Source of the DNA: Gillisella vitis
GTDB taxonomy: Bacteria; Pseudomonadota; Alphaproteobacteria; Rhizobiales; Rhizobiaceae
DNA length: 64,000 bases
Direction: 5' to 3'
Assembly: GCF_021559775.1 (NCBI RefSeq)
Contig: NZ_CP056047.1
Coordinates: forward strand, 186,001-250,000
This document shows positions 1 through 64,000 of this stretch, piece by piece. Both the position numbers and the translations under genes were made by a program. The notes below the pieces were generated by a model, which was not told where the DNA came from, did no database searches, and was given only the letters and a program-made list of their open reading frames with translations. Every line of letters begins with the position of its first letter. The stretch's first letter is position 1.

Positions 1-1
1 G

Positions 2-388
2 GGGTTTTCCTGGTGCCGGATCTTTTATCTCTACGGAGAAGGCGAACATCCGGCCCGTCTTGTGCCTTACTTGAGGCAGCGCCTCGAGCAAGGTGCCGTT
101 GCCAAGCTTTCCAAAGGCACACAATGGCGCGATTTTCTGGATGTGAAAGAGGCGGGAAAAATGATTGCTGGCGTTGTCGATACCGGACAGACCGGCGCGG
201 TCAATATCTGCTCCGGCAAGGCGGTCACCATTCGTGCGCTGGCCGAACGCATTGCCGATGACTATGGCCGCCGCGACCTGCTGGAATTCGGCACGGCAGA
301 GATCCATCCTACCGATCCCCTGGCGGTGGTCGGCGTGTGCAATGTTGCGGCGATCAAGCCTGCCTCAGGAGGAATGGCTGCCGGTTGA
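2..388 (+). CDS. NAD-dependent epimerase/dehydratase family protein, C-terminal part (5' end outside window)
   Basis: The reading frame is open from base 2 with no start codon in view, so the N-terminal Rossmann half lies outside the window. The visible part contains FYLYGEGEHPARLVPYL, WRDFLDVKEAGKMI and GAVNICSGKAVTIRALAERI. These match the C-terminal substrate-binding half of extended SDR nucleotide-sugar epimerases and dehydratases, where RDF(L/V)xVxD and the NICSG turn are typical. Such enzymes make activated sugars for O-antigen or capsule. The last 15 residues look unlike the usual ending; the +1 frame stays open to base 449, so a natural frameshift or a divergent tail cannot be excluded. 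Substrate unknown. Confidence 0.75.
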   Translation, partial: GFSWCRIFYLYGEGEHPARLVPYLRQRLEQGAVAKLSKGTQWRDFLDVKEAGKMIAGVVDTGQTGAVNICSGKAVTIRALAERIADDYGRRDLLEFGTAEIHPTDPLAVVGVCNVAAIKPASGGMAAG

Positions 389-458
389 TACTTTCAGCCT
401 TCGTTTGTCAGGGAAAAGTGGAATCCGATTTTCCCGAAAAGGCAAATGAAAACAAGAA

Positions 459-505
459 AAACGAGAGTCTGTCTGGTTCAATCAGAACCTGACAGACTCT
501 CGTTT
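459..505. terminator. Bidirectional terminator hairpin
   Basis: A perfect 15-bp inverted repeat (459-473 with 491-505) carries an inner 5-bp stem GGTTC/GAACC (475-479, 485-489) closing a five-base loop. It has A-rich sequence on the left and TTT on the right, so it can end transcription both ways. It sits between the convergent epimerase and glycosyltransferase genes. Confidence 0.8.
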
Positions 506-547
506 ATCGCAACGCATTGAAGACAGCAATGTATCCTGATTTTGGCG

Positions 548-1723
548 TCAGGCACTTGCGCGGGCGTTTGGCTCCGCGATGACCCTGATTGGCGTCATCA
601 TGCTGCGCGCCACGGCGTAGAACTGCTGGGCGTTGACGGCATTGCCAATGAAGCGGTCTACCAACAGAACCTTGCCATGCAGGCCCTGCTGTCTGTCTTC
701 ATGGGGTGTGGCGGAAAAGGGCGGTGCGAAGGCCCGGACCCATGCCTGACCGCCCGGCATGGACAGGAACGCTCGGGAATAGGCTTCGTATTTTGTCCGA
801 AACGGGCCAGTGGAATGTTCGAAAGCGCAATCATACATGCAGGCGCGGACGAAATCCTCCCCAAAGCCTGCCCATTCGCTGCCAAGCTCCATCAGCACTC
901 GGGCCTGAACTTCGGCAATGGCAGCCGTCAGGCCTATTCCGGCATGCAACGGAAAATCCTTGAGTGCGGATGGCACGGGACGTGGCTGGAACGGGTGTGC
1001 ATGCACGGCAGACAGCGGGCGATTGCAAAAGGCCAGTGCATTGGCAAACAGCAGCACGCGGGCCGCCCACTCATATTGCGGCACCAGGGTTAGCCAACTC
1101 AGTGCGCCGCAAGCCGAAAGGACACTGTCGATCAGGCTTCGCTTGATGGCCCCATGATAAAGACCGAAAGGCATGCGCGGCACTTGCCTTGCCTCTTTCC
1201 AGTGAAAGAAAGCCTCGAGCATCGGAGCCTTCTCAAATTCGGTAATATTATGCAGCACCGGGATCGCCACATTGGTCTTGATATGGCGCGGTGCATCCGC
1301 CGAGATCTGAAATGCACTCCATCCCAACGCATCCACATGGGGATGTTTATTTTCCAGAGAGGAGAGCAGCTCGGGAAGATCGGGCTCGATCATGTCTTCG
1401 GGATGGACAAGCGACACCCAATCGCCCTCGGCCGCAGCAAAGGTGCCGATCCAGAGCTGGGCTGCCGAAAGGGTTTCCGGTGCAGGTGGCAGAAGGCGCA
1501 AACGACTATCGCGTGCCGCTATATCCGCAAATGGTCCATGGCGATGCACGGTGTCGCCAAAGCCGGAGAGAATGATTTCCAGATCAGCGGTCGCATTCTT
1601 CAGGAGTTCCTGGACCAGATTGACTGGCAGGATATGGCCCGGTTCTACCGGAATACAGACAGAAAGCTTCGGCATTGGCATCTCACGATCTTTGGCACCA
1701 TTTTCGGCAAAACTGGTTTCCAC
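548..1723 (-). CDS. Glycosyltransferase, family-2-like (GT-A fold)
   Basis: A 391-residue protein. After a short leader it opens with MPKLSVCIPVEPGHILPVNLVQELL, the beta-strand plus helix that starts GT-A glycosyltransferases. GDWVSLVHPEDMIEPDLPELL at about residue 100 occupies the place of the DxD metal site, here with D-W and H-P-E-D, so the motif is degenerate. The rest is hydrophobic and not diagnostic. The chosen start is GTG, with an AGGAAA-like site just upstream; an internal ATG 14 codons later is an alternative. Neighbouring sugar-modifying genes suggest a role in surface polysaccharide; donor and acceptor are unknown. Confidence 0.6.
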   Translation of the reverse strand: METSFAENGAKDREMPMPKLSVCIPVEPGHILPVNLVQELLKNATADLEIILSGFGDTVHRHGPFADIAARDSRLRLLPPAPETLSAAQLWIGTFAAAEGDWVSLVHPEDMIEPDLPELLSSLENKHPHVDALGWSAFQISADAPRHIKTNVAIPVLHNITEFEKAPMLEAFFHWKEARQVPRMPFGLYHGAIKRSLIDSVLSACGALSWLTLVPQYEWAARVLLFANALAFCNRPLSAVHAHPFQPRPVPSALKDFPLHAGIGLTAAIAEVQARVLMELGSEWAGFGEDFVRACMYDCAFEHSTGPFRTKYEAYSRAFLSMPGGQAWVRAFAPPFSATPHEDRQQGLHGKVLLVDRFIGNAVNAQQFYAVARSMMTPIRVIAEPNARASA

Positions 1724-1826
1724 GTTTCCTGGAAATGCTCTAGGAGAACAAACTGGTGCGAGCCTTGGTGCAGTCCGTTAATGGACACACCAATCAAAGA
1801 ATACTAGCGATTTTTATTTGGAAAAA

Positions 1827-1902
1827 TGGTGCCCGGAGGCGGATTTGAACCACCGACACGCGGATTTTCAATCCGCTGCTCTACCAACTGAGCTATCCGG
1901 GC
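1827..1902 (-). tRNA. tRNA-Phe (GAA)
   Basis: On the minus strand the sequence folds as a complete cloverleaf: acceptor GCCCGGA paired with TCCGGGC, D-arm AGCTCAGTTGGTAGAGC, anticodon stem GCGGA with loop TTGAAAA and anticodon GAA, T-arm GGTTCAAAT, and an encoded 3' ACCA. It is 76 nt including CCA. It lies upstream of the glycosyltransferase gene and downstream of yacG. Confidence 0.96.
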
Positions 1903-2096
1903 ATCCTGGCCAAACAAATGCTATAGAAGCTCTGTTTGCCGTTAGGGGAAAAGTTTCCCCCGGAAGCAGCGCGGTTATACCATCTAAATTTTTCATGTCC
2001 AGCGCCAAAAGACACTTTTTTGACGGTGCATGAAAAAAGATTGAAAGTCTCTTAAAAACAGTATGTTACGCTAAAATTACAATGAACGGGATCAAC

Positions 2097-2306
2097 TCAG
2101 AATCGACCGTCGTCATCCGGGTTGGATTCGTCTTCGGCCACGGGAATCGCATAGGAGCCTTTCAGCCAGCGCGACAGATCCTGCGTGCGGCAGCGGTCGG
2201 AGCAGAAGGGGTAGTGTTCGCGGTGGGATGGATGGCCGCATTCCGGGCAGGGCAGGGGTTTGCGCAAGGGTTCTACCTTGGCGGTATGTTCTGGTTCGTC
2301 ACTCAT
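2097..2306 (-). CDS. yacG: DNA gyrase inhibitor / zinc-ribbon protein YacG
   Basis: A 69-residue protein with the YacG zinc site: CPECGHPSHREHYPFCSDRC provides the CxxC and CxxxC pair (residues about 20-39), followed by DLSRWLKGSYAIP, the conserved gyrase-contacting segment. The tail is acidic (DESNPDDDGRF). In Escherichia coli YacG binds GyrB and blocks DNA binding. Its place behind maf, itself behind infA, is the usual alphaproteobacterial order and supports the call. Confidence 0.93.
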   Translation of the reverse strand: MSDEPEHTAKVEPLRKPLPCPECGHPSHREHYPFCSDRCRTQDLSRWLKGSYAIPVAEDESNPDDDGRF

Positions 2307-2362
2307 GTGTTATCCTTTGCTTGGCCTCAGCCTTAACTCGCTGGCTCTTGCCTGCTGGGCTG

Positions 2363-2983
2363 TTACCCTTCCGACCAGCGGGCCTGCACATCCATGCCTT
2401 CGCCTGCCAGCAATTGCACGGTTTCATACAGGGGCAGGCCGACGACGTTGGAATAAGAGCCGACCAGTTTTTGCACAAAGCTGCCAGCAATGCCCTGGAT
2501 GGCATAGGCACCAGCCTTGCCGCGCCATTCACCGGATAGAATATAGGCATTGATGTCCGCTTCCGACAGACGCTTGAAGCGCACCTTGCTTTCCACCACC
2601 TTCTGGCGGATCTTGCGATCCGGGGTAATCAGGCAGACACCGGTAAACACCCAGTGATTGCGGCCGGAAACCAGATTGAGCGCGGCGATGGCTTCATCGC
2701 TATATTCGGTTTTCGGCAGCACCCGACGGCCAACGGCAACCACCGTATCGGCCGCCAGGATGAAAGCGCCTTTCCAATCCGCCTCGTCAGCACTCGCCTC
2801 CAGGGCGGCTTTGGCCTTGTCGGTTGCCAAACGGCGCGCCAGCGAGCGTGGCTGCTCGTTCTTCAAGGGGCTTTCGTCGAGATCCATCGGCATCAGCCGA
2901 TCGGCTTCCAGGCCCACCTGCCGCAGCAGTTCGACGCGGCGGGGGGAGCCTGAGGCCAGGATCAGCTTGCGTTTGCCGGCCAT
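2363..2983 (-). CDS. maf: Maf family nucleotide pyrophosphatase
   Basis: A 206-residue protein with the complete Maf signature. [17 protein letters not shown] (residues about 7-23) is the phosphate-binding SxSPRRxELL motif, [17 protein letters not shown] carries the catalytic aspartate, and [27 protein letters not shown] is the C-terminal substrate-binding motif. Maf proteins hydrolyse non-canonical or modified nucleoside triphosphates to monophosphates, a house-cleaning role formerly described as septum inhibition. The gene starts 16 bases after infA on the minus strand and is followed by yacG, so the three are probably cotranscribed. Confidence 0.94.
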
Positions 2984-2999
2984 AGGCGGCTCCTCGCCG

Positions 3000-3218
3000 T
3001 TACTTGAAGCGATAGGTGATACGGCCCTTGGTCAGGTCGTAGGGTGTCATTTCCACCAGGACCTTGTCGCCAGCCAGCACGCGGATGCGGTTCTTGCGCA
3101 TACGGCCAGCCGTATGGGCGATAATTTCATGTTCGTTTTCGAGCTTCACCCGGAATGTGGCGTTCGGCAGCAGTTCCGTAACGACACCGGGGAATTCGAG
3201 GACTTCTTCTTTAGCCAT
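3000..3218 (-). CDS. infA: Translation initiation factor IF-1
   Basis: A 72-residue protein, exactly the usual IF-1 length, starting [20 protein letters not shown]. It carries the S1/OB-fold core [48 protein letters not shown]-1 occupies the ribosomal A site and helps IF-2 and IF-3 in initiation. The start codon follows a purine-rich segment, and the gene sits between the phosphatase gene and maf. Confidence 0.98.
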
Positions 3219-3339
3219 TGATGCCTTGTCTTTCTGTGTGTTTCGTCGGAGCGGTGACCGCCCCGGTCAAAATGTGGCCGGAACCTACACAATCACTGGG
3301 CTTTTGTGAACCTTGTAGATCGGGCTTTTCGAATTTGTT

Positions 3340-3843
3340 TCAAACGCCGCCAAGCGGGCTTGTTCCAGGCCGTTTGAAGCGCTGCTCGATCAGCACCGCC
3401 AGCCGGTCTCGCACCTCGCGATAGGCGGCCAGTTGCTGGTCGCGGGTATCGGCCTCGATGGTTGGGTCATGCATAGGCCAATACACCACCTCAACGGAAG
3501 AGGAGCGAGTCAGTTCCAGGGCGGCATGATGCGCTTCGGGAGCCAGAGTGACAACGAGGTCGAAAAAGTCGTCCTCCAACTCGTCCAGGGTCTGCGGTTG
3601 ACGTTTGCCCAGCGAAAGCCCGATTTCATCCAGCACCACATCAACGAAAGGATCGCGCTCGCCATGCCGCACGCCCGCCGAGGCAACATAGACACCTGAT
3701 GGCAGTAACCTCTTGGCAAGGGCCTCGGCCATGGGCGAGCGCACGGCATTCATACCGCAGAGGAACAGCACGGAGTGAGGTATGGCCCTCTCTTGGCTGT
3801 GATCGGCGCCGATGCCGGTGGGATCTTTGGTCGGTTCGCTCAT
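3340..3843 (-). CDS. Low-molecular-weight protein-tyrosine-phosphatase-like protein
   Basis: Using the internal ATG at 3843 gives 167 residues (MSEPTKDP...) and avoids overlap with the upstream UPF0262 gene; a longer frame to 3903 exists. The catalytic P-loop is HSVLFLCGMNAVRSPMAEAL, a CX5RS motif with G-M-N-A-V inside rather than the common T-G-N-I-C. The general-acid loop appears later as HDPTIEA. The fold is that of LMW-PTP/ArsC-type phosphatases. The real substrate is unknown, and arsenate reductase activity is not implied. Confidence 0.85.
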   Translation of the reverse strand: MSEPTKDPTGIGADHSQERAIPHSVLFLCGMNAVRSPMAEALAKRLLPSGVYVASAGVRHGERDPFVDVVLDEIGLSLGKRQPQTLDELEDDFFDLVVTLAPEAHHAALELTRSSSVEVVYWPMHDPTIEADTRDQQLAAYREVRDRLAVLIEQRFKRPGTSPLGGV

Positions 3844-3853
3844 GCCGGACGCC

Positions 3854-4327
3854 TCAGCCGCGCCAATACAGCACGCAGACCAGCGTGAAGAGCCGCCGGG
3901 CACTGTCGAAATCGAGATTGATCTTGTCTTTCAGTCGGTCTTTCAAAGTTTGCGAGCCATCGTTGTGAATGCCGCGCCGCCCCATGTCGATTGCTTCGAT
4001 CTGGCTGGGCGTGGACGAGCGGATCGCCTCGTAATAGCTTTCGCAGATCATGAAATAGTCTTTGATGATCCGCCTTAGCGGCGTCAGCGACAGGATATGG
4101 GTGGCGACAGCCTCGCCATCCTGCGTGGTGATGGTGAAGACCAGCCGGGCATTCACAAGGGACAGGCTGAGGCGATAAGGGCCACCTGGATGACCGACCG
4201 GCTCGAAAGAGTTTTCCTCGATCAGATCGAAAATCGCCACGGCCCGCTCATGCTCGACATCGGGCGTCGAGCGCCCGATCGTCTCATCGAGAACGACATC
4301 GAAAAGCTTGAAGTCGCCCTTGGCCAT
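3854..4327 (-). CDS. UPF0262 family protein
   Basis: A 157-residue protein, the normal UPF0262 length. It opens with [36 protein letters not shown] and holds [21 protein letters not shown] and [17 protein letters not shown], segments I associate with this uncharacterised alphaproteobacterial family. It starts 3 bases after hisD ends and is followed 10 bases later by the phosphatase gene, so it probably belongs to the hisD transcript. No function is established. Confidence 0.9.
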
Positions 4328-4330
4328 CAG

Positions 4331-5629
4331 CTATTCCTCAAGATTGAGTCGGATGGCGACGGATCGTGCATGGGCATCCAGCCCCTCGCTCTTGGCCAAA
4401 GCAATTGCTGCCGGCGCCAATTGCCTAAGCTGTTGCGGGCCGAGCCGCAGGATCGAGGTGCGCTTGACGAAATCCAGCACCGACAGGCCGGAGGAAAACC
4501 GTGCCGAACGGGCCGTTGGCAGGACGTGATTAGAGCCGCCGACATAATCGCCGATCACTTCCGGCGTATGGCGACCGATGAAGATCGCGCCGGCATTGCG
4601 AATGCCCGCCATCAGCGCATCGGGATCGGCAACAGCCAGTTCCAGATGCTCGGCGGCAATGCGATTGGCAAGCGGCACGGAAGCGCCAAGGTTCGGGACA
4701 ATGACCAGCGCGCCAAAATCCTGCCAGCTGGCGCTGGCAGTTTCGGCCCGGCTCAATGTCTTCAATTGCCGCTCAACGGCAGTCTCAACCGCTTTGGCAA
4801 AGTCCGGATCGTCGGTGATCAGAATCGATTGAGCGCCCCGGTCGTGTTCTGCCTGCGCCAGCAGATCGGCGGCAATCCAGTCTGGGTCATTATCCTTGTC
4901 GGCGATCACAAGCACTTCCGATGGGCCTGCGATCATATCGATGCCGACCGTGCCGAACACATGGCGCTTGGCAGCGGCCACATAGGCATTGCCGGGGCCG
5001 ACGATCTTGGCGACCGGTTCGATGGTTTGCGTGCCATAGGCGAGCGCGGCGACAGCCTGAGCGCCACCGATCCGGTAGATTTCCGTCACGCCCGCAATTT
5101 TTGCCGCAGCCAGCACCGTGGGATTAATGGCGCCGCCGGAGGCAGGCACGACCATGACGACGCGCGGCACACCGGCAACCCTGGCCGGAACGGCATTCAT
5201 CAGTACGGAACTTGGATAGCTTGCCGTGCCGCCCGGCACATAGAGACCAACCGCATCGATGGCGGTCCAGCGGGAGCCGAGGCCGACGCCGATGGCGTCT
5301 TCGTAGATGTCGTCCTTGGGCATCTGGCGGGCGTGGTGGCGCTCGATACGCTCTGCGGCAAGGTGCAACGCATCGATCAGCTCAGGCGAGACCTCGGCAA
5401 AGGCCGCATCGATTTCAGCTTCGGTGACGCGCATGGGCGTCACTGTGAAATCCAGCCCATCGAACCTGTGCGAATACTCCGCCAAGGCGGCATCACCGCG
5501 CGCCCGCACATCGTCGATAATGGTTTTGACGACTGCGTTTACATCCTCGGACACTTCCCGCTTGGTGGTGAGAAATGCGGCAAACCGCGCCTCGAAATCA
5601 TCCGATGCCTGCTCAAGCCAAACTGCCAC
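4331..5629 (-). CDS. hisD: Histidinol dehydrogenase
   Basis: A 432-residue protein catalysing the last two steps of histidine synthesis, the NAD-dependent oxidation of L-histidinol to L-histidine. Family motifs are in order: GLYVPGGTASYPSSVLMNAVPARVAGV, GGAQAVAALAYGTQTIEPVAKIVGPGNAYVA, IAGPSEVLVIAD, HDRGAQSIL and GAIFIGRHTPEVIGDYVGGSNHVLPT. The last two supply the zinc and catalytic histidine region. Length and motifs are complete. It is first in a minus-strand group with UPF0262 and the phosphatase. Confidence 0.97.
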   Translation of the reverse strand: MAVWLEQASDDFEARFAAFLTTKREVSEDVNAVVKTIIDDVRARGDAALAEYSHRFDGLDFTVTPMRVTEAEIDAAFAEVSPELIDALHLAAERIERHHARQMPKDDIYEDAIGVGLGSRWTAIDAVGLYVPGGTASYPSSVLMNAVPARVAGVPRVVMVVPASGGAINPTVLAAAKIAGVTEIYRIGGAQAVAALAYGTQTIEPVAKIVGPGNAYVAAAKRHVFGTVGIDMIAGPSEVLVIADKDNDPDWIAADLLAQAEHDRGAQSILITDDPDFAKAVETAVERQLKTLSRAETASASWQDFGALVIVPNLGASVPLANRIAAEHLELAVADPDALMAGIRNAGAIFIGRHTPEVIGDYVGGSNHVLPTARSARFSSGLSVLDFVKRTSILRLGPQQLRQLAPAAIALAKSEGLDAHARSVAIRLNLEE

Positions 5630-5663
5630 TGCGCCTAATTCCTTCTTCCGGCCCGCCTATTCC

Positions 5664-6134
5664 TCAGGCTCCGGGATGCCGGGGCCTTGATGTGGTTTCC
5701 CACGCGCCGCCGGTATCTGCAAGCTGTACTTCTATGCATTCAACATCCAAAGCAATGGTGGCGCCCGCCGCGCATACCAGCTCCACCCGGCCTTCAGGGC
5801 CATCCCCCTTGCCATCACCTTGGGCGGCGGTGAAGGTCACAGCCAGCAGGTTCATCACCTGGTCCTTGTCCGTCTGGCTTATGCCGATGGAGCGCACCGC
5901 CTGCACTCGTTTGATGGTGAGTAAGGCCCGGCGGCGCTCAAAGCTCTTGGTGCGGCGAAAAATTCCGCCGCCTTTTCCGGCTTTTTCCCAGACGAAACGG
6001 TTGACAGCGACGGAAAACACCCCGGACTTTGCCGCATAATCCACATCCGCTGGCTTGAACACCGCATCCTGCATATGGGCAGACAGAATGGCGAGATCTT
6101 CCTCGTCCAGCGATAGAAGCTTGAGATCGGTCAT
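5664..6134 (-). CDS. DUF2948 family protein
   Basis: A 156-residue protein from the ATG at 6134 (MTDLKLLSLDEEDLAILSAHMQDAVF). A frame reaching 6194 adds a Cys-rich, non-conserved leader and was not used. The core VNRFVWEKAG, RRRALLTIKRVQAVRSIGI and LNLLAVTF-like segments, with VELVCAAGATIALDVECIEVQLADTG at the end, match the DUF2948 family seen next to hisD and murA in rhizobia. It is soluble with no catalytic motif that I recognise. Function unknown. Confidence 0.82.
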   Translation of the reverse strand: MTDLKLLSLDEEDLAILSAHMQDAVFKPADVDYAAKSGVFSVAVNRFVWEKAGKGGGIFRRTKSFERRRALLTIKRVQAVRSIGISQTDKDQVMNLLAVTFTAAQGDGKGDGPEGRVELVCAAGATIALDVECIEVQLADTGGAWETTSRPRHPGA

Positions 6135-6233
6135 GCGCATGGCCCCGCTATTGCAATTGCTCTTGCAGATAGGTTGCCCGCCGTCATTAAGCAACGGGCA
6201 GCCTTGCTTGAAGAGCTTGAAATATAGGCGTGC

Positions 6234-7526
6234 TTAGTCGCTGATTCGTTCCACGATCGCGCCGCAACGAGTCAGCTTTTCTTCCAACCGCTCGAAGCCG
6301 CGGTCCAGATGATAGACGCGGTTGACCAAAGTTTCGCCCTCGGCGGCAAGCCCGGCGATGACCAGCGAGACGGAGGCGCGCAGGTCGGTTGCCATCACTG
6401 GCGCGCCCCGTAGGCGCTGTACGCCTTCGATACGGGCTGTCTGGCCGCTCAGGGTGATCTTGGCGCCGAGCCGCGCCAGTTCCTGCACATGCATGAAGCG
6501 GTTTTCGAAAATTGTTTCCGTCACATGTGCCACGCCCTGGGCGCGGGTCATCAGGCCCATGAATTGCGCCTGCAAGTCAGTCGGGAAGCCAGGAAACGGC
6601 TCGGTAACGATATCGACAGGGCGAATGGCATCGCCATGGCCGATGACGCGAATACCGTCCTCGATGGCGGAAACCTCGGCGCCAGCCCGGCGCAACGCCT
6701 CGACGGCGGTGTCGAGCAGGGTGATATCGGTGCCTTCCAGCGTCACGTCACCGCCGGTCATGGCGACGGCCATGGCATAGGTGCCGGTCTCGATCCGGTC
6801 CGGCAGAACCCGGTGGCGGGCACCGGACAGGCTGGTGACACCTTCGATGGTGATGGTGGCTGTACCTTGGCCGGTAATTTTCGCGCCCATGGCGTTCAGG
6901 CAATTGGCAAGATCTACCACTTCCGGCTCACGCGCGGCATTGTGGATCACTGTGGTGCCGCGTGCCAGCGATGCCGCCATCAGCATGACGTGGGTGGCGC
7001 CAACGGAAACCTTGGGGAATGTATAGCTCGCGCCAATCAAGCCGCCCTTTGGAGCCGTGGCTTCGATATAGCCGCTGTCGATCTCCATTGTGGCGCCCAG
7101 CGCGCGCAGACCGTCGATGAACAGATCGACCGGGCGGGTGCCGATGGCGCAGCCACCGGGCAGTGAGACGCGGGCTTTGCCTTCACGAGCGAGAAGCGGG
7201 CCGATCACCCAGAAGCTGGCGCGCATCTTGGAGACCAGTTCATAGGGCGCATTGGTATCGACAATGGTGCGGCAGGTGAAATGGATGGTGCGGGAATAGC
7301 TGCCGGACTGGCGCTCGCGCCGCCCATTGACGGCAATGTCGACGCCATGATTGCCCAGAATGCGCAATAGCAGCTCGACATCGGCCAGATGCGGCACATT
7401 TTCCAGCGTCAGCGTGTCGCTGGTCAGGAGCGAGGCGATCATCAAAGGCAGGGCGGCGTTTTTTGCACCGGAGATTGGAATGATGCCGTTAAGGGCGTTG
7501 CCGCCGACAATCCTGATACGATCCAT
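6234..7526 (-). CDS. murA: UDP-N-acetylglucosamine 1-carboxyvinyltransferase
   Basis: A 430-residue MurA catalysing enolpyruvyl transfer from PEP to UDP-GlcNAc, the first committed peptidoglycan step. It starts [29 protein letters not shown], the conserved N-terminal loop. [24 protein letters not shown] carries the PEP-binding, fosfomycin-target cysteine. [15 protein letters not shown] and [15 protein letters not shown] follow as expected, and [17 protein letters not shown] lies near the end. Length is full. It is upstream of DUF2948 on the same strand. Confidence 0.98.
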
Positions 7527-7660
7527 AAAGAGTGATCAGGGGGCAAGGCCTGCCCCCGCCTTTCTTGGTTTGAAGAGTGTGTCGCGCCATGACAGCAATA
7601 ATTGGCACTGCAATGCACGCGGTGTTTAGAGGAAAACCGCCAGCCGTTCAATTCGCTGTG

Positions 7661-7909
7661 TCAGGTTTCGCTGTTTGAGGTTTCAGTGTCATCCGGTTGG
7701 GGCAAATGTGCGGCGGGCAGTCCATCTGTTTCATCGGCGCCGCCAGCCCGGCGCGCCCGCGCCTGGCTTTTACGGCGCATCAGGTTTTCTCGCAATTTCT
7801 GAGCCGCCCGCTCACGCCGGCGCTCGGCCTGCGCCTGGGTGTTCAGCGCTGCAATCCGCTTGGCTTCTGCCACGCGCTCGGCCTTGGATGTATCGGTCTC
7901 GTCTGTCAT
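7661..7909 (-). CDS. Small charged hypothetical protein upstream of murA
   Basis: From the ATG at 7909 this gives 82 residues (MTDETDTSKAERVAEAKRI...). It is dominated by Arg, Lys, Glu and Ala in an uninterrupted predicted helix up to about residue 55, followed by an acidic polar tail. No domain was recognised. It may resemble small DUF4169-like rhizobial proteins, but that is a guess. It lies 134 bases upstream of murA on the same strand. The strongly charged composition fits a nucleic-acid-binding or coiled-coil peptide. Confidence 0.55.
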   Translation of the reverse strand: MTDETDTSKAERVAEAKRIAALNTQAQAERRRERAAQKLRENLMRRKSQARARRAGGADETDGLPAAHLPQPDDTETSNSET

Positions 7910-8059
7910 GGCGGCGTCATAGCGCAAATGTGGATAAATCGGAAGATAGGCAAGGTTTTGCTATTTTATTCGCCTAACGACGTTTTGCTGCTTGCGCGCC
8001 CCGTCATCCTGTGGCAATAGCCCACTCGTTCCGTAGCGGCACAGTCCGCTTCGCCAGAT

Positions 8060-8134
8060 GCTGCTATAGCTCAGGGGTAGAGCACTCCCTTGGTAAGGGA
8101 GAGGCCGAGAGTTCAAATCTCTCTAGCAGCACCA
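8060..8134 (+). tRNA. tRNA-Thr (GGT)
   Basis: A complete cloverleaf on the plus strand: acceptor GCTGCTA with TAGCAGC, D-arm with AGGGGTAG, anticodon stem CTCCC/GGGAG around the loop TTGGTAA (anticodon GGT), T-loop GTTCAAATC, and encoded ACCA. The length is 75 nt. No integrase gene or duplicated 3' end is visible nearby. Confidence 0.95.
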
Positions 8135-8184
8135 TTTTATCCCATTGAAATTGTTAGAGTCTTTGCGTTGCGGATGGCGGGCAA

Positions 8185-8571
8185 ATGGTGATACTCCGAA
8201 TTGATCCCTTCCCATCCGAAGACGAGCTGAATTTACTTTGGTTCAAGGCTTGGGGCAGCCCGGATCGAAAAGAATTCGCCAGTGTCCTATTGCGCAGCCT
8301 TACGCATATAGGCGCTTATGCTGATGATCGGCTCGTCGGCTTCGTGAATGTCGCATGGGACGGAGGAGCGCACGCCTTTATCCTGGATACTTGCGTCGAT
8401 CCTAAGCTACGAAGACAGGGTATCGCCACTCGCATGGTGGTTGCTGCCACAAATGTGGCGCGAGGGCGTGGAGCAAAGTGGTTGCATGTCGATTTCCAAC
8501 CACATCTGACTTCGTTTTACCGAAATTGCGGTTTCAGGCATACCGAGGCAGGACTTATGGAGTTGAAATGA
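8185..8571 (+). CDS. GNAT family N-acetyltransferase
   Basis: A 128-residue single-domain GNAT. Motif A, the acetyl-CoA pyrophosphate loop, is LDTCVDPKLRRQGIATRMVVAATNVARGRGAKWL, with R-R-Q-G-I-A in the place of Q/RxxGxG/A. It ends with the common SFYRNCGFRHTEAGLMEL segment. The preceding strand is RLVGFVNVAWDGGAHAFI. It lies just downstream of tRNA-Thr with no partner gene, so the acceptor (small molecule or protein) cannot be inferred. Confidence 0.87.
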   Translation: MVILRIDPFPSEDELNLLWFKAWGSPDRKEFASVLLRSLTHIGAYADDRLVGFVNVAWDGGAHAFILDTCVDPKLRRQGIATRMVVAATNVARGRGAKWLHVDFQPHLTSFYRNCGFRHTEAGLMELK

Positions 8572-8721
8572 GTCGTTTCTCCTGCCCAGGCGCTGACCGC
8601 TAAACTCGGGCCTCCATGGGAACTTTTCTCTCTGCCCTGCGAGACCATAAGTGCAAAACTCAGAATCCCAATAGCCTAATTTATTGGGCACACGTCATAC
8701 CATATCGCGGCAAACCTAAAT

Positions 8722-10023
8722 TCAGTCGAGCTTCTTGCGAACAAGCAGCACTGTTCCGCACGCTGCGCCACAGATAGCGCCAAAGGCCAGCAAACTCAGG
8801 AACAGGTTCAGACCGGTACTTGGATATTTGTTGGTGTCAGGCAGTGTTGAATCGGTAAAACTGTCAAGATAGACAAGTTGCAGAGAGCTGACCAGCTTCA
8901 CTTTTTCGAAGTCGCTGATTGCCGATTTCATGCGGCTTTCTGCCATTTTCAGATCAAGGTTAAGCTTGTTGAACAGGCTTGAATAATCGGCGAGATTGCC
9001 ATCGGCACCTGTCGAAAGGCCCGCAGTTTTAGCCTGCATGCTTTTGGATTGTTCCTCGAGTGCCGCGATGCGCCTGTCGATATCGGCCATCTGCGGAGAA
9101 CTCGCGCTAACGCTCTGGCTGAGAGCCATGCGGCGGCTTTTCAGATCGGCAATACTCGATTCGATATTGGTCAACACGGTAATGATGCTGGTGGCCGACA
9201 GATCCACATCGAAAACGCCTGTTTGATTCTGCGTATCGCGAAGCTTCCCACGCAGCTCACTGACTTCCTTCGTCGCATTGTCCACATCCCGCTGCGTCGA
9301 GACCAGAAGGTCATCCCACATTCCCGAACTCAGTTGGTTGATCTGCTGCTCGGAAAGCTTCAGGACCAATTTTGACAGGTCATGCGCTTCTTGTGGGGTA
9401 AAAGCGGTGACCTCCAGCTCCACAATGCCGCTCTTCGCGTTTACCGAGGCACTATATCGCTTTTTCCAGTATTTGAGGATGTCGTCCTGGGTGGCGTCTT
9501 TTCGAAGACGAGAAAACCAATCAATGTCGTCTCGACCATAGATTTTGTGAAGATCGACAGATTTTTGCAAATCCTGGATGACCGCCGGGCTGCTGAGATA
9601 GTTCAGGAGGATGGCGGTGTCCTGGACAATTTTCATCTTTGGCTCGACCGCATCACTCGAATACCGGTCGCGCGACAGATAAGGAACGGAGGAACGGACG
9701 ATGAACCGTACTTCCGAAGCATATCCGGGGCTTGCAAGAAAAGCATAGTAGAGGATACTGGCACTCATCGGCAAAACGAATGTCACACCGATAAAGATCA
9801 TCAAGATGACGGCAAAAACCCGGTCGCGTGTCCGGGGCGCTAGACCTGCAAGCCGGTAAAGATTGCGGCGGCTTCGGTTTTCGAATGTCAGGGCACGTGC
9901 ATAGGAACTCAGCGCGGACGCCAGTTTTTGGCTGCGCGCAAGCACGGGAGGCAGGTCCGCCTCCAGCATTTTCTTGTCGTCCGTCACTGTTTTCTCTGAC
10001 ACGTCGTCCACTTTTCCTGACAA
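8722..10023 (-). CDS. Capsule polysaccharide export inner-membrane protein, KpsE/RkpR-like
   Basis: A 433-residue polysaccharide co-polymerase-type protein. It has an N-terminal cytoplasmic segment, a membrane segment at about 68-96 (VFAVILMIFIGVTFVLPMSA), a long periplasmic part with coiled-coil runs (about 235-380), and a C-terminal membrane segment (LFLSLLAFGAICGAACGTVLL). This layout is that of KpsE/RkpR/Wzc-N proteins, which span the periplasm to link an ABC exporter to the outer-membrane channel. It starts 3 bases after the KpsT-like ATPase and is the last gene of the group. Gene naming is uncertain because a similar protein lies two genes upstream. Confidence 0.82.
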   Translation of the reverse strand: MSGKVDDVSEKTVTDDKKMLEADLPPVLARSQKLASALSSYARALTFENRSRRNLYRLAGLAPRTRDRVFAVILMIFIGVTFVLPMSASILYYAFLASPGYASEVRFIVRSSVPYLSRDRYSSDAVEPKMKIVQDTAILLNYLSSPAVIQDLQKSVDLHKIYGRDDIDWFSRLRKDATQDDILKYWKKRYSASVNAKSGIVELEVTAFTPQEAHDLSKLVLKLSEQQINQLSSGMWDDLLVSTQRDVDNATKEVSELRGKLRDTQNQTGVFDVDLSATSIITVLTNIESSIADLKSRRMALSQSVSASSPQMADIDRRIAALEEQSKSMQAKTAGLSTGADGNLADYSSLFNKLNLDLKMAESRMKSAISDFEKVKLVSSLQLVYLDSFTDSTLPDTNKYPSTGLNLFLSLLAFGAICGAACGTVLLVRKKLD

Positions 10024-10026
10024 ACT

Positions 10027-10680
10027 CTAGCGATTCAGTCTCATGTATGTGGCGATACCCTCTTCGACACTATCGAATTGCACCATATGACCGTCAATTA
10101 AAACAAGAGCGACATCGCAATAATCTTTAATCGTGTCCATGTCGTGAGAAATCATGATGACATCGGATTTTGTACGTCTTGCCCTGAAGGCTTCCCGGCA
10201 GCGTCGCTGAAAATTCGAGTCACCGACAGCGGTGATTTCGTCGACGAGATAACAATCGAATTCGATGGCCATGGAAAGGCCGAATGCAAAGCGTGCCATC
10301 ATCCCGGACGAATAGGTGCGCAACGGTTCATTCAGATAGCTGCCAATTTCGGCAAATTCGGCAACAAAGCGCAGCACCCGATGAAAATCCTCGCCATAGG
10401 CCCTGGCGACGAATTTCAGGTTTTCCTTTCCGCTCAACATGTGGTTCAGGCCATTGGCAAAGCCGAGCGGCCAGGAAACCCGGACCTGTCGATGAATACG
10501 CCCTTTGTTTGGCAATTCCGCGCCTGATATGAGCCGCATGGTTGTCGACTTCCCGGCGCCATTCACCCCAAGCAGTCCATAGGACCGCCCGGCAACAAAC
10601 TGCATGCTCTGATTGCGCAGGATAAACCGGCGATGCGCCGCTGTCTTGTAATATTTCGTTACGTTCTCAAGGGTGATCAT
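10027..10680 (-). CDS. Polysaccharide export ABC transporter ATP-binding protein, KpsT/RkpS-like
   Basis: A 217-residue ATPase, the KpsT length. Walker A is GLLGVNGAGKSTTMRLISG, the signature is RTYSSGMMARFAFGLSMAIE (SSGM in place of SGGQ, as in KpsT/Wzt), and Walker B is DCYLVDEITAVGD with the H-loop VIMISHDMD. KpsT with KpsM exports group 2/3 capsule chains across the inner membrane. It lies between two KpsE-like genes with gaps of 2-3 bases, clearly one operon. No KpsM-type permease gene is adjacent or elsewhere in the window. Confidence 0.9.
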   Translation of the reverse strand: MITLENVTKYYKTAAHRRFILRNQSMQFVAGRSYGLLGVNGAGKSTTMRLISGAELPNKGRIHRQVRVSWPLGFANGLNHMLSGKENLKFVARAYGEDFHRVLRFVAEFAEIGSYLNEPLRTYSSGMMARFAFGLSMAIEFDCYLVDEITAVGDSNFQRRCREAFRARRTKSDVIMISHDMDTIKDYCDVALVLIDGHMVQFDSVEEGIATYMRLNR

Positions 10681-10682
10681 CG

Positions 10683-11894
10683 TCAGGCCTTATGATCCTC
10701 GATCGACATCCAGACCAGGGTTGCTGTCATCCAAAGCGTGAAGAGGCCGGCAGAGAGAATGAGCCATGCGGAAAAACGTTCAGGGTATTTTGACTTTTCT
10801 GGCGCGTGTGAATCCGAGAAAATAGAAACGAATGTGGTTCGTTTCAGTGCTGTGGATTTTGCCGTGTCGAGATTTTTGACTGTCGCTTCGTAAAGCGCCT
10901 GGGTCACGATCCGGCGGGTTTCCAGCCTTGAAAATTCGATCATGCTGGTCGAAAGCTGAGTTGGATCGTTGGTATCCTTGCCCGCCAGGCTGTTCTGGCG
11001 CAATTGTATCTGATCGTCGATCGCCTGGATCGACCGGCGAAGCTCTCTTCCGCGCGCCGTATTGTCCGCTTTGGCGGCTTCGAGGGATTTCAGATCGACT
11101 GTCAGGTTCAATTTCTGCTCAGTCAGCTTCGAAATGATCGTGCTGACCATTTTTGCGGACGAAACCGGATCGAGAATACCTGTCTTGTTCTGATATTCCC
11201 GCAGATCGTCCAGCGCCTTGCGATAGTCTTCAAGGCTGCCGATCAAGTCGTGTTCGACCCGGTCAACCAGGTCGCTCTTGGCCTTGTCGGAAATCTTGCT
11301 GATCATTTCATCGGCAGCAGCGAGGGCCGCCTTGGATATGCTGACCGAATCCTCTGGCGAGAAGGCTCGAACGGTAAAAATGATAATGCCGGACGGGCCG
11401 TCGACATAAGTATCGACATGCTGCATCCAATATTTATGAAGGTCCTCGGATGTGGGGTCGCTGGACAGGCGTGATAGCGGGTCGATACCGTCTTTCAAGA
11501 AAAAATTGCGTAGCCCGATTTCGGTGTCCAGCTTCCTGACGATTTGAGGCGATTTCAGATAATTGGCGACGATATAGGAATCCTGCGTCAACGAATCGCC
11601 GCCGATGATTGAGCGGCCTTCTCGTTGCTCAGACGTGTCGAAACGTTCGCTGACGCCGATGGTGCGAACAACCATACGGGTCTCGGAAATATACTGGCCG
11701 CTGGCAATCAGGGAATAATAGATCGCTGCAAAGACACTCGGCACCAGCACGAAAGCAATAAGAGAATTTTTCTTGGTAAAAAACAGGCCAAGCAGCGTCC
11801 CGACAATACCTTTTTTAGACAGGCTGGGGGTGCCAGTTTGTCCTCGATTGGTCTTTTGGGCATCATGAACGGGAAAACCGACTTCAAGGCTCAT
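10683..11894 (-). CDS. Second KpsE/RkpR-like capsule export inner-membrane protein
   Basis: A 403-residue protein from the ATG at 11894 (MSLEVGFPVHDAQK), chosen because AGGAACG lies just upstream; the open frame runs to 11930. Membrane segments are at about 43-65 (IAFVLVPSVFAAIYYSLIAS) and near the C-terminus (AWLILSAGLFTLWMTATLVWM). The periplasmic part between them contains helical repeats. The topology is the same as the 8722-10023 protein, but the sequences have diverged, so this is an old paralogue. It is first in the three-gene operon with the ATPase. Confidence 0.82.
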   Translation of the reverse strand: MSLEVGFPVHDAQKTNRGQTGTPSLSKKGIVGTLLGLFFTKKNSLIAFVLVPSVFAAIYYSLIASGQYISETRMVVRTIGVSERFDTSEQREGRSIIGGDSLTQDSYIVANYLKSPQIVRKLDTEIGLRNFFLKDGIDPLSRLSSDPTSEDLHKYWMQHVDTYVDGPSGIIIFTVRAFSPEDSVSISKAALAAADEMISKISDKAKSDLVDRVEHDLIGSLEDYRKALDDLREYQNKTGILDPVSSAKMVSTIISKLTEQKLNLTVDLKSLEAAKADNTARGRELRRSIQAIDDQIQLRQNSLAGKDTNDPTQLSTSMIEFSRLETRRIVTQALYEATVKNLDTAKSTALKRTTFVSIFSDSHAPEKSKYPERFSAWLILSAGLFTLWMTATLVWMSIEDHKA

Positions 11895-12109
11895 ATTGCG
11901 TTCCTGTTGGCGCAAGCGATGCGGAAACATCCTTTGTCCGTAACGGTCATACCCTTTTGCTCATATATTCTCAATTGCCTCGTCTCAACAGGCAACAGCC
12001 ATGGCCGCGCATAAGCCAATTCCATCATGTTTTGCTGATATCATCGGTAGATATGGCGTTAACGTGGCGTGAGAGAAATTGGAATGTCACATTTGCGTTT
12101 CAGGACGAT

Positions 12110-13081
12110 TTAGGACTTGAACAGCCTGTTATCAAGGGACAGGCGATCCGTTAGAAAACCAGGCAGTTTTTCGTGATTGGCGCCAAGACAATGCCCGGCG
12201 ACCAGGGCGATGCGCTGCGTGGCCCGTTTCAACCTGTCCCTAAAGGTAATTGCTCCATAAGCCGGATCGATCTTCTGGCGAAAAGCCTGGACAGTAAACT
12301 TGCCCATCCCGGCCAGAGCCTGGCCCAGGTTCGGTGAGAGCCGATAGCCAAAATACCGGGTGAAGTTGCGGGATTCGTCGAAAGCCCGGCGAAGCTGCTC
12401 GATGAAACTGTAGTCATGGGAATGATAGACCACCGCATCCGGCGCATAGGCTTTCCAAAAGCCAGCCTCGATAATGCTTTTCGCCCATAATTGATCCTCG
12501 GCAAACTCCACATCGGGGTAGGGAAAGCGGTCCCATACGGACTTGCGCATCAGGGAATTATTGTCAGAGTAAAAATGCAGCAATTGCCGCCAGCCTTCAT
12601 CGGCCTGATAGCGGGCCGGATCAAGGTCCTTATGAACGATCAGCGGATGATGCAGGAAGCCTCGGAAATGTTGGTCGAGATCGCTTTTGGTAAAAGGTGA
12701 CGCGGTATCGTAGGCGATATGGCGGCCGAACACACCGGCGATCCGGGTATCCTGTTCTGCTGCCGCGACCATGCGCGCCAGCCAATGCTCATCGACAGGC
12801 TCCGCGTCATGGGTGAGAAAGGCCACGAACTGCGCATCTGCGGTCTGAATGCCGAGATTGCGGGTCTTGCCATGGCCGAAGTCACGCGGATCGATTTCGA
12901 TCAGGTTTACCCGCTCCAGGCTCCGCAGATAGTCTTTCGTACCATCGCGAGAGCCTGAATCGATAACGATGATCTCATAGGGCCAGGGTGTTTGCTGGCG
13001 AAGCACCTTTTCCATCACCTTCGGCAGGACTGCCATGGCATTCTTGGTCGGAATAACCACGGCGCAATGGTATTTCGTCAT
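12110..13081 (-). CDS. Glycosyltransferase family 2 (rhamnosyltransferase-like)
   Basis: A 323-residue GT2 enzyme. AVVIPTKNAMAVLPKVMEKVLRQQ opens the nucleotide-binding fold and EIIVIDSGSRDGTKDYL is the SxDgT element. FGHGKTRNLGIQTADAQFVAFLTHDAEP holds the metal-binding position (THDAEP in place of DxD), and VEFAEDQLWAKSIIEAG is the catalytic ED segment. The FGHGKTRN and ThDAxP patterns are common in rhamnosyltransferases. Its start overlaps the stop of the upstream glycosyltransferase by 4 bases (ATGA), indicating translational coupling. Confidence 0.87.
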   Translation of the reverse strand: MTKYHCAVVIPTKNAMAVLPKVMEKVLRQQTPWPYEIIVIDSGSRDGTKDYLRSLERVNLIEIDPRDFGHGKTRNLGIQTADAQFVAFLTHDAEPVDEHWLARMVAAAEQDTRIAGVFGRHIAYDTASPFTKSDLDQHFRGFLHHPLIVHKDLDPARYQADEGWRQLLHFYSDNNSLMRKSVWDRFPYPDVEFAEDQLWAKSIIEAGFWKAYAPDAVVYHSHDYSFIEQLRRAFDESRNFTRYFGYRLSPNLGQALAGMGKFTVQAFRQKIDPAYGAITFRDRLKRATQRIALVAGHCLGANHEKLPGFLTDRLSLDNRLFKS

Positions 13082-14295
13082 GATTGCGCTCCCTGCTGCG
13101 CACCATGGGTTACCCGTTCCCGGATTGCCGCCTCAACGAGTCGTGCTGATTTCTCCCAGGACAGGTCCTTCACGTAATCGAGGCCGCCTTGCCTTAGACG
13201 CTCACGCTCCTCAGGCTGTTTGAGCAGGCGCTCCATCTGATCGGCGATGCCATCAGGTGTCGGCTCGGCGAAGGCCATGGCATTGTCGGGAAAGATCGAG
13301 CGGACGGTATCGAGATCGAGATCGATGACGGGAAGGCCGCAGGCCATCATTTCCTTGTTCACCAGCGAATGATTGGTGGCTGAAAATACCACGCCAACCG
13401 TTGCCTCACGATAAAGCTCTGCCAGTTGCTGACCTTTCAGAATGCCAAGGTCGCGATAGGGAAAATCAACGTTGAGTTTGCCCAAGGGCCAGCCAAAGAA
13501 ATCGACTTCAAAATCGATATTGCGCTTTCTCAAGATGTCGAGGGCCATGAAGGCAAGCTCGACAGCGCGGCGTGGTGTGACATAGCGGGCATAAAGGGCA
13601 ATGCGTTTGCTGCGGCGCTCCTTCGTGCCGGTGCCGAGATTGTAGATACCTGCATCATAGGCAAGCGGCCATGACATCGCCCATCGTCCATATTGCTGCG
13701 ACATGCGCTTATGCAGCCAATCACCGGCACACAGGCAATCGAAATCGAAACGGTAGGTGGCTTCGGTCAGCAGCGCTTCCGTCCCCGACGGATAGAAGGA
13801 CGGTTCGTAATCCTGTACGAAATAGAATTTGCGGGTAAAGCCCTGCATGGCGTTGACCGGGTAGCAGGTAAAGCGGTCTGTTGCGATCAGGGCATCGCCC
13901 TCAGCCTGCGGCGTTGCACCCTTGAACAGATCGAGGGATCCGGAAAACGGCTGAAAATGGGTGTTGATCGTTTCCAAAGCGGCTGCGGCGGTTTTATGAA
14001 CCTTCGGATTCTGTACCAGGAAGCGAACGTCATGACCGAAGCGTTCAAGATAGCTTGCGATCCGGAAAATCGTCATATGGCCGCCCGCTCCCGGCATGAA
14101 ATCCGGAATGACCCAGGTGATGCGCAACCGGGACATATCCAGAGTGTCCAGGGGAGGGCGCCCACCGGAAGGCTCGTAGCTCACGAATGACTTGAGATGA
14201 TCGATTTGACGCTCGATCAATGTTTTCTTTGATGTCTTCAACCCGAGGAAAGACAATAGATGCCGGGCTGCGGATGCAAACTGCACGAGGGCCAT
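13078..14295 (-). CDS. Glycosyltransferase family 4, WsaF-like
   Basis: A 405-residue enzyme. RITWVIPDFMPGAGGHMTIFRIASYLERFGHDVRF (about residues 57-92) and FYFVQDYEPSFYPSGTEALL resemble the N-terminal domain of WsaF-type rhamnosyltransferases. RIALYARYVTPRRAVELAF and NKEMMACGLPVIDLD carry the GT4 donor-binding features, with KEMMACG in place of EAMA(C)G. It is first of a pair with the GT2 gene, overlapping by 4 bases. Together they probably add rhamnose or a similar residue to a surface glycan; specificity is inferred from similarity alone. Confidence 0.82.
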   Translation of the reverse strand: MALVQFASAARHLLSFLGLKTSKKTLIERQIDHLKSFVSYEPSGGRPPLDTLDMSRLRITWVIPDFMPGAGGHMTIFRIASYLERFGHDVRFLVQNPKVHKTAAAALETINTHFQPFSGSLDLFKGATPQAEGDALIATDRFTCYPVNAMQGFTRKFYFVQDYEPSFYPSGTEALLTEATYRFDFDCLCAGDWLHKRMSQQYGRWAMSWPLAYDAGIYNLGTGTKERRSKRIALYARYVTPRRAVELAFMALDILRKRNIDFEVDFFGWPLGKLNVDFPYRDLGILKGQQLAELYREATVGVVFSATNHSLVNKEMMACGLPVIDLDLDTVRSIFPDNAMAFAEPTPDGIADQMERLLKQPEERERLRQGGLDYVKDLSWEKSARLVEAAIRERVTHGAQQGAQS

Positions 14296-14614
14296 CTCCT
14301 TTAGCTTTTCCGCCAGTCACGGAAAAGCGTGTCGCGTCGAAGCATAGTGAATGCCAGCTTTTTCGTCGCCAGCCCTCCAAAGTCAAGCATGAGTTCTACC
14401 TGTGCCGTTATATCGGGTTTTTGCAGGAGGCTTTCCTGCGAGTGACATGGCAAATACGCGATAATTCAGGCATTTGACGGATTTGAGACAATCCCAGGCC
14501 CTGTAAGGTCGCTATGCCTCGGCCATTCCGAAGCATCTGATGGAGAAATGGGCGCGACAGGACGCGCAAGCCGTGCCATAAGGCGCGAAAACCACCGTTT
14601 CCAGGCCTTGTGAC
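14296..14614. other. Intergenic gap between the glycosyltransferase pair and the ABC-F gene
   Basis: These 319 bases separate two diverging transcripts, so they must hold both promoters. I see no convincing small gene, tRNA or strong hairpin, and no -35/-10 pair good enough to mark. Confidence 0.5.
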
Positions 14615-16240
14615 ATGATCCGTATTGAAAATATCTCCAAGCAGAACAGCCATCGCCTGTTGTTCATCGAGGCCTCCGCCGCCCTGAACAAGGGGGAGAA
14701 GATTGGCCTGGTCGGGCCGAACGGCGCTGGCAAGACCACGCTGTTTCGGATGATCACCGGCGAGGAATTGCCCGACGAAGGCCAGGTCGCGACCGAAAAA
14801 GGTGTGACCATCGGCTATTTCAACCAGGATGTCGGCGAAATGTCCGGGCGTTCGGCGGTCGCCGAGGTCATGGACGGGGCAGGGCCGGTCAGCACGGTGG
14901 CGGCAGAATTGCGCGAGCTGGAAGGTGCCATGTCGGACCCCGACCGGATGGATGAGATGGATGCGATCATCGAGCGCTATGGCGAGGTGCAGGCGCGCTA
15001 TGAAGAGCTGGATGGATACGCTCTGGAAGGCCGCGCGCGCGAGGTACTGGATGGGTTGAGCTTTTCCCAGGAGATGATGGATGGCGATGTCGGCAAGCTG
15101 TCGGGTGGCTGGAAAATGCGCGTGGCGCTGGCCCGTATTCTGCTGATGCGGCCCGATGTGATGCTGCTCGACGAGCCGAGCAACCATCTCGATCTCGAAA
15201 GCCTGATCTGGCTGGAAAGTTTTCTGAAAAATTACGATGGTGCCCTGCTGATGACCTCGCATGACCGCGAGTTCATGAACCGGATCGTCACGAAGATCAT
15301 TGAGATCGATGGCGGTTCGCTGACCAGCTATTCCGGTGACTATGGCTTTTACGAGGGCCAGCGCGCCCAGAACGAGAAGCAGCAGCAGGCGCAATTCGAG
15401 CGTCAGCAGGCAATGCTGGCCAAGGAAATCAAGTTCATCGAGCGGTTCAAGGCGCGTGCCTCCCATGCGGCCCAGGTGCAGAGCCGGGTGAAGAAACTCG
15501 ACAAGATCGACCGGGTCGAGCCGCCGCGCCGCCGCCAGACGGTGGCGTTCGACTTCCTGCCCGCGCCGCGCTCCGGCGATGACGTCATCAATATCAAGAA
15601 TGTCCATAAGGCCTATGGCAGCCGGACGATTTATCAGGGGCTGGATTTCATGGTCCGCCGGCGCGAACGCTGGTGCATCATGGGTATCAATGGCGCTGGA
15701 AAATCGACGCTGCTGAAGCTGGTTGCTGGCACGACCGAGCCGGATCAAGGCACGGTCAGCATCGGCGCCAGCGTCAAGCTCGGCTATTTCGCCCAGCATG
15801 CCATGGATGTGCTGGATGGCGACAGCACTGTGCTGCAATGGCTGGAGGAAAGCTTTCCGAAGGCAGGGCAGGCCCCGCTCCGGGCATTGGCCGGTTGCTT
15901 CGGCTTTTCCGGCGACGATGTCGAAAAGCGCTGCCGGGTGCTGTCAGGCGGCGAGAAAGCGCGGTTGGTGATGGCGGCCATGCTGTTCGACCCACCAAAT
16001 CTGCTGGTTCTGGACGAGCCGACCAACCATCTGGATCTCGACACCAAGGAAATGTTGATCAAGGCGCTGTCGGCCTATGAAGGCACCATGCTGTTCGTCA
16101 GCCATGACCGGCATTTTCTGGCCGCCTTGTCTAACCGCGTCCTGGAACTGACGCCGGATGGCATCCATCAATATGGCGGCGGTTATACCGAATATGTGGA
16201 GCGCACCGGCCAGGAAGCGCCCGGCCTGCATGCAGCATAA
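14615..16240 (+). CDS. ABC-F family ATPase
   Basis: A 541-residue soluble protein with two ABC cassettes and no membrane segment. Cassette 1: Walker A GLVGPNGAGKTTLFRM, signature LSGGWKMRVAL, Walker B VMLLDEPSNHLDLESL. Cassette 2: Walker A GINGAGKSTLLKL, signature LSGGEKARLVM, Walker B LLVLDEPTNHLDLDTKE. The linker between them is charged and helical (about 245-310, QRAQNEKQQQAQFERQQ), as in ABC-F translation factors. Length and the short C-terminus are closest to YbiT-type members. ABC-F proteins act on the ribosomal E site; whether this one gives drug resistance cannot be read. Confidence 0.92.
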   Translation: MIRIENISKQNSHRLLFIEASAALNKGEKIGLVGPNGAGKTTLFRMITGEELPDEGQVATEKGVTIGYFNQDVGEMSGRSAVAEVMDGAGPVSTVAAELRELEGAMSDPDRMDEMDAIIERYGEVQARYEELDGYALEGRAREVLDGLSFSQEMMDGDVGKLSGGWKMRVALARILLMRPDVMLLDEPSNHLDLESLIWLESFLKNYDGALLMTSHDREFMNRIVTKIIEIDGGSLTSYSGDYGFYEGQRAQNEKQQQAQFERQQAMLAKEIKFIERFKARASHAAQVQSRVKKLDKIDRVEPPRRRQTVAFDFLPAPRSGDDVINIKNVHKAYGSRTIYQGLDFMVRRRERWCIMGINGAGKSTLLKLVAGTTEPDQGTVSIGASVKLGYFAQHAMDVLDGDSTVLQWLEESFPKAGQAPLRALAGCFGFSGDDVEKRCRVLSGGEKARLVMAAMLFDPPNLLVLDEPTNHLDLDTKEMLIKALSAYEGTMLFVSHDRHFLAALSNRVLELTPDGIHQYGGGYTEYVERTGQEAPGLHAA

Positions 16241-16248
16241 TCGAGTCG

Positions 16249-17145
16249 TTATCCGCGCTTGTCGGGGCGAATGGCGCTGCGCAGCTCCACCAGCCGGTTC
16301 AGCGTTTCCAGCGTCCGTTCCGGTTTGAGAGCGGAGAGTGCCAGCGCCAGGGTTTCGATCACCACCAGTGAGGGCGCATGCAGCGCCACCTGCTCGCTTT
16401 TGGCGCGCGGAACGACGAGGCTGACGCTGGCATGCTGGCGCAGCACGCTTTCCGCCTGCCCCAGCACCAGGATCAGCGGCACGTCCAGCCGTTTGGCCTC
16501 GGAAATCACTGTCATGGCTTCGCGATGCGGACGGCCATGCAGCAGCATGACCAGCACATGGCCGGTGCCAAGCCCAAGCAATTGTTCGGCCAGCGAAATT
16601 CCTGTGGTGTTGAGCGCATAGGAGGGAAAGCCGGAGCGCGAAAACAGCCTTGCGCCGTAACTGGCGATAATGCCGGATGCGCCGATGCCGAAAACCCCGA
16701 TAGCGCGGGCCTCGGCCATCAGCAGGGCTGCCTTGGAAAGGGCGGCGCGGTTTTCCGGGCTTGCCAGCGCCGCCAGCGCAGTCTGCTGGTTTTCCAGCAC
16801 GAAATCCACGGCGGCATTGCTATTGCCGCTGATGTCATCGGTGGTGGCGGCCATTTTCTCAATAGGGGAATCGGTCTCGCCCAAATAGGCTTTCAGCGTT
16901 TCCTTCAGATCGATCAGGCCACGAAAGCCCAGTGCCTGAATGGCGCGGATCACCGTTGCGTCAGATGTGCCGGTCTCAAAGGCGATTTCCAGCGCCGATT
17001 TGCTCAACACCGCATGGCGATGGCCATCGATATAATCGGCGACGGTCAACAGACCAGGCGACAACTGATCGCGGCGCTTTTTCAGCCGCTCGCCATAACG
17101 GTCGATGCGCCGTGATTTGCCGGTTCGTTCGCCTTGCCTGCCCAT
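16249..17145 (-). CDS. MurR/RpiR family transcriptional regulator
   Basis: With the ATG at 17145 the protein has 298 residues, the normal size; an AGGAG lies about 11 bases upstream. The open frame extends to 17238, with other possible starts. An N-terminal HTH_6 domain (QLSPGLLTVADYIDGHRHAVLSKSALEIAFETGTSDATVIRAIQALGF as the helix-turn-helix, about 20-75) precedes a SIS sugar-phosphate-binding domain (ARAIGVFGIGASGIIASYGARLF and HVLVMLLHGRPHREAM). These regulators respond to sugar phosphates. The gene converges on the ABC-F gene with only 8 bases between stops and diverges from the siderophore receptor. Confidence 0.9.
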   Translation of the reverse strand: MGRQGERTGKSRRIDRYGERLKKRRDQLSPGLLTVADYIDGHRHAVLSKSALEIAFETGTSDATVIRAIQALGFRGLIDLKETLKAYLGETDSPIEKMAATTDDISGNSNAAVDFVLENQQTALAALASPENRAALSKAALLMAEARAIGVFGIGASGIIASYGARLFSRSGFPSYALNTTGISLAEQLLGLGTGHVLVMLLHGRPHREAMTVISEAKRLDVPLILVLGQAESVLRQHASVSLVVPRAKSEQVALHAPSLVVIETLALALSALKPERTLETLNRLVELRSAIRPDKRG

Positions 17146-17390
17146 TCCTTGGCTATGCTCCTGATCCTGTAGTAGTCGCCCGCATTCATTGTCCAGATAG
17201 GGCATTTCTCCACCAAAACCTTTGAATACCTGCCGCAAAGGGCAGGCTGCCCATCCGGTTTTCCGTGTATACGCCGCTTTAGCGGCCTTTTTACCCGGCT
17301 ACCACGTGGTTTTAAAGTTGACTACTACATTCATCAATTAGAAAAGCCCAGAGAACAAGCGGATGACAATGAAATTTCGGGGGTAAAGCG

Positions 17391-19586
17391 GTGGGGCGAA
17401 CGGTGGGACTGATGCGTGGCACCAGACTGATGCGTGACAACGGCAAAAGCCGTGGTCGGATGATAGCGGCGCTGTTGCTGGCATCCGTCGCTTTGCCAGC
17501 CAATGCCGAAGATGTGTCCGGTCAGACCGGGGATACGGCTGGTACGACGGAGCTTCAGACCATTACCGTGACGGGCAAAAAATCGACGCGCGGTTATCAG
17601 CCCCTGTCCACCAGCACCGCAACCCGCACGGATACGCCGCTGCTGGATGTGCCGCAGGCGGTCAATGTGGTGAGCGGTGAGGCATTGAAGGACCAGGGCG
17701 CCCGCTCGCTGGACGATGCGCTTGCCAATATCAGCGGCATTACCCAGGCCAATACATTGGGCGGCACGCAGGACGCGGTAATCCGCCGTGGCTTTGGCGA
17801 CAATCGCGACGGTTCTATCCTGACTGACGGGATGAAAACCGCGCTGCCATTTTCCTTCAACGCCACGACGGACCGGGTCGAGGTGCTGAAAGGCCCGGCT
17901 TCGACGCTTTACGGCATTCTCGATCCCGGCGGCATGGTCAATGTCGTCACCAAGAAGCCGGAGGACGTGTTTTCCGGCGAGGTCTATAGCAGTGTAACCG
18001 GATATGGCGCTGGCAAATATGGCTCGACCTCCGGTCTGGATGTGACCGGCCCGATTGCCGGCACCGACTTTTCCTACCGTTTCATCGCAGAAGGCCAGAA
18101 GAGCGATTACTGGCGCAATTTCGGTGAGACCAAGAAATGGATGGTTGCACCATCCTTGAGTTGGAGTGGCGAGGATACTGAGGTTACCGTCTCCTATATG
18201 CATGAGGATTACAGCGTGCCCTTCGACCGCGGCACGATTTTCGATCTGAACACCGGCCATGCAGTGGACCTCAGCCGCCGCACCCGGCTGGACGAGACAT
18301 ATAACATTACCGATGGCACATCGGATCTGGCCAAGGTGTCGATTGACCGACAGTTGAGTGACGACTGGAAACTGTCCCTGAACTACGCCTATAGCCGCAA
18401 CGAATATTCCGATAATCAGGCCCGCGTCACCGGCTATAATTCCACAACCGGTGCCGTGACGCGCCGCGCCGATGCCACGCAATATTCCACCAGCTACAAT
18501 CATGCAGTCAGGGCCGACCTGACCGGCGAAGTCGAGATCGGCGGCTTACAGAACGACTTGTTGTTTGGCGTTTCCTACGATTACAGCGATACGCTGCGTA
18601 CCGACATGCTGCGTTGCGCCAATTCCAGCAATTTCAACATCAACAATCCGGTTTACGGCAATCTGGCGCAATGCAACACGGTTTCTGCTTCCGATAGCGA
18701 TCAAACGGAGCAATTGTCGACGGCCTCGGTCTATATGCAGGACAGCCTGCACCTGACCGAGCAATGGATATTGGTCGGCGGTCTGCGCTACCAATATTAC
18801 GATCTCTATGCGGGTAAGGGGCGGCCCTTCAATGCCAATACTGATAGCAATGGCGATGCGCTCATTCCCAATGGCGGTGTCGTCTACAAGCTGACGCCGC
18901 AGATATCGCTCTACGCCAATGCGGCCCGGACTTTCCGCCCGCAATCGTCGATCTCAAGCTATTATGGCAATCTCGACCCGGAAGAGGGGACATCCTACGA
19001 GATTGGCAGCAAATTTGAGCTGATGGAGGGTTTGAGCGCAAATGTCGCACTGTTTTCCGCCCGCAAGAAAAATGTCGCCTATTCCGAGAATATTGGTGGT
19101 GAAAGCGTGGTCAAGACGGCGGGACTGGTGCGCTCGCAGGGCCTTGAGGTCGATGTGGCCGGCCAGTTGACCGACCATTGGCAGGCCATTGTCAGCTATG
19201 GCTATACCGATGCCAAGGTTCTGGAAGACCCGGATTATGCCGGCAAGCAATTGCCCAATGTCGCCCGCCATACCGGCAGCCTGTCTGTGACCTATGATGT
19301 CGGTGACATCGGCGGCGATGGCAACAGCTTGAAGGTCGGTGGTGGCATCCGCGCCGTGGGTAAGCGGGCGGGCATCAACAGCAATAGTTATTTCCTGCCC
19401 GGCTATGCGGTCGTCGATCTGTTTGCCGCCTATACATTCAATTTCGAGAGGCCACTGACGCTTCAGGTGAATTTGAAGAATATTTTCGACAAGACCTATT
19501 ATACCTCATCAATCGGCTCGACCAATTACGCCAACCAGGTTGGGGAACCCTTCAATGTCACGGTGAGGGCCAGTGTCAAATTCTAG
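17391..19586 (+). CDS. TonB-dependent siderophore receptor
   Basis: A 731-residue outer-membrane receptor. A signal peptide (MIAALLLASVALPANAE, cleavage after ANA at about 40) is followed by the TonB box region LQTITVTGKK. The plug domain contains DVPQAVNVVSGEALKDQGARSLDDAL and RVEVLKGPASTLYGILDPGGMVNVVTKKP. The beta-barrel ends in VTVRASVKF with the terminal phenylalanine. The plug sequence is of the FhuA/FoxA hydroxamate-siderophore type. The GTG start has a GGGGG run 8 bases upstream. No ABC importer or ferric reductase gene is adjacent and no clear iron-response operator was found. Confidence 0.93.
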   Translation: MGRTVGLMRGTRLMRDNGKSRGRMIAALLLASVALPANAEDVSGQTGDTAGTTELQTITVTGKKSTRGYQPLSTSTATRTDTPLLDVPQAVNVVSGEALKDQGARSLDDALANISGITQANTLGGTQDAVIRRGFGDNRDGSILTDGMKTALPFSFNATTDRVEVLKGPASTLYGILDPGGMVNVVTKKPEDVFSGEVYSSVTGYGAGKYGSTSGLDVTGPIAGTDFSYRFIAEGQKSDYWRNFGETKKWMVAPSLSWSGEDTEVTVSYMHEDYSVPFDRGTIFDLNTGHAVDLSRRTRLDETYNITDGTSDLAKVSIDRQLSDDWKLSLNYAYSRNEYSDNQARVTGYNSTTGAVTRRADATQYSTSYNHAVRADLTGEVEIGGLQNDLLFGVSYDYSDTLRTDMLRCANSSNFNINNPVYGNLAQCNTVSASDSDQTEQLSTASVYMQDSLHLTEQWILVGGLRYQYYDLYAGKGRPFNANTDSNGDALIPNGGVVYKLTPQISLYANAARTFRPQSSISSYYGNLDPEEGTSYEIGSKFELMEGLSANVALFSARKKNVAYSENIGGESVVKTAGLVRSQGLEVDVAGQLTDHWQAIVSYGYTDAKVLEDPDYAGKQLPNVARHTGSLSVTYDVGDIGGDGNSLKVGGGIRAVGKRAGINSNSYFLPGYAVVDLFAAYTFNFERPLTLQVNLKNIFDKTYYTSSIGSTNYANQVGEPFNVTVRASVKF

Positions 19587-19593
19587 AATTTGA
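19576..19593. other. 18-bp perfect palindrome across the receptor stop codon
   Basis: TCAAATTC-TA-GAATTTGA reads identically on both strands and includes the TAG stop at 19584-19586. It could form a short hairpin ending the transcript, though the following sequence is G/A-rich rather than a T-run. Confidence 0.5.
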
Positions 19594-19716
19594 TAGGGAA
19601 AAAGGGGGACCGGTTTTCCGCGAGTAAAATCTTCCTGTGATCGTTCGCGTCAACATATAGTTCTTTGCAAGGAATTTTGTGGCATAAGCCTATTGTGAAG
19701 AAGACCGGACCTATGG

Positions 19717-20595
19717 ATGCAGCAGCGCGACCTCCCTTCGGGCCATAAAAGGCCGGACGGAAGCCTGGAAGCCCACCGCATGCGGCGGCGAGGGCTGAGG
19801 CTGTTCGCCGTGATTTTCCTGTTATTTTGTTGCAGCATCGCTATCGCGGTGTTGACCGCAGACGATCAGCGCCGGCTCAATCAACTGATCGAGAGCGTCA
19901 AAGATGTCCTGCCCTGGCAAAGCCGAGAGGAGCCGGAACCGATCGTGTTGCGGGGAAAACGCCTCGCGTCCGCGCAGATGCCCTCCGAGCAGGTGATGGT
20001 ACCCGCCCGATTTTTCGACATGCCGCCGCTGCTCGACATTGCAGCGCCGGTGCGCAAGTTTCGTATTTCCGGCAAGACGCTTTGTGAGCAGATCAAGGCG
20101 GCGGGACTGGGGACTGCCGATTGGGTCCAGAACCCTTTCTCGCCCGGGATTTTCAATTGTATCGCTGAAACCAGTCTGCCAGCCACAAAGCCTGATGGTG
20201 ACGCCCCCTCATTCTTCATGGTGGTGCGGGGGACACCGGATGGCCAGATCACCCAGATCCGGATCAAGGTCATCGAGGTCAAATCCAGTCAGCAGATCTG
20301 GCAGCGTTATGATGCTGCCCTTGATCTCATTCTCAACGCCAGTCGCTGGCCGGATTTTGCCGGTGATTTCGACCGGATGCGCTCGCTTGAACCCTTCGAG
20401 GCCAACCACTTCGGCATATCTTTGAAATTCACCAAGGAATTCATGGGGCCGGAGCGCTATAACATTATCTTCATGCCCGAGGATGATGGAGAGCTGGAGC
20501 GGCGCACGAGAGCCGCGCTGAATGCGCAGCCAAGCCTGAAGACGACGCCTCTGACTGCCAATTTCTGGCCCAGACAGGTTTTGGGAGGGAGATAA
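19717..20595 (+). CDS. Membrane-anchored hypothetical protein (possibly DUF6030)
   Basis: A 292-residue protein with one N-terminal membrane segment (LRLFAVIFLLFCCSIAIAVLTA, about 28-49) preceded by an Arg-rich stretch, so the remainder should lie in the periplasm. The soluble part has KFRISGKTLCEQIKAAGLGTADWVQNP, GIFNCIAETSLP and FFMVVRGTPDGQITQIRIKVIEV. This resembles a family listed in rhizobia as DUF6030, but I am not certain. Two cysteines in the soluble part could form a disulfide. It follows the receptor gene by 130 bases. Function unknown. Confidence 0.65.
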   Translation: MQQRDLPSGHKRPDGSLEAHRMRRRGLRLFAVIFLLFCCSIAIAVLTADDQRRLNQLIESVKDVLPWQSREEPEPIVLRGKRLASAQMPSEQVMVPARFFDMPPLLDIAAPVRKFRISGKTLCEQIKAAGLGTADWVQNPFSPGIFNCIAETSLPATKPDGDAPSFFMVVRGTPDGQITQIRIKVIEVKSSQQIWQRYDAALDLILNASRWPDFAGDFDRMRSLEPFEANHFGISLKFTKEFMGPERYNIIFMPEDDGELERRTRAALNAQPSLKTTPLTANFWPRQVLGGR

Positions 20596-20668
20596 GCTTT
20601 GGAAACCGGGAAAAGTTTGGGTGCAAGGGCTGACAGCGCGTTGAGCCGGGATGAGATAATGCCTGGCT

Positions 20669-20702
20669 CAGTTCCGTGCGCCATATAAGGCGCACGGAAC
20701 TG
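20669..20702 (+). terminator. Terminator-like hairpin after the 19717-20595 gene
   Basis: A perfect 14-bp inverted repeat (20669-20682 with 20689-20702) encloses the loop ATAATA-like ATATAA. It is GC-rich and 73 bases after the stop. The downstream sequence TGTAATTT is only weakly T-rich. Confidence 0.65.
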
Positions 20703-20764
20703 TGTAATTTCGAATATCTTACAGCCTGTTCAAGGCCCCAGGGGTTTAGATATTGATATATATA

Positions 20765-20797
20765 ATACCCAGGGTCATCAGCGATGACTCTGGGTAT
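20765..20797 (-). terminator. Terminator of the flhB-orf147 transcript
   Basis: A 15-bp stem (20765-20779 with 20783-20797) has one G.T pair and an AGC loop. On the minus strand it follows the stop of the 20804 gene by 6 bases and runs into an AT-rich tract, fitting termination of the minus-strand flagellar arm. Confidence 0.72.
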
Positions 20798-20803
20798 AAT
20801 CCC

Positions 20804-21247
20804 TTACATGACAAAACTGGGTGCCGGGAGATTGGGCACGAAGCGGGCTTCGTTCATGCATTGCGCCAGAAGGGCGGTGTTTTCATGCGGGTCGGCCGAT
20901 GGGTTCTTGAAGGAGATGTGGTTGATCTCCAACCCGGCATGGTCGTGGCTCAACGTCAGTTGCGCATAGATGGTGATGTCGCGCGGTTTGATTTCGAGGT
21001 CCAAAACCACTTCAGGCGTCTCGCCCCAGTCCAGCTTGTATTCGCCTGCGGCACCGAAATTGACCGTGCCGGGATGAAAGTAAAGCTCAGCGGCAGAAGA
21101 CACGAGATCAGCAATATTACCGAAAAACTCCAGACGGATCAGCGATATCAGATCCGCCGCATCCAGTAACCGTAGTTCTGAGGCGACGGGGCTAATAGCT
21201 TGTGCAACTATTTTTTCGCGTTCAGTCGTATATTTGCATTTTTTCAT
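20804..21247 (-). CDS. Uncharacterised protein at the end of the flhB transcript
   Basis: A 147-residue soluble protein (MKKCKYTTEREKIVAQAISPVASELRLLDAADLISLIRLEFF). It has an N-terminal helical half with Asp/Leu-rich helices and a C-terminal half rich in beta strands (TVNFGAAGEYKLDWGETPEVVLDLEIKPRD). No known domain recognised. It begins 5 bases after flhB stops and ends at a terminator, so it is made together with the export-gate protein. A role linked to flagella is inferred from that position; a chance neighbour is also possible. Confidence 0.7.
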   Translation of the reverse strand: MKKCKYTTEREKIVAQAISPVASELRLLDAADLISLIRLEFFGNIADLVSSAAELYFHPGTVNFGAAGEYKLDWGETPEVVLDLEIKPRDITIYAQLTLSHDHAGLEINHISFKNPSADPHENTALLAQCMNEARFVPNLPAPSFVM

Positions 21248-21252
21248 GTTCT

Positions 21253-22338
21253 TTAGCGTAACCGCCTCTTGTTCTTGCTGTCGGCAGCGTATAGTCTTTG
21301 TACTATCTCAGCGACGGCCTTGTAAAATATCGGTGGGATGACACTATCCACCGAGACTTGCGCAAACATGGAGCGGGCGAGCGGCGGATCCTCGAAAATC
21401 GGGATATTATTTTCCTCGGCGATTTCGCGAATCTTCAATGCAATCAGATCCTGACCCTTGGCAAGCACGATCGGTGCTTCCATTTCGGTGCGCACATAGC
21501 GCAGGGCCACGGCGAAATGGGTGGGATTGGTGATGATCATCGTGGCGCGCGGCACGTTGTTCATCATGCGCCTGCGGGCCTGGTCGCGCTGGGCGGAACG
21601 TTGGCGTGCCTTGACGACCGGGTCGCCCTGGGATTGCTTGTGTTCGTCCTTCACTTCCTGCCGGGTCATGCGCAGTTTCTGATACCAGTTGTATCGCTGC
21701 CACCCGAGGTCCATCACCGTCAGCAGGCCGGTGGCAAATAGCACGATAATCAGCATTTCCTGGACGATATCGGAAAGCTTGACGAAAATGATCTGCGGAT
21801 CGGACAGCATTGCATCCAAAGTGCCGAAATACTGGCCGCGCATCGAAACGAACATAATGATCGCGACGACGATGATCTTAAACAGCGACTTGCCGAATTC
21901 CACAAAGCCCATGACCGAAAACATCCGCCCTATTCCGCCGATGAGCGATAACCGTTCCATCTTGGGGGTAATGCGATCAAGAACGAAGCTTGGCAAATGC
22001 TGGGCAAAGGACTGGGTGAGGCCAAACAGCATGAACAGTAACAGGGCCGGACCAAGCATGGCGGCCATCGACCAACCCAGATGCACGAACAGGGAAATCA
22101 CGTCTGTTCCGGTACCGATGATCCACTGATCCGGTTTTTCCATCAGGTCGCGCAGGGTTTGATAAAGTGTGGAGACGCCCTGTGGCATGAAAAATACAAA
22201 ATAGATGTAGAAGGCCAGCGTCGTTGCAAATAACGGCGCCTCGCGCGAGATCGGCAAATTGCCTTGTTCTGCCGCGTCCCGCATTTTTTTCTCGGACGGG
22301 CTCTCGGTTTTACTTTCCTGGTCCTCATCATCTGCCAT
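21253..22338 (-). CDS. flhB: Flagellar biosynthesis protein FlhB
   Basis: A 361-residue export-gate protein. An N-terminal cytoplasmic run (MADDEDQESKTESPSEKKMRDAAEQG) precedes four membrane helices (about 32-55, 85-110, 145-165, 190-212). The cytoplasmic domain carries the autocleavage site in ATMIITNPTHFAVALRY (NPTH). FlhB switches export specificity from hook to filament proteins after cleavage between N and P. It is separated from fliG by 270 bases and followed by orf147. In Sinorhizobium it adjoins visN/visR and fliF, which are not here. Confidence 0.97.
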   Translation of the reverse strand: MADDEDQESKTESPSEKKMRDAAEQGNLPISREAPLFATTLAFYIYFVFFMPQGVSTLYQTLRDLMEKPDQWIIGTGTDVISLFVHLGWSMAAMLGPALLLFMLFGLTQSFAQHLPSFVLDRITPKMERLSLIGGIGRMFSVMGFVEFGKSLFKIIVVAIIMFVSMRGQYFGTLDAMLSDPQIIFVKLSDIVQEMLIIVLFATGLLTVMDLGWQRYNWYQKLRMTRQEVKDEHKQSQGDPVVKARQRSAQRDQARRRMMNNVPRATMIITNPTHFAVALRYVRTEMEAPIVLAKGQDLIALKIREIAEENNIPIFEDPPLARSMFAQVSVDSVIPPIFYKAVAEIVQRLYAADSKNKRRLR

Positions 22339-22608
22339 GTCGGGACCTCGGTCGGTTGATTACAGCGTCAAGCACCTTATGCGATGCCTCAAGGAATTAT
22401 AATGGGAGTCTGCATGCCAGTTTCCGGCGCTGTAGCAACGCGTGTTTTATAAAACGCGCAAAGGCCGGAGCAGAAAGCTTAACGCTCTCTATTCCGGCCT
22501 TCAACTCTTTCAGTCCATTCGGATCGCTGGTCGCGGTATTGTCAACAGTGGCGTGCAGGCTGCGCCATGAAACATGGTCACGCCGCCTCCATGCCAGCCT
22601 GTGCAGCG

Positions 22609-23652
22609 TCAGGCGGCAGCCGTATCCTTGTCGCCTTCCGGTTCCTTGAGTTGGATCTGGCCGGAATTGGCAAGACGGATAGCTTCCTGCGCGACAGCAC
22701 GTCTGGCGATAGCGATTTCCCGCGGATTGATTCCGACCGTTCCGGCTTGCAGATCCGATTCGATCATGCGGCGCGAGCGCGGGCTGATGGCCGAGAGCAC
22801 ACATTCGCGGATCTCGTTCGAGGCGCCGCGCAACGCCATGGTGAGAATGTCGCCGGAAATATCGTTGAGCAACATGACCCTGCTGCGCTGTGGCATGACC
22901 AGCAGATCCTCGAACAGGAAGATCTTCGGACGGACCTTGGTGGCGGATTCCTTGCTGATCGATTCGAGCGATTCCAGCAGGGTATCGACCTGCGGCTTTT
23001 CCAACTCGTTCATCAGTTCGGCCACCTTGGCGGTGCCCACCGAATTGCGTTCCGCGTCGATCTCGCTGATCAGTTCCACCACACGGTTCTCAATGATCTG
23101 AGCGGCCTGCGGGCTGACATTCTTCAGGTTGACCGTACGGTTCATGATGTCGGCGCGGCGGCTGTCCGGCAACTTGATCAGCACCTTGGCGCCGAAGGAG
23201 GAGGGCAGCATGGACAGGATATAGGCAACCGTCTGCGGATGCTCGCGCAAGAGGAACTGAGCAATGAAATCGGGGTCTGCATCCTGCAAACGGTCCCAGA
23301 TTGAGGTCTCGAACGCCTGGAAGGCTGTTCGCCGGCCAAGCAAGCCGTCAACTTCTTCCGGCGTCAGGCCTTCCTCGAGGATTTCCTCGATGGCCTTGGC
23401 GTTGTCCATCAGGCCTGCGCCTTCGGTGAACAGGTCCTCGAATTCGCCAACCAGCTCGGCCAGTTCGTCCGGTGGAATGGTTCTGAGCGTCTGGGCCGAA
23501 TTGATGATCATCTGCAGTTCGGCCTGCGTGAAATATTTCAGCAGCTTTCCCGCCACGCCTTTGCCCATGGCCAACAACACGGCGGCTGCCTTGTCGGCCT
23601 GGCTCAGTGGCTTGCCCGCTACCGGTCCGCCGAAATCGTCAAAGTCCATCAT
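22609..23652 (-). CDS. fliG: Flagellar motor switch protein FliG
   Basis: A 347-residue C-ring protein. FliG_N is at about 15-120 (LSQADKAAAVLLAMGKGVAGKLLKYF). The middle domain holds the diagnostic LLREHPQTVAYILSMLPSSFGAKVL. The C-terminal torque domain ends with MALRGASNEIRECVLSAISPRSRRMIESDLQ, carrying the charged residues that contact MotA. It lies 29 bases after fliN in the motA-fliM-fliN-fliG run on the minus strand. Two Met codons start the frame; either may be used. Confidence 0.97.
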   Translation of the reverse strand: MMDFDDFGGPVAGKPLSQADKAAAVLLAMGKGVAGKLLKYFTQAELQMIINSAQTLRTIPPDELAELVGEFEDLFTEGAGLMDNAKAIEEILEEGLTPEEVDGLLGRRTAFQAFETSIWDRLQDADPDFIAQFLLREHPQTVAYILSMLPSSFGAKVLIKLPDSRRADIMNRTVNLKNVSPQAAQIIENRVVELISEIDAERNSVGTAKVAELMNELEKPQVDTLLESLESISKESATKVRPKIFLFEDLLVMPQRSRVMLLNDISGDILTMALRGASNEIRECVLSAISPRSRRMIESDLQAGTVGINPREIAIARRAVAQEAIRLANSGQIQLKEPEGDKDTAAA

Positions 23653-23681
23653 GGTCTTTCCTCTCTGGCCCGTTCATGGGG

Positions 23682-24344
23682 TCAGGACGTCTTGGTGCTC
23701 ATAACTTCGATCAATTTCACACCGAATCGCGTATCGTCATTCTCAAGAACTGTAATCTCTCCGCGGGCAATCCGTCGACCGTTAACCATGATCTCCACAG
23801 GTTCACCGATCTTTTTATCTAACGCTATGATTGCGCCCTCTTCAAGATTCATCAAGCCCGAAACCGGCATGCGGCTGGAACCCAGCACGATTTGAACATC
23901 GATCGGGATGTCCATGATCAGATCGAGATTGGAGTCCAGAGCGCTGCCCGGCGCCTGATGGGCCGGTGCTGCATCGAAGCTGCCCCCGCCACCGAAGTCG
24001 CTGCCACCCAAGTCGCTCCCGCCAAAATCGCCGCCACCGAAATCGCCACCGCCGAGATCGCTGCCGCCAAAGTCGCTGGTGCCGAAATCACTGGCACCGG
24101 TGGCTGCGCCGCCGCCGAAATCGCTTTCGAAGTCGGAAAGGCCGCCAGCGGCATCGCCGAAGTCGCTGGCGCCAGCGGCTGCGAAATCCGTTCCCCCGAA
24201 GTCGGCGCCGATATCCGGCAGACCGCCATCGCTGTCGCTTTTCAAGACCCCGCGCAGGTCATCGATTGCCTGATCGAGATCGGCATCGCCCAATGGCATC
24301 GCCAGGGCATCATCATCTTTTACGGGTGTTTTTTTCGTAGCCAT
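23682..24344 (-). CDS. fliN: Flagellar motor switch protein FliN with Gly/Asp/Phe repeat linker
   Basis: A 220-residue protein, longer than the roughly 137 residues of enterobacterial FliN. The C-terminal SpoA domain is intact ([51 protein letters not shown], about 139-190). The extra length is an N-terminal tail with a degenerate five-residue repeat ([15 protein letters not shown]) at about 85-120. The tail is acidic and probably unstructured. FliN forms the base of the C-ring and binds export cargo through FliH. Gap to fliM is 63 bases, to fliG 29 bases. Confidence 0.95.
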
Positions 24345-24407
24345 GCAAATACTATTCCCTTTGAAACTTGCCTCAACCTGCTGCCATGGATGCAGCAGGG
24401 AAAATCG

Positions 24408-25367
24408 TCATCTCATGAGATGACGTAAAAGCTCACTATCTGTACTGTGCATCGACTTCACCCGGACGGTGTAGTGATCGCCGGCGCGTCCGAATTCGCA
24501 GGTATAAAGGTCGCGCCCGTTGGCGCTGACATCGACTGTCACATCGCCCTTTTCGAGAAAGGGAATTACATCGCCGGCCGCAAGCTTGGAAACCGTCAAC
24601 AGGCTCAGCGATTGCAGGCTGATGCGGCCTTCCAGAGTGACCTGGCTCTTGCGCACCTGTTCCGCCAGCTGCTCTGCCCATTCCTTGCGGGCTTTGGAGA
24701 CCTGGTTTTTCGATTTTGGCGCCGTGACATTGGTCTTCAAAAGGGTCTTCTGCGGAATGATCAGGGCGAAATCGGAGGTGATCTTGCCCAGCTTGATGCT
24801 CATATGCACCAGGGCGCCGAACTCCTCGATCTGTTCGCCATCTTGCCTGAGACGGTTTTCCCAATTGTGCGGCCGCTCGAAAATCGGTTCAAAGCCCCCG
24901 GTCGCATTGACGCCGGAGCGCAGCACATTGGCGATCCGTTCAAAGACCATCACCGCCAGGTCGAGTTCGATATTCGACAGCGGCCTTTTGATCGGCTCAC
25001 CGATGAATTCCTGCATGCCGCCGAGCAGGGTCTCCATCAAGGTGATGACAAAACCGTTGCCGCAGGCCATGACGAAATTTTGTGACCAGTTGCGCAGAGA
25101 GGTATTGGCCAGCACGAAATTATCACCGAGGCTGACAATCAGATCACGCATCAGGCCGCTTTTAAAGCCGAGATAACCGACTTCGATGGTCAGGTTGGTT
25201 TCGCTGTGAAAAACGTCAGGCAGGAACTCGCTATAGAGTTGACCGAAATCCTGGCAAAGCTTTTCGACGGATTTCATATCGCCAAGGCCGCCGGTAAGAC
25301 GAGCAAGCAAGGCGTGATCCATCGGTTTTGGCAGGGATTGGGGCTGGGCGGTCTCACTCATGGTCAT
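24408..25367 (-). CDS. fliM: Flagellar motor switch protein FliM
   Basis: A 319-residue C-ring protein. An early segment [21 protein letters not shown] precedes the FliM core (residues about 40-235: [34 protein letters not shown]-like) and a C-terminal SpoA domain ([28 protein letters not shown]). The enterobacterial CheY-binding motif LSQAEIDALL is not recognisable at the N-terminus, as is common in this family. Its start overlaps the motA stop by 4 bases. Confidence 0.93.
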
Positions 25368-26239
25368 GCAGCCTTCTCGTTACCGCCGCCTGGATTCATC
25401 ATTTCCTGCTCTACGGCATCGATGGACGGACGCTCATAGGAGGAAATGGTCTTGCGGCCATATTCAAGTGCAACCTGCGGAACCGAACCGTTCATATAGG
25501 CAAGCAGCGTCTGCTTGACGATGATATACAGGCGGTGCTGCTTGGTGCGGACGATCTTGATTTGCGAGGTCAGCGGATTGCAGACCGAGTAGGACAAGAA
25601 GATACCCAACATCGTGCCCACCAGGGCAGCGCCGATCAGGCCGCCCAGAACTTCGGGCGATTCGTTGATCTTGCCCATGGCCTTGATAACCCCGAGAACC
25701 GCCGCGACGATACCGATGGCCGGGAAGCTGTCTCCCATCGCGGTGATGGCGTGGTAGGGTTTCATCTTATCGTGCAGGATGGTGTTGATTTCCTCGTCCA
25801 TCAAGGCCTCGATCTCATGGCTGCGGGCATTGCCGATGATGATCAGGCGGACATAGTCGCAGATGAAAGAGGTCAGTTCCTTGTTCTTCAGCAGGTTGGG
25901 CGCGGTCTGGAAGATCGACGATTCCTCGGGATTGTCGATATGCGCTTCAATCTCGTTACGCGACTTGGTGCGCAGGTCGCGCATCAGCGAATAGAGCACG
26001 CCCAGCACGTCCAGATAGGCGCGTTCCTTGGGCACGGCGTGCTTGAAGGCTTCTCCAAGCGCCTTGCCGGAATCCTTGACGATTTTCATCGGGTTGGCCA
26101 TCACGAAGCCACCGAGGCCGGCGCCGCCGATGATCATCAATTCGAAAGGCTGGACCAGCACGTTGAGGTGTCCGCCCATGGCCATGAAGCCACCGAGTAT
26201 ACAGCCGACTGTGATGACGAATCCGATGATAATATTCAT
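25364..26239 (-). CDS. motA: Flagellar motor stator protein MotA
   Basis: Using the ATG at 26239 gives 291 residues beginning [25 protein letters not shown], the normal MotA start; the open frame runs 72 codons further without conservation. Four membrane helices are seen, with the cytoplasmic loop carrying [21 protein letters not shown] (the charged residues that contact FliG) and the channel-lining proline in [21 protein letters not shown]. MotA with MotB conducts protons for rotation. First gene of the minus-strand motor group, overlapping fliM by 4 bases. Confidence 0.97.
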
Positions 26240-26441
26240 GTAGCGCCTGCATTTCGCACGTTTCTCTTGCATACCACCGATAGGCAGCCTGCCTTGCGTG
26301 AGGCTGATGAAGGAGACAGGGGCCGCCACAGTCGTCCTGAATTCCAGCCCGGGACTGGCAGACAGTTTCGCGCAAGCATTTGGGCGCATGAATAGGGGCA
26401 ATGAACGGTAAACCACGTTCCATGATGGAAGGCGAGCAACC
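26240..26441. promoter_or_regulatory. Divergent promoter region between motA and flgF
   Basis: motA and flgF point away from each other across 325 bases, so promoters for both flagellar arms must lie here. No clean -10/-35 pair or palindrome stands out. The flgF-proximal part holds a possible 38-codon gene, listed separately. Confidence 0.5.
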
Positions 26442-26558
26442 GTGACGGACCGCAAAAAACACGCTGTAGCCCGAAGCAGAATGATCCTGCGTGACGGAAC
26501 AATGGCGGTGGACGTCAGGCCTGCTGGTCTTGGTTACGAACTCAAGGCTTGGAGGTAA
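26442..26558 (+). CDS. Possible 38-residue peptide upstream of flgF
   Basis: A GTG-started frame ([38 protein letters not shown]) ends 6 bases before the flgF start. A GGAAGGCGAG purine run precedes the GTG, and the gene's own last codons (TGG AGG TAA) form the flgF ribosome site, suggesting coupling. The peptide is basic with no known domain. No comparison was possible, so it may be chance. Confidence 0.35.
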
Positions 26559-26564
26559 CTCTTA

Positions 26565-27299
26565 ATGCAATCCGGCATGTATGTATCCCTGTCGTCGCAA
26601 CGGGCGCTCGACAAACGTCTCACCACCATCGCCGACAATATGGCGAACGTGAATACGGTCGGCTTTCGCGGCACCGAGGTGAAATTTGACGAAGTGGTCA
26701 GCCGCACCGGCAACGATCAGAATGCCAAGATCGCATTTGTGTCTCAGGGCAACGATTATCTGAATACCCAATCCGGCGAAATGCTGCAAACCGGCGGTAC
26801 CCTGGATTTTGCCGTCAAGGGCGACGCCTGGTTCAGCATCGATACGCCGGCCGGCCCGGCCCTGACCCGTGACGGTCGTTTTACCATGACATCCACCGGT
26901 CAGTTGGTCTCGGTGCGCGGCTATTCTGTTCTGGATGCCGGTGGCGGACCTATTCAGCTCGATCCTAATGGCGGTGAGCCGCATGTTGGCGCCGACGGCA
27001 CGATTAACCAGAACGGCCGCCAGATCAGCCAGATCGGCCTGTTCACGGCGGATATTTCCAAAGGCTATCTGCGCACCGAAAATAGTGGCGTTATCACCAC
27101 CGACCGGCCACAGGCCGTCGTCGATGACGCGACAATCGGCGTCATGCAGGGTTATGTCGAGCAATCCAACGTCAATGGCATCAGCCAGATGACGCAACTT
27201 ATCCAGGTCAGCCGCGCTTTCGAAAGCATTTCGGCATCGATGAGCCAGACTGAAAACAGCATGAGCGAAACGATCAAGACGCTGGGCGGTAGCAAATGA
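26565..27299 (+). CDS. flgF: Flagellar basal-body rod protein FlgF
   Basis: A 244-residue rod protein. The N-terminal rod motif is QRALDKRLTTIADNMANVNTVGFRGTEVKF, in the ANNxANxnTxGF family. The C-terminal helix is GYVEQSNVNGISQMTQLIQVSRAFESISASMSQTENSM. FlgF forms part of the proximal rod. It has a strong GGAGG ribosome site 8-12 bases upstream. It starts the plus-strand arm and is followed by fliI after 22 bases. Confidence 0.94.
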   Translation: MQSGMYVSLSSQRALDKRLTTIADNMANVNTVGFRGTEVKFDEVVSRTGNDQNAKIAFVSQGNDYLNTQSGEMLQTGGTLDFAVKGDAWFSIDTPAGPALTRDGRFTMTSTGQLVSVRGYSVLDAGGGPIQLDPNGGEPHVGADGTINQNGRQISQIGLFTADISKGYLRTENSGVITTDRPQAVVDDATIGVMQGYVEQSNVNGISQMTQLIQVSRAFESISASMSQTENSMSETIKTLGGSK

Positions 27300-27321
27300 C
27301 CGGTGACTGGATCGTCTTCCC

Positions 27322-28716
27322 ATGACCGTTGAATTCACCCCCCGGATCGACAGGAATACCCAGCTGGATGCCATGGCAGCCATTGCCAAGCGCTATGCCA
27401 CGCCGGACTATTCCGTTGCCCATGGCGGGCATGTCCGCACCATTGCCGCTGGCCATTACACGGTTACGGGTCTGTCGCGCCATTTGCATCTGGGCGATTT
27501 TGTTGCCCATCGCAGTCCAACCGGCATTCACCTGGGCGAAGTGGTGCGGGTCGAGCCTGATCTCGCCTATGTTTGCCCCATCGAGCCAGGCGAGCCGATT
27601 GCCATTGGCGACACGGTGATCCGCAAGGGCGCCTTCCGGGTCGCCGCCCAGGATAGCTGGTGTGGCCGCACGCTCAATGCGCTGGGTGACCCGATCGACG
27701 GGCTGGGGCCGGTGATGCCCGGCCTGGTGCGCCGCTCTATTGCCAATACCGCACCCTCTTCCATGGGGCGCAAGCGGGTAGAGACCGGTTTTCGTACCGG
27801 CGTGAAGGCGGTCGATATTTTCTCGCCGCTTTGCCTTGGCCAGCGGCTTGGGATTTTCGCCGGTTCCGGCGTCGGTAAATCGACGCTGTTGTCCATGCTT
27901 GCCAAGGCCGATGCCTTTGACAAAGTGGTGATTGCGCTGGTCGGCGAACGTGGCCGCGAAGTGCGCGAATTCATCGAAGATACGCTGGGCGACAACATGG
28001 CGAAGACCGTGGCGATCGTGGCGACCAGCGACGAGAGCCCGATGCTGCGCAAGATGGCGCCTTTGACAGCGATTACCGTTGCCGAGCATTTTCGCGACCA
28101 GGGCGACAATGTCCTGTTCATCGCCGACAGTATTACCCGTTTCGCCCATGCGATCCGCGAAGTGGCGACGGCAGCCGGCGAACCGCCGATTGCCCGTGGA
28201 TTTCCCGCCTCAGTGTTTACCGAGCTGCCCAAGCTTCTGGAACGCGCCGGTCCCGGCGAAGAGGGAACAGGCACGATCACGGCGATCATTTCGATCCTCG
28301 TCGATGGTGACAATCACAACGACCCGATTGCCGACTGTACTCGCGGTATTCTCGATGGCCACATCGTGCTGGACCGCAGCCTGGCCGAAGAAGGACGCTA
28401 TCCGCCGATCAATCCACTGGCCTCAATTTCGCGTTTGGCGCGCAAGGCCTGGACACCTGATCAGGAAAAGCTCGTGTCACGCCTGAAGACGCTGATCCAC
28501 CGTTTCGAGGAAACGCGCGACTTGCGGTTGATCGGCGGTTATCGCGCCGGCAGCGATCCCGATCTCGATATGGCGATCAAGCAGGTTCCGATCCTTTACG
28601 AAGTGCTGAAGCAAACCCCCTCCGACAGGGCTGTCGTCGATGCTTATGCCGACCTCGCCCATGCCCTGAAGGCGGCCAATAATTCTGGAAACAGCAATGC
28701 AAGATCAAGAGCATGA
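27322..28716 (+). CDS. fliI: Flagellum-specific ATPase FliI
   Basis: A 464-residue ATPase of the F1/V1 family that energises unfolding and release of export cargo at the flagellar gate. Walker A is GIFAGSGVGKSTLLSML, a catalytic-site segment is VIALVGERGREVREFIED, and Walker B is NVLFIADSITRFAHAIREVATAAGEPP. The FPASVFTELPKLLERAG and EEGRYPPINPLASISRL motifs follow as expected. It overlaps the next gene by 20 bases. The fliH partner usually found beside it is not adjacent. Confidence 0.97.
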   Translation: MTVEFTPRIDRNTQLDAMAAIAKRYATPDYSVAHGGHVRTIAAGHYTVTGLSRHLHLGDFVAHRSPTGIHLGEVVRVEPDLAYVCPIEPGEPIAIGDTVIRKGAFRVAAQDSWCGRTLNALGDPIDGLGPVMPGLVRRSIANTAPSSMGRKRVETGFRTGVKAVDIFSPLCLGQRLGIFAGSGVGKSTLLSMLAKADAFDKVVIALVGERGREVREFIEDTLGDNMAKTVAIVATSDESPMLRKMAPLTAITVAEHFRDQGDNVLFIADSITRFAHAIREVATAAGEPPIARGFPASVFTELPKLLERAGPGEEGTGTITAIISILVDGDNHNDPIADCTRGILDGHIVLDRSLAEEGRYPPINPLASISRLARKAWTPDQEKLVSRLKTLIHRFEETRDLRLIGGYRAGSDPDLDMAIKQVPILYEVLKQTPSDRAVVDAYADLAHALKAANNSGNSNARSRA

Positions 28717-29269
28717 TCCATTAGACAGCGATGCCGACGAGGTGGTTCGGCCTCGTGCGCCCCGCCGGTCGGGCGCATCATCGATGGATAGGATGTTGGC
28801 GGCGGTTGGCGTCGTGCTGGCGTGCAGCGCGGCGATGTTTCCGTGGTATGTGTTTTTCAATCCCGATAAATTCGGCATTCATGTCGAGCCGATGGACCGG
28901 ACCCGCGACTTGCCGCAGGTCGATGCGCGCAATGTATTCAGCGTGTCTCCCATGGCGCTGGTGTCGCGTGAAGACCGTGAACAGAAAATTCCTGATAATC
29001 TCGACCCGCTGACCACGGCGACGGCGTCCGATATCGGGCGGAAAGATCCCGATGGTGAGCCGGTGAAGATCGAACAGCCCTTTCCCGGTGGCGGTTTCCG
29101 GCTGCTGCATGTCTCCAACGGTCGCGCCATGATCGAGGATGCCTCCGGTATGTTCATGGTCAAGATCGGCTCTGTCCTTCCCGACAATAGCCGGGTGGCG
29201 ACACTGGAACAACGCAATGGAAAATGGGTGATTATCACCAGCACCGGCGCGATCTACGAAAACCAGTAG
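28697..29269 (+). CDS. Membrane-anchored protein conserved behind fliI in rhizobial flagellar clusters
   Basis: A 190-residue protein with an acidic N-terminal tail, one membrane segment (MLAAVGVVLACSAAMFPWYVFF, about 33-54) and a periplasmic domain ending in FRLLHVSNGRAMIEDASGMFMVKIGSVLPDNSRVATLEQRNGKWVIITSTGAIYEN. That last part looks like a small beta-rich module similar in pattern to pilus-assembly (PilP-like) or SH3-like folds. A gene in this position occurs in Sinorhizobium and Agrobacterium clusters. It overlaps fliI by 20 bases and ends before a terminator. Function unknown. Confidence 0.8.
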   Translation: MQDQEHDPLDSDADEVVRPRAPRRSGASSMDRMLAAVGVVLACSAAMFPWYVFFNPDKFGIHVEPMDRTRDLPQVDARNVFSVSPMALVSREDREQKIPDNLDPLTTATASDIGRKDPDGEPVKIEQPFPGGGFRLLHVSNGRAMIEDASGMFMVKIGSVLPDNSRVATLEQRNGKWVIITSTGAIYENQ

Positions 29270-29350
29270 CCCGGCCTTGTGCGTGCGGACGGGGATCGGG
29301 CACAAGCCTTGGCCGACCGTCGCTTTCATCCCACATCCAGTGTGTTTTTC

Positions 29351-29376
29351 AAAGCCGCCTAGGGGCGGCTTTTTGC
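29351..29376 (+). terminator. Terminator of the flgF-fliI-orf190 transcript
   Basis: AAAGCCGCC (29351-29359) pairs with GGCGGCTTT (29364-29372) around the loop TAGG and runs into TTTTT. It sits 81 bases after the 190-residue gene stops and separates it from flgB. Confidence 0.85.
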
Positions 29377-29486
29377 ATTGGCGGCCAGGGCTGAAATTGT
29401 GCTCGCCCGGCGATCAATCCTCGATAAATATACAATTGTTTCAAAATCTTAAATTGGATCTTAGGAAAAGTTAACGATTGTAGAAA

Positions 29487-29527
29487 AGGCCGGTTTTGCG
29501 GTCAGTCCCACGCAAGATTACCGGCCT
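29487..29527 (+). promoter_or_regulatory. Long hairpin in the flgB leader
   Basis: AGGCCGGT (29487-29494) pairs with ACCGGCCT (29520-29527), with a second inner stem TTGCG/CGCAA (29496-29500, 29511-29515). It lies 31 bases before the flgB ATG and lacks a T-run, so it looks like a leader or regulatory structure and not a terminator. Confidence 0.55.
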
Positions 29528-29558
29528 AATCTCCAGGGTGTAAATTGGAGAAAACTCT

Positions 29559-29951
29559 ATGGAACCGATAAAGCTTTTTGATGTGGCATCACGGCAGGCC
29601 GAGTGGCTTTCCCTGCGCCAGGAAGTGATCGCCGGCAACATAGCCAATGCCAATACACCGAAATTCATGGCGAAGGACATCACACCCTTCAATGCCATCC
29701 TGGACGTGCGTCAGTTTGGTATGGCGCGGACCAATTCGAAGCATATGGCCTCGAGCGATCTGAATACCGATCTGGATGTCGATATCCGCGAGGCGCCTTT
29801 GAATGGCGAAATCGGCGTTCAGGTCTCGGGAAATTCGGTCGCGCTGGCCGATGAGATGACCAAGATGGGCGAGATCCAGCGGCAGCACTCGCTCAACACT
29901 AACCTCGTCAGTAGTTTTAATCGCATGATGCTGATGACTGTAAAGGGGTAA
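29559..29951 (+). CDS. flgB: Flagellar basal-body rod protein FlgB
   Basis: A 130-residue proximal rod protein. MEPIKLFDVASRQAEWLSLRQEVIAGNIANANTPKFMAKDITPF carries the rod-protein N-terminal motif (NIANANTPxF). The C-terminal helix is DEMTKMGEIQRQHSLNTNLVSSFNRMMLMTVKG. It begins the large flgB-to-fliP operon, 3 bases ahead of flgC. A GGAGAA ribosome site lies upstream. Confidence 0.94.
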   Translation: MEPIKLFDVASRQAEWLSLRQEVIAGNIANANTPKFMAKDITPFNAILDVRQFGMARTNSKHMASSDLNTDLDVDIREAPLNGEIGVQVSGNSVALADEMTKMGEIQRQHSLNTNLVSSFNRMMLMTVKG

Positions 29952-29954
29952 ACC

Positions 29955-30392
29955 ATGGATTCCGTCACCGCGACAGATCCTCTCACCTCGGCCCTGAAAA
30001 TTGCCGGCAGCGGACTGGATGTACAGTCCACCCGGCTCAGGATCGTTTCGGAAAATATTGCCAACGCCCAGAGCACCGGCGACACGCCCGGCGCCAATCC
30101 CTACCGTCGCAAGACGATCACCTTCGGGTCCGAAATGGACCGCGCCACAGGCACGGAAATCGTCAAGGTCAAGAAGCTTGGCTTCGACAAGTCGAAATTC
30201 ACGGAAGAATACGATCCCAGCAATCCGGCTGCCGATGCCAAGGGCTACGTGAAAATGCCCAATGTGAACGTGCTGATCGAAATGGCCGACATGCGCGAAG
30301 CCAACCGCACCTATGAAGCCAATCTTCAGTCCGTCAAGCAGACACGTGACCTGATTACCTCGACCCTCGACCTGCTGAAGAGCTCACAATGA
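29955..30392 (+). CDS. flgC: Flagellar basal-body rod protein FlgC
   Basis: A 145-residue rod protein. [46 protein letters not shown] is the FlgC N-terminal signature. The end is [35 protein letters not shown], typical of FlgC (VnvxxEMxdMxeAxRxYeAN). It overlaps fliE by 4 bases (ATGA). Confidence 0.96.
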
Positions 30393-30763
30393 TTGATTCC
30401 ATTAGCAAAATTGGCTCTCTCGTTCCATCGGGCATGACTGAGGGCACCGACGCTACCAGCACGGCCTCGCTCGGCGGCACCCATTCGCTCTTCAGCACGC
30501 AGACGGGCGTCACGGCGCAGAATGCGACACCGGGTACCGCAACAGGCATGAGCTTCAGCGATGTCGTCGGCGGCGTGATGAACGATGCGATGCAGAACCT
30601 GAAGACCGCTGAAAGCAACTCCCTCGACGGCATGCTCGGCAAGGTCAGCACCCGCGAAGTGGTTGATTCCGTCATGTCTGCGCAGAAATCGCTGCAAACG
30701 GCGATTGCGTTGCGCGACAAGCTGGTTTCGGCCTTCCTCGACATCACAAAAATGCAGATTTAA
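30389..30763 (+). CDS. fliE: Flagellar hook-basal body complex protein FliE
   Basis: A 124-residue protein that joins the MS ring to the rod. The family core is in the C-terminal half: [63 protein letters not shown]. The N-terminal 50 residues are Ser/Thr/Gly-rich. It is translationally coupled to flgC and 18 bases ahead of flgG. Confidence 0.93.
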
Positions 30764-30781
30764 CCTCAGGGATAGCAGCAC

Positions 30782-31573
30782 ATGAGAGCTCTCGCAATTG
30801 CCTCCACCGGCATGAATGCCCAGCAGACCAACCTCGAGGTCATTTCCAACAATATCGCCAATATCAATACGACCGGTTTCAAGAAGTCGCGCGCTGAGTT
30901 TTCGGACCTTCTTTATCAAACCGAAAAGGCTGTGGGCGTCGCAAACCGCGCCAACCAATCGACGGTGCCGGAAGGTGCCAATATCGGTCTCGGTGTGCAG
31001 ACGGCAGCCGTTCGGACGATGAACGAGCAGGGCGAATTGTCGGAGACCTCGAACGAACTGGACGTTGCCATCGTTGGACGCGGTTACCTCCAGGTGCAGA
31101 GCCCTGACGGTGCTACCACGTTTTACACCCGCGCTGGGGCTCTCAACAAGGATTCCGACGGCAATCTGGTGACGACCGAAGGCTATAAGATCATTCCAAA
31201 CATCACCATCCCAACGGATGCGACTGAAGTGAAGATCAGCGAATCGGGCGAGGTCTCGGTTTTGCAGGGCGATTCCTCCACCTATACAACGCTTGGTCAG
31301 CTGGAAACATCGGCTTTCGTCAATCCGGCTGGTTTGAAGGCTATCGGCGACAATCTGTTCCAGGAAACGGCTTCCTCCGGTAATCCGATCAACGGCGTGC
31401 CCGGCGACGCGGGCTATGGCTATCTGAAGCAGGGCTATCTGGAGTCCTCGAACGTCGACTCGGTCACGGAAATCACCAGCCTGATTTCGGCCCAGCGCGC
31501 CTACGAGATGAATTCCAAGGTCATCACCACCGCCGACGAAATGGCACAGATCGTCAGTAAAAACCTAAAGTAA
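30782..31573 (+). CDS. flgG: Flagellar distal rod protein FlgG
   Basis: A 263-residue protein, the standard FlgG size. [46 protein letters not shown] is the full N-terminal signature. The C-terminus is [37 protein letters not shown]. FlgG forms the distal rod passing the P and L rings. It sits between fliE and flgA. Confidence 0.98.
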
Positions 31574-31590
31574 ACATCAAAGGGGCAAAC

Positions 31591-32070
31591 ATGATGTTTC
31601 GCCATATGAAGAGAATGTTCAGGTTGACCGGGGTGGCCGTCATGGTCTTGGTGGCTTTCGCCGCCGCCCCGTCAGCGGCGCGGGATCGTTATGCGATCGT
31701 TCCGACGGACACCATCTATCCAGGCGAAGCGATTTCGTCCAACAAACTGGATCGGGTTCAGGTGACCAATCCAAATCTTGCAGGCGGCTTTGCCTCTGAC
31801 ATGGCGGATGTGGTCGGCATGCTCTCGACCAAGACACTGCTGCCCGGTCGCACTATTCCGTTGGCGACGCTGAAACGCCCCTATGCGGTGATTCGTGGGT
31901 CGCAGCTGCGGCTGATCTTCAATATCGGCAATCTCACCATTTCTGCGTCGGGCAGCCCGATGGACGATGCCAATATCGGCGACGTCATCCGCGTCCGTAA
32001 TCTCGATTCCGGCCAGATCGTCAGCGGAACGGTCATGGGCGATGGCACTGTGCAGGTGATGGCAAAATGA
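31591..32070 (+). CDS. flgA: Flagellar P-ring assembly chaperone FlgA
   Basis: A 159-residue secreted protein. The signal peptide is at about 10-30 (LTGVAVMVLVAFAAAPSAARD). A SAF domain follows: RYAIVPTDTIYPGEAISSNKLDRVQVTN and KTLLPGRTIPLATLKRPYAVIRGSQLRLIFNIGNLTISASG, ending GDVIRVRNLDSGQIVSGTVMGDGTVQVM. It is shorter than the enteric form because only the SAF-type C-terminal part is kept, as in other alphaproteobacteria. It guides FlgI polymerisation in the periplasm and overlaps flgI by 4 bases. Confidence 0.93.
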   Translation: MMFRHMKRMFRLTGVAVMVLVAFAAAPSAARDRYAIVPTDTIYPGEAISSNKLDRVQVTNPNLAGGFASDMADVVGMLSTKTLLPGRTIPLATLKRPYAVIRGSQLRLIFNIGNLTISASGSPMDDANIGDVIRVRNLDSGQIVSGTVMGDGTVQVMAK

Positions 32071-33182
32071 GTATCCGGGTTCTGCTTTTCTCGATTTTCA
32101 CCGGCTTCCTTCTGGCGGCTGCCGGTCCTGCCTTGGCGCAGGGCTCGCGCATCAAGGACGTTGCCTCCCTCCAGGCCGGCCGTGATAACCAGTTGATCGG
32201 TTACGGTCTCGTCGTCGGTCTGCAAAGCACCGGCGACAGTCTTCGTTCCTCGCCTTTCACCGACCAGTCCATGCGCGCCATGCTCCAGAATCTGGGGATT
32301 TCCACCCAAGGCGGTCAGTCCTCGGCTAAGAATGTCGCTGCCGTTATGGTTACCGCCACCCTTCCGCCCTTCGGCAGTCCTGGCAGTCGTATCGACGCCA
32401 CGGTCAGTTCGCTGGGAGATGCTACATCGCTGCGCGGCGGTACGCTGATCATGACCTCGCTTTCAGGCGCCGATGGCCAGATCTACGCCGTTGCCCAAGG
32501 GTCGGTGGTTGTTTCCGGCTTTACTGCCCAGGGTCAGGCGGCCACGGTGACCGAAGGCGTCACCACCTCCGGCCGCGTCCCGAATGGCGCGATCATCGAG
32601 CGCGAACTTCCGTCCAAATTCAAGGATTCGGTCAATCTCGTGCTGCAATTGCGCAATCCGGATTTTTCGACATCACTCGGCATGGCCCGGCGTATCAACA
32701 ATTATGCCACCGCCACCTACGGCGCTCCGATTGCCGAGGCACGCGACAGCCAGGAAGTGGTGATCCAGAAACCGCGCACGGCGGATCTGGCCCAATTGAT
32801 GGCCGATATCGAAAACCTTGTCGTGGAGACCGACACACCGGCCAAGGTGGTGATCAACGAGCGCACAGGAACCATCGTCATCGGCGCTGACGTGCGTGTG
32901 TCCAAGGTTGCTGTCAGCTACGGCACGCTGACGGTGCAGGTTAATGAGACCCCTCAGGTCATTCAACCGCAGCCCTTTTCCAGTGGCACGACGGCGACGC
33001 AGCCGCAGACGGATATTTCCGCGCAGAAGACTGGTGACAAGGTTGCCATCGTTGATGGACCTGACCTGCGCACGCTGGTGGCTGGCCTGAATAATATCGG
33101 CGTGAAGCCGGACGGTATCATCGCCATCCTGCAAGGCATCAAGTCGGCAGGGGCACTTCAAGCGGAGCTTGTCCTTCAATGA
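32067..33182 (+). CDS. flgI: Flagellar P-ring protein FlgI
   Basis: A 371-residue periplasmic ring protein. The signal peptide is LLFSIFTGFLLAAAGPALAQG. The mature start is SRIKDVASLQAGRDNQLIGYGLVVGLQSTGDSLR, the FlgI signature. Later motifs include GSRIDATVSSLGDATSLRGGTLIMTSLSGADGQIYAVAQG and the C-terminal DLRTLVAGLNNIGVKPDGIIAILQGIKSAGALQAELV. It overlaps flgA and motE by 4 bases each. Confidence 0.98.
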   Translation: MSIRVLLFSIFTGFLLAAAGPALAQGSRIKDVASLQAGRDNQLIGYGLVVGLQSTGDSLRSSPFTDQSMRAMLQNLGISTQGGQSSAKNVAAVMVTATLPPFGSPGSRIDATVSSLGDATSLRGGTLIMTSLSGADGQIYAVAQGSVVVSGFTAQGQAATVTEGVTTSGRVPNGAIIERELPSKFKDSVNLVLQLRNPDFSTSLGMARRINNYATATYGAPIAEARDSQEVVIQKPRTADLAQLMADIENLVVETDTPAKVVINERTGTIVIGADVRVSKVAVSYGTLTVQVNETPQVIQPQPFSSGTTATQPQTDISAQKTGDKVAIVDGPDLRTLVAGLNNIGVKPDGIIAILQGIKSAGALQAELVLQ

Positions 33183-33748
33183 GATCAACAGCCTCCCTCG
33201 CAAACTATGCCGCTTCAAGATATTCTGGTCTTGGCGCTTTGGTTTTGGCTTGCTCTGTTCTTGCTGTTTCGGCCCTGCCAGGCAGCGCACAGCAGGCGGC
33301 CCCGGCGCGTGCTGCCAATGCCGGCTCCACCGGCACGACCAGCGCCGATGACATCCAGCGGTTTTGTACCAACATTGCCGATCCGGCCCGCGACCAGCGG
33401 TATTTGCTGCAAAAGCAGGATCTCGAAAAACTGCAATCGGATGTCAATGACCGCATTGCCGTGCTGGAAGCGCGCAAGAGCGAATATCAGGATTGGCTGG
33501 CGCGGCGAAACGAGTTTCTGCAAAAGGCAGAAGCCGGTTTGACCGATGTCTACAAGAATATGAAGCCCGATGCCGCTGCCCCGCAGCTGGAAAAGGTCAA
33601 TCCCCTTTTGGCCGCAGCGATCATCATGAAGCTTCCGGCCAAGCAATCCAGTTTGATTCTCAGCGAGATGGACCCCGAAAAAGCCGCGCTCGTCGCCGGC
33701 ATCATGTCCAATGCCGCTGATCCTAATACCTCGAAGGAACCCACATGA
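33179..33748 (+). CDS. motE: Periplasmic motility chaperone MotE
   Basis: A 189-residue protein with an N-terminal signal (LVLACSVLAVSALPGSAQQ). A coiled-coil segment (QKQDLEKLQSDVNDRIAVLEARKSEYQDWLARRNEFLQKAEAGLTDVYKNM) is followed by an MgtE-N-like tail (QLEKVNPLLAAAIIMKLPAKQSSLILSEMDPEKAALVAGIM). In Sinorhizobium meliloti MotE is a chaperone stabilising the periplasmic motor protein MotC. Its position between flgI and flgH is the same as there. Confidence 0.92.
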   Translation: MRSTASLANYAASRYSGLGALVLACSVLAVSALPGSAQQAAPARAANAGSTGTTSADDIQRFCTNIADPARDQRYLLQKQDLEKLQSDVNDRIAVLEARKSEYQDWLARRNEFLQKAEAGLTDVYKNMKPDAAAPQLEKVNPLLAAAIIMKLPAKQSSLILSEMDPEKAALVAGIMSNAADPNTSKEPT

Positions 33749-34458
33749 TAAAGCGTAGCGCTGTGGTTCTCATGGCCGTTATCCTCACCGGCTGTGGGAA
33801 CAAGACATTGGAAGAAGTCGGCAATGCGCCGGCCATGAGCCCGGTGGGCAGCGGCTTGCGTTACAATCAGGCTCCGCAGCTTGCCAGCTATCCGAAGCAG
33901 ACCAAGGCTGTCAGCAACGGCTATTCCCTGTGGAACGACAGCCAGGCGGCGCTTTTCAAGGATTCTCGCGCCATCAATGTCGGGGATCTGCTGACGGTCA
34001 ATATCTCGATTGCCGACAAGGCGAAGTTCAAGAACGACACATCACGCAGCCGCAAGAACTCGACATCGCTGACATGGTCGACGGTGATCAACCTGTTCGG
34101 CATCACACCGCCAGATTCGTCCGGCGACATGAGCACCGATTCGAATTCGAGTTCCGATGGCAAGGGATCGGTCGATCGGTCTGAAACGCTGACCTTGATG
34201 GTGGCGGCTGTGGTGACCAGCATTCTTGAAAACGGCAATCTGCTGATCAGCGGTTCGCAGGAAGTGCGCGTCAACCATGAAGTCCGCATTCTGAATGTCG
34301 CGGGTATCGTGCGCCCGCAGGATGTCGATGCCAAGAACACCATTTCCTATGAGAAGATCGCAGAGGCCCGCATTTCTTACGGCGGCAAGGGACGTTTGAC
34401 GGAGGTGCAGCAGCCGCCGGTTGGCCAGCAGGTCGTCGACATGTTCTCCCCATTCTGA
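33745..34458 (+). CDS. flgH: Flagellar L-ring protein FlgH
   Basis: A 237-residue outer-membrane lipoprotein. The lipobox is in AVVLMAVILTGCGNKT (LTGC, acylated cysteine at about residue 16). The core includes SLWNDSQAALFKDSRAINVGDLLTVNISIADKAKFKNDTSR and ENGNLLISGSQEVRVNHEVRILNVAGIVRPQDVDAKNTISYEKIAEARISYGGKGRL, the FlgH C-terminal signature. It overlaps motE by 4 bases. Confidence 0.97.
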   Translation: MIKRSAVVLMAVILTGCGNKTLEEVGNAPAMSPVGSGLRYNQAPQLASYPKQTKAVSNGYSLWNDSQAALFKDSRAINVGDLLTVNISIADKAKFKNDTSRSRKNSTSLTWSTVINLFGITPPDSSGDMSTDSNSSSDGKGSVDRSETLTLMVAAVVTSILENGNLLISGSQEVRVNHEVRILNVAGIVRPQDVDAKNTISYEKIAEARISYGGKGRLTEVQQPPVGQQVVDMFSPF

Positions 34459-34624
34459 CGATGTGACAAAGATGTTGCCCTGTACCAACGGCCTGTTTCT
34501 GTGGCCGTTGGTATGATGCGTTCCGGCTGATTACGATTGGCCGGCGAAATATGCCGATTTGTTTTTTGCATGCCCCTGCAGATCCAAGGCGATCGAAGGG
34601 CGATGCTGCAGGATGGAGACCACC

Positions 34625-35143
34625 ATGGCAGATGCACCGGCGCTGGAAGGCCCTTCGAAAAAGGCTTCCCCCATTCTGCTCATTGCTGCACTTGCGGGAC
34701 TGACCGTTGTCGGCGCGGGTGCCGGCTGGCTGGTCGGAACCATGATTGCGCCCAAGGTCAAGGTGGCGAAGGAAGAACAAAAGGCGGCTGAAGAGGCCGG
34801 GGGCAAAAAAAAAGAAGGCGAGAAAGAAGAGACCGGCTTGCCGAAATTGCCAGCAGAGGCCAATGGTATCGTCCAGCTTGATCCTGTCACCACCAACCTT
34901 GCCTATCCCTCCGAAAGCTGGGTCCGGCTGGAAGTGGCTCTGGTCTTCAACGGTCCGGTCGATGCAAAACTGGCCGAGGATATCCATCAGGATCTGATGG
35001 CCTATATGCGCACGGTATCTCTGCAACAGATCGAAGGCCCACGCGGTTTCGATTATTTGAAGGACGATCTGCGCGAGCGAGTTGACGTGCGGTCTGAAGG
35101 ACGGGTATCGAAGCTTTTGTTTAGGACGTTTGTCATCGAATGA
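34625..35143 (+). CDS. fliL: Flagellar basal-body-associated protein FliL
   Basis: With the ATG at 34625, which has GGAG about 6 bases upstream, the protein has 172 residues (MADAPALEGPSKK). One membrane segment (ILLIAALAGLTVVGAGAGWLVG) is followed by a Lys/Glu-rich linker (about 44-70) and the periplasmic FliL domain (LDPVTTNLAYPSESWVRLEVALVFNGPVD, ending VSKLLFRTFVIE). FliL surrounds and stabilises the stator. It is 166 bases from flgH and overlaps fliP by 4 bases. Confidence 0.93.
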   Translation: MADAPALEGPSKKASPILLIAALAGLTVVGAGAGWLVGTMIAPKVKVAKEEQKAAEEAGGKKKEGEKEETGLPKLPAEANGIVQLDPVTTNLAYPSESWVRLEVALVFNGPVDAKLAEDIHQDLMAYMRTVSLQQIEGPRGFDYLKDDLRERVDVRSEGRVSKLLFRTFVIE

Positions 35144-35877
35144 TTCGAACCCTTATCTTGATCGCCGCGATGATAGCGGCCCCGGAACTGGCCCAGGCGC
35201 AGCAGCTTCCGTCAAACTTCCTGACAGCGCCGGTCGACGGATCCGTCGCGGCCTGGATTATCCGCACATTCGGTCTGCTGACAGTTCTTTCGGTTGCTCC
35301 CGGCATCCTGATCATGGTGACGAGCTTTCCGCGCTTCGTGATCGCGTTTTCCATTCTGCGCTCCGGCATGGGTCTATCCAGCACGCCGTCCAACATGATC
35401 CTGACCAGTCTTGCCCTGTTCATGACCTTTTATGTCATGACGCCGGTCATGGATCAGGCCTGGCGTGACGGTGTGCGCCCGCTTCTGGACAACCAGATTA
35501 CCGAGGCCGAGGCTGTTCCCAGGATTGCGGAGCCTTTCCGGGGCTTCATGTCCAACAATACCCGCGAGAAAGACCTCCGGCTGTTCATCGATCTGGCCAA
35601 CGAGCGCGGGCAGACGACGGTCGTTGAAGGCAAGGTCGATTACCGGGTATTGATCCCGGCTTTCATGCTGTCAGAGATCCGGCGCGGCTTTGAAATCGGC
35701 TTCCTGATCATCCTGCCTTTTCTGGTCATCGACATGATCGTCTCGACCATCACCATGGCCATGGGCATGATGATGTTGCCGCCGACGTCGATTTCCCTGC
35801 CGTTCAAGATCCTGTTCTTCGTGCTCATCGATGGCTGGAACCTTCTGGTCGGTAGTTTGGTGCGCTCATTTTCCTGA
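35140..35877 (+). CDS. fliP: Flagellar export gate protein FliP
   Basis: A 245-residue inner-membrane protein with a signal peptide (LILIAAMIAAPELAQAQ) and the family segments SVAPGILIMVTSFPRFVIAFSILRSGMGLSSTPSNMILTSLALFMTFYVMTPV and LIPAFMLSEIRRGFEIGFLIILPFLVIDMIVSTITMAMGMMMLPPTSISLPFKILFFVLIDGWNLLVGSLV. FliP forms the export channel with FliQ and FliR. It is last in the flgB operon. Confidence 0.98.
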   Translation: MIRTLILIAAMIAAPELAQAQQLPSNFLTAPVDGSVAAWIIRTFGLLTVLSVAPGILIMVTSFPRFVIAFSILRSGMGLSSTPSNMILTSLALFMTFYVMTPVMDQAWRDGVRPLLDNQITEAEAVPRIAEPFRGFMSNNTREKDLRLFIDLANERGQTTVVEGKVDYRVLIPAFMLSEIRRGFEIGFLIILPFLVIDMIVSTITMAMGMMMLPPTSISLPFKILFFVLIDGWNLLVGSLVRSFS

Positions 35878-35939
35878 AGCCAGACTATCCCCTAGAAATA
35901 GAGGGTTTATAAACCATAGAACAGCGTGTTCGCGCCTTG

Positions 35940-35960
35940 CGCCCCATCCTGGGCGTTTTT
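35940..35960 (+). terminator. Weak terminator after fliP
   Basis: CGCCC (35940-35944) pairs with GGGCG (35951-35955) around CATCCT, followed directly by TTTTT. The stem is only 5 bp. Its place 62 bases after fliP and before the first flagellin leader fits. Confidence 0.5.
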
Positions 35961-36061
35961 GGCGTTGTTAATGGTTCTTTTACCACTCCTGTTGAGCTAA
36001 CCTTAAAGCGGTGCGTGGTTATGTGCTGATTAGAGGCGAGTTAAACAAACTCTAGTTAATT

Positions 36062-36141
36062 GACATGATGTCGATCGCTTCTGCCGGTATATAGTCCGGC
36101 ATGTCCCTCTTTTGTATTGTGTAACCACAGGGACAGATCTG
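36062..36141 (+). promoter_or_regulatory. Flagellin 1 leader: conserved box and two stacked hairpins
   Basis: GACATGATG (36062-36070) corresponds to the GCATGAAGC box of the other copies. Hairpin I: GCCGG (36083-36087) with CCGGC (36096-36100). Hairpin II starts one base later: TGTCCCT (36102-36108) with AGGGACA (36129-36135). The right arm of II contains the ribosome site, 6 bases before the ATG. The same layout precedes the four other flagellin genes. Confidence 0.78.
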
Positions 36142-37104
36142 ATGACAAGCATCATGACCAACAATTCGGCCATTTCGGCACTTTCCACGCTGCGCACTAT
36201 CAGCTCGCAGATGGAAACCACGCAGAGCGCCATTTCTTCAGGCTACAAGGTCAAGGACGCATCCGATAATGCGGCTTACTGGTCGATTGCCACGACCATG
36301 CGCTCCGATAACAAGGCGATGTCTGCCGTGCAGGACGCACTCGGCGTCGGCGCTGCCAAGACGGATACGGCCTATACCGGCATGGAAGCCGCTATCGGTG
36401 TCGTCTCCGACATCAAGGCCAAGCTGGTTGCCGCCCGTGAACCAGGCGTGGACAAGGACAAGATCAACAAGGAACTGACCGAGCTGAAGAACCAGCTGAG
36501 TTCTGTTGCCAAGTCCGCGTCGTTCAATGGCGAGAACTGGCTGTATGACAACAGCGATTCCACTGGCACGACCCAGGAAATGGTTGGCTCCTTCGTTCGT
36601 GGGAATGATGGCAATGTCTCGATCAAGACGATCACCTTCGATACGACCAACTCGATCCTGATCAATGACGAGGCGGGTGACGGCGGTCTTCTGACAAAGG
36701 GAACGGTCGCAACCTATGCCTATGGTACAACGACGACGACGGCATCCTATTACCTGATTTCCTCTGTCGCGGGTAATACCAGTAGTGCGAGCGAAGTGAC
36801 GCTGACCTCGTCCACCACCGACGACGAGATTGATGGCATGGTTGCCTCGGTTGACAAGATGTTGTCCAGCATGACGGATGCTGCTGCCACCATCGGTGCG
36901 ACTAAGAGCCGGATCGAATCTCAGTCCAGCTTTGCGAAAGACCTCAGCGATACGATCGATGTCGGCATCGGCAAGCTCGTGGATGCGGACATGAACGAGG
37001 AATCGACCAAGCTGAAGGCGTTGCAGACGCAGCAGCAGCTGGGCATCCAGGCGCTGTCAATCGCCAATTCCAGCACAGAGAATGTTTTGTCGTTGTTCCG
37101 TTAA
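36142..37104 (+). CDS. Flagellin (copy 1)
   Basis: A 320-residue flagellin starting MTSIMTNNSAISALSTLRTISSQM at the ATG just behind an AGGGA ribosome site; the frame extends 10 codons further upstream without sense. The N-terminal D0/D1 helix contains QSAISSGYKVKDASDNAAYWSIATTMRSD. The C-terminal helix is DADMNEESTKLKALQTQQQLGIQALSIANSSTENVLSLFR. The central part (about residues 114-235) is almost base-for-base the same as copy 4, and close to copies 2 and 3. Like other rhizobial flagellins it is short, with a small outer domain. Confidence 0.96.
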   Translation: MTSIMTNNSAISALSTLRTISSQMETTQSAISSGYKVKDASDNAAYWSIATTMRSDNKAMSAVQDALGVGAAKTDTAYTGMEAAIGVVSDIKAKLVAAREPGVDKDKINKELTELKNQLSSVAKSASFNGENWLYDNSDSTGTTQEMVGSFVRGNDGNVSIKTITFDTTNSILINDEAGDGGLLTKGTVATYAYGTTTTTASYYLISSVAGNTSSASEVTLTSSTTDDEIDGMVASVDKMLSSMTDAAATIGATKSRIESQSSFAKDLSDTIDVGIGKLVDADMNEESTKLKALQTQQQLGIQALSIANSSTENVLSLFR

Positions 37105-37131
37105 TAGCCGACATAGGCATACGAAACCAAG

Positions 37132-37158
37132 AGGCCGGGCATTCAGTCCGGCCTTTTT
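37132..37158 (+). terminator. Terminator of flagellin 1
   Basis: AGGCCGG (37132-37138) pairs with CCGGCCT (37148-37154) and runs into TTTTT. It lies 27 bases after the stop. Confidence 0.85.
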
Positions 37159-37285
37159 AATTTTTCATTAATTTAACAATGTATTAACCAAGTAAAATAT
37201 GGATATTTTTATATAAATTAATCACGTAATTCTCCATTAGGAGATTTTTAACTGTGTCTGAGTTAAAACGGGCTATCGAAATCGG

Positions 37286-37390
37286 CAGGTTAACCTGTTA
37301 ATTGAATGTTAATCGCATGACGCGAGCCGAATTTCACCGGGGAATAGCCCGGAATGTCCCTTCCTATGTGTCATTCAAGGGGCAAGGCCT
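37286..37390 (+). promoter_or_regulatory. Flagellin 2 leader: palindrome, conserved box and two hairpins
   Basis: A 12-bp perfect palindrome CAGGTTAACCTG (37286-37297) lies upstream. The box GCATGACGC is at 37315-37323. Hairpin I: CCGGG (37337-37341) with CCCGG (37348-37352). Hairpin II: TGTCCCTT (37355-37362) with AAGGGGCA (37377-37384), the latter being the ribosome site 6 bases before the ATG. Confidence 0.78.
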
Positions 37391-38353
37391 ATGACGAGTA
37401 TCATGACGAACACTGCTGCGATTTCAGCACTTTCCACGCTGCGGTCGATCAGCTCCGATATGGAGACCACCCAGAGCCGGATTTCGTCCGGTTACAAGGT
37501 CGAGAGCGCGTCGGACAATGCGGCCTATTGGTCGATTGCCACGACGATGCGCTCGGACAACAAAGCGCTCGGTGCCGTTGAGGACGCCATCGGCCTTGGT
37601 GCAGCCAAGACGGATACGGCCTATACCGGCATGGAATCGGCAATCAGTGTCGTCTCCGATATCAAGGCCAAGCTGGTTGCCGCCCGTGAACCAGGCGTGG
37701 ACAAGGAAAAGATCAACAAGGAACTGGCCGAACTCAAGAACCAGCTGAGTTCTGTTGCCAAGTCCGCGTCGTTCAATGGCCAGAACTGGCTGTATGACAA
37801 CAGCGATTCCACTGGCACGACCCAGGAAATGGTTGGCTCCTTCGTTCGTGGGAATGATGGCAATGTCTCGATCAAGACGATCTCCTTCGATACGACCAAC
37901 TCGATCCTGATCAATGACGAGGCGGGTGACGGCGGTCTTCTGACAAAGGGAACGGTCGCAACCTATGCCTATGGTACAACGACGACGACGGCATCCTATT
38001 ACCTGATTTCCTCTGTCGCGGGTAATACCAGTAGTGCGAGCGAAGTGACGCTGACCTCGACGACCACTGACGATGAGATCGATGGCATGGTTGCCTCGGT
38101 TGACAAGATGCTGACCAGCATGACGGATGCGGCCTCGACTATCGGCGCGACGACCTCGCGTCTGAAGTTGCAGGATAGCTTCATCAAGGACCTGAGTGAC
38201 ACGATCGACACGGGTGTGGGCCGTCTGGTAGATGCGGACATGAACGAGGAATCGACCAAGCTGAAGGCGTTGCAGACGCAGCAGCAGCTGGGTATCCAGT
38301 CTCTGTCGATCGCCAACTCCAGCTCCGAAAACGTTATGTCGCTATTCCGCTAA
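37391..38353 (+). CDS. Flagellin (copy 2)
   Basis: A 320-residue flagellin, MTSIMTNTAAISALSTLRSISSDM, differing from copy 3 at only about seven positions, which marks a recent duplication or recent gene conversion. N-terminal (SRISSGYKVESASDNAAYWSIATTMRSDN) and C-terminal (MNEESTKLKALQTQQQLGIQSLSIANSSSENVMSLFR) polymerisation helices are complete. It is followed by a terminator, and 17 bases after the end of that by the IS element. Confidence 0.96.
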   Translation: MTSIMTNTAAISALSTLRSISSDMETTQSRISSGYKVESASDNAAYWSIATTMRSDNKALGAVEDAIGLGAAKTDTAYTGMESAISVVSDIKAKLVAAREPGVDKEKINKELAELKNQLSSVAKSASFNGQNWLYDNSDSTGTTQEMVGSFVRGNDGNVSIKTISFDTTNSILINDEAGDGGLLTKGTVATYAYGTTTTTASYYLISSVAGNTSSASEVTLTSTTTDDEIDGMVASVDKMLTSMTDAASTIGATTSRLKLQDSFIKDLSDTIDTGVGRLVDADMNEESTKLKALQTQQQLGIQSLSIANSSSENVMSLFR

Positions 38354-38382
38354 CATTCAAGTTCCACAGCATCGAAACATCT

Positions 38383-38416
38383 ATAGCCGGGTGATGAGCC
38401 CGGCTATTTTGTTTTT
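38383..38416 (+). terminator. Terminator of flagellin 2
   Basis: ATAGCCGGG (38383-38391) pairs with CCCGGCTAT (38399-38407), followed by a T-rich run to 38416. The IS left end begins 17 bases later, leaving this terminator intact. Confidence 0.88.
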
Positions 38417-38450
38417 CGTATCTGGAATGTGCTGACCTTGCCCCCAAGTT

Positions 38451-39640
38451 TTATCCAGTTTTGAGTTCGCTCCAGTGGTTTTGGGTTGCTGTATTCGGGG
38501 CGGTAGCGGCGGGTTGCGGTGCGGAGCCATTTCGGCTGCGCAGCACCGCATCACGTCGCGGGTTGATGGTCTGAGCGAACTCGGCCGGTGTCAGCCAGCC
38601 TAGACCAGAGTGTGGTCGATGATCGTTGTAGTCGCCTCGCCAGTTTGAAAGCCCTGCTCGAGCATGGTTCAGTGACGAGAAGAGCGTTTCATTCAAGAAC
38701 TCGTCGCGCAGCCGCCCATTGAAGCTTTCGATGAAGGCGTTCTGGATCGGTTTGCCGGGTGCGATGTAATGCCAATCGACCTTCGTCCGATCCGTCCATT
38801 GCAGGATCGCGTTGCTGGTGAATTCGCTGCCATTGTCACTGACGATCATCTTCGGCTTGCCTCGTCCCTCGATGATCCGCTCCAGTTCACGGGCAACCCG
38901 CAGGCCAGAAAGAGACGTATCGGCGACGAGGCCAAGGCATTCTCTGGTGCAATCATCGACGACGGTCAGCACCCGGAACCTGCGCCCATCGGTGAACTGA
39001 TCCGACACGAAGTCGAGGGACCAGCGGTCATTGGCGGCAAGCGGGATCAGCATCGGTGCTCGTGTGCCTATCGCCCGTTTCCGACCGCCGCGCTTGCGCA
39101 CCGTCAGCTTCTCTTCCCGATAGAGCCGGAAGAGCCGCTTATGGTTCACAAGGTGACCCTCACGCCTGAGCAGCACATGAAGTCGTCGATATCCAAAGCG
39201 GCGGCGTTCATGCGCCAGCGCCTTCATCCGCTCGCGAAGGTCATAGTCATCGCAGCGCCTGGTCTCGTAACGGATCGTCATCCGGCAAAAGCCGATGGCT
39301 TTACACGCCCGCCGTTCGCTCATCTGGTGGTGATCCATCAGATGAGCGACAGCTTTCCGCTTTGCTGCGGGCGTCACCACTTCTTTCCCAAAAGGTCTTT
39401 CAAAGCCGAATTGTCGAGCATCGCATCTGCCAGGAGCCTTTTCAGCTTCGTGTTTTCGTCCTCCAGCGTCTTCAGCCGCTTGGCTTCGGAAACTTCCATT
39501 CCGCCGAATTTGGCCTTCCATTTATAGATGCTGGCATCGCTGACGCCGTGCTTGCGGCAAAGCTCCGAGACCGGCGTGCCTGCCTCATGCTCCTTCAATA
39601 TCCCGATAATCTGCTCGTCTGTGAAACGGTTGCGCTTCAT
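38451..39640 (-). CDS. IS3-family OrfAB transposase (programmed -1 frameshift)
   Basis: OrfA is fused to OrfB by a -1 shift at GGGAAAG (plus-strand 39383-39389). The fused product has the OrfA helix-turn-helix and leucine zipper, then the OrfB rve integrase core. Catalytic residues are visible as [12 protein letters not shown] (first D), [12 protein letters not shown] (second D) and [18 protein letters not shown] (E). The HTH_21 segment [24 protein letters not shown] precedes the core. OrfB frame 38451-39389 is complete and ends in the left terminal repeat. Group assignment (IS407) is by protein similarity. Confidence 0.9.
39374..39640 (-). CDS. IS3-family transposase OrfA
   Basis: An 88-residue HTH_Tnp_1 protein: [47 protein letters not shown], then a heptad-repeat region ([34 protein letters not shown]) ending GKKW. 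It binds the element ends and acts as a regulator of transposition. A GAGAGGA ribosome site precedes the ATG. The C-terminal codons overlap the slippery site used to make the OrfAB fusion. Confidence 0.92.
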
Positions 39641-39704
39641 TCTCTGGTCCTCTCAATGGGACAGAGCTTACTTCAAAATGGATTAGTTCAGCGGGGCAAG
39701 GTCA

Positions 39705-40017
39705 GCGCCGTTCTACAATTCTGGACTGCTCCCGTTTCCGATCATATGAGCACATGACGGCTTCGGTTTTGGTTATCCTTTTGAATAAAACTCAAGTTGC
39801 TCGTTATCGATCAACGAATCACCATTTCATAAAATTTTTTGAATAATTTTCTCTCCTGATTTAGCAAGAATTAACCTAACTGGGTTTAAATAAAAACATC
39901 AAAACGACGGATTAATCTCTTGTTTAAAAAGATTAATGGCATGAAGCGGAGCCGTCGTTCGCCGGGAAGGAGCCCGGGATGTCCCTTCCGTTTCCAGTTC
40001 CATAAGGGGCAACGCCT
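39705..40017 (+). promoter_or_regulatory. Flagellin 3 upstream region with conserved leader
   Basis: This 313-base stretch lies between the IS right end and copy 3. It is AT-rich, with no gene seen. The box GCATGAAGC is at 39939-39947. Hairpin I: CCGGG (39962-39966) with CCCGG (39973-39977). Hairpin II: TGTCCCTT (39980-39987) with AAGGGGCA (40004-40011), occluding the ribosome site 6 bases before the ATG. Confidence 0.78.
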
Positions 40018-40980
40018 ATGACGAGTATTATGACGAACAATGCTGCGATTTCAGCACTTTCCACGCTGCGGTCGATCAGCTCCGATATGGAGACCACCCA
40101 GAGCCGGATTTCGTCCGGTTACAAGGTCGAGAGCGCGTCGGACAATGCGGCCTATTGGTCGATTGCCACGACGATGCGCTCGGACAACAAAGCGCTCGGT
40201 GCCGTTGAGGACGCCATCGGCCTTGGTGCAGCCAAGACGGACACGGCCTATACCGGTATGGAATCGGCTATCAGTGTCGTCTCCGATATCAAGGCCAAGC
40301 TGGTTGCCGCCCGCGAACCGGGTGTGGACAAGGACAAGATCAACAAGGAACTGACCGAGCTGAAGAACCAGCTGGGCTCTGTTGCCAAGTCCGCGTCGTT
40401 CAACGGCGAGAACTGGCTGTATGACAACAGCGATTCCACTGGAACGACCCAGGAAATGGTTGGCTCCTTCGTTCGTGGGAATGATGGCAATGTCTCGATC
40501 AAGACGATCTCCTTCGATACGACCAACTCGATCCTGATCAATGACGAGGCGGGTGACGGCGGTCTTCTGACAAAGGGAACCGTCGCAACCTATGCCTATG
40601 GTACAACGACGACGACGGCATCCTATTACCTGATTTCCTCTGTCGCGGGTAATACCAGTAGTGCGAGCGAAGTGACGCTGACCTCGACGACCACTGACGA
40701 TGAGATCGATGGTATGGTTGCCTCGGTTGACAAGATGCTGACCAGCATGACGGATGCGGCTGCCACCATCGGTGCGACCACATCACGTCTGAAGTTGCAG
40801 GATAGCTTCATCAAGGACCTGAGCGACACGATCGACACGGGTGTGGGCCGTCTGGTAGATGCGGACATGAACGAGGAATCGACCAAGCTGAAGGCGTTGC
40901 AGACGCAGCAGCAGCTGGGTATCCAGTCTCTGTCGATCGCCAACTCCAGCTCCGAAAACGTGCTGTCGTTGTTCCGTTAA
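40018..40980 (+). CDS. Flagellin (copy 3)
   Basis: A 320-residue flagellin nearly identical to copy 2. Differences include N for T at residue 8, VDKDKINKELTELKNQLGS in place of the E/A/S forms, E for Q before NWLYDN, A for S in DAAATIG, and L for M near the end. N- and C-terminal polymerisation regions are complete, with the same central cassette as copies 1, 2 and 4. The IS lies just upstream but its own leader is preserved, so expression is probably retained. Confidence 0.96.
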   Translation: MTSIMTNNAAISALSTLRSISSDMETTQSRISSGYKVESASDNAAYWSIATTMRSDNKALGAVEDAIGLGAAKTDTAYTGMESAISVVSDIKAKLVAAREPGVDKDKINKELTELKNQLGSVAKSASFNGENWLYDNSDSTGTTQEMVGSFVRGNDGNVSIKTISFDTTNSILINDEAGDGGLLTKGTVATYAYGTTTTTASYYLISSVAGNTSSASEVTLTSTTTDDEIDGMVASVDKMLTSMTDAAATIGATTSRLKLQDSFIKDLSDTIDTGVGRLVDADMNEESTKLKALQTQQQLGIQSLSIANSSSENVLSLFR

Positions 40981-41009
40981 GCCTAAGGGCATCGAGAATC
41001 ACCAAATGC

Positions 41010-41040
41010 ATAGCCGGGCGAAAGCCCGGCTATTTTTTTA
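41010..41040 (+). terminator. Terminator of flagellin 3
   Basis: ATAGCCGGGC (41010-41019) pairs with GCCCGGCTAT (41024-41033) around a GAAA tetraloop, followed by a T-run. It is very close in sequence to the copy 2 terminator. Confidence 0.92.
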
Positions 41041-41393
41041 TCTTGTTAGCAAAAAGCACCTTGGCGGACGTCTTATCGATTGTGCTGGTTCAGGGAATGG
41101 CGAAGTTTCATTCATCGTGGGAATAATCCAACCGTATTTCAAGTGGTTGATAAATAAGGAAAATTAAATTTCCCTATGATGGGAATGGAAGGCGCAAGCC
41201 TGCATACATCCTCGTTGTATGGTTAATATTTTTTCAAATTTATGTTTCGTTAACCATGCTGGTGTTTTCTGTGTTCACGAAAGCACTGGGCCGGACGAGC
41301 AGATACAGATCCGGCGGGCATGAAGCCGACCAATGTTACCGGTCTTAATCCGGTCTGTCCCTTTCCAAAACAGTCACCTCAAGGGGCACTTTT
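41041..41393 (+). promoter_or_regulatory. Flagellin 4 upstream region with conserved leader
   Basis: No gene is seen in this AT-rich gap. CGTTAACC occurs near 41249. An extra CCGGA/TCCGG pair lies near 41290-41315. The box GCATGAAGC is at 41318-41326. Hairpin I: ACCGG (41338-41342) with CCGGT (41350-41354), a base-pair swap relative to the other copies. Hairpin II: TGTCCCTT (41356-41363) with AAGGGGCA (41381-41388), ending 5 bases before the ATG. Confidence 0.78.
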
Positions 41394-42356
41394 ATGACGA
41401 GCTTGATGACAAATACCGCTGCAATTTCAGCACTTTCGACCCTGCGGTCGATTTCCGACGATATGAATTCGACACAGAACAGGGTTTCGTCCGGCTACAA
41501 GGTTGAAAATGCATCCGATAATGCGGCCTATTGGTCGATTGCCACGACGATGCGCTCGGACAACAAAGCGCTCGGTGCCGTTGAGGACGCCATCGGCCTT
41601 GGTTCCGCCAAGACGGACACGGCCTATACCGGCATGAAATCGGCGATCGATGTGGTTACCGACATCAAGGCCAAGCTGGTTGCCGCCCGCGAACCGGGCG
41701 TGGACAAGGAAAAGATCAACAAGGAGCTGGTTGAGCTGAAGAACCAGCTGAGTTCTGTTGCCAAGTCCGCGTCGTTCAATGGCGAGAACTGGCTGTATGA
41801 CAACAGCGATTCCACTGGCACGACCCAGGAAATGGTTGGCTCCTTCGTTCGTGGGAATGATGGCAATGTCTCGATCAAGACGATCACCTTCGATACGACT
41901 AACTCGATCCTGATCAATGACGAGGCGGGTGACGGCGGTCTTCTGACAAAGGGAACGGTCGCAACCTATGCCTATGGTACAACGACGACGACGGCATCCT
42001 ATTACCTGATTTCCTCTGTCGCGGGTAATACCAGTAGTGCGAGCGAAGTGACGCTGACCTCGTCCACCACCGACGACGAGATTGATGGCATGGTCTCAGC
42101 CGTTGACAAGATGCTGTCCAACATGACGGATGCCGCCTCGACCATCGGTGCGACGACCTCGCGCCTGGAGTTGCAGGATACCTTCATCAAGAACCTGAGC
42201 GACACGATCGACACGGGTGTGGGTCGTCTGGTGGATGCGGACATGAACGAGGAATCGACCAAGCTGAAGGCGCTGCAGACGCAGCAGCAACTGGGTATCC
42301 AGTCTCTTTCGATTGCCAATTCCAATTCCGAAAGCATTCTGTCGTTGTTCAAATAA
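41394..42356 (+). CDS. Flagellin (copy 4)
   Basis: A 320-residue flagellin, MTSLMTNTAAISALSTLRSISDDMNSTQNRVSSGYKVENASDNAAYW. The N-terminal 70 codons and the C-terminus (ANSNSESILSLFK) differ from copies 1-3. Codons from 41733 to about 42090 match copy 1 with a single base difference noticed, so the middle is shared by conversion. Complete and in frame. Confidence 0.96.
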   Translation: MTSLMTNTAAISALSTLRSISDDMNSTQNRVSSGYKVENASDNAAYWSIATTMRSDNKALGAVEDAIGLGSAKTDTAYTGMKSAIDVVTDIKAKLVAAREPGVDKEKINKELVELKNQLSSVAKSASFNGENWLYDNSDSTGTTQEMVGSFVRGNDGNVSIKTITFDTTNSILINDEAGDGGLLTKGTVATYAYGTTTTTASYYLISSVAGNTSSASEVTLTSSTTDDEIDGMVSAVDKMLSNMTDAASTIGATTSRLELQDTFIKNLSDTIDTGVGRLVDADMNEESTKLKALQTQQQLGIQSLSIANSNSESILSLFK

Positions 42357-42507
42357 GACGAGGGTTCGAAGGCGTTTACGCCTTTCTCCTGAAAATGAAA
42401 AAAACAAGCCACAGCAATGGCTTGTAGGGTTCACAAAGCCAGAGACGACTACCGTTGGGAGGCCAGAAATGGTCCTTGCCCGATGTGGTGGACCGACGAT
42501 GTTTATC

Positions 42508-42536
42508 AAAGCCGCAGCACCCGCTGCGGCTTTTTT
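42508..42536 (+). terminator. Terminator downstream of flagellin 4
   Basis: AAAGCCGCAGC (42508-42518) pairs over 11 bp with GCTGCGGCTTT (42523-42533) around ACCC and runs into a T-run. It lies about 150 bases after the stop. A second hairpin without a T-run (CAAGCCA/TGGCTTG, near 42410-42426) lies between, so the transcript has an unusually long 3' tail. Confidence 0.85.
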
Positions 42537-42761
42537 CATGCGTGCTTTTGTTTGGTCTTGAAAAAATTAGGAATTCGTTTACCTCTATTAAAAGTTTGAT
42601 AACCCCGTTAACCATTTGTTAACTAATTAAGGGTTAATAATCTGTGAACAACGTTGGGTTGGCTACCAGGGCAAGAGCGTAGCCAACGTGCATGAAGCAG
42701 ACCAGCGTTGCCGGTGTCTTCCATAAATCCGGCATGTCCCTTCACCTTCATGGGGCACTCT
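42537..42761 (+). promoter_or_regulatory. Flagellin 5 upstream region with conserved leader
   Basis: Repeated GTTAAC/GTTAACC motifs occur at 42605-42635. An extra hairpin TTGGCTAC/GTAGCCAA (42659-42666, 42679-42686) is present. The box GCATGAAGC is at 42690-42698. Hairpin I: GCCGG (42710-42714) with CCGGC (42729-42733). Hairpin II: TGTCCC (42735-42740) with GGGGCA (42752-42757), ending 4 bases before the ATG. Confidence 0.76.
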
Positions 42762-43724
42762 ATGACCAGCATTATGACCAATACCTCCGCTATGGCGGCT
42801 CTGCAGACTCTCCGTGGCATCGACCAGAACATGGAGACGACGCAGAACAGAATCTCGTCCGGCTATAAAGTCGACAGCGCCAAAGACAATGCCGCCTATT
42901 GGTCGATTGCGACCACGATGCGCTCCGATAACAAGGCGCTTTCCACGGTTCAGGATGCTCTGGGGCTTGCTGCTTCAAAAGCAGATACCGCTTATACAGG
43001 TCTGGACTCCAGTATTGACGTGCTCAGTTCGATCAAGTCCAAATTGGTTGCGGCGCGTGAACCGGGCGTGGACAAGGACAAGATCAACCAGGAAATCAAC
43101 GAGCTGAAGAACCAGCTCGCTTCCATTGCCGAATCCGCTTCATTCTCCGGCGAAAACTGGTTGTATAACGAATCGACCAATCCTCCCACCACCAAGGAAA
43201 TGGTTGCCTCCTTCAACCGCGCCAGCGACGGGACCGTATCGGTCACCACATTGAAGTTCAACACGTCCGAATCGACGCTGATCGATACCCAGAATGCTGA
43301 AAACGGCATCCTGACACGTACCACGGTCGCGACCTGGGCTTACGGTACGACCACCACGACGGGCACCTATTACCTGCTGGATGCGGAGTCGACGACGCCT
43401 GCCACTGGCACCGAAATTACCCTGACCACCGACATGTCCAACGACGATCTCGATGGCATGATTTCAGCCGTCGATAAAATGCTTCAGGATCTGACCGATT
43501 CTGCTTCGACCTTGGGTGCGATCAGCAGTCGTATCGATTCCCAGGATACGTTCGTTAAAAACCTCAGCGATACGATCGACAAGGGCGTCGGACGTCTGGT
43601 GGATGCGGATATGAACGAGGAGTCAACCAAGATCAAGGCGCTGCAAACGCAGCAGCAACTTGGCATCCAGGCGCTGTCGATTGCCAATACCAATGCCGAA
43701 AACATCCTGACGCTCTTCAAGTAG
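42762..43724 (+). CDS. Flagellin (copy 5, divergent)
   Basis: A 320-residue flagellin from the ATG at 42762 (MTSIMTNTSAMAALQTLRGIDQNM); the frame is open 18 codons further upstream, but that part is the leader hairpin. It keeps the polymerisation helices (QNRISSGYKVDSAKDNAAYWSIATTMRSDN and DADMNEESTKIKALQTQQQLGIQALSIANTNAENILTLFK). The centre (NWLYNESTNPPTTKEMVASFNRASDG) is clearly different from the cassette shared by copies 1-4. It is the outlier of the set, probably a distinct filament subunit. Confidence 0.95.
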   Translation: MTSIMTNTSAMAALQTLRGIDQNMETTQNRISSGYKVDSAKDNAAYWSIATTMRSDNKALSTVQDALGLAASKADTAYTGLDSSIDVLSSIKSKLVAAREPGVDKDKINQEINELKNQLASIAESASFSGENWLYNESTNPPTTKEMVASFNRASDGTVSVTTLKFNTSESTLIDTQNAENGILTRTTVATWAYGTTTTTGTYYLLDAESTTPATGTEITLTTDMSNDDLDGMISAVDKMLQDLTDSASTLGAISSRIDSQDTFVKNLSDTIDKGVGRLVDADMNEESTKIKALQTQQQLGIQALSIANTNAENILTLFK

Positions 43725-44199
43725 TTTTTCGACAACGGGCCGGAGTTACAATTTTCCCTTTCTGCCGTGCCGCCGGTCATCGGCATCTGGTGGAATCGTT
43801 GGACCGCGCAACTGCCCTGGCGCGGTCCAACATATTTTCAGGGGATGCAGCCGATATGACTGCAAAATCCGCCGGGGCATTTTCGTCCTAAACCTGCCCA
43901 ATCTCGTTAAATTATGCAGGGCGAGTGCCAATCGGCATGCTTGACCGCCTTGAGAAAATCCTCGCGCAAGTTTGGCCGCCTAGCTTCGACATCATGAAAC
44001 AGGTGTTTGTGTTTGCCGTCATGCGGGAGATCGGGCCGCCTGTGACATCCTGCATGTCCTGAAAGGGTCCTGGAAATGATCCCGGGTATCAGGTTGATGA
44101 TTTAAGCTTTGGGCCTTACCCGGCCGAAGGTATTGTGCGTCGATAACGCCATAGGCGCGGTCTCGACGATAAGGGCCGTAAGGTCCGGGAGAAAATGAC
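43725..44199. other. Gap between flagellin 5 and the fliH-motB group
   Basis: 475 bases without a convincing gene. It holds the flagellin 5 terminator at 43798-43831 and must contain the promoter of the following operon. A GGGAG ribosome site lies about 9 bases before the next ATG. No repeated box like those of the flagellin leaders was found. Confidence 0.55.
43798..43838 (+). terminator. Terminator of flagellin 5
   Basis: GTTGGACCGCG (43798-43808) pairs perfectly over 11 bp with CGCGGTCCAAC (43821-43831) and is followed by ATATTTT. It lies 74 bases after the stop. Confidence 0.8.
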
Positions 44200-44850
44200 A
44201 TGACGATGCCGCTCGCTCATTATCTGAAGGATTTTTCTGCACCGCGGCCCGCGCCGATGGCGGCGGAGCCTGTGAGTTTCAACGATGACGCGTTGATGTT
44301 TCCGGATATGCCGATGCTTGAGCTTCCTCAGCCAGACCCCGTGGATGTAGAAAAAGAGCGGCAGGACGCTTATGCGGAAGGCCATGACGCAGCCGTCAAG
44401 GCGGCGGATGCACGTCACGCCGAAGCGTTCAGCACTCTCGAAAAAGCCCATGCCGAAGCACTTCAGGAACTGACGGAAAAGCATCAGGCCGAGCTGGCGC
44501 GGGTGATTGCCGAAGGGCTTCAGCAGATCGCCTCGGACCTGTCGCGCATTGTTGGCAGCCAGACGGTCGAGACATTGGCACCCCTTCTATCGGATCTGCT
44601 TGTCGACAAGGCCCTGGAGGATATTTCCGGCCTGTTGAAGGCCGCTGTCCTGGAGGGAGCCGCAGGGCAGATCACCGTGACCGGACCTGCCGCGCTGTTC
44701 AAGCAACTTGCCGACCTGATGGAAGGTCAAGACCTGTTGCTTAAACATGTCGAGGCCGATGATCTCGACCTGACGGTCGACGTCGGTGGCGCGGCATTGG
44801 TCACCCGGATTTCCGCCTGGACGGCCAGTCTGAAGAAAGTTCTGGCATGA
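44200..44850 (+). CDS. Probable flagellar assembly protein FliH (not conserved enough to be sure)
   Basis: A 216-residue soluble protein ([19 protein letters not shown]). After a Pro-rich N-terminal tail it has a long charged helix (about 50-115: [49 protein letters not shown]), in which YAEGHDAAV resembles the FliH/HrpE AYxxGxxxG pattern. A C-terminal globular part follows ([32 protein letters not shown]). That is the FliH layout, and no other fliH is present in the window although FliI is. It overlaps motB by 4 bases. Role inferred: FliI regulator and docking factor. Confidence 0.65.
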
Positions 44851-46196
44851 GCGACGCTGAAAATCACCATCACGGTAAGAACGAGATCATCGTTATCAAG
44901 CGGCATGGCGGCGGCGATCACGACGGCGCCCATGGCGGCGCCTGGAAGATTGCCTATGCCGACTTCATGACCGCGATGATGGCCTTCTTCCTGGTTATGT
45001 GGCTGGTCAACGCCGCCAATGAGAAGACGACCGCTTCAGTTGCGAGCTATTTCAATCCGATCAAGCTGGCCGATGAAAAGCCGACCGAGAAGGGCGTGAA
45101 AAAGCCGGTTGATCAGGCTGAAGGCGAGGAAAGCAAGGAACGCTCGAAAATCAAAGCCGAAGAGGAGACGCTCGGCAAGGCGGCGGCAACCGGCGAGGAC
45201 ATGACCTCGACCTCGGGTGATAAGCCTGTCTATTCGGAAGCGGACCTGTTCGAAAATCCCTATTCCGTCTTGGCCGAGATCGCCCAGGAAGTTGGCCAGC
45301 AGGCCAATGTCAGCGCCAAGGGTGAAGGCGGTGCCAGCGAATCCGGCCCCTCCACCGGCGCGTCGGGCGGCGAGGCTTACCGCGACCCGTTCGATCCGGA
45401 TTTCTGGAGCCAGCAGATGCAGACGGCGCAGGGCAAGCCCGGCAAAGCAAAGCCTGACGAGCAGCAAACCGTGGCCGAGGCGGCGGCGGCAAAGCCCGAT
45501 CCATTCGCGCAAAAACCGGTCGATCAGCAGGCTTCTGCGGCGGCGGCCGCAGCCGCAGCCGCAGCCGCAACGGATGTAGTGCAGGGCACTCCCCCATCGA
45601 AGTCTCAGCCTGAGGCAAAGCCGCAGGTCGAAATCGACGGTCAGCAGGTAGCCATCGCCGTTCCCAAGGCGCGACCTGATCCCAAGCAGGTTGCCCGTGA
45701 AGAGCAGAATGCATCGGCTGATAGCGATCAGACACAGCAGGCGGACCAGCTTAAGCAGCAGATCGCCTCTGAAATTGGCGGTGTCGCGGGTAAATTGGCC
45801 GAGGGGTTGATTGTGCAGCCGGCTGAAGGTGGATTGCTGATAACACTGACCGACCAATCCCAGGCTCCGATGTTCGATGTCGGCTCCGCGGTGCCTCGCA
45901 AGGAAATGGTTTTGGCGATGGAAAAGATCGGCAAGTTGCTGGCGGACCGCCAGGGTGCCGTGGTCATCAGGGGCCATACCGACGCACGTCAATATAAAGG
46001 CCCTGATAACGACAACTGGGGCCTGTCGATGTCACGCGCCCATTCGGCCTATTACATGCTGGTGCGCGGCGGGCTCGCACAAAACCGTATTACCCAGGTG
46101 TCCGGCTTTGCCGATCGCCGGCTGTTGAAGCCGGAGGACCCGCTGGCCGCTGCAAACCGACGGATCGAGATCCTTGTTCAGGGAGACCAGAAGTAA
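44847..46196 (+). CDS. motB: Flagellar motor protein MotB
   Basis: A 449-residue stator protein. The single membrane helix includes the proton-binding aspartate in [27 protein letters not shown]. The periplasmic C-terminal OmpA-like peptidoglycan-binding domain is intact ([59 protein letters not shown]). Between them lies a linker of over 200 residues that is Pro/Gln/Ala/Lys-rich and includes a run of ten or more alanines at about 230-243. Enteric MotB has about 308 residues, so the extra length is in this linker. Confidence 0.96.
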
Positions 46197-46200
46197 GGTG

Positions 46201-47652
46201 ATGACCGCGCGCAGATCCCTGGGTGCCAGATCTGGATTTTCCAGCTTCGCCTTCTATGGCGTGCTGCTGACCCTGGCTGTCGGCGGCCCTGTTGCCTGTG
46301 CGGATCAGGCATATGCGGCAGGACCAACTCCCCCTGCAAGCAACGGGTCGGCTCCGGTTCCTGCTGCTGGCGCAACGGGGCCTGTTGGCAGCGCTGCCGC
46401 AGGCGGCGACAGTGATAACCTACCGCCTTATCTGATGTTGCGCTCTCTGCAATTTGTGCAGGACTCGGTTGTTCGCGGGGACCATTCAGCAGCCGATATG
46501 CAACGTTTTCTTCTGACCCGGATCGATAAGCGGCTGCGGACGGCTGCGCCTTCGGATTTCGAAGACCCCCGCAATGTCGATGCGGCGCTGATTTACACGA
46601 TGAGCGGGGGGAATCCGGCGACGCTGGACTATCTCGTTGCCCGCGACGTTGATGGTCATTTCGATAACCGCGTCAGCGATATGTTGAGAAAATACTTGAG
46701 TGGTAAAGGCGTGCTGGTGGCAAGCTCGCTTGGCGAGATGGTACCTCTCTATCAGAACGGTCGGGTCGGGCCTTATATCGCGTTGGTGGCCGGGAATGTC
46801 ACCCTGGTGAAAGATCCGGCTGCGGCCCTTAAATTCTTCGATATCGCCCGCCTTGTTGCGCCCGGCACCATCGTCGAGGAAGCGGCCCTGCGGCGGTCCT
46901 TCCAGATCGCCATGGATACCGGCCAGAATGGTCGGGCCATGGCCTATGCCAATCGCTATGCCCGCCGCTTTCTCTATTCGCCCTATGCCAGCCAATTTGC
47001 CGATCTGCTGGTGCAATTGGTTGTCGATCATTTCTCGGAGCTGGATAAGAACGATATTCTGGCGACATTGGCGACCATGGATCCGGATCGTCAGCGCGAA
47101 GTCTATCTGCGCATCGCGCGCCGCGCGACGATCAACGGCAATCAGGCTTTGGCCACTCTTGCCTCCAGCCAGGCGCAAAGCCTGGCGGGCCTGCCAGATA
47201 AAAACGACCCTCAGGCGCTGCTTTATGGCGGCGCGGCGTTGATTTCGACCACCGACGTCAAAAACGCGCTCAACACGATCTCGCAATTGCCAAAAGATCA
47301 ACTGTCGGCTTCCGACAAGGCCTTGCTGGAAGCTGCCCGGGCCGTCGCGCAGGAGATTATTACCCTGCCTACCGCGCCGCAAAGCCCATCGGCTTCGCCA
47401 AGCACACCACCGCCGTCTGGAGACAATACTGCCCCAGAGAGTGTGGCCAATGTGTCCGATCAGCAGGACCCCGGCGTTCCAGCCAAGGCGACTGCAATGC
47501 CCGATGCTGGCATTGGCACGGCGCCGGTTACTCCGGCCTCGGCAGATGCAAAGCAGAAGCCAGATCCGGAATTCCAGACATTCATGAGCGGTGGCCGATC
47601 TAAACTTGAAGAAATAGATAAAATGTTGAAGGGGGAGGGCGTAACGAAATGA
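46201..47652 (+). CDS. motC: Periplasmic motility protein MotC
   Basis: From the ATG at 46201 (MTARRSLGARSGF) the protein has 483 residues; an upstream Met at 46174 lies inside motB. A signal-like segment (SFAFYGVLLTLAVGGPVACADQAYAAG) is followed by a helical body (LPPYLMLRSLQFVQDSVVRGDHSAADMQRFLLTRIDKRLR and many repeats of 30-35 residues) and a Pro/Ser-rich tail. In Sinorhizobium MotC associates with MotB in the periplasm and is stabilised by MotE. It overlaps the next gene by 4 bases. Confidence 0.92.
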   Translation: MTARRSLGARSGFSSFAFYGVLLTLAVGGPVACADQAYAAGPTPPASNGSAPVPAAGATGPVGSAAAGGDSDNLPPYLMLRSLQFVQDSVVRGDHSAADMQRFLLTRIDKRLRTAAPSDFEDPRNVDAALIYTMSGGNPATLDYLVARDVDGHFDNRVSDMLRKYLSGKGVLVASSLGEMVPLYQNGRVGPYIALVAGNVTLVKDPAAALKFFDIARLVAPGTIVEEAALRRSFQIAMDTGQNGRAMAYANRYARRFLYSPYASQFADLLVQLVVDHFSELDKNDILATLATMDPDRQREVYLRIARRATINGNQALATLASSQAQSLAGLPDKNDPQALLYGGAALISTTDVKNALNTISQLPKDQLSASDKALLEAARAVAQEIITLPTAPQSPSASPSTPPPSGDNTAPESVANVSDQQDPGVPAKATAMPDAGIGTAPVTPASADAKQKPDPEFQTFMSGGRSKLEEIDKMLKGEGVTK

Positions 47653-49508
47653 TCGATGCCACTATCACAGCAGGTTCTGCCGCTTCGCCAGCCTATAGCA
47701 GCAGCCGTTCCGACCAAGGCAAGGGCGCGGGCAAGGGGTTTCTGGACGCTCTGGCCGATACGGCTGACCGTAGCCAAGCGCAGGAGCAAAAAGCAGACGA
47801 TGACGATGCTCCTGTCGGTCAGGACCAGACAAACACCCGTTCGACTGCGTCTTCGTCGCCATCGGCCAAATCAACCACGTCCACAGCGACATCTGCTACA
47901 GCATATCAGGAGCGTTCGGCTCAGACGGAGCAATCGCAGCTTGGTAATGTGGCTGATGATGAAGCCACTGGCACCAGCGATGACGGCAAAGCACCGTCGC
48001 AAACCGTCGGCAATGCGCCGATAGCTGCTGGCGATTCCAAGGCGGCTGCTTTGATTGCCAAGGCTTTGGCGAGCCAGACCAAGACACAAGCTCAAACCCA
48101 AGCTGAGGGCCAGACACAAGGGCAAACAGACACCGCATCTTCCTCCGGGGAGAAGACGGATGAGAGCCGGATGCTCGCAAAGCTTGTTGCGGCCCTGACC
48201 CAGCAGGATGATGCCACGACTGAGGCTGCTACTGCTGGCGCAAATGCGGAGGAAGCGATCGCTGCCGAAACTGACGGCGCTGGAGATGATACCGGCAAGA
48301 TCGCCATCAAGGGCCGGCAGGAAAACAGTGCGCCTTTGCTCGCAGCCCTGGCAGCCCTCAAGTCGACAGCGACCGATGAGGAAGCCGCTACGGCGGCGGC
48401 TCAGTCAGACATGCCGGGGGTTACGAAAACCCAGACCAAGGACAGTTCCAAGACGGCAAAGCCTGCCGCAGAGGATACAAAAGACACTGCTGCAGAGCCA
48501 AAGGCAGCGACGGGCGCCCAGGATGCCTTGACATTATTGGGCGATTTGAGCGCCGGACAATTGCAGCACGCTGCCCGTCAAGCAGGCAGCCAGACAGCCG
48601 CCGGGTCGGCCACCAGTAACGGCGATACGGCATTGACTGCCGTCGCCGGCCAGGTTGCGTCGCAGGATGACAAGACGGGTAAGATCGGCCAGGGTACCGC
48701 AGCGGTTGATTTTGCCAAGCAGGCCAAGTCCGTCCAGTCGGGGCAGCAGGATGCCGTTTCACCGGCGAGCAAGGAAACGGTCAAAGATAGCAGTGTTGCG
48801 GATGCCCTGCATATGGTCACCAGCAGCGATGCCTCGGCGGCGTCGCCTGCCGATGATACCGCAAGCCAGCCAGCAACGACAGGTATCGATCCGTTGCAGA
48901 ATGTCAGCGTGCTCGACAGCCGACGCATTATTGCCCCGGTCAACACCAGCAATGGCGCCAATATTGCCGCATCCATGGCTGGTGACAGTTCCTGGGCGCA
49001 GGCGATGCACAGTCATGCTTCCGATAAGCTCAGCGCCAGCGAACAGATCAGCACCGATCGAACGATGAACACGCTCAAACTGAAGATGACGCCGGAAAAT
49101 CTTGGAGATGTCACGGCGACATTGAAGCTGACGAATGGCGAATTGACGGTCAGCCTGGTTGTTGAAAACAGCGCGGCTTATCGAAAGCTGAACGAAGACC
49201 AGAACGGTCTTGTGGCGGCGCTGAAAAGCCACGGCTTCTCCGTGGACAACGTTCAGATCAGCATAGCCAGCACTGAAAAGCCCAGTAATGACGCCAACCA
49301 GACCAATTCCCAGAGCCAGAGCAGCAATCAGCAGAGCATGCAGCAGGGCGGTGGCAGTTCCAGCCAGGGCGGCAACCGCTCACAAGCGCAGCCGATTTTT
49401 GATGTTTATGGACAGACATCCGGAGGTCCAGTCGATGATGCGGCACGTTCTGCGACGGTGGGCACCGGCGGCAATGCTTCTGGCGGTAGCGGTCAGCTTT
49501 ACCTGTAA
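47649..49508 (+). CDS. motD: Flagellar hook-length control protein FliK (MotD)
   Basis: A 619-residue protein. Residues 1-460 are low-complexity (Ala, Thr, Ser, Gln, Asp), the expected flexible ruler. The conserved C-terminal FliK domain is LKLKMTPENLGDVTATLKLTNGELTVSLVVENSAAYRKLNEDQNGLVAALKSHGFSVDNVQISI (about 475-540), followed by another Gln/Ser-rich tail. First named motD in Sinorhizobium, it is now regarded as FliK. It overlaps motC by 4 bases and the next gene by 74. Confidence 0.92.
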   Translation: MIDATITAGSAASPAYSSSRSDQGKGAGKGFLDALADTADRSQAQEQKADDDDAPVGQDQTNTRSTASSSPSAKSTTSTATSATAYQERSAQTEQSQLGNVADDEATGTSDDGKAPSQTVGNAPIAAGDSKAAALIAKALASQTKTQAQTQAEGQTQGQTDTASSSGEKTDESRMLAKLVAALTQQDDATTEAATAGANAEEAIAAETDGAGDDTGKIAIKGRQENSAPLLAALAALKSTATDEEAATAAAQSDMPGVTKTQTKDSSKTAKPAAEDTKDTAAEPKAATGAQDALTLLGDLSAGQLQHAARQAGSQTAAGSATSNGDTALTAVAGQVASQDDKTGKIGQGTAAVDFAKQAKSVQSGQQDAVSPASKETVKDSSVADALHMVTSSDASAASPADDTASQPATTGIDPLQNVSVLDSRRIIAPVNTSNGANIAASMAGDSSWAQAMHSHASDKLSASEQISTDRTMNTLKLKMTPENLGDVTATLKLTNGELTVSLVVENSAAYRKLNEDQNGLVAALKSHGFSVDNVQISIASTEKPSNDANQTNSQSQSSNQQSMQQGGGSSSQGGNRSQAQPIFDVYGQTSGGPVDDAARSATVGTGGNASGGSGQLYL

Positions 49509-50022
49509 CGAGGGCTACGCTTCGGCTTCAGCGGGATTATGCGAGCGCGAAATTAGCAACGCTGCGGCCAAATACGGGATCCCTGAAGGGATCCTCTATT
49601 CGGTCGGCCTGACGGAAACCGGACGCAAAGGGTCACTTCAGCCTTACGCTCTCAATGTGGAGGGCAAGGCGCTGTTCCCCGATTCCATGACAGATGCCAT
49701 GCAAACCTTCGCGCTCGCCAAGCAACAGGGCGCGAAATTGATCGATATTGGTTGCATGCAGATCAACCACTATTTCCATCACGAGAACTTCCACTCGCTC
49801 GAAGAGATGTTCGACCCGAAACGGAACGTCGAATACGCCGCAAAATTCCTGGTCGCGTTGCATGGAAGACACGAAACCTGGACAATGGCAGTGGCGCGCT
49901 ATCATGCAGGTCCTAACAACGATCCAGCGCAAAAACGCTATGTTTGCAGGGTCATCGCCAATCTCGTTGCAACCGGATACGGCAACTGGACCGCGAATGC
50001 GCGGCAATTTTGTCAGCAATAA
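49435..50022 (+). CDS. Flagellar-locus lytic transglycosylase (SLT domain, SltF-like)
   Basis: From the ATG at 49435 (MMRHVLRRWAPAAMLLAVAVSF) with GGAGG about 9 bases upstream, 195 residues. It has a signal peptide, then an SLT domain: the catalytic Glu in GILYSVGLTETGRKGS, GCMQINHYFHHENF, YAAKFLVALHGRHETWTMAVARYHAG. The enzyme cleaves peptidoglycan glycan strands. Its place in the motor operon suggests it opens the wall for the rod, the job done by the fused muramidase domain of FlgJ in enterics; the FlgJ here lacks that domain. Confidence 0.88.
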   Translation: MMRHVLRRWAPAAMLLAVAVSFTCNEGYASASAGLCEREISNAAAKYGIPEGILYSVGLTETGRKGSLQPYALNVEGKALFPDSMTDAMQTFALAKQQGAKLIDIGCMQINHYFHHENFHSLEEMFDPKRNVEYAAKFLVALHGRHETWTMAVARYHAGPNNDPAQKRYVCRVIANLVATGYGNWTANARQFCQQ

Positions 50023-50358
50023 CAACCTGGCACGCCGGAAATGATGGCTTCTCTGTCAGAGATCACAATGCCGTTCTGTCAGCAAAAACAATCTTTGGTT
50101 GATTGCCTGCCCCGATCTTGCCCACATTAGTATCGAATAATTTTTTCATGTGCTCACGGCTTTGCAAGCGTTTTGTTAACCTTTTTCACAGAAAAATAGT
50201 ATGTGGTTAACGGCAGTGACACAAGATGTAGGTCAAATCACCCCTAAAATCTTAATCAACTATTAATAACTATCATTAACTTTCTACAGTTGTCGTTTTA
50301 GCCCCCGATTCGTACCCATTGTCGTGTTGAAACACCACACTGATTCGGAGGCGGACGA
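50023..50358. promoter_or_regulatory. Promoter region of rem
   Basis: 336 bases without a gene. GTTAACC (50175-50181) is repeated in inverted orientation as GGTTAAC (50205-50211), spaced 23 bases, a possible operator. The stretch 50220-50300 is AT-rich. A GGAGG lies about 8 bases before the rem ATG. In Sinorhizobium rem is activated by VisN/VisR; their site cannot be marked here. Confidence 0.6.
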
Positions 50359-51030
50359 ATGATCGTAGTGGTTGATGAGCGCGAGCTCGTTAAGAATGGA
50401 TACACGTCTTTATTTGGACGTGAAGGAATACCTTCGACCGGGTTTGACCCGATCGAATTTGGTGAATGGGTTGCCTCGGCAGCCGATAGCGATGTTGCAG
50501 CCGTGGAAGCGTTTCTGCTTGGTCAGGGAGATCGCACAGGCGATCTGCCACGGGCCATCAGGGATCGTACGACGGCTCCGGTGATTGCGGTCAGTGACCA
50601 GCCATCGTTGGAAGCAACACTTGCCCTGTTTGACAGTGGCGTGGATGACGTGGTGCGCAAGCCGGTCCACCCTCGGGAAATCCTGGCGAGAGCTGCGGCA
50701 ATTCGGCGGCGCCTGAAGGCTGTGGCCAACTATACCGAAATCGGCGCGATCCGCGTTTATTCGGATGGCCGCGATCCCGAGATCGGTGGAGAGATTTTCC
50801 CCTTGCCGCGCCGCGAGCGCCGCATTCTGGAATATCTAGTCGCCAATCGCGGCCGGCGGGTGTCGAAGTCTCAGATCTTCAATGCGATCTACGGCATCTT
50901 CGATGAGGAAGTCGAAGAGAACGTGGTCGAAAGCCATATCAGCAAGCTGCGCAAGAAACTGCGCAAGAAGCTTGGTGTCGACCCGGTCGATTCCAAGCGG
51001 TTCCTTGGATATTGTATTGATTGGAAATAA
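50359..51030 (+). CDS. rem: Transcriptional regulator of motility Rem
   Basis: A 223-residue OmpR-type regulator. The receiver domain is degenerate ([52 protein letters not shown] keeps the KP pair). The winged-helix C-terminal domain is clear: [33 protein letters not shown] and [25 protein letters not shown]. No histidine kinase is nearby. In S. meliloti Rem is the growth-phase regulator that activates flagellar and motor genes below VisNR. It is transcribed alone and ends at a hairpin. Confidence 0.94.
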
Positions 51031-51031
51031 C

Positions 51032-51056
51032 AATCTGGCGGCCACGCCGCCAGATT
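51032..51056 (+). terminator. Terminator-like hairpin after rem
   Basis: AATCTGGCGGC (51032-51042) pairs perfectly with GCCGCCAGATT (51046-51056) around CAC, directly after the stop. It is not followed by a T-run, so termination would be partial or Rho-assisted. Confidence 0.65.
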
Positions 51057-51160
51057 CTCAGGGCCTTGCAGCCAAATGTGCTCTTAAGCGTTTTTTCAAA
51101 CAGCTTCACGCAAGGCCCACTTCATAATCTTCTCACACGACGATCGAATGGGGACGTGGT

Positions 51161-52417
51161 ATGAGCCTTTCAGGCAGCATGAATACAGCCGTATCCGGTT
51201 TGCAGGCCCAGGCCAGCAAACTGAGCACGGTCGGCGACAACGTCGCAAACTCGGATACGACAGGCTACAAGCGGGTATCAACCGCATTTTCCAGCCTCGT
51301 GGTCGGATCTTCCGGCAGCGGCACCTATAATTCCGGTGGCGTACAGACGACGACGGTCAACAGCATTTCCGAGGAAGGCTCTTATCAGTCGACCACATCG
51401 GACACAGATCTGGCGATCAAGGGCGATGGTTATTTCGTGGTTCAGGATGCAGCGGGCAGCGTCTTCCTGACACGGGCAGGTGATTTCCAAGCCGATGACA
51501 GTGGGTATATGGTCAATTCGGCCGGCTATACCCTGCTGGGCTATTCCTACGAAAATGGCGAACCGGCCTCTGTTATCAATGGTTTCGAAGGTCTCGAACC
51601 CGTCAAGATCCAGGACAGCAGCATTTCGGCCAATGCCACGACCAATGCATTGATCGACGGTAACCTGAAATCCGGTTCTGATATCGTGGCCGGTGATCTG
51701 CCCGATAGCAACAGCGCCAGCGCGACATGGACCTTCAAGAGCTCCATGGTTGCCTATGACAGCCTTGGTAATGCCAACCAGTATGACATCTACTATACCA
51801 AGACCGCCGACAACGAATGGCAGGCGGATATCTTCCGCACTAGCGAGGCAACCGACGAGACCAATTTCCCTTACACCAACGGTGTCCTCGGCAGCACGAC
51901 CCTGACCTTCGATTCCGATGGCAAGGTCACCAGCGGCGGGACATTTACCTTTACCGACAGCACGACCAATGCGCCTCAGACGATCGAGGTGGATATGTCG
52001 GATATGACCCAGTTGAATGACGCCAATTCTTCGACAGGCGACGTCGACGGCAACGGCGCCAGCGCGGCATCCTCCGTCACGGTCAACAGCAGCGGTAATA
52101 TCGTTGCTACCTATCAGGATGGCTCGACCGCCAATCTTTACAAGGTGGCACTGGCAACGGTTGCCAGCCCCGACAATATGAAATCGGTTAACGGCACGGC
52201 CTATCAGGTCACGGCGGATGCAGGCACGGTCGTGGTTGGTTTTGCCAATACTGGCAGCTTCGGCAGTATCAATTCTAAGACGCTTGAAACCTCCAATGTC
52301 GATCTCGCGACTGAACTGACCAACATGATCCAGTCCCAACGCAGTTATAGCGCCAATTCCAAGGTGTTCCAGACTGCGGCGGATATGCTGGATACGCTGA
52401 TCAGTCTGAAGCGGTAA
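51161..52417 (+). CDS. flgE: Flagellar hook protein FlgE
   Basis: A 418-residue hook subunit. The N-terminal motif is MSLSGSMNTAVSGLQAQASKLSTVGDNVANSDTTGYKRVSTAF. The FlgE_D2 domain includes VAYDSLGNANQYDIYYTKTADNEWQ. The C-terminal helix is NVDLATELTNMIQSQRSYSANSKVFQTAADMLDTLISLKR. It begins the hook operon, 131 bases after rem. The middle is Ser/Thr/Asn-rich, as usual for alphaproteobacterial hooks. Confidence 0.97.
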   Translation: MSLSGSMNTAVSGLQAQASKLSTVGDNVANSDTTGYKRVSTAFSSLVVGSSGSGTYNSGGVQTTTVNSISEEGSYQSTTSDTDLAIKGDGYFVVQDAAGSVFLTRAGDFQADDSGYMVNSAGYTLLGYSYENGEPASVINGFEGLEPVKIQDSSISANATTNALIDGNLKSGSDIVAGDLPDSNSASATWTFKSSMVAYDSLGNANQYDIYYTKTADNEWQADIFRTSEATDETNFPYTNGVLGSTTLTFDSDGKVTSGGTFTFTDSTTNAPQTIEVDMSDMTQLNDANSSTGDVDGNGASAASSVTVNSSGNIVATYQDGSTANLYKVALATVASPDNMKSVNGTAYQVTADAGTVVVGFANTGSFGSINSKTLETSNVDLATELTNMIQSQRSYSANSKVFQTAADMLDTLISLKR

Positions 52418-52441
52418 TCCTATTCTTTTAAAGGCAGTGTC

Positions 52442-53896
52442 ATGTCTCTTTCGTCAACGATGAATACGGCAACAACTTCTCTCGGCAATTCCAGCACCCA
52501 GTCGCAGGTTCTGTCGAAGAATATTGCCAACTCCCAGACGGAAGGTTACGTCAAGCGTGACGCTGCCACTATTTCGACCAGCACCGGAGGAGCGCAGGTC
52601 GTTACGACCCGCTCCGAAGATGCTGTCTTACAAAAGCAGATGCTTTCAGGCCAGTCCCAGGCGGAAGGGCAGGATACGCTCAATACCGGCCTGGACCAGT
52701 TGAAGGCACTTCTCGGCGGCAACGACTACGAGTCGTCACCGTCGACCTATATCAACAAGCTTCGGGATGCGATGCAATCCTATGCCGCGCAGCCCAGCGA
52801 ATTGTCCCTGGCGGAAACGGCGGTCAGCGCAGCCCAGGATGTAGCCACCTCGATTAACAATACTGCCGAGGGCATCAGTAACGTCCGGGCCCAGGCCGAC
52901 GACGCCATCAAGGACGACGTCAGCAAGCTCAACGATCTTCTGTCGCAGTTTGAGACCGTCAATCAGTCCGTCGTCAAGGCGACAGCCACAGGGAACGATC
53001 CAAACGACGCCCTCGATCAGCGCGACAAACTCGTCTCGGATATTTCGAAGATTGTCGGTGTTTCGTCGGTCAAGCGCGATAACAACGACATGGCGCTCTA
53101 CACCAATGATGGCACCGTGCTGTTCGATAAGCAGCCGAGAACGGTGACATTCGACTCCACCGGTGCTTATGGTGCTTCGACCGAGGGCAACTCGGTCTAT
53201 ATTGATGGCGTTCCCGTCAAGGCTGGTACGGGGGGGAACACCACGGCGGAAGGGTCGATCGCCGCCAATCTGCAGATCCGCGATTCGATTGCGCCGCAGA
53301 TGCAGCAGCAGTTGGACGAGACCTCACGGTCGCTAATCAAGATGTTTTCGGAAACGGAGCCATCGACTAAAGACAATGACATGCCGGGCCTCTTCACGTG
53401 GGAAGAGGGAACGACGCCGGAAGATGGAACGCTTGTTTCCGGTATTTCGGAATCATTCAAGGTCAACAGTGCTTACGTGACCGCGGATGATGGCGATCCG
53501 ACCCTTTTGCGCGACGGTGGCGCCAATGGCTCGAATTATACCTGGAATACAACGGAAGGTGTCAGCTATTCGGAACTGCTCGACGACTTTGTCACAGGTT
53601 TCGAAGATAAAATGGACTTCGATTCATCGGCAGGCCTCGGGGATACCTCCAATGTCCTTGACTATGCCTCGAACTCCGTCGGCTGGCTCGAAAGCTATCG
53701 TTCGACGGCGGATTCAGCCAATGAAACCAAATCCGCCTTGTCGCAACGGGCCACGGAAGCCTATCAGAACAAGACCGGCGTCAATCTCGATGAAGAATTG
53801 TCGAAGATGCTTGATATCGAGCAATCCTACAAGGCTTCGACCAAGCTGATGAACGCTGTCGATGAGATGCTGAAATCCCTCTTGGAGATCGCATAA
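52442..53896 (+). CDS. flgK: Flagellar hook-associated protein FlgK
   Basis: A 484-residue protein joining hook and filament. The N-terminal part is SLSSTMNTATTSLGNSSTQSQVLSKNIANSQTEGYVKRDAATI. The central helices carry GGNDYESSPSTYINKLRDAMQSYAAQPSELSLAETAVSAAQDV and DALDQRDKLVSDISKIVGVSS. The C-terminus is GVNLDEELSKMLDIEQSYKASTKLMNAVDEMLKSLLEI. It lies 24 bases after flgE and 3 before flgL. Confidence 0.97.
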   Translation: MSLSSTMNTATTSLGNSSTQSQVLSKNIANSQTEGYVKRDAATISTSTGGAQVVTTRSEDAVLQKQMLSGQSQAEGQDTLNTGLDQLKALLGGNDYESSPSTYINKLRDAMQSYAAQPSELSLAETAVSAAQDVATSINNTAEGISNVRAQADDAIKDDVSKLNDLLSQFETVNQSVVKATATGNDPNDALDQRDKLVSDISKIVGVSSVKRDNNDMALYTNDGTVLFDKQPRTVTFDSTGAYGASTEGNSVYIDGVPVKAGTGGNTTAEGSIAANLQIRDSIAPQMQQQLDETSRSLIKMFSETEPSTKDNDMPGLFTWEEGTTPEDGTLVSGISESFKVNSAYVTADDGDPTLLRDGGANGSNYTWNTTEGVSYSELLDDFVTGFEDKMDFDSSAGLGDTSNVLDYASNSVGWLESYRSTADSANETKSALSQRATEAYQNKTGVNLDEELSKMLDIEQSYKASTKLMNAVDEMLKSLLEIA

Positions 53897-53899
53897 GCC

Positions 53900-54967
53900 A
53901 TGAAGACATCGAGCATATCCAGTCTTACCATCCAGAACGCCATGCGTCTCACGATCAGTGATGCGCAAAAGCAGATGTCGGATGCTCAGACAGAAGTGAC
54001 GACCGGCAAATACGCAGATGTCGGAACAGAGCTTGGCGCCAAGACCTCTTCGGCCGTGGATCTCAATCGGGATTCTCTGCGCTTGCAGTCACTGATGGAC
54101 ACCAATTCCATCGTCTCGACCCGTCTTGATGCATCTCAGACGGCGTTGGATACGATTGCATCGGCAGCAACGACAATGCAGTCGACGCTGGTTGGTCTTG
54201 GTACCAGCACTGACAGTACGACGCTGGACTCAGCGCAAAAGACCATGAAAAGCGCGATGGACAGTTTCATTGACGCCGCAAATACCTCTGCGAACGGTGA
54301 GTATCTGTTTTCTGGCATCAATACCGACGTGAAGCCGATTACCGATTACTATTATATCGATGACGACGGCAATGAAACGGACGCCAAGCAGAATTTCGAC
54401 AATCTGTTTTCCGGATATTTCGGCATGTCGCCTGATGATGATGGCGTCAGTGGCATCAGCGCCGACCAGATGGACGATTTCATGGAGAACGTCCTGGAGC
54501 CATCCTTTGACGGGGCGGACTGGACGGACAATTGGTCGGCGGCCACCGATGAAACAATGTCGAGCCGGATCAGCAAAAACGAAGTTATTCAGAGCTCATC
54601 CACCGCCAACTCCGATGGCTTCCGCTATATGGGCCTTGTTTCGGTGATCGGCAGCGAAATGCTGAATGGCAATTACTCGACCGAAACCCGCAATGCGATG
54701 GTCTCCAAGGCGATCGAATATTCCGGTCTTGCCGTTTCCGGTATCAATGACGAGCGCACACAATTGGGCCTATCCCAAGAACGTGTCACCAATGCAAACG
54801 ATTCCTTAACGTCCCAGAAGGACATTATTGAAAACCAATTAAGCAATTTGACCGGTGTGGATGCCTATGAAGCATCGACCCGTTTGAACAACCTGCAATC
54901 TTTGGTCGAGACGTCATACACCTTGACCGCACGCTTGCAGAAGCTCAGCCTTGTGGATTACCTTTGA
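53900..54967 (+). CDS. flgL: Flagellar hook-associated protein FlgL
   Basis: A 355-residue flagellin-related junction protein. The N-terminal helix is MRLTISDAQKQMSDAQTEVTTGKYADVGTELGAKTSSAVDLNRD, and the segment NTSANGEYLFSGINTDVKPITDY is typical of FlgL. The C-terminal helix is LNNLQSLVETSYTLTARLQKLSLVDYL. Only the N- and C-terminal arms are flagellin-like. It follows flgK by 3 bases. Confidence 0.95.
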   Translation: MKTSSISSLTIQNAMRLTISDAQKQMSDAQTEVTTGKYADVGTELGAKTSSAVDLNRDSLRLQSLMDTNSIVSTRLDASQTALDTIASAATTMQSTLVGLGTSTDSTTLDSAQKTMKSAMDSFIDAANTSANGEYLFSGINTDVKPITDYYYIDDDGNETDAKQNFDNLFSGYFGMSPDDDGVSGISADQMDDFMENVLEPSFDGADWTDNWSAATDETMSSRISKNEVIQSSSTANSDGFRYMGLVSVIGSEMLNGNYSTETRNAMVSKAIEYSGLAVSGINDERTQLGLSQERVTNANDSLTSQKDIIENQLSNLTGVDAYEASTRLNNLQSLVETSYTLTARLQKLSLVDYL

Positions 54968-55001
54968 TGATCAAGGGTGGGGTGGAGTAGAGGAAATCTA
55001 G

Positions 55002-55349
55002 ATGTACCAGTTTTCCTACAATGAGATTATGGAGGATGGGGTTGCCGACGCTAAGGAGCGTGAGCGCCAGGTTCTCGACAGATCGATAGACTTGCTGAGC
55101 CAAGCCAGGACTGCCGGAAAATACGGTCGTGAAGGCATCGAGGCTCTGTACTATACGCGCCGCGTCTGGATCCGCTTCATTGAGGATCTCAAGCAGCCGG
55201 ACAACCAGCTTGGCACGGAACTTCGAGCCAATCTCATTTCAATTGCCCTTTGGATATTGAAGGAATGTGACCGCATCAGAAAGCGGGAATCCGACAATTA
55301 CCAAGGCATAATCGATGTAACCACCATCATCAGGGATGGACTTAAATGA
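55002..55349 (+). CDS. flaF: Flagellar biosynthesis regulator FlaF
   Basis: A 115-residue soluble protein. [39 protein letters not shown] and [19 protein letters not shown]-like ([24 protein letters not shown]), then [19 protein letters not shown], fit the FlaF family. In alphaproteobacteria FlaF is required for flagellin synthesis or secretion and works opposite FlbT. It overlaps flbT by 4 bases (ATGA). Confidence 0.95.
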
Positions 55350-55795
55350 AGAGCACCTTGCGAATCTCGCTGAAATCCGGGGAACGAATCTTTATCAATG
55401 GTGCCGTTTTGCGCGTCGATCGGAAGGTTGCCCTGGAATTCTTGAACGATGTGACATTTCTGCTGGAAAACCACGTGCTCCAGCCGGAAGACGCCAATAC
55501 CCCGCTACGCCAGCTCTATTTTATCGCCCAGATGATCCTCATCAATCCGGAAGGCAAGGAACAGACGCTGACCATGTTCCGCAAGTCGATCGTGATGTTG
55601 CTGTCCTGCTTCCAGGATGACGAGATCCTGGCTGAATTGAAGCGGATCGACGCTCAGGTCGTATCGGGGCGCGCCTTCGATGCATTGAAGGCCATTCGCG
55701 GTCTTTATCCGCTTGAAGATCGGATCCTGAACAACCAGGAAATGGCACCGGCAACGATCGAACAGATCCGCAAGGAGATTGCGCCATGGCGGTAG
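55346..55795 (+). CDS. flbT: Flagellin mRNA regulator FlbT
   Basis: A 149-residue protein: [50 protein letters not shown] and [36 protein letters not shown], the FlbT signature. In Caulobacter FlbT binds the flagellin fljK mRNA leader and lowers its stability; in other alphaproteobacteria it can act positively. Its natural targets in this window would be the five flagellin leaders with paired hairpins. It overlaps flaF and flgD. Confidence 0.95.
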
Positions 55796-56241
55796 ACGCG
55801 ACGACTTCAGCGACATCAACGAGTTCCTCGTCCTCTTCGAGTTCGGCGACTTATACCAATCCGTTCGCCAACGCATCGGCCAACTCGGATGCGGCAGACG
55901 CATCCATGGACTATAACAGCTTCCTTCAGCTTCTGATCGCGCAGTTGCAGAATCAGGACCCGACGGATCCGATGTCTGCCACGGAGCAGGTGTCTCAGCT
56001 TGCAACCTATTCGCAGGTCGAGCAATCCATTAAGACCAATACCTTGCTGCGCAGCATGTTGCAGGCGGAAGCCTTGACACGGGCTGGCGATATCGTCGGC
56101 AAGACGGTGACAAGCTCGGACGGCGAAACGACGGGTGTTGTCTCCAACGTCAAGGTCGCCGACGACGCCGTGACACTCACCACCAGCAGCGGTGGCACAG
56201 TAGAGTTGCAGACCGGCGTCAACTTCTCGAGCGGCTCCTGA
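55786..56241 (+). CDS. flgD: Flagellar hook capping protein FlgD
   Basis: A 151-residue protein, short compared with enteric FlgD (about 230), keeping mainly the N-terminal capping region. [49 protein letters not shown] is the diagnostic FlgD segment. [26 protein letters not shown] is the start of the small beta domain. It overlaps flbT by 10 bases and is the last gene before a terminator. Confidence 0.96.
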
Positions 56242-56305
56242 TCGGTCATTTCCATTCCGCCGTAACCGGTCGAGATGGAAAATGCAAAAGGCTTTAACGA
56301 CTGTG

Positions 56306-56340
56306 AAATTCCTCAAATCGATTGGGATTTGAGGAATTTT
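56306..56340 (+). terminator. Terminator between flgD and fliQ
   Basis: AAATTCCTCAAATC (56306-56319) pairs perfectly over 14 bp with GATTTGAGGAATTT (56326-56339), followed by T. The stem is AT-rich, with a short T-run. It lies 64 bases after flgD and separates the hook operon from the export-gate operon. Confidence 0.78.
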
Positions 56341-56392
56341 GCTTTATCAATTGAGTCGTGTCAGGTGGCATGATGCCGCTGGAGGAATGCCG

Positions 56393-56659
56393 ATGAATGA
56401 AGCAGATGCCCTCGATATCATGCGCGCCGCTGTATGGACCGTGCTGATTGCCTCGGGGCCAGCCGTTATGGCCGCGATGATCGTCGGCGTCGTGGTCGCC
56501 TTGATCCAGGCATTGACCCAGATCCAGGAAATGACCCTGACATTCGTCCCAAAAATTGTTGCGATCATGGTGACGATCGGTATTTCCGCTCCCTTTGTCG
56601 GGTCTCAAATTTCGATTTTTGCCAATCTGGTGTTTTCCCGGGTGCAGTCAGGGTTTTAA
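56393..56659 (+). CDS. fliQ: Flagellar export gate protein FliQ
   Basis: From the ATG at 56393, with GGAGG 8 bases upstream, the protein has 88 residues, the standard FliQ size. MNEADALDIMRAAVWTVLIASGPAVMAAMIVGVVVALIQALTQIQEMTLTFVPKIVAIMVTI contains the two membrane helices and the QALTQIQEMTLTFVPK motif. The open frame extends 18 codons upstream but is not needed. Confidence 0.97.
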   Translation: MNEADALDIMRAAVWTVLIASGPAVMAAMIVGVVVALIQALTQIQEMTLTFVPKIVAIMVTIGISAPFVGSQISIFANLVFSRVQSGF

Positions 56660-56784
56660 ATCACTGTGCAACCGTTCGTCGTGAGACATTCGCCTTGAGA
56701 TAAGGGCATCCTCGCGCAAGCTTTGTCCGCTAGTCCTGTCGCCATAACGGCGGATTCTCGTTCCGCCAGCCTTCTCATGAAGAG

Positions 56785-58887
56785 ATGGAACAGGACATGG
56801 CGCAAGCACCGACGACCTCACTTCCGACAATTGCCAATAATCGCGGCCGAGAAATCGGCTTTGCCATGGGCATTGTCGCTATTCTCTGCATTCTCTTTCT
56901 GCCGATCCCACCCTTCCTGATCGATATGGGGCTGGCGTTTTCCATTGCCCTTTCCGTTCTGATCCTGATGGTATCGCTCTGGATACAACGGCCGCTGGAT
57001 TTCTCCTCTTTCCCGACCATTCTGCTGATTTCGACCATGGTGCGCCTGTCGCTGAATATCGCGACGACACGGGTTATCCTGTCGCATGGTCACCAGGGTC
57101 ACGATGCGGCCGGCAGTGTCATTGCCGGCTTTGCCAACCTGGTCATGTCCGGCGATTTCGTGATCGGTCTGATCGTGTTTGCGATCCTTGTCACCGTCAA
57201 CTTCATCGTCATCACCAAGGGTGCCACCCGTATCGCGGAAGTGGGCGCCCGCTTCACGCTGGATGCCATTCCCGGCAAGCAGATGGCGATCGATGCCGAT
57301 CTCTCGGCGGGGATTATCGAGGAAAGCGAAGCTCAACGCCGGCGCAAGGAACTGGAGCAGGAAAGCTCCTTCTTCGGCGCCATGGACGGTGCCTCGAAAT
57401 TCGTGCGCGGCGATGCGGTCGCTGGTCTGATCATCACCGCCATCAATATCGTCGGTGGCATTATCATCGGTTACTTCCGCCATGGCATGCCGATCAGCGA
57501 AGCCGCCGATGTGTTCGTCAAGCTCTCGGTGGGCGATGGCCTGGTCTCGCAGATCCCCGCTCTGATCGTCTCGCTCGCCGCCGGCCTGCTCGTCACCCGT
57601 GGCGGCAATGCCGGGTCCACGGACGAAGCGGTCATCAACCAGCTGAGCGGCTATCCGCGTGCGTTGTCGGTCGCTTCTGGCCTGATGTTCCTTCTGGCGA
57701 TCATTCCGGGCCTGCCCTTGCTGCCCTTCGTGACCCTCGGCGGTATCATGGCGTTCGGCAGCTGGTACATTCCCCGCCAGGTGGAAGCCGTGAACCTTGC
57801 CAAGCGCCAGGTCGAGGAAAAGAAGGTTATTCAGAACAAGGAAGCCGAAAAGGATTCGGTCAAGAGCGTGCTGAAAACCTCCGAGATCGAGCTGGCGCTC
57901 GGCAAGCTGGTTTCGACCCGCCTGCTTGGCTCGCATCAGGAACTGGCTTTCCGCGTCGGCAAGATGCGCAAGAAATTCGCCAGCCAATACGGTTTTGTCG
58001 TGCCTGAAATCAAGGTGACGGACGATATCGCCATCCCGGACAAGTCCTATCATATTCGGGTCCATGGCACGACCATCGCCTCGAACCTGTTGCGGGTTGG
58101 CGAAGTGCTTGTTGTCACCGGCAATGGCCGCAAGCCGCGCATTCCCGGTGACGAAATTCGCGAACCCGCCTTTGGCATGCCAGCCGTCTCGATCATGGAA
58201 GCCTTTACCGAAGACTTGAAGCGCGAAGGCTTTCATCCGATCGACAATGTCTCTGTCGTGCTAACCCATTTGAGCGAGGTTATCCGCAACAATCTGCCTC
58301 AGCTCTTGTCCTATAAGGACGTGAAAATCCTGATCGATCGGCTCGATCCTGAATATAAGAAGCTGGCAGACGAAATCTGCTCCTCGCATATGTCCTATTC
58401 AGGCTTGCAAGCCGTGTTGAAACTGTTGTTGGCCGAACGGGTGTCGATCCGTAACCTGCATCTGATCCTCGAGGCCGTGGCCGAACTGGCGCCGCATGTG
58501 CGCAAGACCGAGCAGATCGTTGAACATGTGCGTGTGCGCATGGCTCAGCAATTGTGCGGCGATCTGACCGACAATGGCGTGCTGCGGGTTCTGCGATTGG
58601 GCAGCAAATGGGATCTGGTCTTCCATCAGGCCCTGAAGCGCGACAACAAGGGTGAGGTTGTCGAATTCGATATCGACCCGCGTTCGCTGGAAGAGTTCAG
58701 CGAGCAGGCAAGTCGGGTTATCCGTGAATTCATGGACCGCGGCCTGCCTTTCGTGCTTGTCACGTCGCCGGAAACGCGGTCTTATGTGCGCATGATTATT
58801 GAACGCTTGTTTGCAACCCTGCCGGTGCTGTCACATGTCGAATTGGCCAAAGGCATCGAAATCAAGATCCTGGGATCGATTTCATGA
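56785..58887 (+). CDS. flhA: Flagellar export gate protein FlhA
   Basis: A 700-residue protein with about eight N-terminal membrane helices and a large cytoplasmic C-terminal ring domain (from about 340). The signature is [29 protein letters not shown]. The FHIPEP loop region includes [35 protein letters not shown]. The cytoplasmic domain includes [21 protein letters not shown] and [31 protein letters not shown]. An alternative start is the ATG at 56797. It overlaps fliR by 4 bases. Confidence 0.97.
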
Positions 58888-59636
58888 TCACTGATCCGCA
58901 AGGATCGGTACTGGCGCTGTTTCTGGTGTTTTGCCGTATCGGTTCCTGTTTCATGACCATGCCGGGCTTTGCGTCCTCGCGCATTCCCACCCAGATCCGC
59001 CTGTTGCTCGCGGTCGCGGTCTCCATGGCCTGCACGCCGCTTGTCTGGGACACCGTGTATCCCAAGGTGAGCAGCGGCGGTTCGATTTTTGTCGCGTTGA
59101 TCTTTACGGAAACGCTGATCGGCGCCGTCTTTGGGCTGATTACCCGATTTTTCACGCTTGGCCTGCAATTTGCCGGTGCTATCTTGACGATGATGATCGG
59201 TTTCAACAGCACGGCCACGGCGGATGTTCTGGAAGACGGTGCCGAAAACCAGATGACCAACATGATCAGCTTTTGCGGGCTGATGATGCTGTTCATGATG
59301 GATTTTCACCATGTCGTCTTCCGGGCGCTGATAGACAGCTATACCGTCATGCCGATGGGCGGCGTGCCCGATACGCAGAAGATGCTGATAACGCTGACGG
59401 ATACCGCCTCGCGGACCTATATGCTGATGCTGCGGCTTTCCAGCCCCTTCATCATCTATGGCCTGATGTTCAATCTCGGCGTCGGCCTGGTCAACAAGCT
59501 GGCACCGCAGATCCCGGTCTACTACATCTCCACCCCCTATCTTATCACCGGGGGAATGCTGCTGGTTTATTGGTCGATCGGGGTGATGATGCGTCAGTTC
59601 GCCGATGCTTTCATACCGATCTTCCTGGGGCATTGA
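58884..59636 (+). CDS. fliR: Flagellar export gate protein FliR
   Basis: A 250-residue inner-membrane protein with about six hydrophobic segments. [45 protein letters not shown] is the FliR N-terminal pattern. [62 protein letters not shown] follows, and [24 protein letters not shown] near the end is diagnostic. It follows flhA with a 4-base overlap. Confidence 0.97.
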
Positions 59637-59699
59637 CATGAGGGGCAACTGACATGACAGAGCCAGGGATGAGTGCGATGCTCTCGATGAGGCCGTGTC

Positions 59700-60113
59700 A
59701 TGGGACCCGATAAGAAATCCAAGAAATTGAAGCGGCTGGTGGCCGTGCAGCGGCATTTGGAAAAGATCGCCGAATACGATCTCGTCGAGACCGCGCGCCA
59801 GCGCCAGGAAATTGCCGCTGGCCTCGAACGGGTGATCGAGGCGCTGGGGTCGATGGACCCGGTGCATAGGCTGTTTGCCCAATCCTATGCGGATCGCTTC
59901 GATCGGCTTTCCGGCGATGACCGGCGCATGGCCGATGTGCAGCGGGTGCAGGAAAACAAGGTTTTGCGCCAGCGCACCAAGGCGGAACGGCTGCAAGAAA
60001 AGATGCTCGAGGCGCGCGGACACGAGGATCGCGAGGCCGAGGACGAAACGCTTCAGGATCTGATCGACCTGACATTTGCCACACCAGCCTCCAGCAAGCT
60101 TCACGAGAGATAG
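59700..60113 (+). CDS. Coiled-coil protein after fliR, candidate FliJ
   Basis: A 137-residue, highly charged, almost wholly helical protein (KKSKKLKRLVAVQRHLEKIAEYDLVETARQRQEIAAGLERVIEALGS, then RRMADVQRVQENKVLRQRTKAERLQEKMLEARGHEDREAEDETL). FliJ proteins are about 140 residues, helical hairpins with this composition, and no fliJ is otherwise present. The position between fliR and a flgJ-like gene supports a flagellar role. The identity is inferred from length, helix pattern and context. Its stop overlaps a possible GTG start of the next gene. Confidence 0.7.
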   Translation: MGPDKKSKKLKRLVAVQRHLEKIAEYDLVETARQRQEIAAGLERVIEALGSMDPVHRLFAQSYADRFDRLSGDDRRMADVQRVQENKVLRQRTKAERLQEKMLEARGHEDREAEDETLQDLIDLTFATPASSKLHER

Positions 60114-60145
60114 TGGTTCCAGTTGATTTTCAGGGAACGAACACC

Positions 60146-60745
60146 GTGGCTATTTCTCCTCCAAGCGATCTTGTTATGGATGTTGTGCGGGCGGCCGAAC
60201 CGTCTGCCATGGCAGAGGCCCAGCAAAGGCTGCAATCGGCACGCGCCAGTGTCCAGGCTGCCAGCCTGAACGAAAAAAGCGCCGGTTTCGAAGTGGCGAT
60301 GAACACTTTGAACGACGGGGCTTCCACCAAGGCGGGGCTGGCCAATCGCGCCACCAATACGATCAAGGCGAGCGATATTCCCAAGCCTTACCGGCAATAT
60401 GAAGGTATCGTGTTGCAGAATTTCATTTCCAACATGCTGCCCAAGGATAGTGAAGCTGTTTTTGGCAAGGGCAATGCTGGTGAAATCTGGAAAAGCATGA
60501 TGGCCGAGCAGATCGGCAATACCATTTCCGAGCGTGGTGGTGTTGGCATTGCCAAGCAGATGTATGCCGATGAAATGGCAAAACTGCGCAACAAGGGCGC
60601 CCAGAACGCCACGACAGACCCCGCTCAGCAGAACATGGCGCAGATGCGGCTTGACGAGATCGAGCGCAAGTCACTCGGACTTTCGGGTTCCGAAGAGGCA
60701 ACTGACACGGTAAAGGCGCCCTTCTCCGGCGCAGCCACAGTCTGA
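60146..60745 (+). CDS. Flagellar rod-cap protein FlgJ, single-domain type
   Basis: From the GTG at 60146 (AGGGAACG upstream) the protein has 199 residues; another GTG at 60113 overlaps the previous stop. The rod-binding domain is YRQYEGIVLQNFISNMLPKDSEAVFGKGNAGEIWKSMMAEQIGNTISERGGVGIAKQMYADEM (about 80-145), matching the FlgJ N-terminal domain. No muramidase domain follows. The N-terminal part (about 1-70) is Ala/Ser-rich and helical. It caps the growing rod, and the wall-cutting role probably falls to the separate transglycosylase at 49435. Confidence 0.86.
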   Translation: MAISPPSDLVMDVVRAAEPSAMAEAQQRLQSARASVQAASLNEKSAGFEVAMNTLNDGASTKAGLANRATNTIKASDIPKPYRQYEGIVLQNFISNMLPKDSEAVFGKGNAGEIWKSMMAEQIGNTISERGGVGIAKQMYADEMAKLRNKGAQNATTDPAQQNMAQMRLDEIERKSLGLSGSEEATDTVKAPFSGAATV

Positions 60746-60919
60746 TCTTATCGCCGTGAGGCACGCAGTTTGTAGCAGTGCACGATTATCCCACATCCCT
60801 TGTGGTGCCTGCCTACCGACTGGGCTCAACATAAAAATATGCGCAGATTAAAAAGTGACATCAGCCCCAGCGCCACAGCGCAGGCGCTTGGCGGTCGGAA
60901 TTCAAGGAACAGATTTTTC

Positions 60920-61285
60920 ATGGAACATGTGTCCAACGACTACCGGATCAAGACCGTTCTCGGTCGTCTCGAAATGATTGTCGACAACGAAAATCATCGA
61001 ATCGGCAATGATCCGCAGTTTGATTTCAAGGTCTCGAACGCCCACAAAAGTCGCTGCCTTTACGAACTGACAATGTTGTTTCGCGATACCGATCCCAAGG
61101 AAATTGCCATCAATTATGTCGAGCAGATGCATGGGCTGAAGAAAAAGCTGGCCTTGAACGCAAGACGGGTCGAGGCGCATCTGGATGCCGTGCGCGCGGT
61201 GGCCGATATTCTGCGCAGCGCCGTTCAGGACGCCGATAATGATGGTACCTATTCCCAGGAACAGTTTCTCTACAGAGAAAATTAA
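60920..61285 (+). CDS. Helical flagellar-locus protein, candidate FlgN-type chaperone
   Basis: From the ATG at 60920 (MEHVSNDYRIKTVLGRLEMIVDNENHRI) the protein has 121 residues, with an AAGGAAC upstream; the open frame begins 40 codons earlier in sequence that does not look coding. The protein is helical: KSRCLYELTMLFRDTDPKEIAINYVEQMHGLKKKLALNARRVEAHLDAVRAVADILRSAVQD. Size and long helices resemble FlgN, the FlgK/FlgL export chaperone, which is otherwise missing. Assignment is inferred from context. Its stop overlaps the next start by one base (TAATG). Confidence 0.62.
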   Translation: MEHVSNDYRIKTVLGRLEMIVDNENHRIGNDPQFDFKVSNAHKSRCLYELTMLFRDTDPKEIAINYVEQMHGLKKKLALNARRVEAHLDAVRAVADILRSAVQDADNDGTYSQEQFLYREN

Positions 61286-61815
61286 TGGTCAAGATTGTCA
61301 TTGCCGGCGTATGGGCCTGCATCGTCGCTCTCGTCGCCGTCTACTTTTCCATCCAGGTGGCCACCGCGCCACCACCGGTCGAAGAGGCCAAGGCGCCGCC
61401 GACTGAAGTGGTGCGCGGAGAAGCCATCACTGTGCCATTTCTCGAGAACGGTAAGGTGAAAGGCTATTTCATTGGCCGGTTCTCCTTCATGGTCGACAAG
61501 GAAAAAGCTGGCGCCATGCAAATGCCGATGACGGCGCTGATGACGGACCAATTGTTTACCCTGCTGGTTGGCAACTCGATGGTTGATCTGTCGAAATCGA
61601 CCAAGCTCGATGTCGACGGTTTCAAGCAGGCCATCAAGACCGGCATCAACAAACGCCTCGGCAGCGATGTCATCAATGACGTGCTGATCGAGCAGCTGGA
61701 CTTCCTCGGCAAGGACGATATCCGCGAAGGTGGCGGCGGCAAGCCGAAGCTGCTGCCAGCGGTCAAGATCGTTGAAGGAGAGAAGGCCCCGGAAGGTGCG
61801 GCGCCTGCGCATTGA
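61285..61815 (+). CDS. FliL-like membrane protein at the end of the flagellar cluster
   Basis: A 176-residue protein with one N-terminal membrane segment (MVKIVIAGVWACIVALVAVYFSI), a Pro-rich linker (about 28-40) and a periplasmic domain GRFSFMVDKEKAGAMQMPMTALMTDQLFTLLVGNSM, ending GFKQAIKTGINKRLGSDVINDVLIEQLDFLGKDDIRE. Single-pass topology, the Pro linker and a final helix-strand pattern (INxxLG...V.I..LDF) resemble FliL. This would be a second FliL-type protein beside fliL at 34625. It is coupled to the previous gene by TAATG. Confidence 0.65.
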   Translation: MVKIVIAGVWACIVALVAVYFSIQVATAPPPVEEAKAPPTEVVRGEAITVPFLENGKVKGYFIGRFSFMVDKEKAGAMQMPMTALMTDQLFTLLVGNSMVDLSKSTKLDVDGFKQAIKTGINKRLGSDVINDVLIEQLDFLGKDDIREGGGGKPKLLPAVKIVEGEKAPEGAAPAH

Positions 61816-62072
61816 TGCGAACGGCCATTGAAGAGGCGGTTGGTACTCCGGTTTCGAATATTTCAAGCGTTTGATGCATTTGAAATATGCGAAATCCTTT
61901 GAAGGGCGAGGATGCGGTTCACATCTTTGCGCCTTCTTATGAGAGGCATGGCTGGAACGATCACGGTAAACGAAGTATAAACGAAAAGCCTGTATTTCTA
62001 GCGGGCTACTTAAGTCGGATTTTATGCCTGCCTGCTAGTTTGGGCTTGGTTTCAATCTGGCTCGTCATATTT

Positions 62073-63002
62073 ATGAACACCGTTACCAAGCGCAAAGCCC
62101 CGGTCGCAGATGCTGATGAGCAGATCAGCACGGCGCGCCTTATTCATAGGGTTCGCCAGGATCTGGCTGGAGACTGGGGTCGCCTCCATCATGATGATGA
62201 GTTCCACCCGATGAACCTGATTTCAACAGCAGAGCAGATTGCCCCAAAAAAGATCCTGTTCGGCATGCCGATCTTTGATCTCTCCTGGGTTTCAGGCCTC
62301 AGCCTGATCGCCCAATATGCGGCAACGCCTGGTGCGCATGCGCAGGTCTCCTTCCTCAATGCCAATAATATCAATATCATGCTCAAGGACTCCGCCTATC
62401 GCGATGTCCTTAAAGGACATATCGTCCTGCCGGATGGGATCGGCATGGACCTGGCGGCGAGCATCATCGACGGCGAGCCCTTTGCGGCCAATCTGAATGG
62501 CACGGATTTCGTGCCAGCGCTCTTTACCTATATGGAAGAGCCGCGCCGCATCGGCCTGATTGGCGCAAAGCCCGGTGTGCTGGCAGGTGCTGTCGCCCGC
62601 TTCCGCAAACATGCGCCATGGCACGAATTCGTACCGGTGGCCGACGGCTTTTTCGATAGCGAGGAGCTGCCGATCATTCTCGAACGGCTTGAGGACGCCA
62701 AGATCGACGTGCTGCTGGTCGGCATGGGCACCCCCTTGCAGGAAAAATGGATTGCCCAGCATATCAAGCCGCAGCATGCGCGTGTGGTGTTCGGCGTCGG
62801 CGCTCTGTTCGATTTTGTCTCCGGCACCATGCCACGCGCACCGCAATGGATGCGCAAGATCCGCTGTGAGTGGCTCTACCGTTTGACACGGGAGCCGAGC
62901 CGGTTGTGGCGCCGCTATCTAATCGGAATTCCGGTCTTCCTCTTGCATGTGCTACGCTTCAAGCTGTCGGCCCGCCGCGACAAGGCGGCCGCGCAACAAT
63001 AA
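62073..63002 (+). CDS. WecG/TagA/CpsF family glycosyltransferase (GT26)
   Basis: A 309-residue enzyme from the ATG at 62073; the frame is open back to 61887, but that part looks unconserved. Family motifs in order: ILFGMPIFDLSW, LNANNINIMLKDSAYRDVLKGHIVLPDGIGMDLAASII, NGTDFVPALF, IGLIGAKPGVLAGAVARF, IDVLLVGMGTPLQEKWIAQH, ARVVFGVGALFDFVSGTMPRAPQWMRKIRCEWLYRLTREPSRLWRRY. GT26 enzymes transfer ManNAcA, ManNAc or related sugars onto lipid-linked acceptors. It is the first clearly non-flagellar gene after the cluster. Confidence 0.9.
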   Translation: MNTVTKRKAPVADADEQISTARLIHRVRQDLAGDWGRLHHDDEFHPMNLISTAEQIAPKKILFGMPIFDLSWVSGLSLIAQYAATPGAHAQVSFLNANNINIMLKDSAYRDVLKGHIVLPDGIGMDLAASIIDGEPFAANLNGTDFVPALFTYMEEPRRIGLIGAKPGVLAGAVARFRKHAPWHEFVPVADGFFDSEELPIILERLEDAKIDVLLVGMGTPLQEKWIAQHIKPQHARVVFGVGALFDFVSGTMPRAPQWMRKIRCEWLYRLTREPSRLWRRYLIGIPVFLLHVLRFKLSARRDKAAAQQ

Positions 63003-63155
63003 CTGCACTTCAACCCGCCTTCACGGATCACGATGATTTTTTAACGCCAGCCCGTGTTTTTGCGTTTGAAAGCGCTGATGGCAGTGGTAGCTAACGTTGT
63101 CCCATGAGCCAGATTTGAGATGGCTCGTAAGCCTTTCAGCGAGAGGAAATCCAGC

Positions 63156-64000
63156 GTGGCAACGGTGATTGACGGAAAACAGGTTGCGGCATCGGTAATT
63201 GAGGCCGTCAAGATCAGTTCCGAGACATTTGAAAGAGACAGCGGCCAGAAGGTCGGTCTTGCCGTGATCATCGTCGGCGATGATCCGGCCAGTCACGCCT
63301 ATGTCGGTTCCAAGGGCCGGATGGCCAAGCAATGCGGTTTTAATTCGGTTCAGCATACCTTACCGGAAGAGACCAGCCAGCAGCAATTGCTGGATCTGGT
63401 GGCGAGCCTCAATGCCTATCCCGCCATTCATGGCATCCTCGTCCAATTGCCGCTGCCCAAGCATTTCGACAGCGAGGCGGTCATCCAGTCCATCCTGCCG
63501 GAAAAGGACGTGGATGGTCTGCATGTGGTCAATGCCGGCAAGCTGGCGACCGGCGATCTCGAGACCGGGCTGATTTCCTGCACACCGGCAGGTGCCATGC
63601 TGCTGGTGCGCCAAATCCATGGGGCTGATCTTTCCGGCCTGAACGCGCTGGTGATTGGCCGTTCCAACTTGTTCGGCAAGCCGATGGGGCAATTGCTGCT
63701 CAACGCCAATGCCACCGTGACCATGGCCCATTCCCGCAGCCGCGATTTGGCGTCCCTGGCCCGCCAGGCCGATATTCTGGTGGCAGCGGTCGGTCGGGCT
63801 GAAATGGTCAAGGCCGATTGGGTGAAAGAGGGGGCGACCGTGATCGACGTCGGCATCAACCGCGTCGCAGCCCCTGAAAAAGGCGAGGGCAAGACCAAGC
63901 TGGTCGGCGATGTCGCCTTTACAGACTGCGCACAAAAGCCGGGTGCCATCACCCCCGTTCCCGGTGGTGTCGGACCAATGACCATCGCCATGCTGATGGC
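63156..64000 (+). CDS. folD: Bifunctional methylenetetrahydrofolate dehydrogenase/cyclohydrolase FolD (3' end outside window)
   Basis: Starts at GTG 63156 ([19 protein letters not shown]) with AGAGGAA upstream; an in-frame ATG at 63120 lacks such a site. Over 280 codons are visible of an expected 295-300. Signatures are present: [100 protein letters not shown] and [20 protein letters not shown] (PGGVGPMT). It interconverts 5,10-methylene-THF, methenyl-THF and 10-formyl-THF. The frame runs off the end of the window. Confidence 0.97.

Follow-up and report, generated by a model that had tools for sequence, protein, structure and literature searches.

A structured leader precedes each of five flagellin genes of Gillisella vitis and is conserved in related Hyphomicrobiales

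In this Rhizobiaceae-type flagellar system, every flagellin mRNA was shown to carry a structured leader that is conserved and about 115-125 nt long. The five leaders were found in a 64,000-nucleotide stretch of Gillisella vitis DNA (NZ_CP056047.1, positions 186,001 to 250,000), hereafter the window. Judged by sequence comparison, the leader is an uncatalogued control element, kept by matched base changes in many related soil and plant bacteria, and Rfam 15 held no match to it. It probably switches filament-protein production. In the main reading, to which a probability of about 0.6 is given, P1-P4 would form a recognition part and P5 an output stem, and FlbT would be the most likely reader that times flagellin translation.

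Leader architecture and covariation

Three helices of the leader make a three-way junction: P1, which closes it, the hairpin P2, which varies, and the small hairpin P3 (GGC-AUGAn-GCC). The 3' half consists of P4 and P5. P4 (CCGG...CCGG) follows P1 directly. P5 (UGUCCC...GGGRCA) spans the ribosome-binding segment, a few nt 5' of the AUG. The AUGA loop of P3, the CCGG, and the AUGUCCC are nearly invariant, and the spacing from P3 to P4 was 21-22 nt in 82/92 leaders.

The sequence-only reading had described two stacked hairpins, I and II, with covarying stems before all five flagellin ATGs. Both exist, with arms, loop sizes, and ATG spacings as described, but the picture was incomplete: in a leader of five helices they are P4 and P5, and the stronger 5' half, i.e., P1-P2-P3, was missed. 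The arms of hairpin I are GCCGG/CCGGC (copies 1 and 5), CCGGG/CCCGG (2 and 3), and ACCGG/CCGGT (4), with loops of 8, 6, 6, 7, and 14 nt in copies 1-5. Hairpin II pairs TGTCCCT with AGGGACA in copy 1, TGTCCCTT with AAGGGGCA in copies 2-4, and TGTCCC with GGGGCA in copy 5. Its loops range from 11 to 20 nt, and its right arm ends 6, 6, 6, 5, and 4 nt before the ATG.

Covariation across genomes was significant for the RNA element, and it was strongest in P1 and P2. For P1, P2, and P3, the tests covered the 92/113 leaders where both GCATGA and CCGG could be placed, and left segments were swapped between leaders as the null for P1 and P2. The anchored helix score of P2 was 14.40 against 8.64 +/- 0.42 in swaps, and that of P1 16.64 against 12.80 +/- 0.29; swaps and shuffles leave some relatedness between leaders. 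A strong P2 helix was present in 62/92 leaders (14 on average in swaps) and a strong P1 in 69/92 (31.9 in swaps), so that 30 and 23 leaders, respectively, had no strong helix by these scores. Both signals held at one leader per genome (n=55) and were reproduced in another 105 leaders (P2, 14.95 against 9.11 +/- 0.43; P1, 16.23 against 13.14 +/- 0.27).

The closing pair of P3 was Watson-Crick in 74/92 leaders against 52.7 when shuffled; in the replicate it was weaker, 67/105 against 56.8, which equals the top of 5000 shuffles. The pair flanking the CCGG of P4 was kept in 42/78 leaders against 22.0, the 78 being those of 96 that hold CCGG-N3-16-CCGG. Beyond these two pairs, no signal was found in the pair tests. 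Alignment A8, which is model-fitted to its own structure, scored 0.426 for covariation, compared with 0.142 after shuffling and no more than 0.104 after sliding, with both-side changes in 27/31 pairs. The loci of A8 (84) and of A6 (63) were picked as already showing the element, and one of the 84 (L028) had no R3 match. Pairing-preserving changes also reach the P4 core, as in L026 (GCCGA/TCGGC) and L140 (GCTGC/GCAGC).

The claim of covarying stems needs correcting. The hairpin I pair next to CCGG covaries well, and pairs outward of it gave no signal. In hairpin II the change was one-sided: GGGGCA and GGGACA differ by G-U to A-U, and no both-side change was found in the inner six pairs among 66 distinct leaders. 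The conservation of UGUCCC exceeds what pairing with GGGRCA needs. This is what would be expected if a trans-acting sRNA, or an Hfq-dependent duplex, paired with AUGA or AUGUCCC and opened or closed P5, which is considered highly unlikely.

By RNAfold, all five helices appeared in the minimum-energy structure of copies 4 and 5 only. P4 was lost to upstream sequence in copy 1, P2 was refolded in copy 2, and only P2 and P4 were retained in copy 3. The ribosome segment was paired in the folded window copies, in copy 3 via another partner. That hairpin II hides the ribosome site is common, but it is not constant. Seven leaders, each of a different genome (L031, L054, L184, L186, L188, L192, and L378), have lost the P5 stem and kept P1-P4, and in L042 and L034 an alternative stem leaves the purine tract free.

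In window copies 1-4, CtrA-like boxes that carry a single mismatch begin at -78 to -95, and across leaders 52/105 fell in the bins -85 and -80 before GCATGA. Because these boxes begin approximately 40 nt upstream of P1, the flagellin transcript probably begins at P1, i.e., upstream of hairpin I. In S. meliloti, flaA, flaB, and flaC are under the direct control of CtrA (PMC4433202). A reading of GGCATGAnGCC as a promoter -10 box was dropped, because P1 and P2 flank it and the CtrA-like boxes cluster about 40 nt 5' of P1. An upstream reading frame from the conserved P3-loop AUG was rejected on frame openness and scattered phase. The frame was open beyond the flagellin start in 44/92 leaders (the other two frames, 40/92 and 2/92), and its phase relative to that start was 37/29/26.

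Some P2 arms read GTTAAC, resembling CtrA half-sites, and hairpin II of copy 1 is a perfect inverted repeat, as if the repeats were DNA operators for CtrA or Rem instead of RNA. This is hardly credible, given at least 40 distinct outer pentamers in the P2 3' arms among 62 strong helices, P2 loops of 3 to 31 nt, and P1 strands that enclose two other helices. It is unlikely, too, that the leader chiefly stabilises the mRNA, its structured 5' end shielding the message against RNase E and RppH and no dedicated reader being involved. A P1 probably at the very 5' end, flagellins required in bulk, and a P5 dispensable in some lineages would suit such a stabiliser, but the near-invariant AUGA loop, CCGG, and AUGUCCC exceed the needs of a protective stem, and the P3-P4 spacing is almost fixed.

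Distribution of the element

Searches were made with the models R1, R2, and R3. R1 rests on ten leaders drawn from nine genomes other than this one and is free of window sequences, R2 includes the window leaders, and R3 has 11 seeds, the flagellin 3 leader among them. In the window, R1 found the five leaders at E 1.5e-10 to 1.1e-17, and its next match was at 5e-5. In the genome, R2 gave five strong matches, followed by one at 8e-5. The features are collected in Table 1.

Table 1. Leaders, helices, and genes of the flagellin region in window coordinates
Feature	Position	Strand	Sequence or evidence
Flagellin 1 leader	36026..36141	+	R3 match 36026-36144, E 1.7e-13; R1 E 8e-16; folding
Leader 1 P1	36032-36039/36075-36082	+	AGAGGCGA/TCGCTTCT
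Leader 1 P2, ambiguous	36038-36042/36048-36052	+	GAGTT/AACTC; RNAfold; R3 gives other register
Leader 1 P3	36062-36072	+	GACATGATGTC
Leader 1 P4 (hairpin I)	36083-36087/36096-36100	+	
Leader 1 P5 (hairpin II)	36102-36108/36129-36135	+	
Flagellin 2 leader	37274..37390	+	R3 E 2.4e-15; R1 E 1.1e-17
Leader 2 P1, single bulge	37278-37286/37326-37335	+	
Leader 2 P2	37288-37294/37308-37314	+	anchored-helix scoring
Leader 2 P3	37314-37324	+	CGCATGACGCG
Leader 2 P4	37337-37341/37348-37352	+	
Leader 2 P5	37355-37362/37377-37384	+	
Flagellin 3 leader	39897..40017	+	R3 E 5e-29 (one of R3's 11 seeds); R1 (without leader 3) E 6e-17
Leader 3 P1	39903-39910/39952-39959	+	AACGACGG/CCGTCGTT
Leader 3 P2	39911-39918/39930-39937	+	ATTAATCT/AGATTAAT
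Leader 3 P3, non-standard closing pair	about 39938-39948	+	
Leader 3 P4	39962-39966/39973-39977	+	
Leader 3 P5	39980-39987/40004-40011	+	
Flagellin 4 leader	41276..41393	+	R3 E 1.2e-18; R1 E 2.8e-14
Leader 4 P1, imperfect	41282-41289/41330-41337	+	
Leader 4 P2	41290-41295/41310-41315	+	GCCGGA/TCCGGC
Leader 4 P3	41317-41327	+	
Leader 4 P4	41338-41342/41350-41354	+	
Leader 4 P5	41356-41363/41381-41388	+	
Flagellin 5 leader	42646..42761	+	R3 E 7.5e-14; R1 E 1.5e-10; all five helices in RNAfold
Leader 5 P1	42649-42657/42702-42710	+	CAACGTTGG/CCAGCGTTG
Leader 5 P2	42658-42666/42679-42687	+	GTTGGCTAC/GTAGCCAAC
Leader 5 P3	42689-42699	+	TGCATGAAGCA
Leader 5 P4	42710-42714/42729-42733	+	base 42710 fits P1 or P4
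Leader 5 P5	42735-42740/42752-42757	+	
CtrA-like box, leader 5	42608..42623	+	TTAACC ATTTG TTAAC; exact TTAA-N7-TTAAC; 82 nt 5' of GCATGA
Flagellin 1 (from ATG)	36142..37104	+	Pfam Flagellin_N and Flagellin_C
Flagellin 2 (from ATG)	37391..38353	+	open frame; Flagellin_N match
Flagellin 3 (from ATG)	40018..40980	+	open frame; Flagellin_N match
Flagellin 4 (from ATG)	41394..42356	+	open frame; Flagellin_N match
Flagellin 5 (from ATG)	42762..43724	+	open frame; Flagellin_N match
flaF	55002..55349	+	Pfam PF07309 E 6e-34
flbT, candidate leader reader	55346..55795	+	Pfam PF07378 E 8e-43

Of the assessable pattern matches, 156/160 stand before flagellins (7 of 167 were excluded as too close to a contig end). 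The four matches with no following flagellin were L239 (Caulobacter sp. BP25), L310 (Paracoccus), L279, and L317. L239 had no R3 match and L310 one of only E 0.03, so both were taken as chance; about 1.6 chance matches were expected in the full scan by hand estimate. L279 and L317 precede chemoreceptors, and in all, four examples of the element were found before chemoreceptor genes.

By the combined match lists, the element was present in 46/50 flagellin-bearing genomes of the 61-genome family sample, the remaining four (G022, G024, G033, and G045) having been examined only in part. Leaders of Brucella cytisi and Ochrobactrum flagellins carry it. Among 150 genomes of the order, R2 matched under 1e-8 in 22 and at 1e-3 in 47, a tally that overstates the distribution because the six weak-match loci that were read (L143, L144, L146, L147, L149, and L150; E 5e-7 to 4e-5) do not stand before flagellins, and they were rejected as the element. 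Three genomes (G123, G155, and G182) gave no genome-wide match, yet the first flagellin leader of each has a weak R3 match. Some tandem second flagellins have no element (L043, L044, L052, L185, L187, and L189).

Outside the order, 13 genomes of the class gave R2 matches at E <=1e-5. They were not accepted, with R3 best at only E 4.5e-5 (L151) and 0.0027 (L155) among 12/13 loci. No flagellin was seen by eye at L151 or L155, and L151 lies inside an aldolase-like frame. Nor was the element found at 20 flagellin loci outside the order, which were 44-60% identical to an approximate Caulobacter FljK query. On these sequence searches, the element was seen only in Hyphomicrobiales, in one flagellar lineage of the order.

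The flg-Rhizobiales RNA (RF01736) is likewise a structured Rhizobiales RNA before flagellar genes, but its consensus (UUGGGAGA) is unlike that of the flagellin leader. Its model matched nowhere in this genome and, with the E limit set at 10, none of the window leaders. RF01736 matches were found in 18/150 order genomes, 3 over the curated cut-off and all in other families. The 12 that were read stand before flgF/flgG-type frames (named by eye), whereas the window leaders precede flagellins. The two are different elements.

The layout of the leader, an aptamer with an expression platform, and its portability to chemoreceptor genes would fit a riboswitch whose three-way junction binds a small molecule, e.g., a motility second messenger. 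Such a riboswitch is distinctly unlikely: the ten Rfam matches obtained for 35900-42900 with an E limit of 10 include none, conserved unpaired bases are few, and restriction to a single flagellar lineage of one order is expected for a dedicated protein partner. ROSE thermometers, which sequester the Shine-Dalgarno segment, also place a stem over the ribosome site, and no ROSE-type match was found in that region at the same limit. The leader differs from them in that P5 is dispensable in some lineages where the upstream junction is kept.

FlbT as candidate reader

The gene flbT lies downstream as had been noted, about 12.6 kb past copy 5, and FlbT is a plausible reader of the leader. In Caulobacter crescentus, an alphaproteobacterium with FlbT and FlaF, the available sources describe FlbT-controlled, post-transcriptional regulation in the 5' UTR of the flagellin gene fljK. 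Binding of FlbT to the 5' UTRs of flagellin mRNAs has been proposed for both Caulobacter and Brucella (PMC4347634), and the reports conflict, with mRNA decay in the former and activation in the latter.

Across the family sample of 61 genomes, flbT and flagellin go together, with one exception that has flbT and no flagellin. FlbT was searched for in 15 element-bearing genomes outside the window's genus; the element and flbT lie on one contig, 12-34 kb apart, in 13 of these, and on different contigs in two. The element-linked FlbTs are of the window's own type. Four genomes have two FlbTs each, and there the element was seen next to the window-like FlbT only. FlbT systems with no element in their flagellin leaders also occur (the second systems of G091, G189, G167, and G194), and some FlbT-bearing genomes of the order gave no element match. 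Plain inheritance of the whole flagellar cluster can explain the association.

The CsrA-FliW-Hag system of Bacillus and Campylobacter is comparable in that an RNA-binding protein ties flagellin translation to assembly, and FlbT/FlaF have been suggested as its analogue (PMC4894983, in the text available). The CsrA and FlbT profiles do not match; homology of the two was not supported, the sequence resemblance being short and the profile comparison giving a probability of 0.3%. When the FlbT profile was searched against PDB sequences, a single match came back, at E 0.2. As to a FliS fold of the FlbT helical domain, at least 8 FliS-type chains were among the best 50 VIA rows (Z 7.7-8.9; rmsd 1.9-2.7 over 77-84 residues), values within the usual range of helical bundles. 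The two best VIA rows (Rv2531c, Z 9.2) were set aside. Foldseek gave no match at E under 0.001, and its top rows (influenza nucleoprotein, E 0.6 and worse) were set aside as well.

Proposed role in flagellin timing

In the preferred reading, a CtrA-type promoter would place the transcription start at the 5' edge of P1. Recognition would fall to P1-P4, together with the conserved AUGA, CCGG, and AUGUCCC, whereas P5 would be an exchangeable output stem, either masking the ribosome site or setting how long the mRNA lasts. FlbT, partnered by FlaF and a flagellin, would most likely be the reader. FlbT may then hold or release flagellin translation according to completion of the hook-basal body, as proposed for Caulobacter, and the same module may also serve some chemoreceptor genes.

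A more detailed version is tentative and, taken as a whole, doubtful. The junction and the CCGG hairpin would be an assembly-checkpoint receiver for late motility genes, i.e., flagellins and, in some lineages, chemoreceptors. The N-terminal beta domain of FlbT would read the RNA, and its FliS-like helical domain would hold unsecreted flagellin, so that flagellin in free form would keep its own mRNA shut until export begins. RNA and FlbT would have co-specialised in the lateral-type flagellar lineage of Hyphomicrobiales.

The opposite effects reported for FlbT in two species could be explained if P1-P4 and P5 work as separate modules. For the long-standing question of flagellin timing in alphaproteobacteria without sigma-28 and FlgM, the leader offers a specific RNA target that can be tested, and the groups concerned include the models Sinorhizobium, Agrobacterium, and Bradyrhizobium.

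The 5′ half of the flagellin leader

The two hairpins proposed by the sequence-only reading before each flagellin ATG were present as described. However, they do not make up the whole leader, since its 5′ half (helices P1, P2 and P3) had been missed, and the finding is larger, i.e., a structured leader RNA family. P2 is a further hairpin directly upstream of GCATGAnGC, and its arms are very diverse yet complementary. In 92 leaders, the anchored P2 helix scored 14.40, against 8.64 ± 0.42 when left segments were swapped between leaders, and a strong helix was found in 62 of the 92 against a mean of 14 in swaps. P1, the closing helix, is formed by the linker that joins GCATGAnGC to hairpin I and pairs with sequence 5′ of P2. 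It scored 16.64 against 12.80 ± 0.29 in swaps, and was strong in 69/92 leaders against 31.9. With a single leader per genome (n = 55), the scores were 13.6-13.9 against 8.8-9.1 for P2, and 16.3-16.6 against 12.9-13.2 for P1.

P3 is a 3-bp mini-hairpin that GCATGAnGC can form. Its closing pair was Watson-Crick in 74/92 leaders (52.7 shuffled), and the next pair beyond was not formed (7/92, 14.2 shuffled). Together, P1, P2 and P3 make up a three-way junction, after which come hairpin I (named P4) and hairpin II (P5). The P2 loop AGGGCAA was conserved in one group of leaders (L002, L034, L036, L059, L068, L072, and L075).

TTAA-N7-TTAAC boxes, with at most one mismatch, were concentrated 76-85 nt before GCATGA, i.e., 30 of 77 boxes in a first set and 52 of 105 in a second. 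The 5′ strand of P1 mostly starts 36-45 nt before GCATGA (67/106 strong helices). Judging by these positions, the flagellin transcript probably starts at P1. In Sinorhizobium meliloti, flaA, flaB, and flaC are described as under direct CtrA control (PMC4433202), and CtrA motifs are listed 5′ of the mapped starts of flaA, flaC, and flaD (PMC3616915).

Positions of features and P2 arms of the five window leaders
Feature	Position or arms	Remark
flaF	55002-55349	window
flbT	55346-55795	window
Transposase gene, rve and HTH_21 domains	38451-39521 (-)	window, inserted between flagellins 2 and 3
P2, copy 1		ambiguous
P2, copy 2	GGTTAAC/GTTAATC	
P2, copy 3	ATTAATCT/AGATTAAT	
P2, copy 4	GCCGGA/TCCGGC	
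P2, copy 5	GTTGGCTAC/GTAGCCAAC	
Weak R2 match (L115)	C1:398953-399029	own genome
Chemoreceptor-gene element	L317:1518-1651	Beijerinckiaceae MAG
Chemoreceptor-gene element	L279:4265-4369	Methylosinus sporium
Chemoreceptor-gene element	L374	G141
Chemoreceptor-gene element	L375	G171

Hairpins I and II

Flagellin_N was present in 50/61 sampled Rhizobiaceae genomes, and leaders were read for 96 flagellin-type genes. Most showed the order GCATGAnGC, linker, CCGG-loop-CCGG, 1-2 bases, UGUCCC, loop, GGGRCA, few nucleotides, and AUG. The near-invariant bases are GCAUGA.GC, CCGG, CCGG, A.UGUCCC, and GGG.CA.

The covariation claimed for both stems held only in part. In hairpin I, the CCGG core is almost constant and the adjacent pair varies, being Watson-Crick in 42/78 leaders against 22.0 shuffled (A-T 28, G-C 8, C-G 4, T-A 2); further outward, pairs two to four gave no covariation signal in these 78 leaders. 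The core was altered on both sides in L026 (GCCGA/TCGGC) and L140 (GCTGC/GCAGC), both from 1.5-Mb genomes. The inner arms of hairpin II are close to invariant, with one pair exchanging U-A and U-G. Its helix scored 15.68 against 14.91 ± 0.16 with swapped left arms and 9.47 with shuffled right segments (n = 77). The P5 loop carries TATTTCGT in L009, L014, L016, L069, and L074, common across genera, a possible extra contact site.

The proposal that hairpin II hides the ribosome site agrees with RNAfold ensembles of the window copies, where this segment is mostly paired (in copy 3 with a different partner), but P5 is lost in seven leaders that keep P1-P4 (L031, L054, L184, L186, L188, L192, and L378). 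In L042 and L034, an alternative stem leaves the purine tract outside. As P5 is lost or replaced while P1-P4 are kept, P1-P4 seem to be a conserved core, and P5 an output that can be replaced. Copies 4 and 5 had all five helices in their minimum-energy folds; P4 of copy 1 was lost to upstream sequence, P2 of copy 2 was refolded, and copy 3 formed only P2 and P4.

Covariance models and distribution

Three covariance models of the leader were used. R1, whose seeds were ten leaders from nine other genomes, matched the five flagellin leaders of the window at E 1.5e-10 to 1.1e-17 (next match 5e-5). R2, which incorporates the window leaders, gave five strong matches in the whole own genome (E 8e-19 to 5e-14), then a sixth at 8e-5 with no flagellin after it and no clear gene at the locus. 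Across the order Hyphomicrobiales, R2 matched 47/150 genomes at E ≤1e-3 and 22/150 under 1e-8. Under 1e-8, all 20 readable loci precede flagellins, and at 5e-7 to 4e-5 none of six does. R3, full length and built from 11 leaders including window copy 3, matched 83/84 loci preselected for showing the element, other families of the order included. It matched 35/199 genomes at 1e-3; 17 of 19 matches read lay before flagellins and two before chemoreceptors. No convincing R3 match was found at 20 flagellin loci outside the order (best E 0.14).

In an R3-based alignment of 100 distinct leaders, 27/31 pairs changed on both sides, and the covariation score was 0.426; it was 0.142 after shuffling and did not exceed 0.104 with partners slid. 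Because this alignment is fitted to the structure, the argument rests on the P1 and P2 swap tests of the 92 leaders.

For replication, the pattern GCATGANGC..CCGG..CCGGNNTGTCCC, blind to P1 and P2, was scanned in the GTDB genome collection, giving at least 167 matches in at least 120 stretches; seven were set aside as too close to a contig end. Among the matches listed, a flagellin follows 156/160 assessable ones, and all stretch titles, except those of one Caulobacter and one Paracoccus, name Hyphomicrobiales or alphaproteobacteria/proteobacteria of unstated order. The genera among them include Rhizobium, Agrobacterium, Sinorhizobium/Ensifer, Bradyrhizobium, Mesorhizobium, Ochrobactrum, Roseibium, Hyphomicrobium, and Microvirga, and also Brucella cytisi. 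The first 80 stretches gave 105 distinct leaders, in which P2 scored 14.95 against 9.11 ± 0.43 and P1 16.23 against 13.14 ± 0.27. The P3 closing pair was weaker (67/105 against 56.8, equal to the maximum of 5000 shuffles).

Four genomes carry the full or P1-P4 element before genes for methyl-accepting chemotaxis proteins as well. The element is absent from six second flagellins of a tandem (L043, L044, L052, L185, L187, and L189).

Gene context, FlbT and known RNAs

A flagellar cluster of Rhizobiaceae type lies in the window and includes five flagellin genes (36142-43724). The inserted transposase is presumably IS3-like, and leader 3, which comes after it, is intact. In translations, flagellins 1-4 (36142-42356) have a near-identical central segment in common, with divergent ends and leaders, a pattern suggestive of recent gene conversion. 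Flagellin 5 is without this segment. Two extra flagellin-like genes lie outside the cluster in the own genome, at L006 (530.9 kb) and L008 (2.22 Mb), where the element was neither seen by eye nor matched by R3. The leader at L297 (Agrobacterium vitis CG118) is nearly identical to window copy 5, from which the window's source is probably closely related to A. vitis (Allorhizobium).

According to reviews, FlbT binds flagellin 5′ UTRs, and the outcome in Caulobacter is opposite to that in Brucella (PMC4347634). In the family sample, flbT and flagellin genes occurred together in 50 genomes and flbT alone in one. It was found in 15/15 element-bearing genomes searched outside the window's genus, in 13 of them on the element's contig, 12-34 kb apart. 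Four genomes (G091, G189, G167, and G194) encode two FlbTs each, and the element was detected next to just one of the two, the FlbT 40-48% identical to that of the window. The second gave no tblastn match with window FlbT, and was 22-23% identical in the two aligned. Among four other, element-less genomes, two showed 28-30% identity to window FlbT and two no match. This pattern fits co-specialisation of FlbT and element, and would equally fit inheritance of whole clusters. The AlphaFold model of FlbT (mean pLDDT 85) shows a beta part at the N-terminus besides a helical part, and FliS chains were among the closest matches to the latter with Z up to 8.9, a range common among helical bundles. As to the leader's reader, for which FlbT is the candidate, and its effect, we infer both.

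At gathering scores, Rfam 15 recognized only two tRNAs in the whole window, and nothing credible in 35900-42900 at E up to 10. The nearest catalogued RNA is the flg-Rhizobiales motif (RF01736), listed in PMC2864571. However, its model matches other families of the order and not this genome, and the matches read (n = 12) precede flgF/flgG-type frames, whereas the window leaders precede flagellins. No title on this flagellin leader was found in the open-licence literature; an earlier notice in older rhizobial flagellin papers is possible. The structure is well supported, and the leader, with P1-P5, is a structured RNA family that is absent from Rfam 15.
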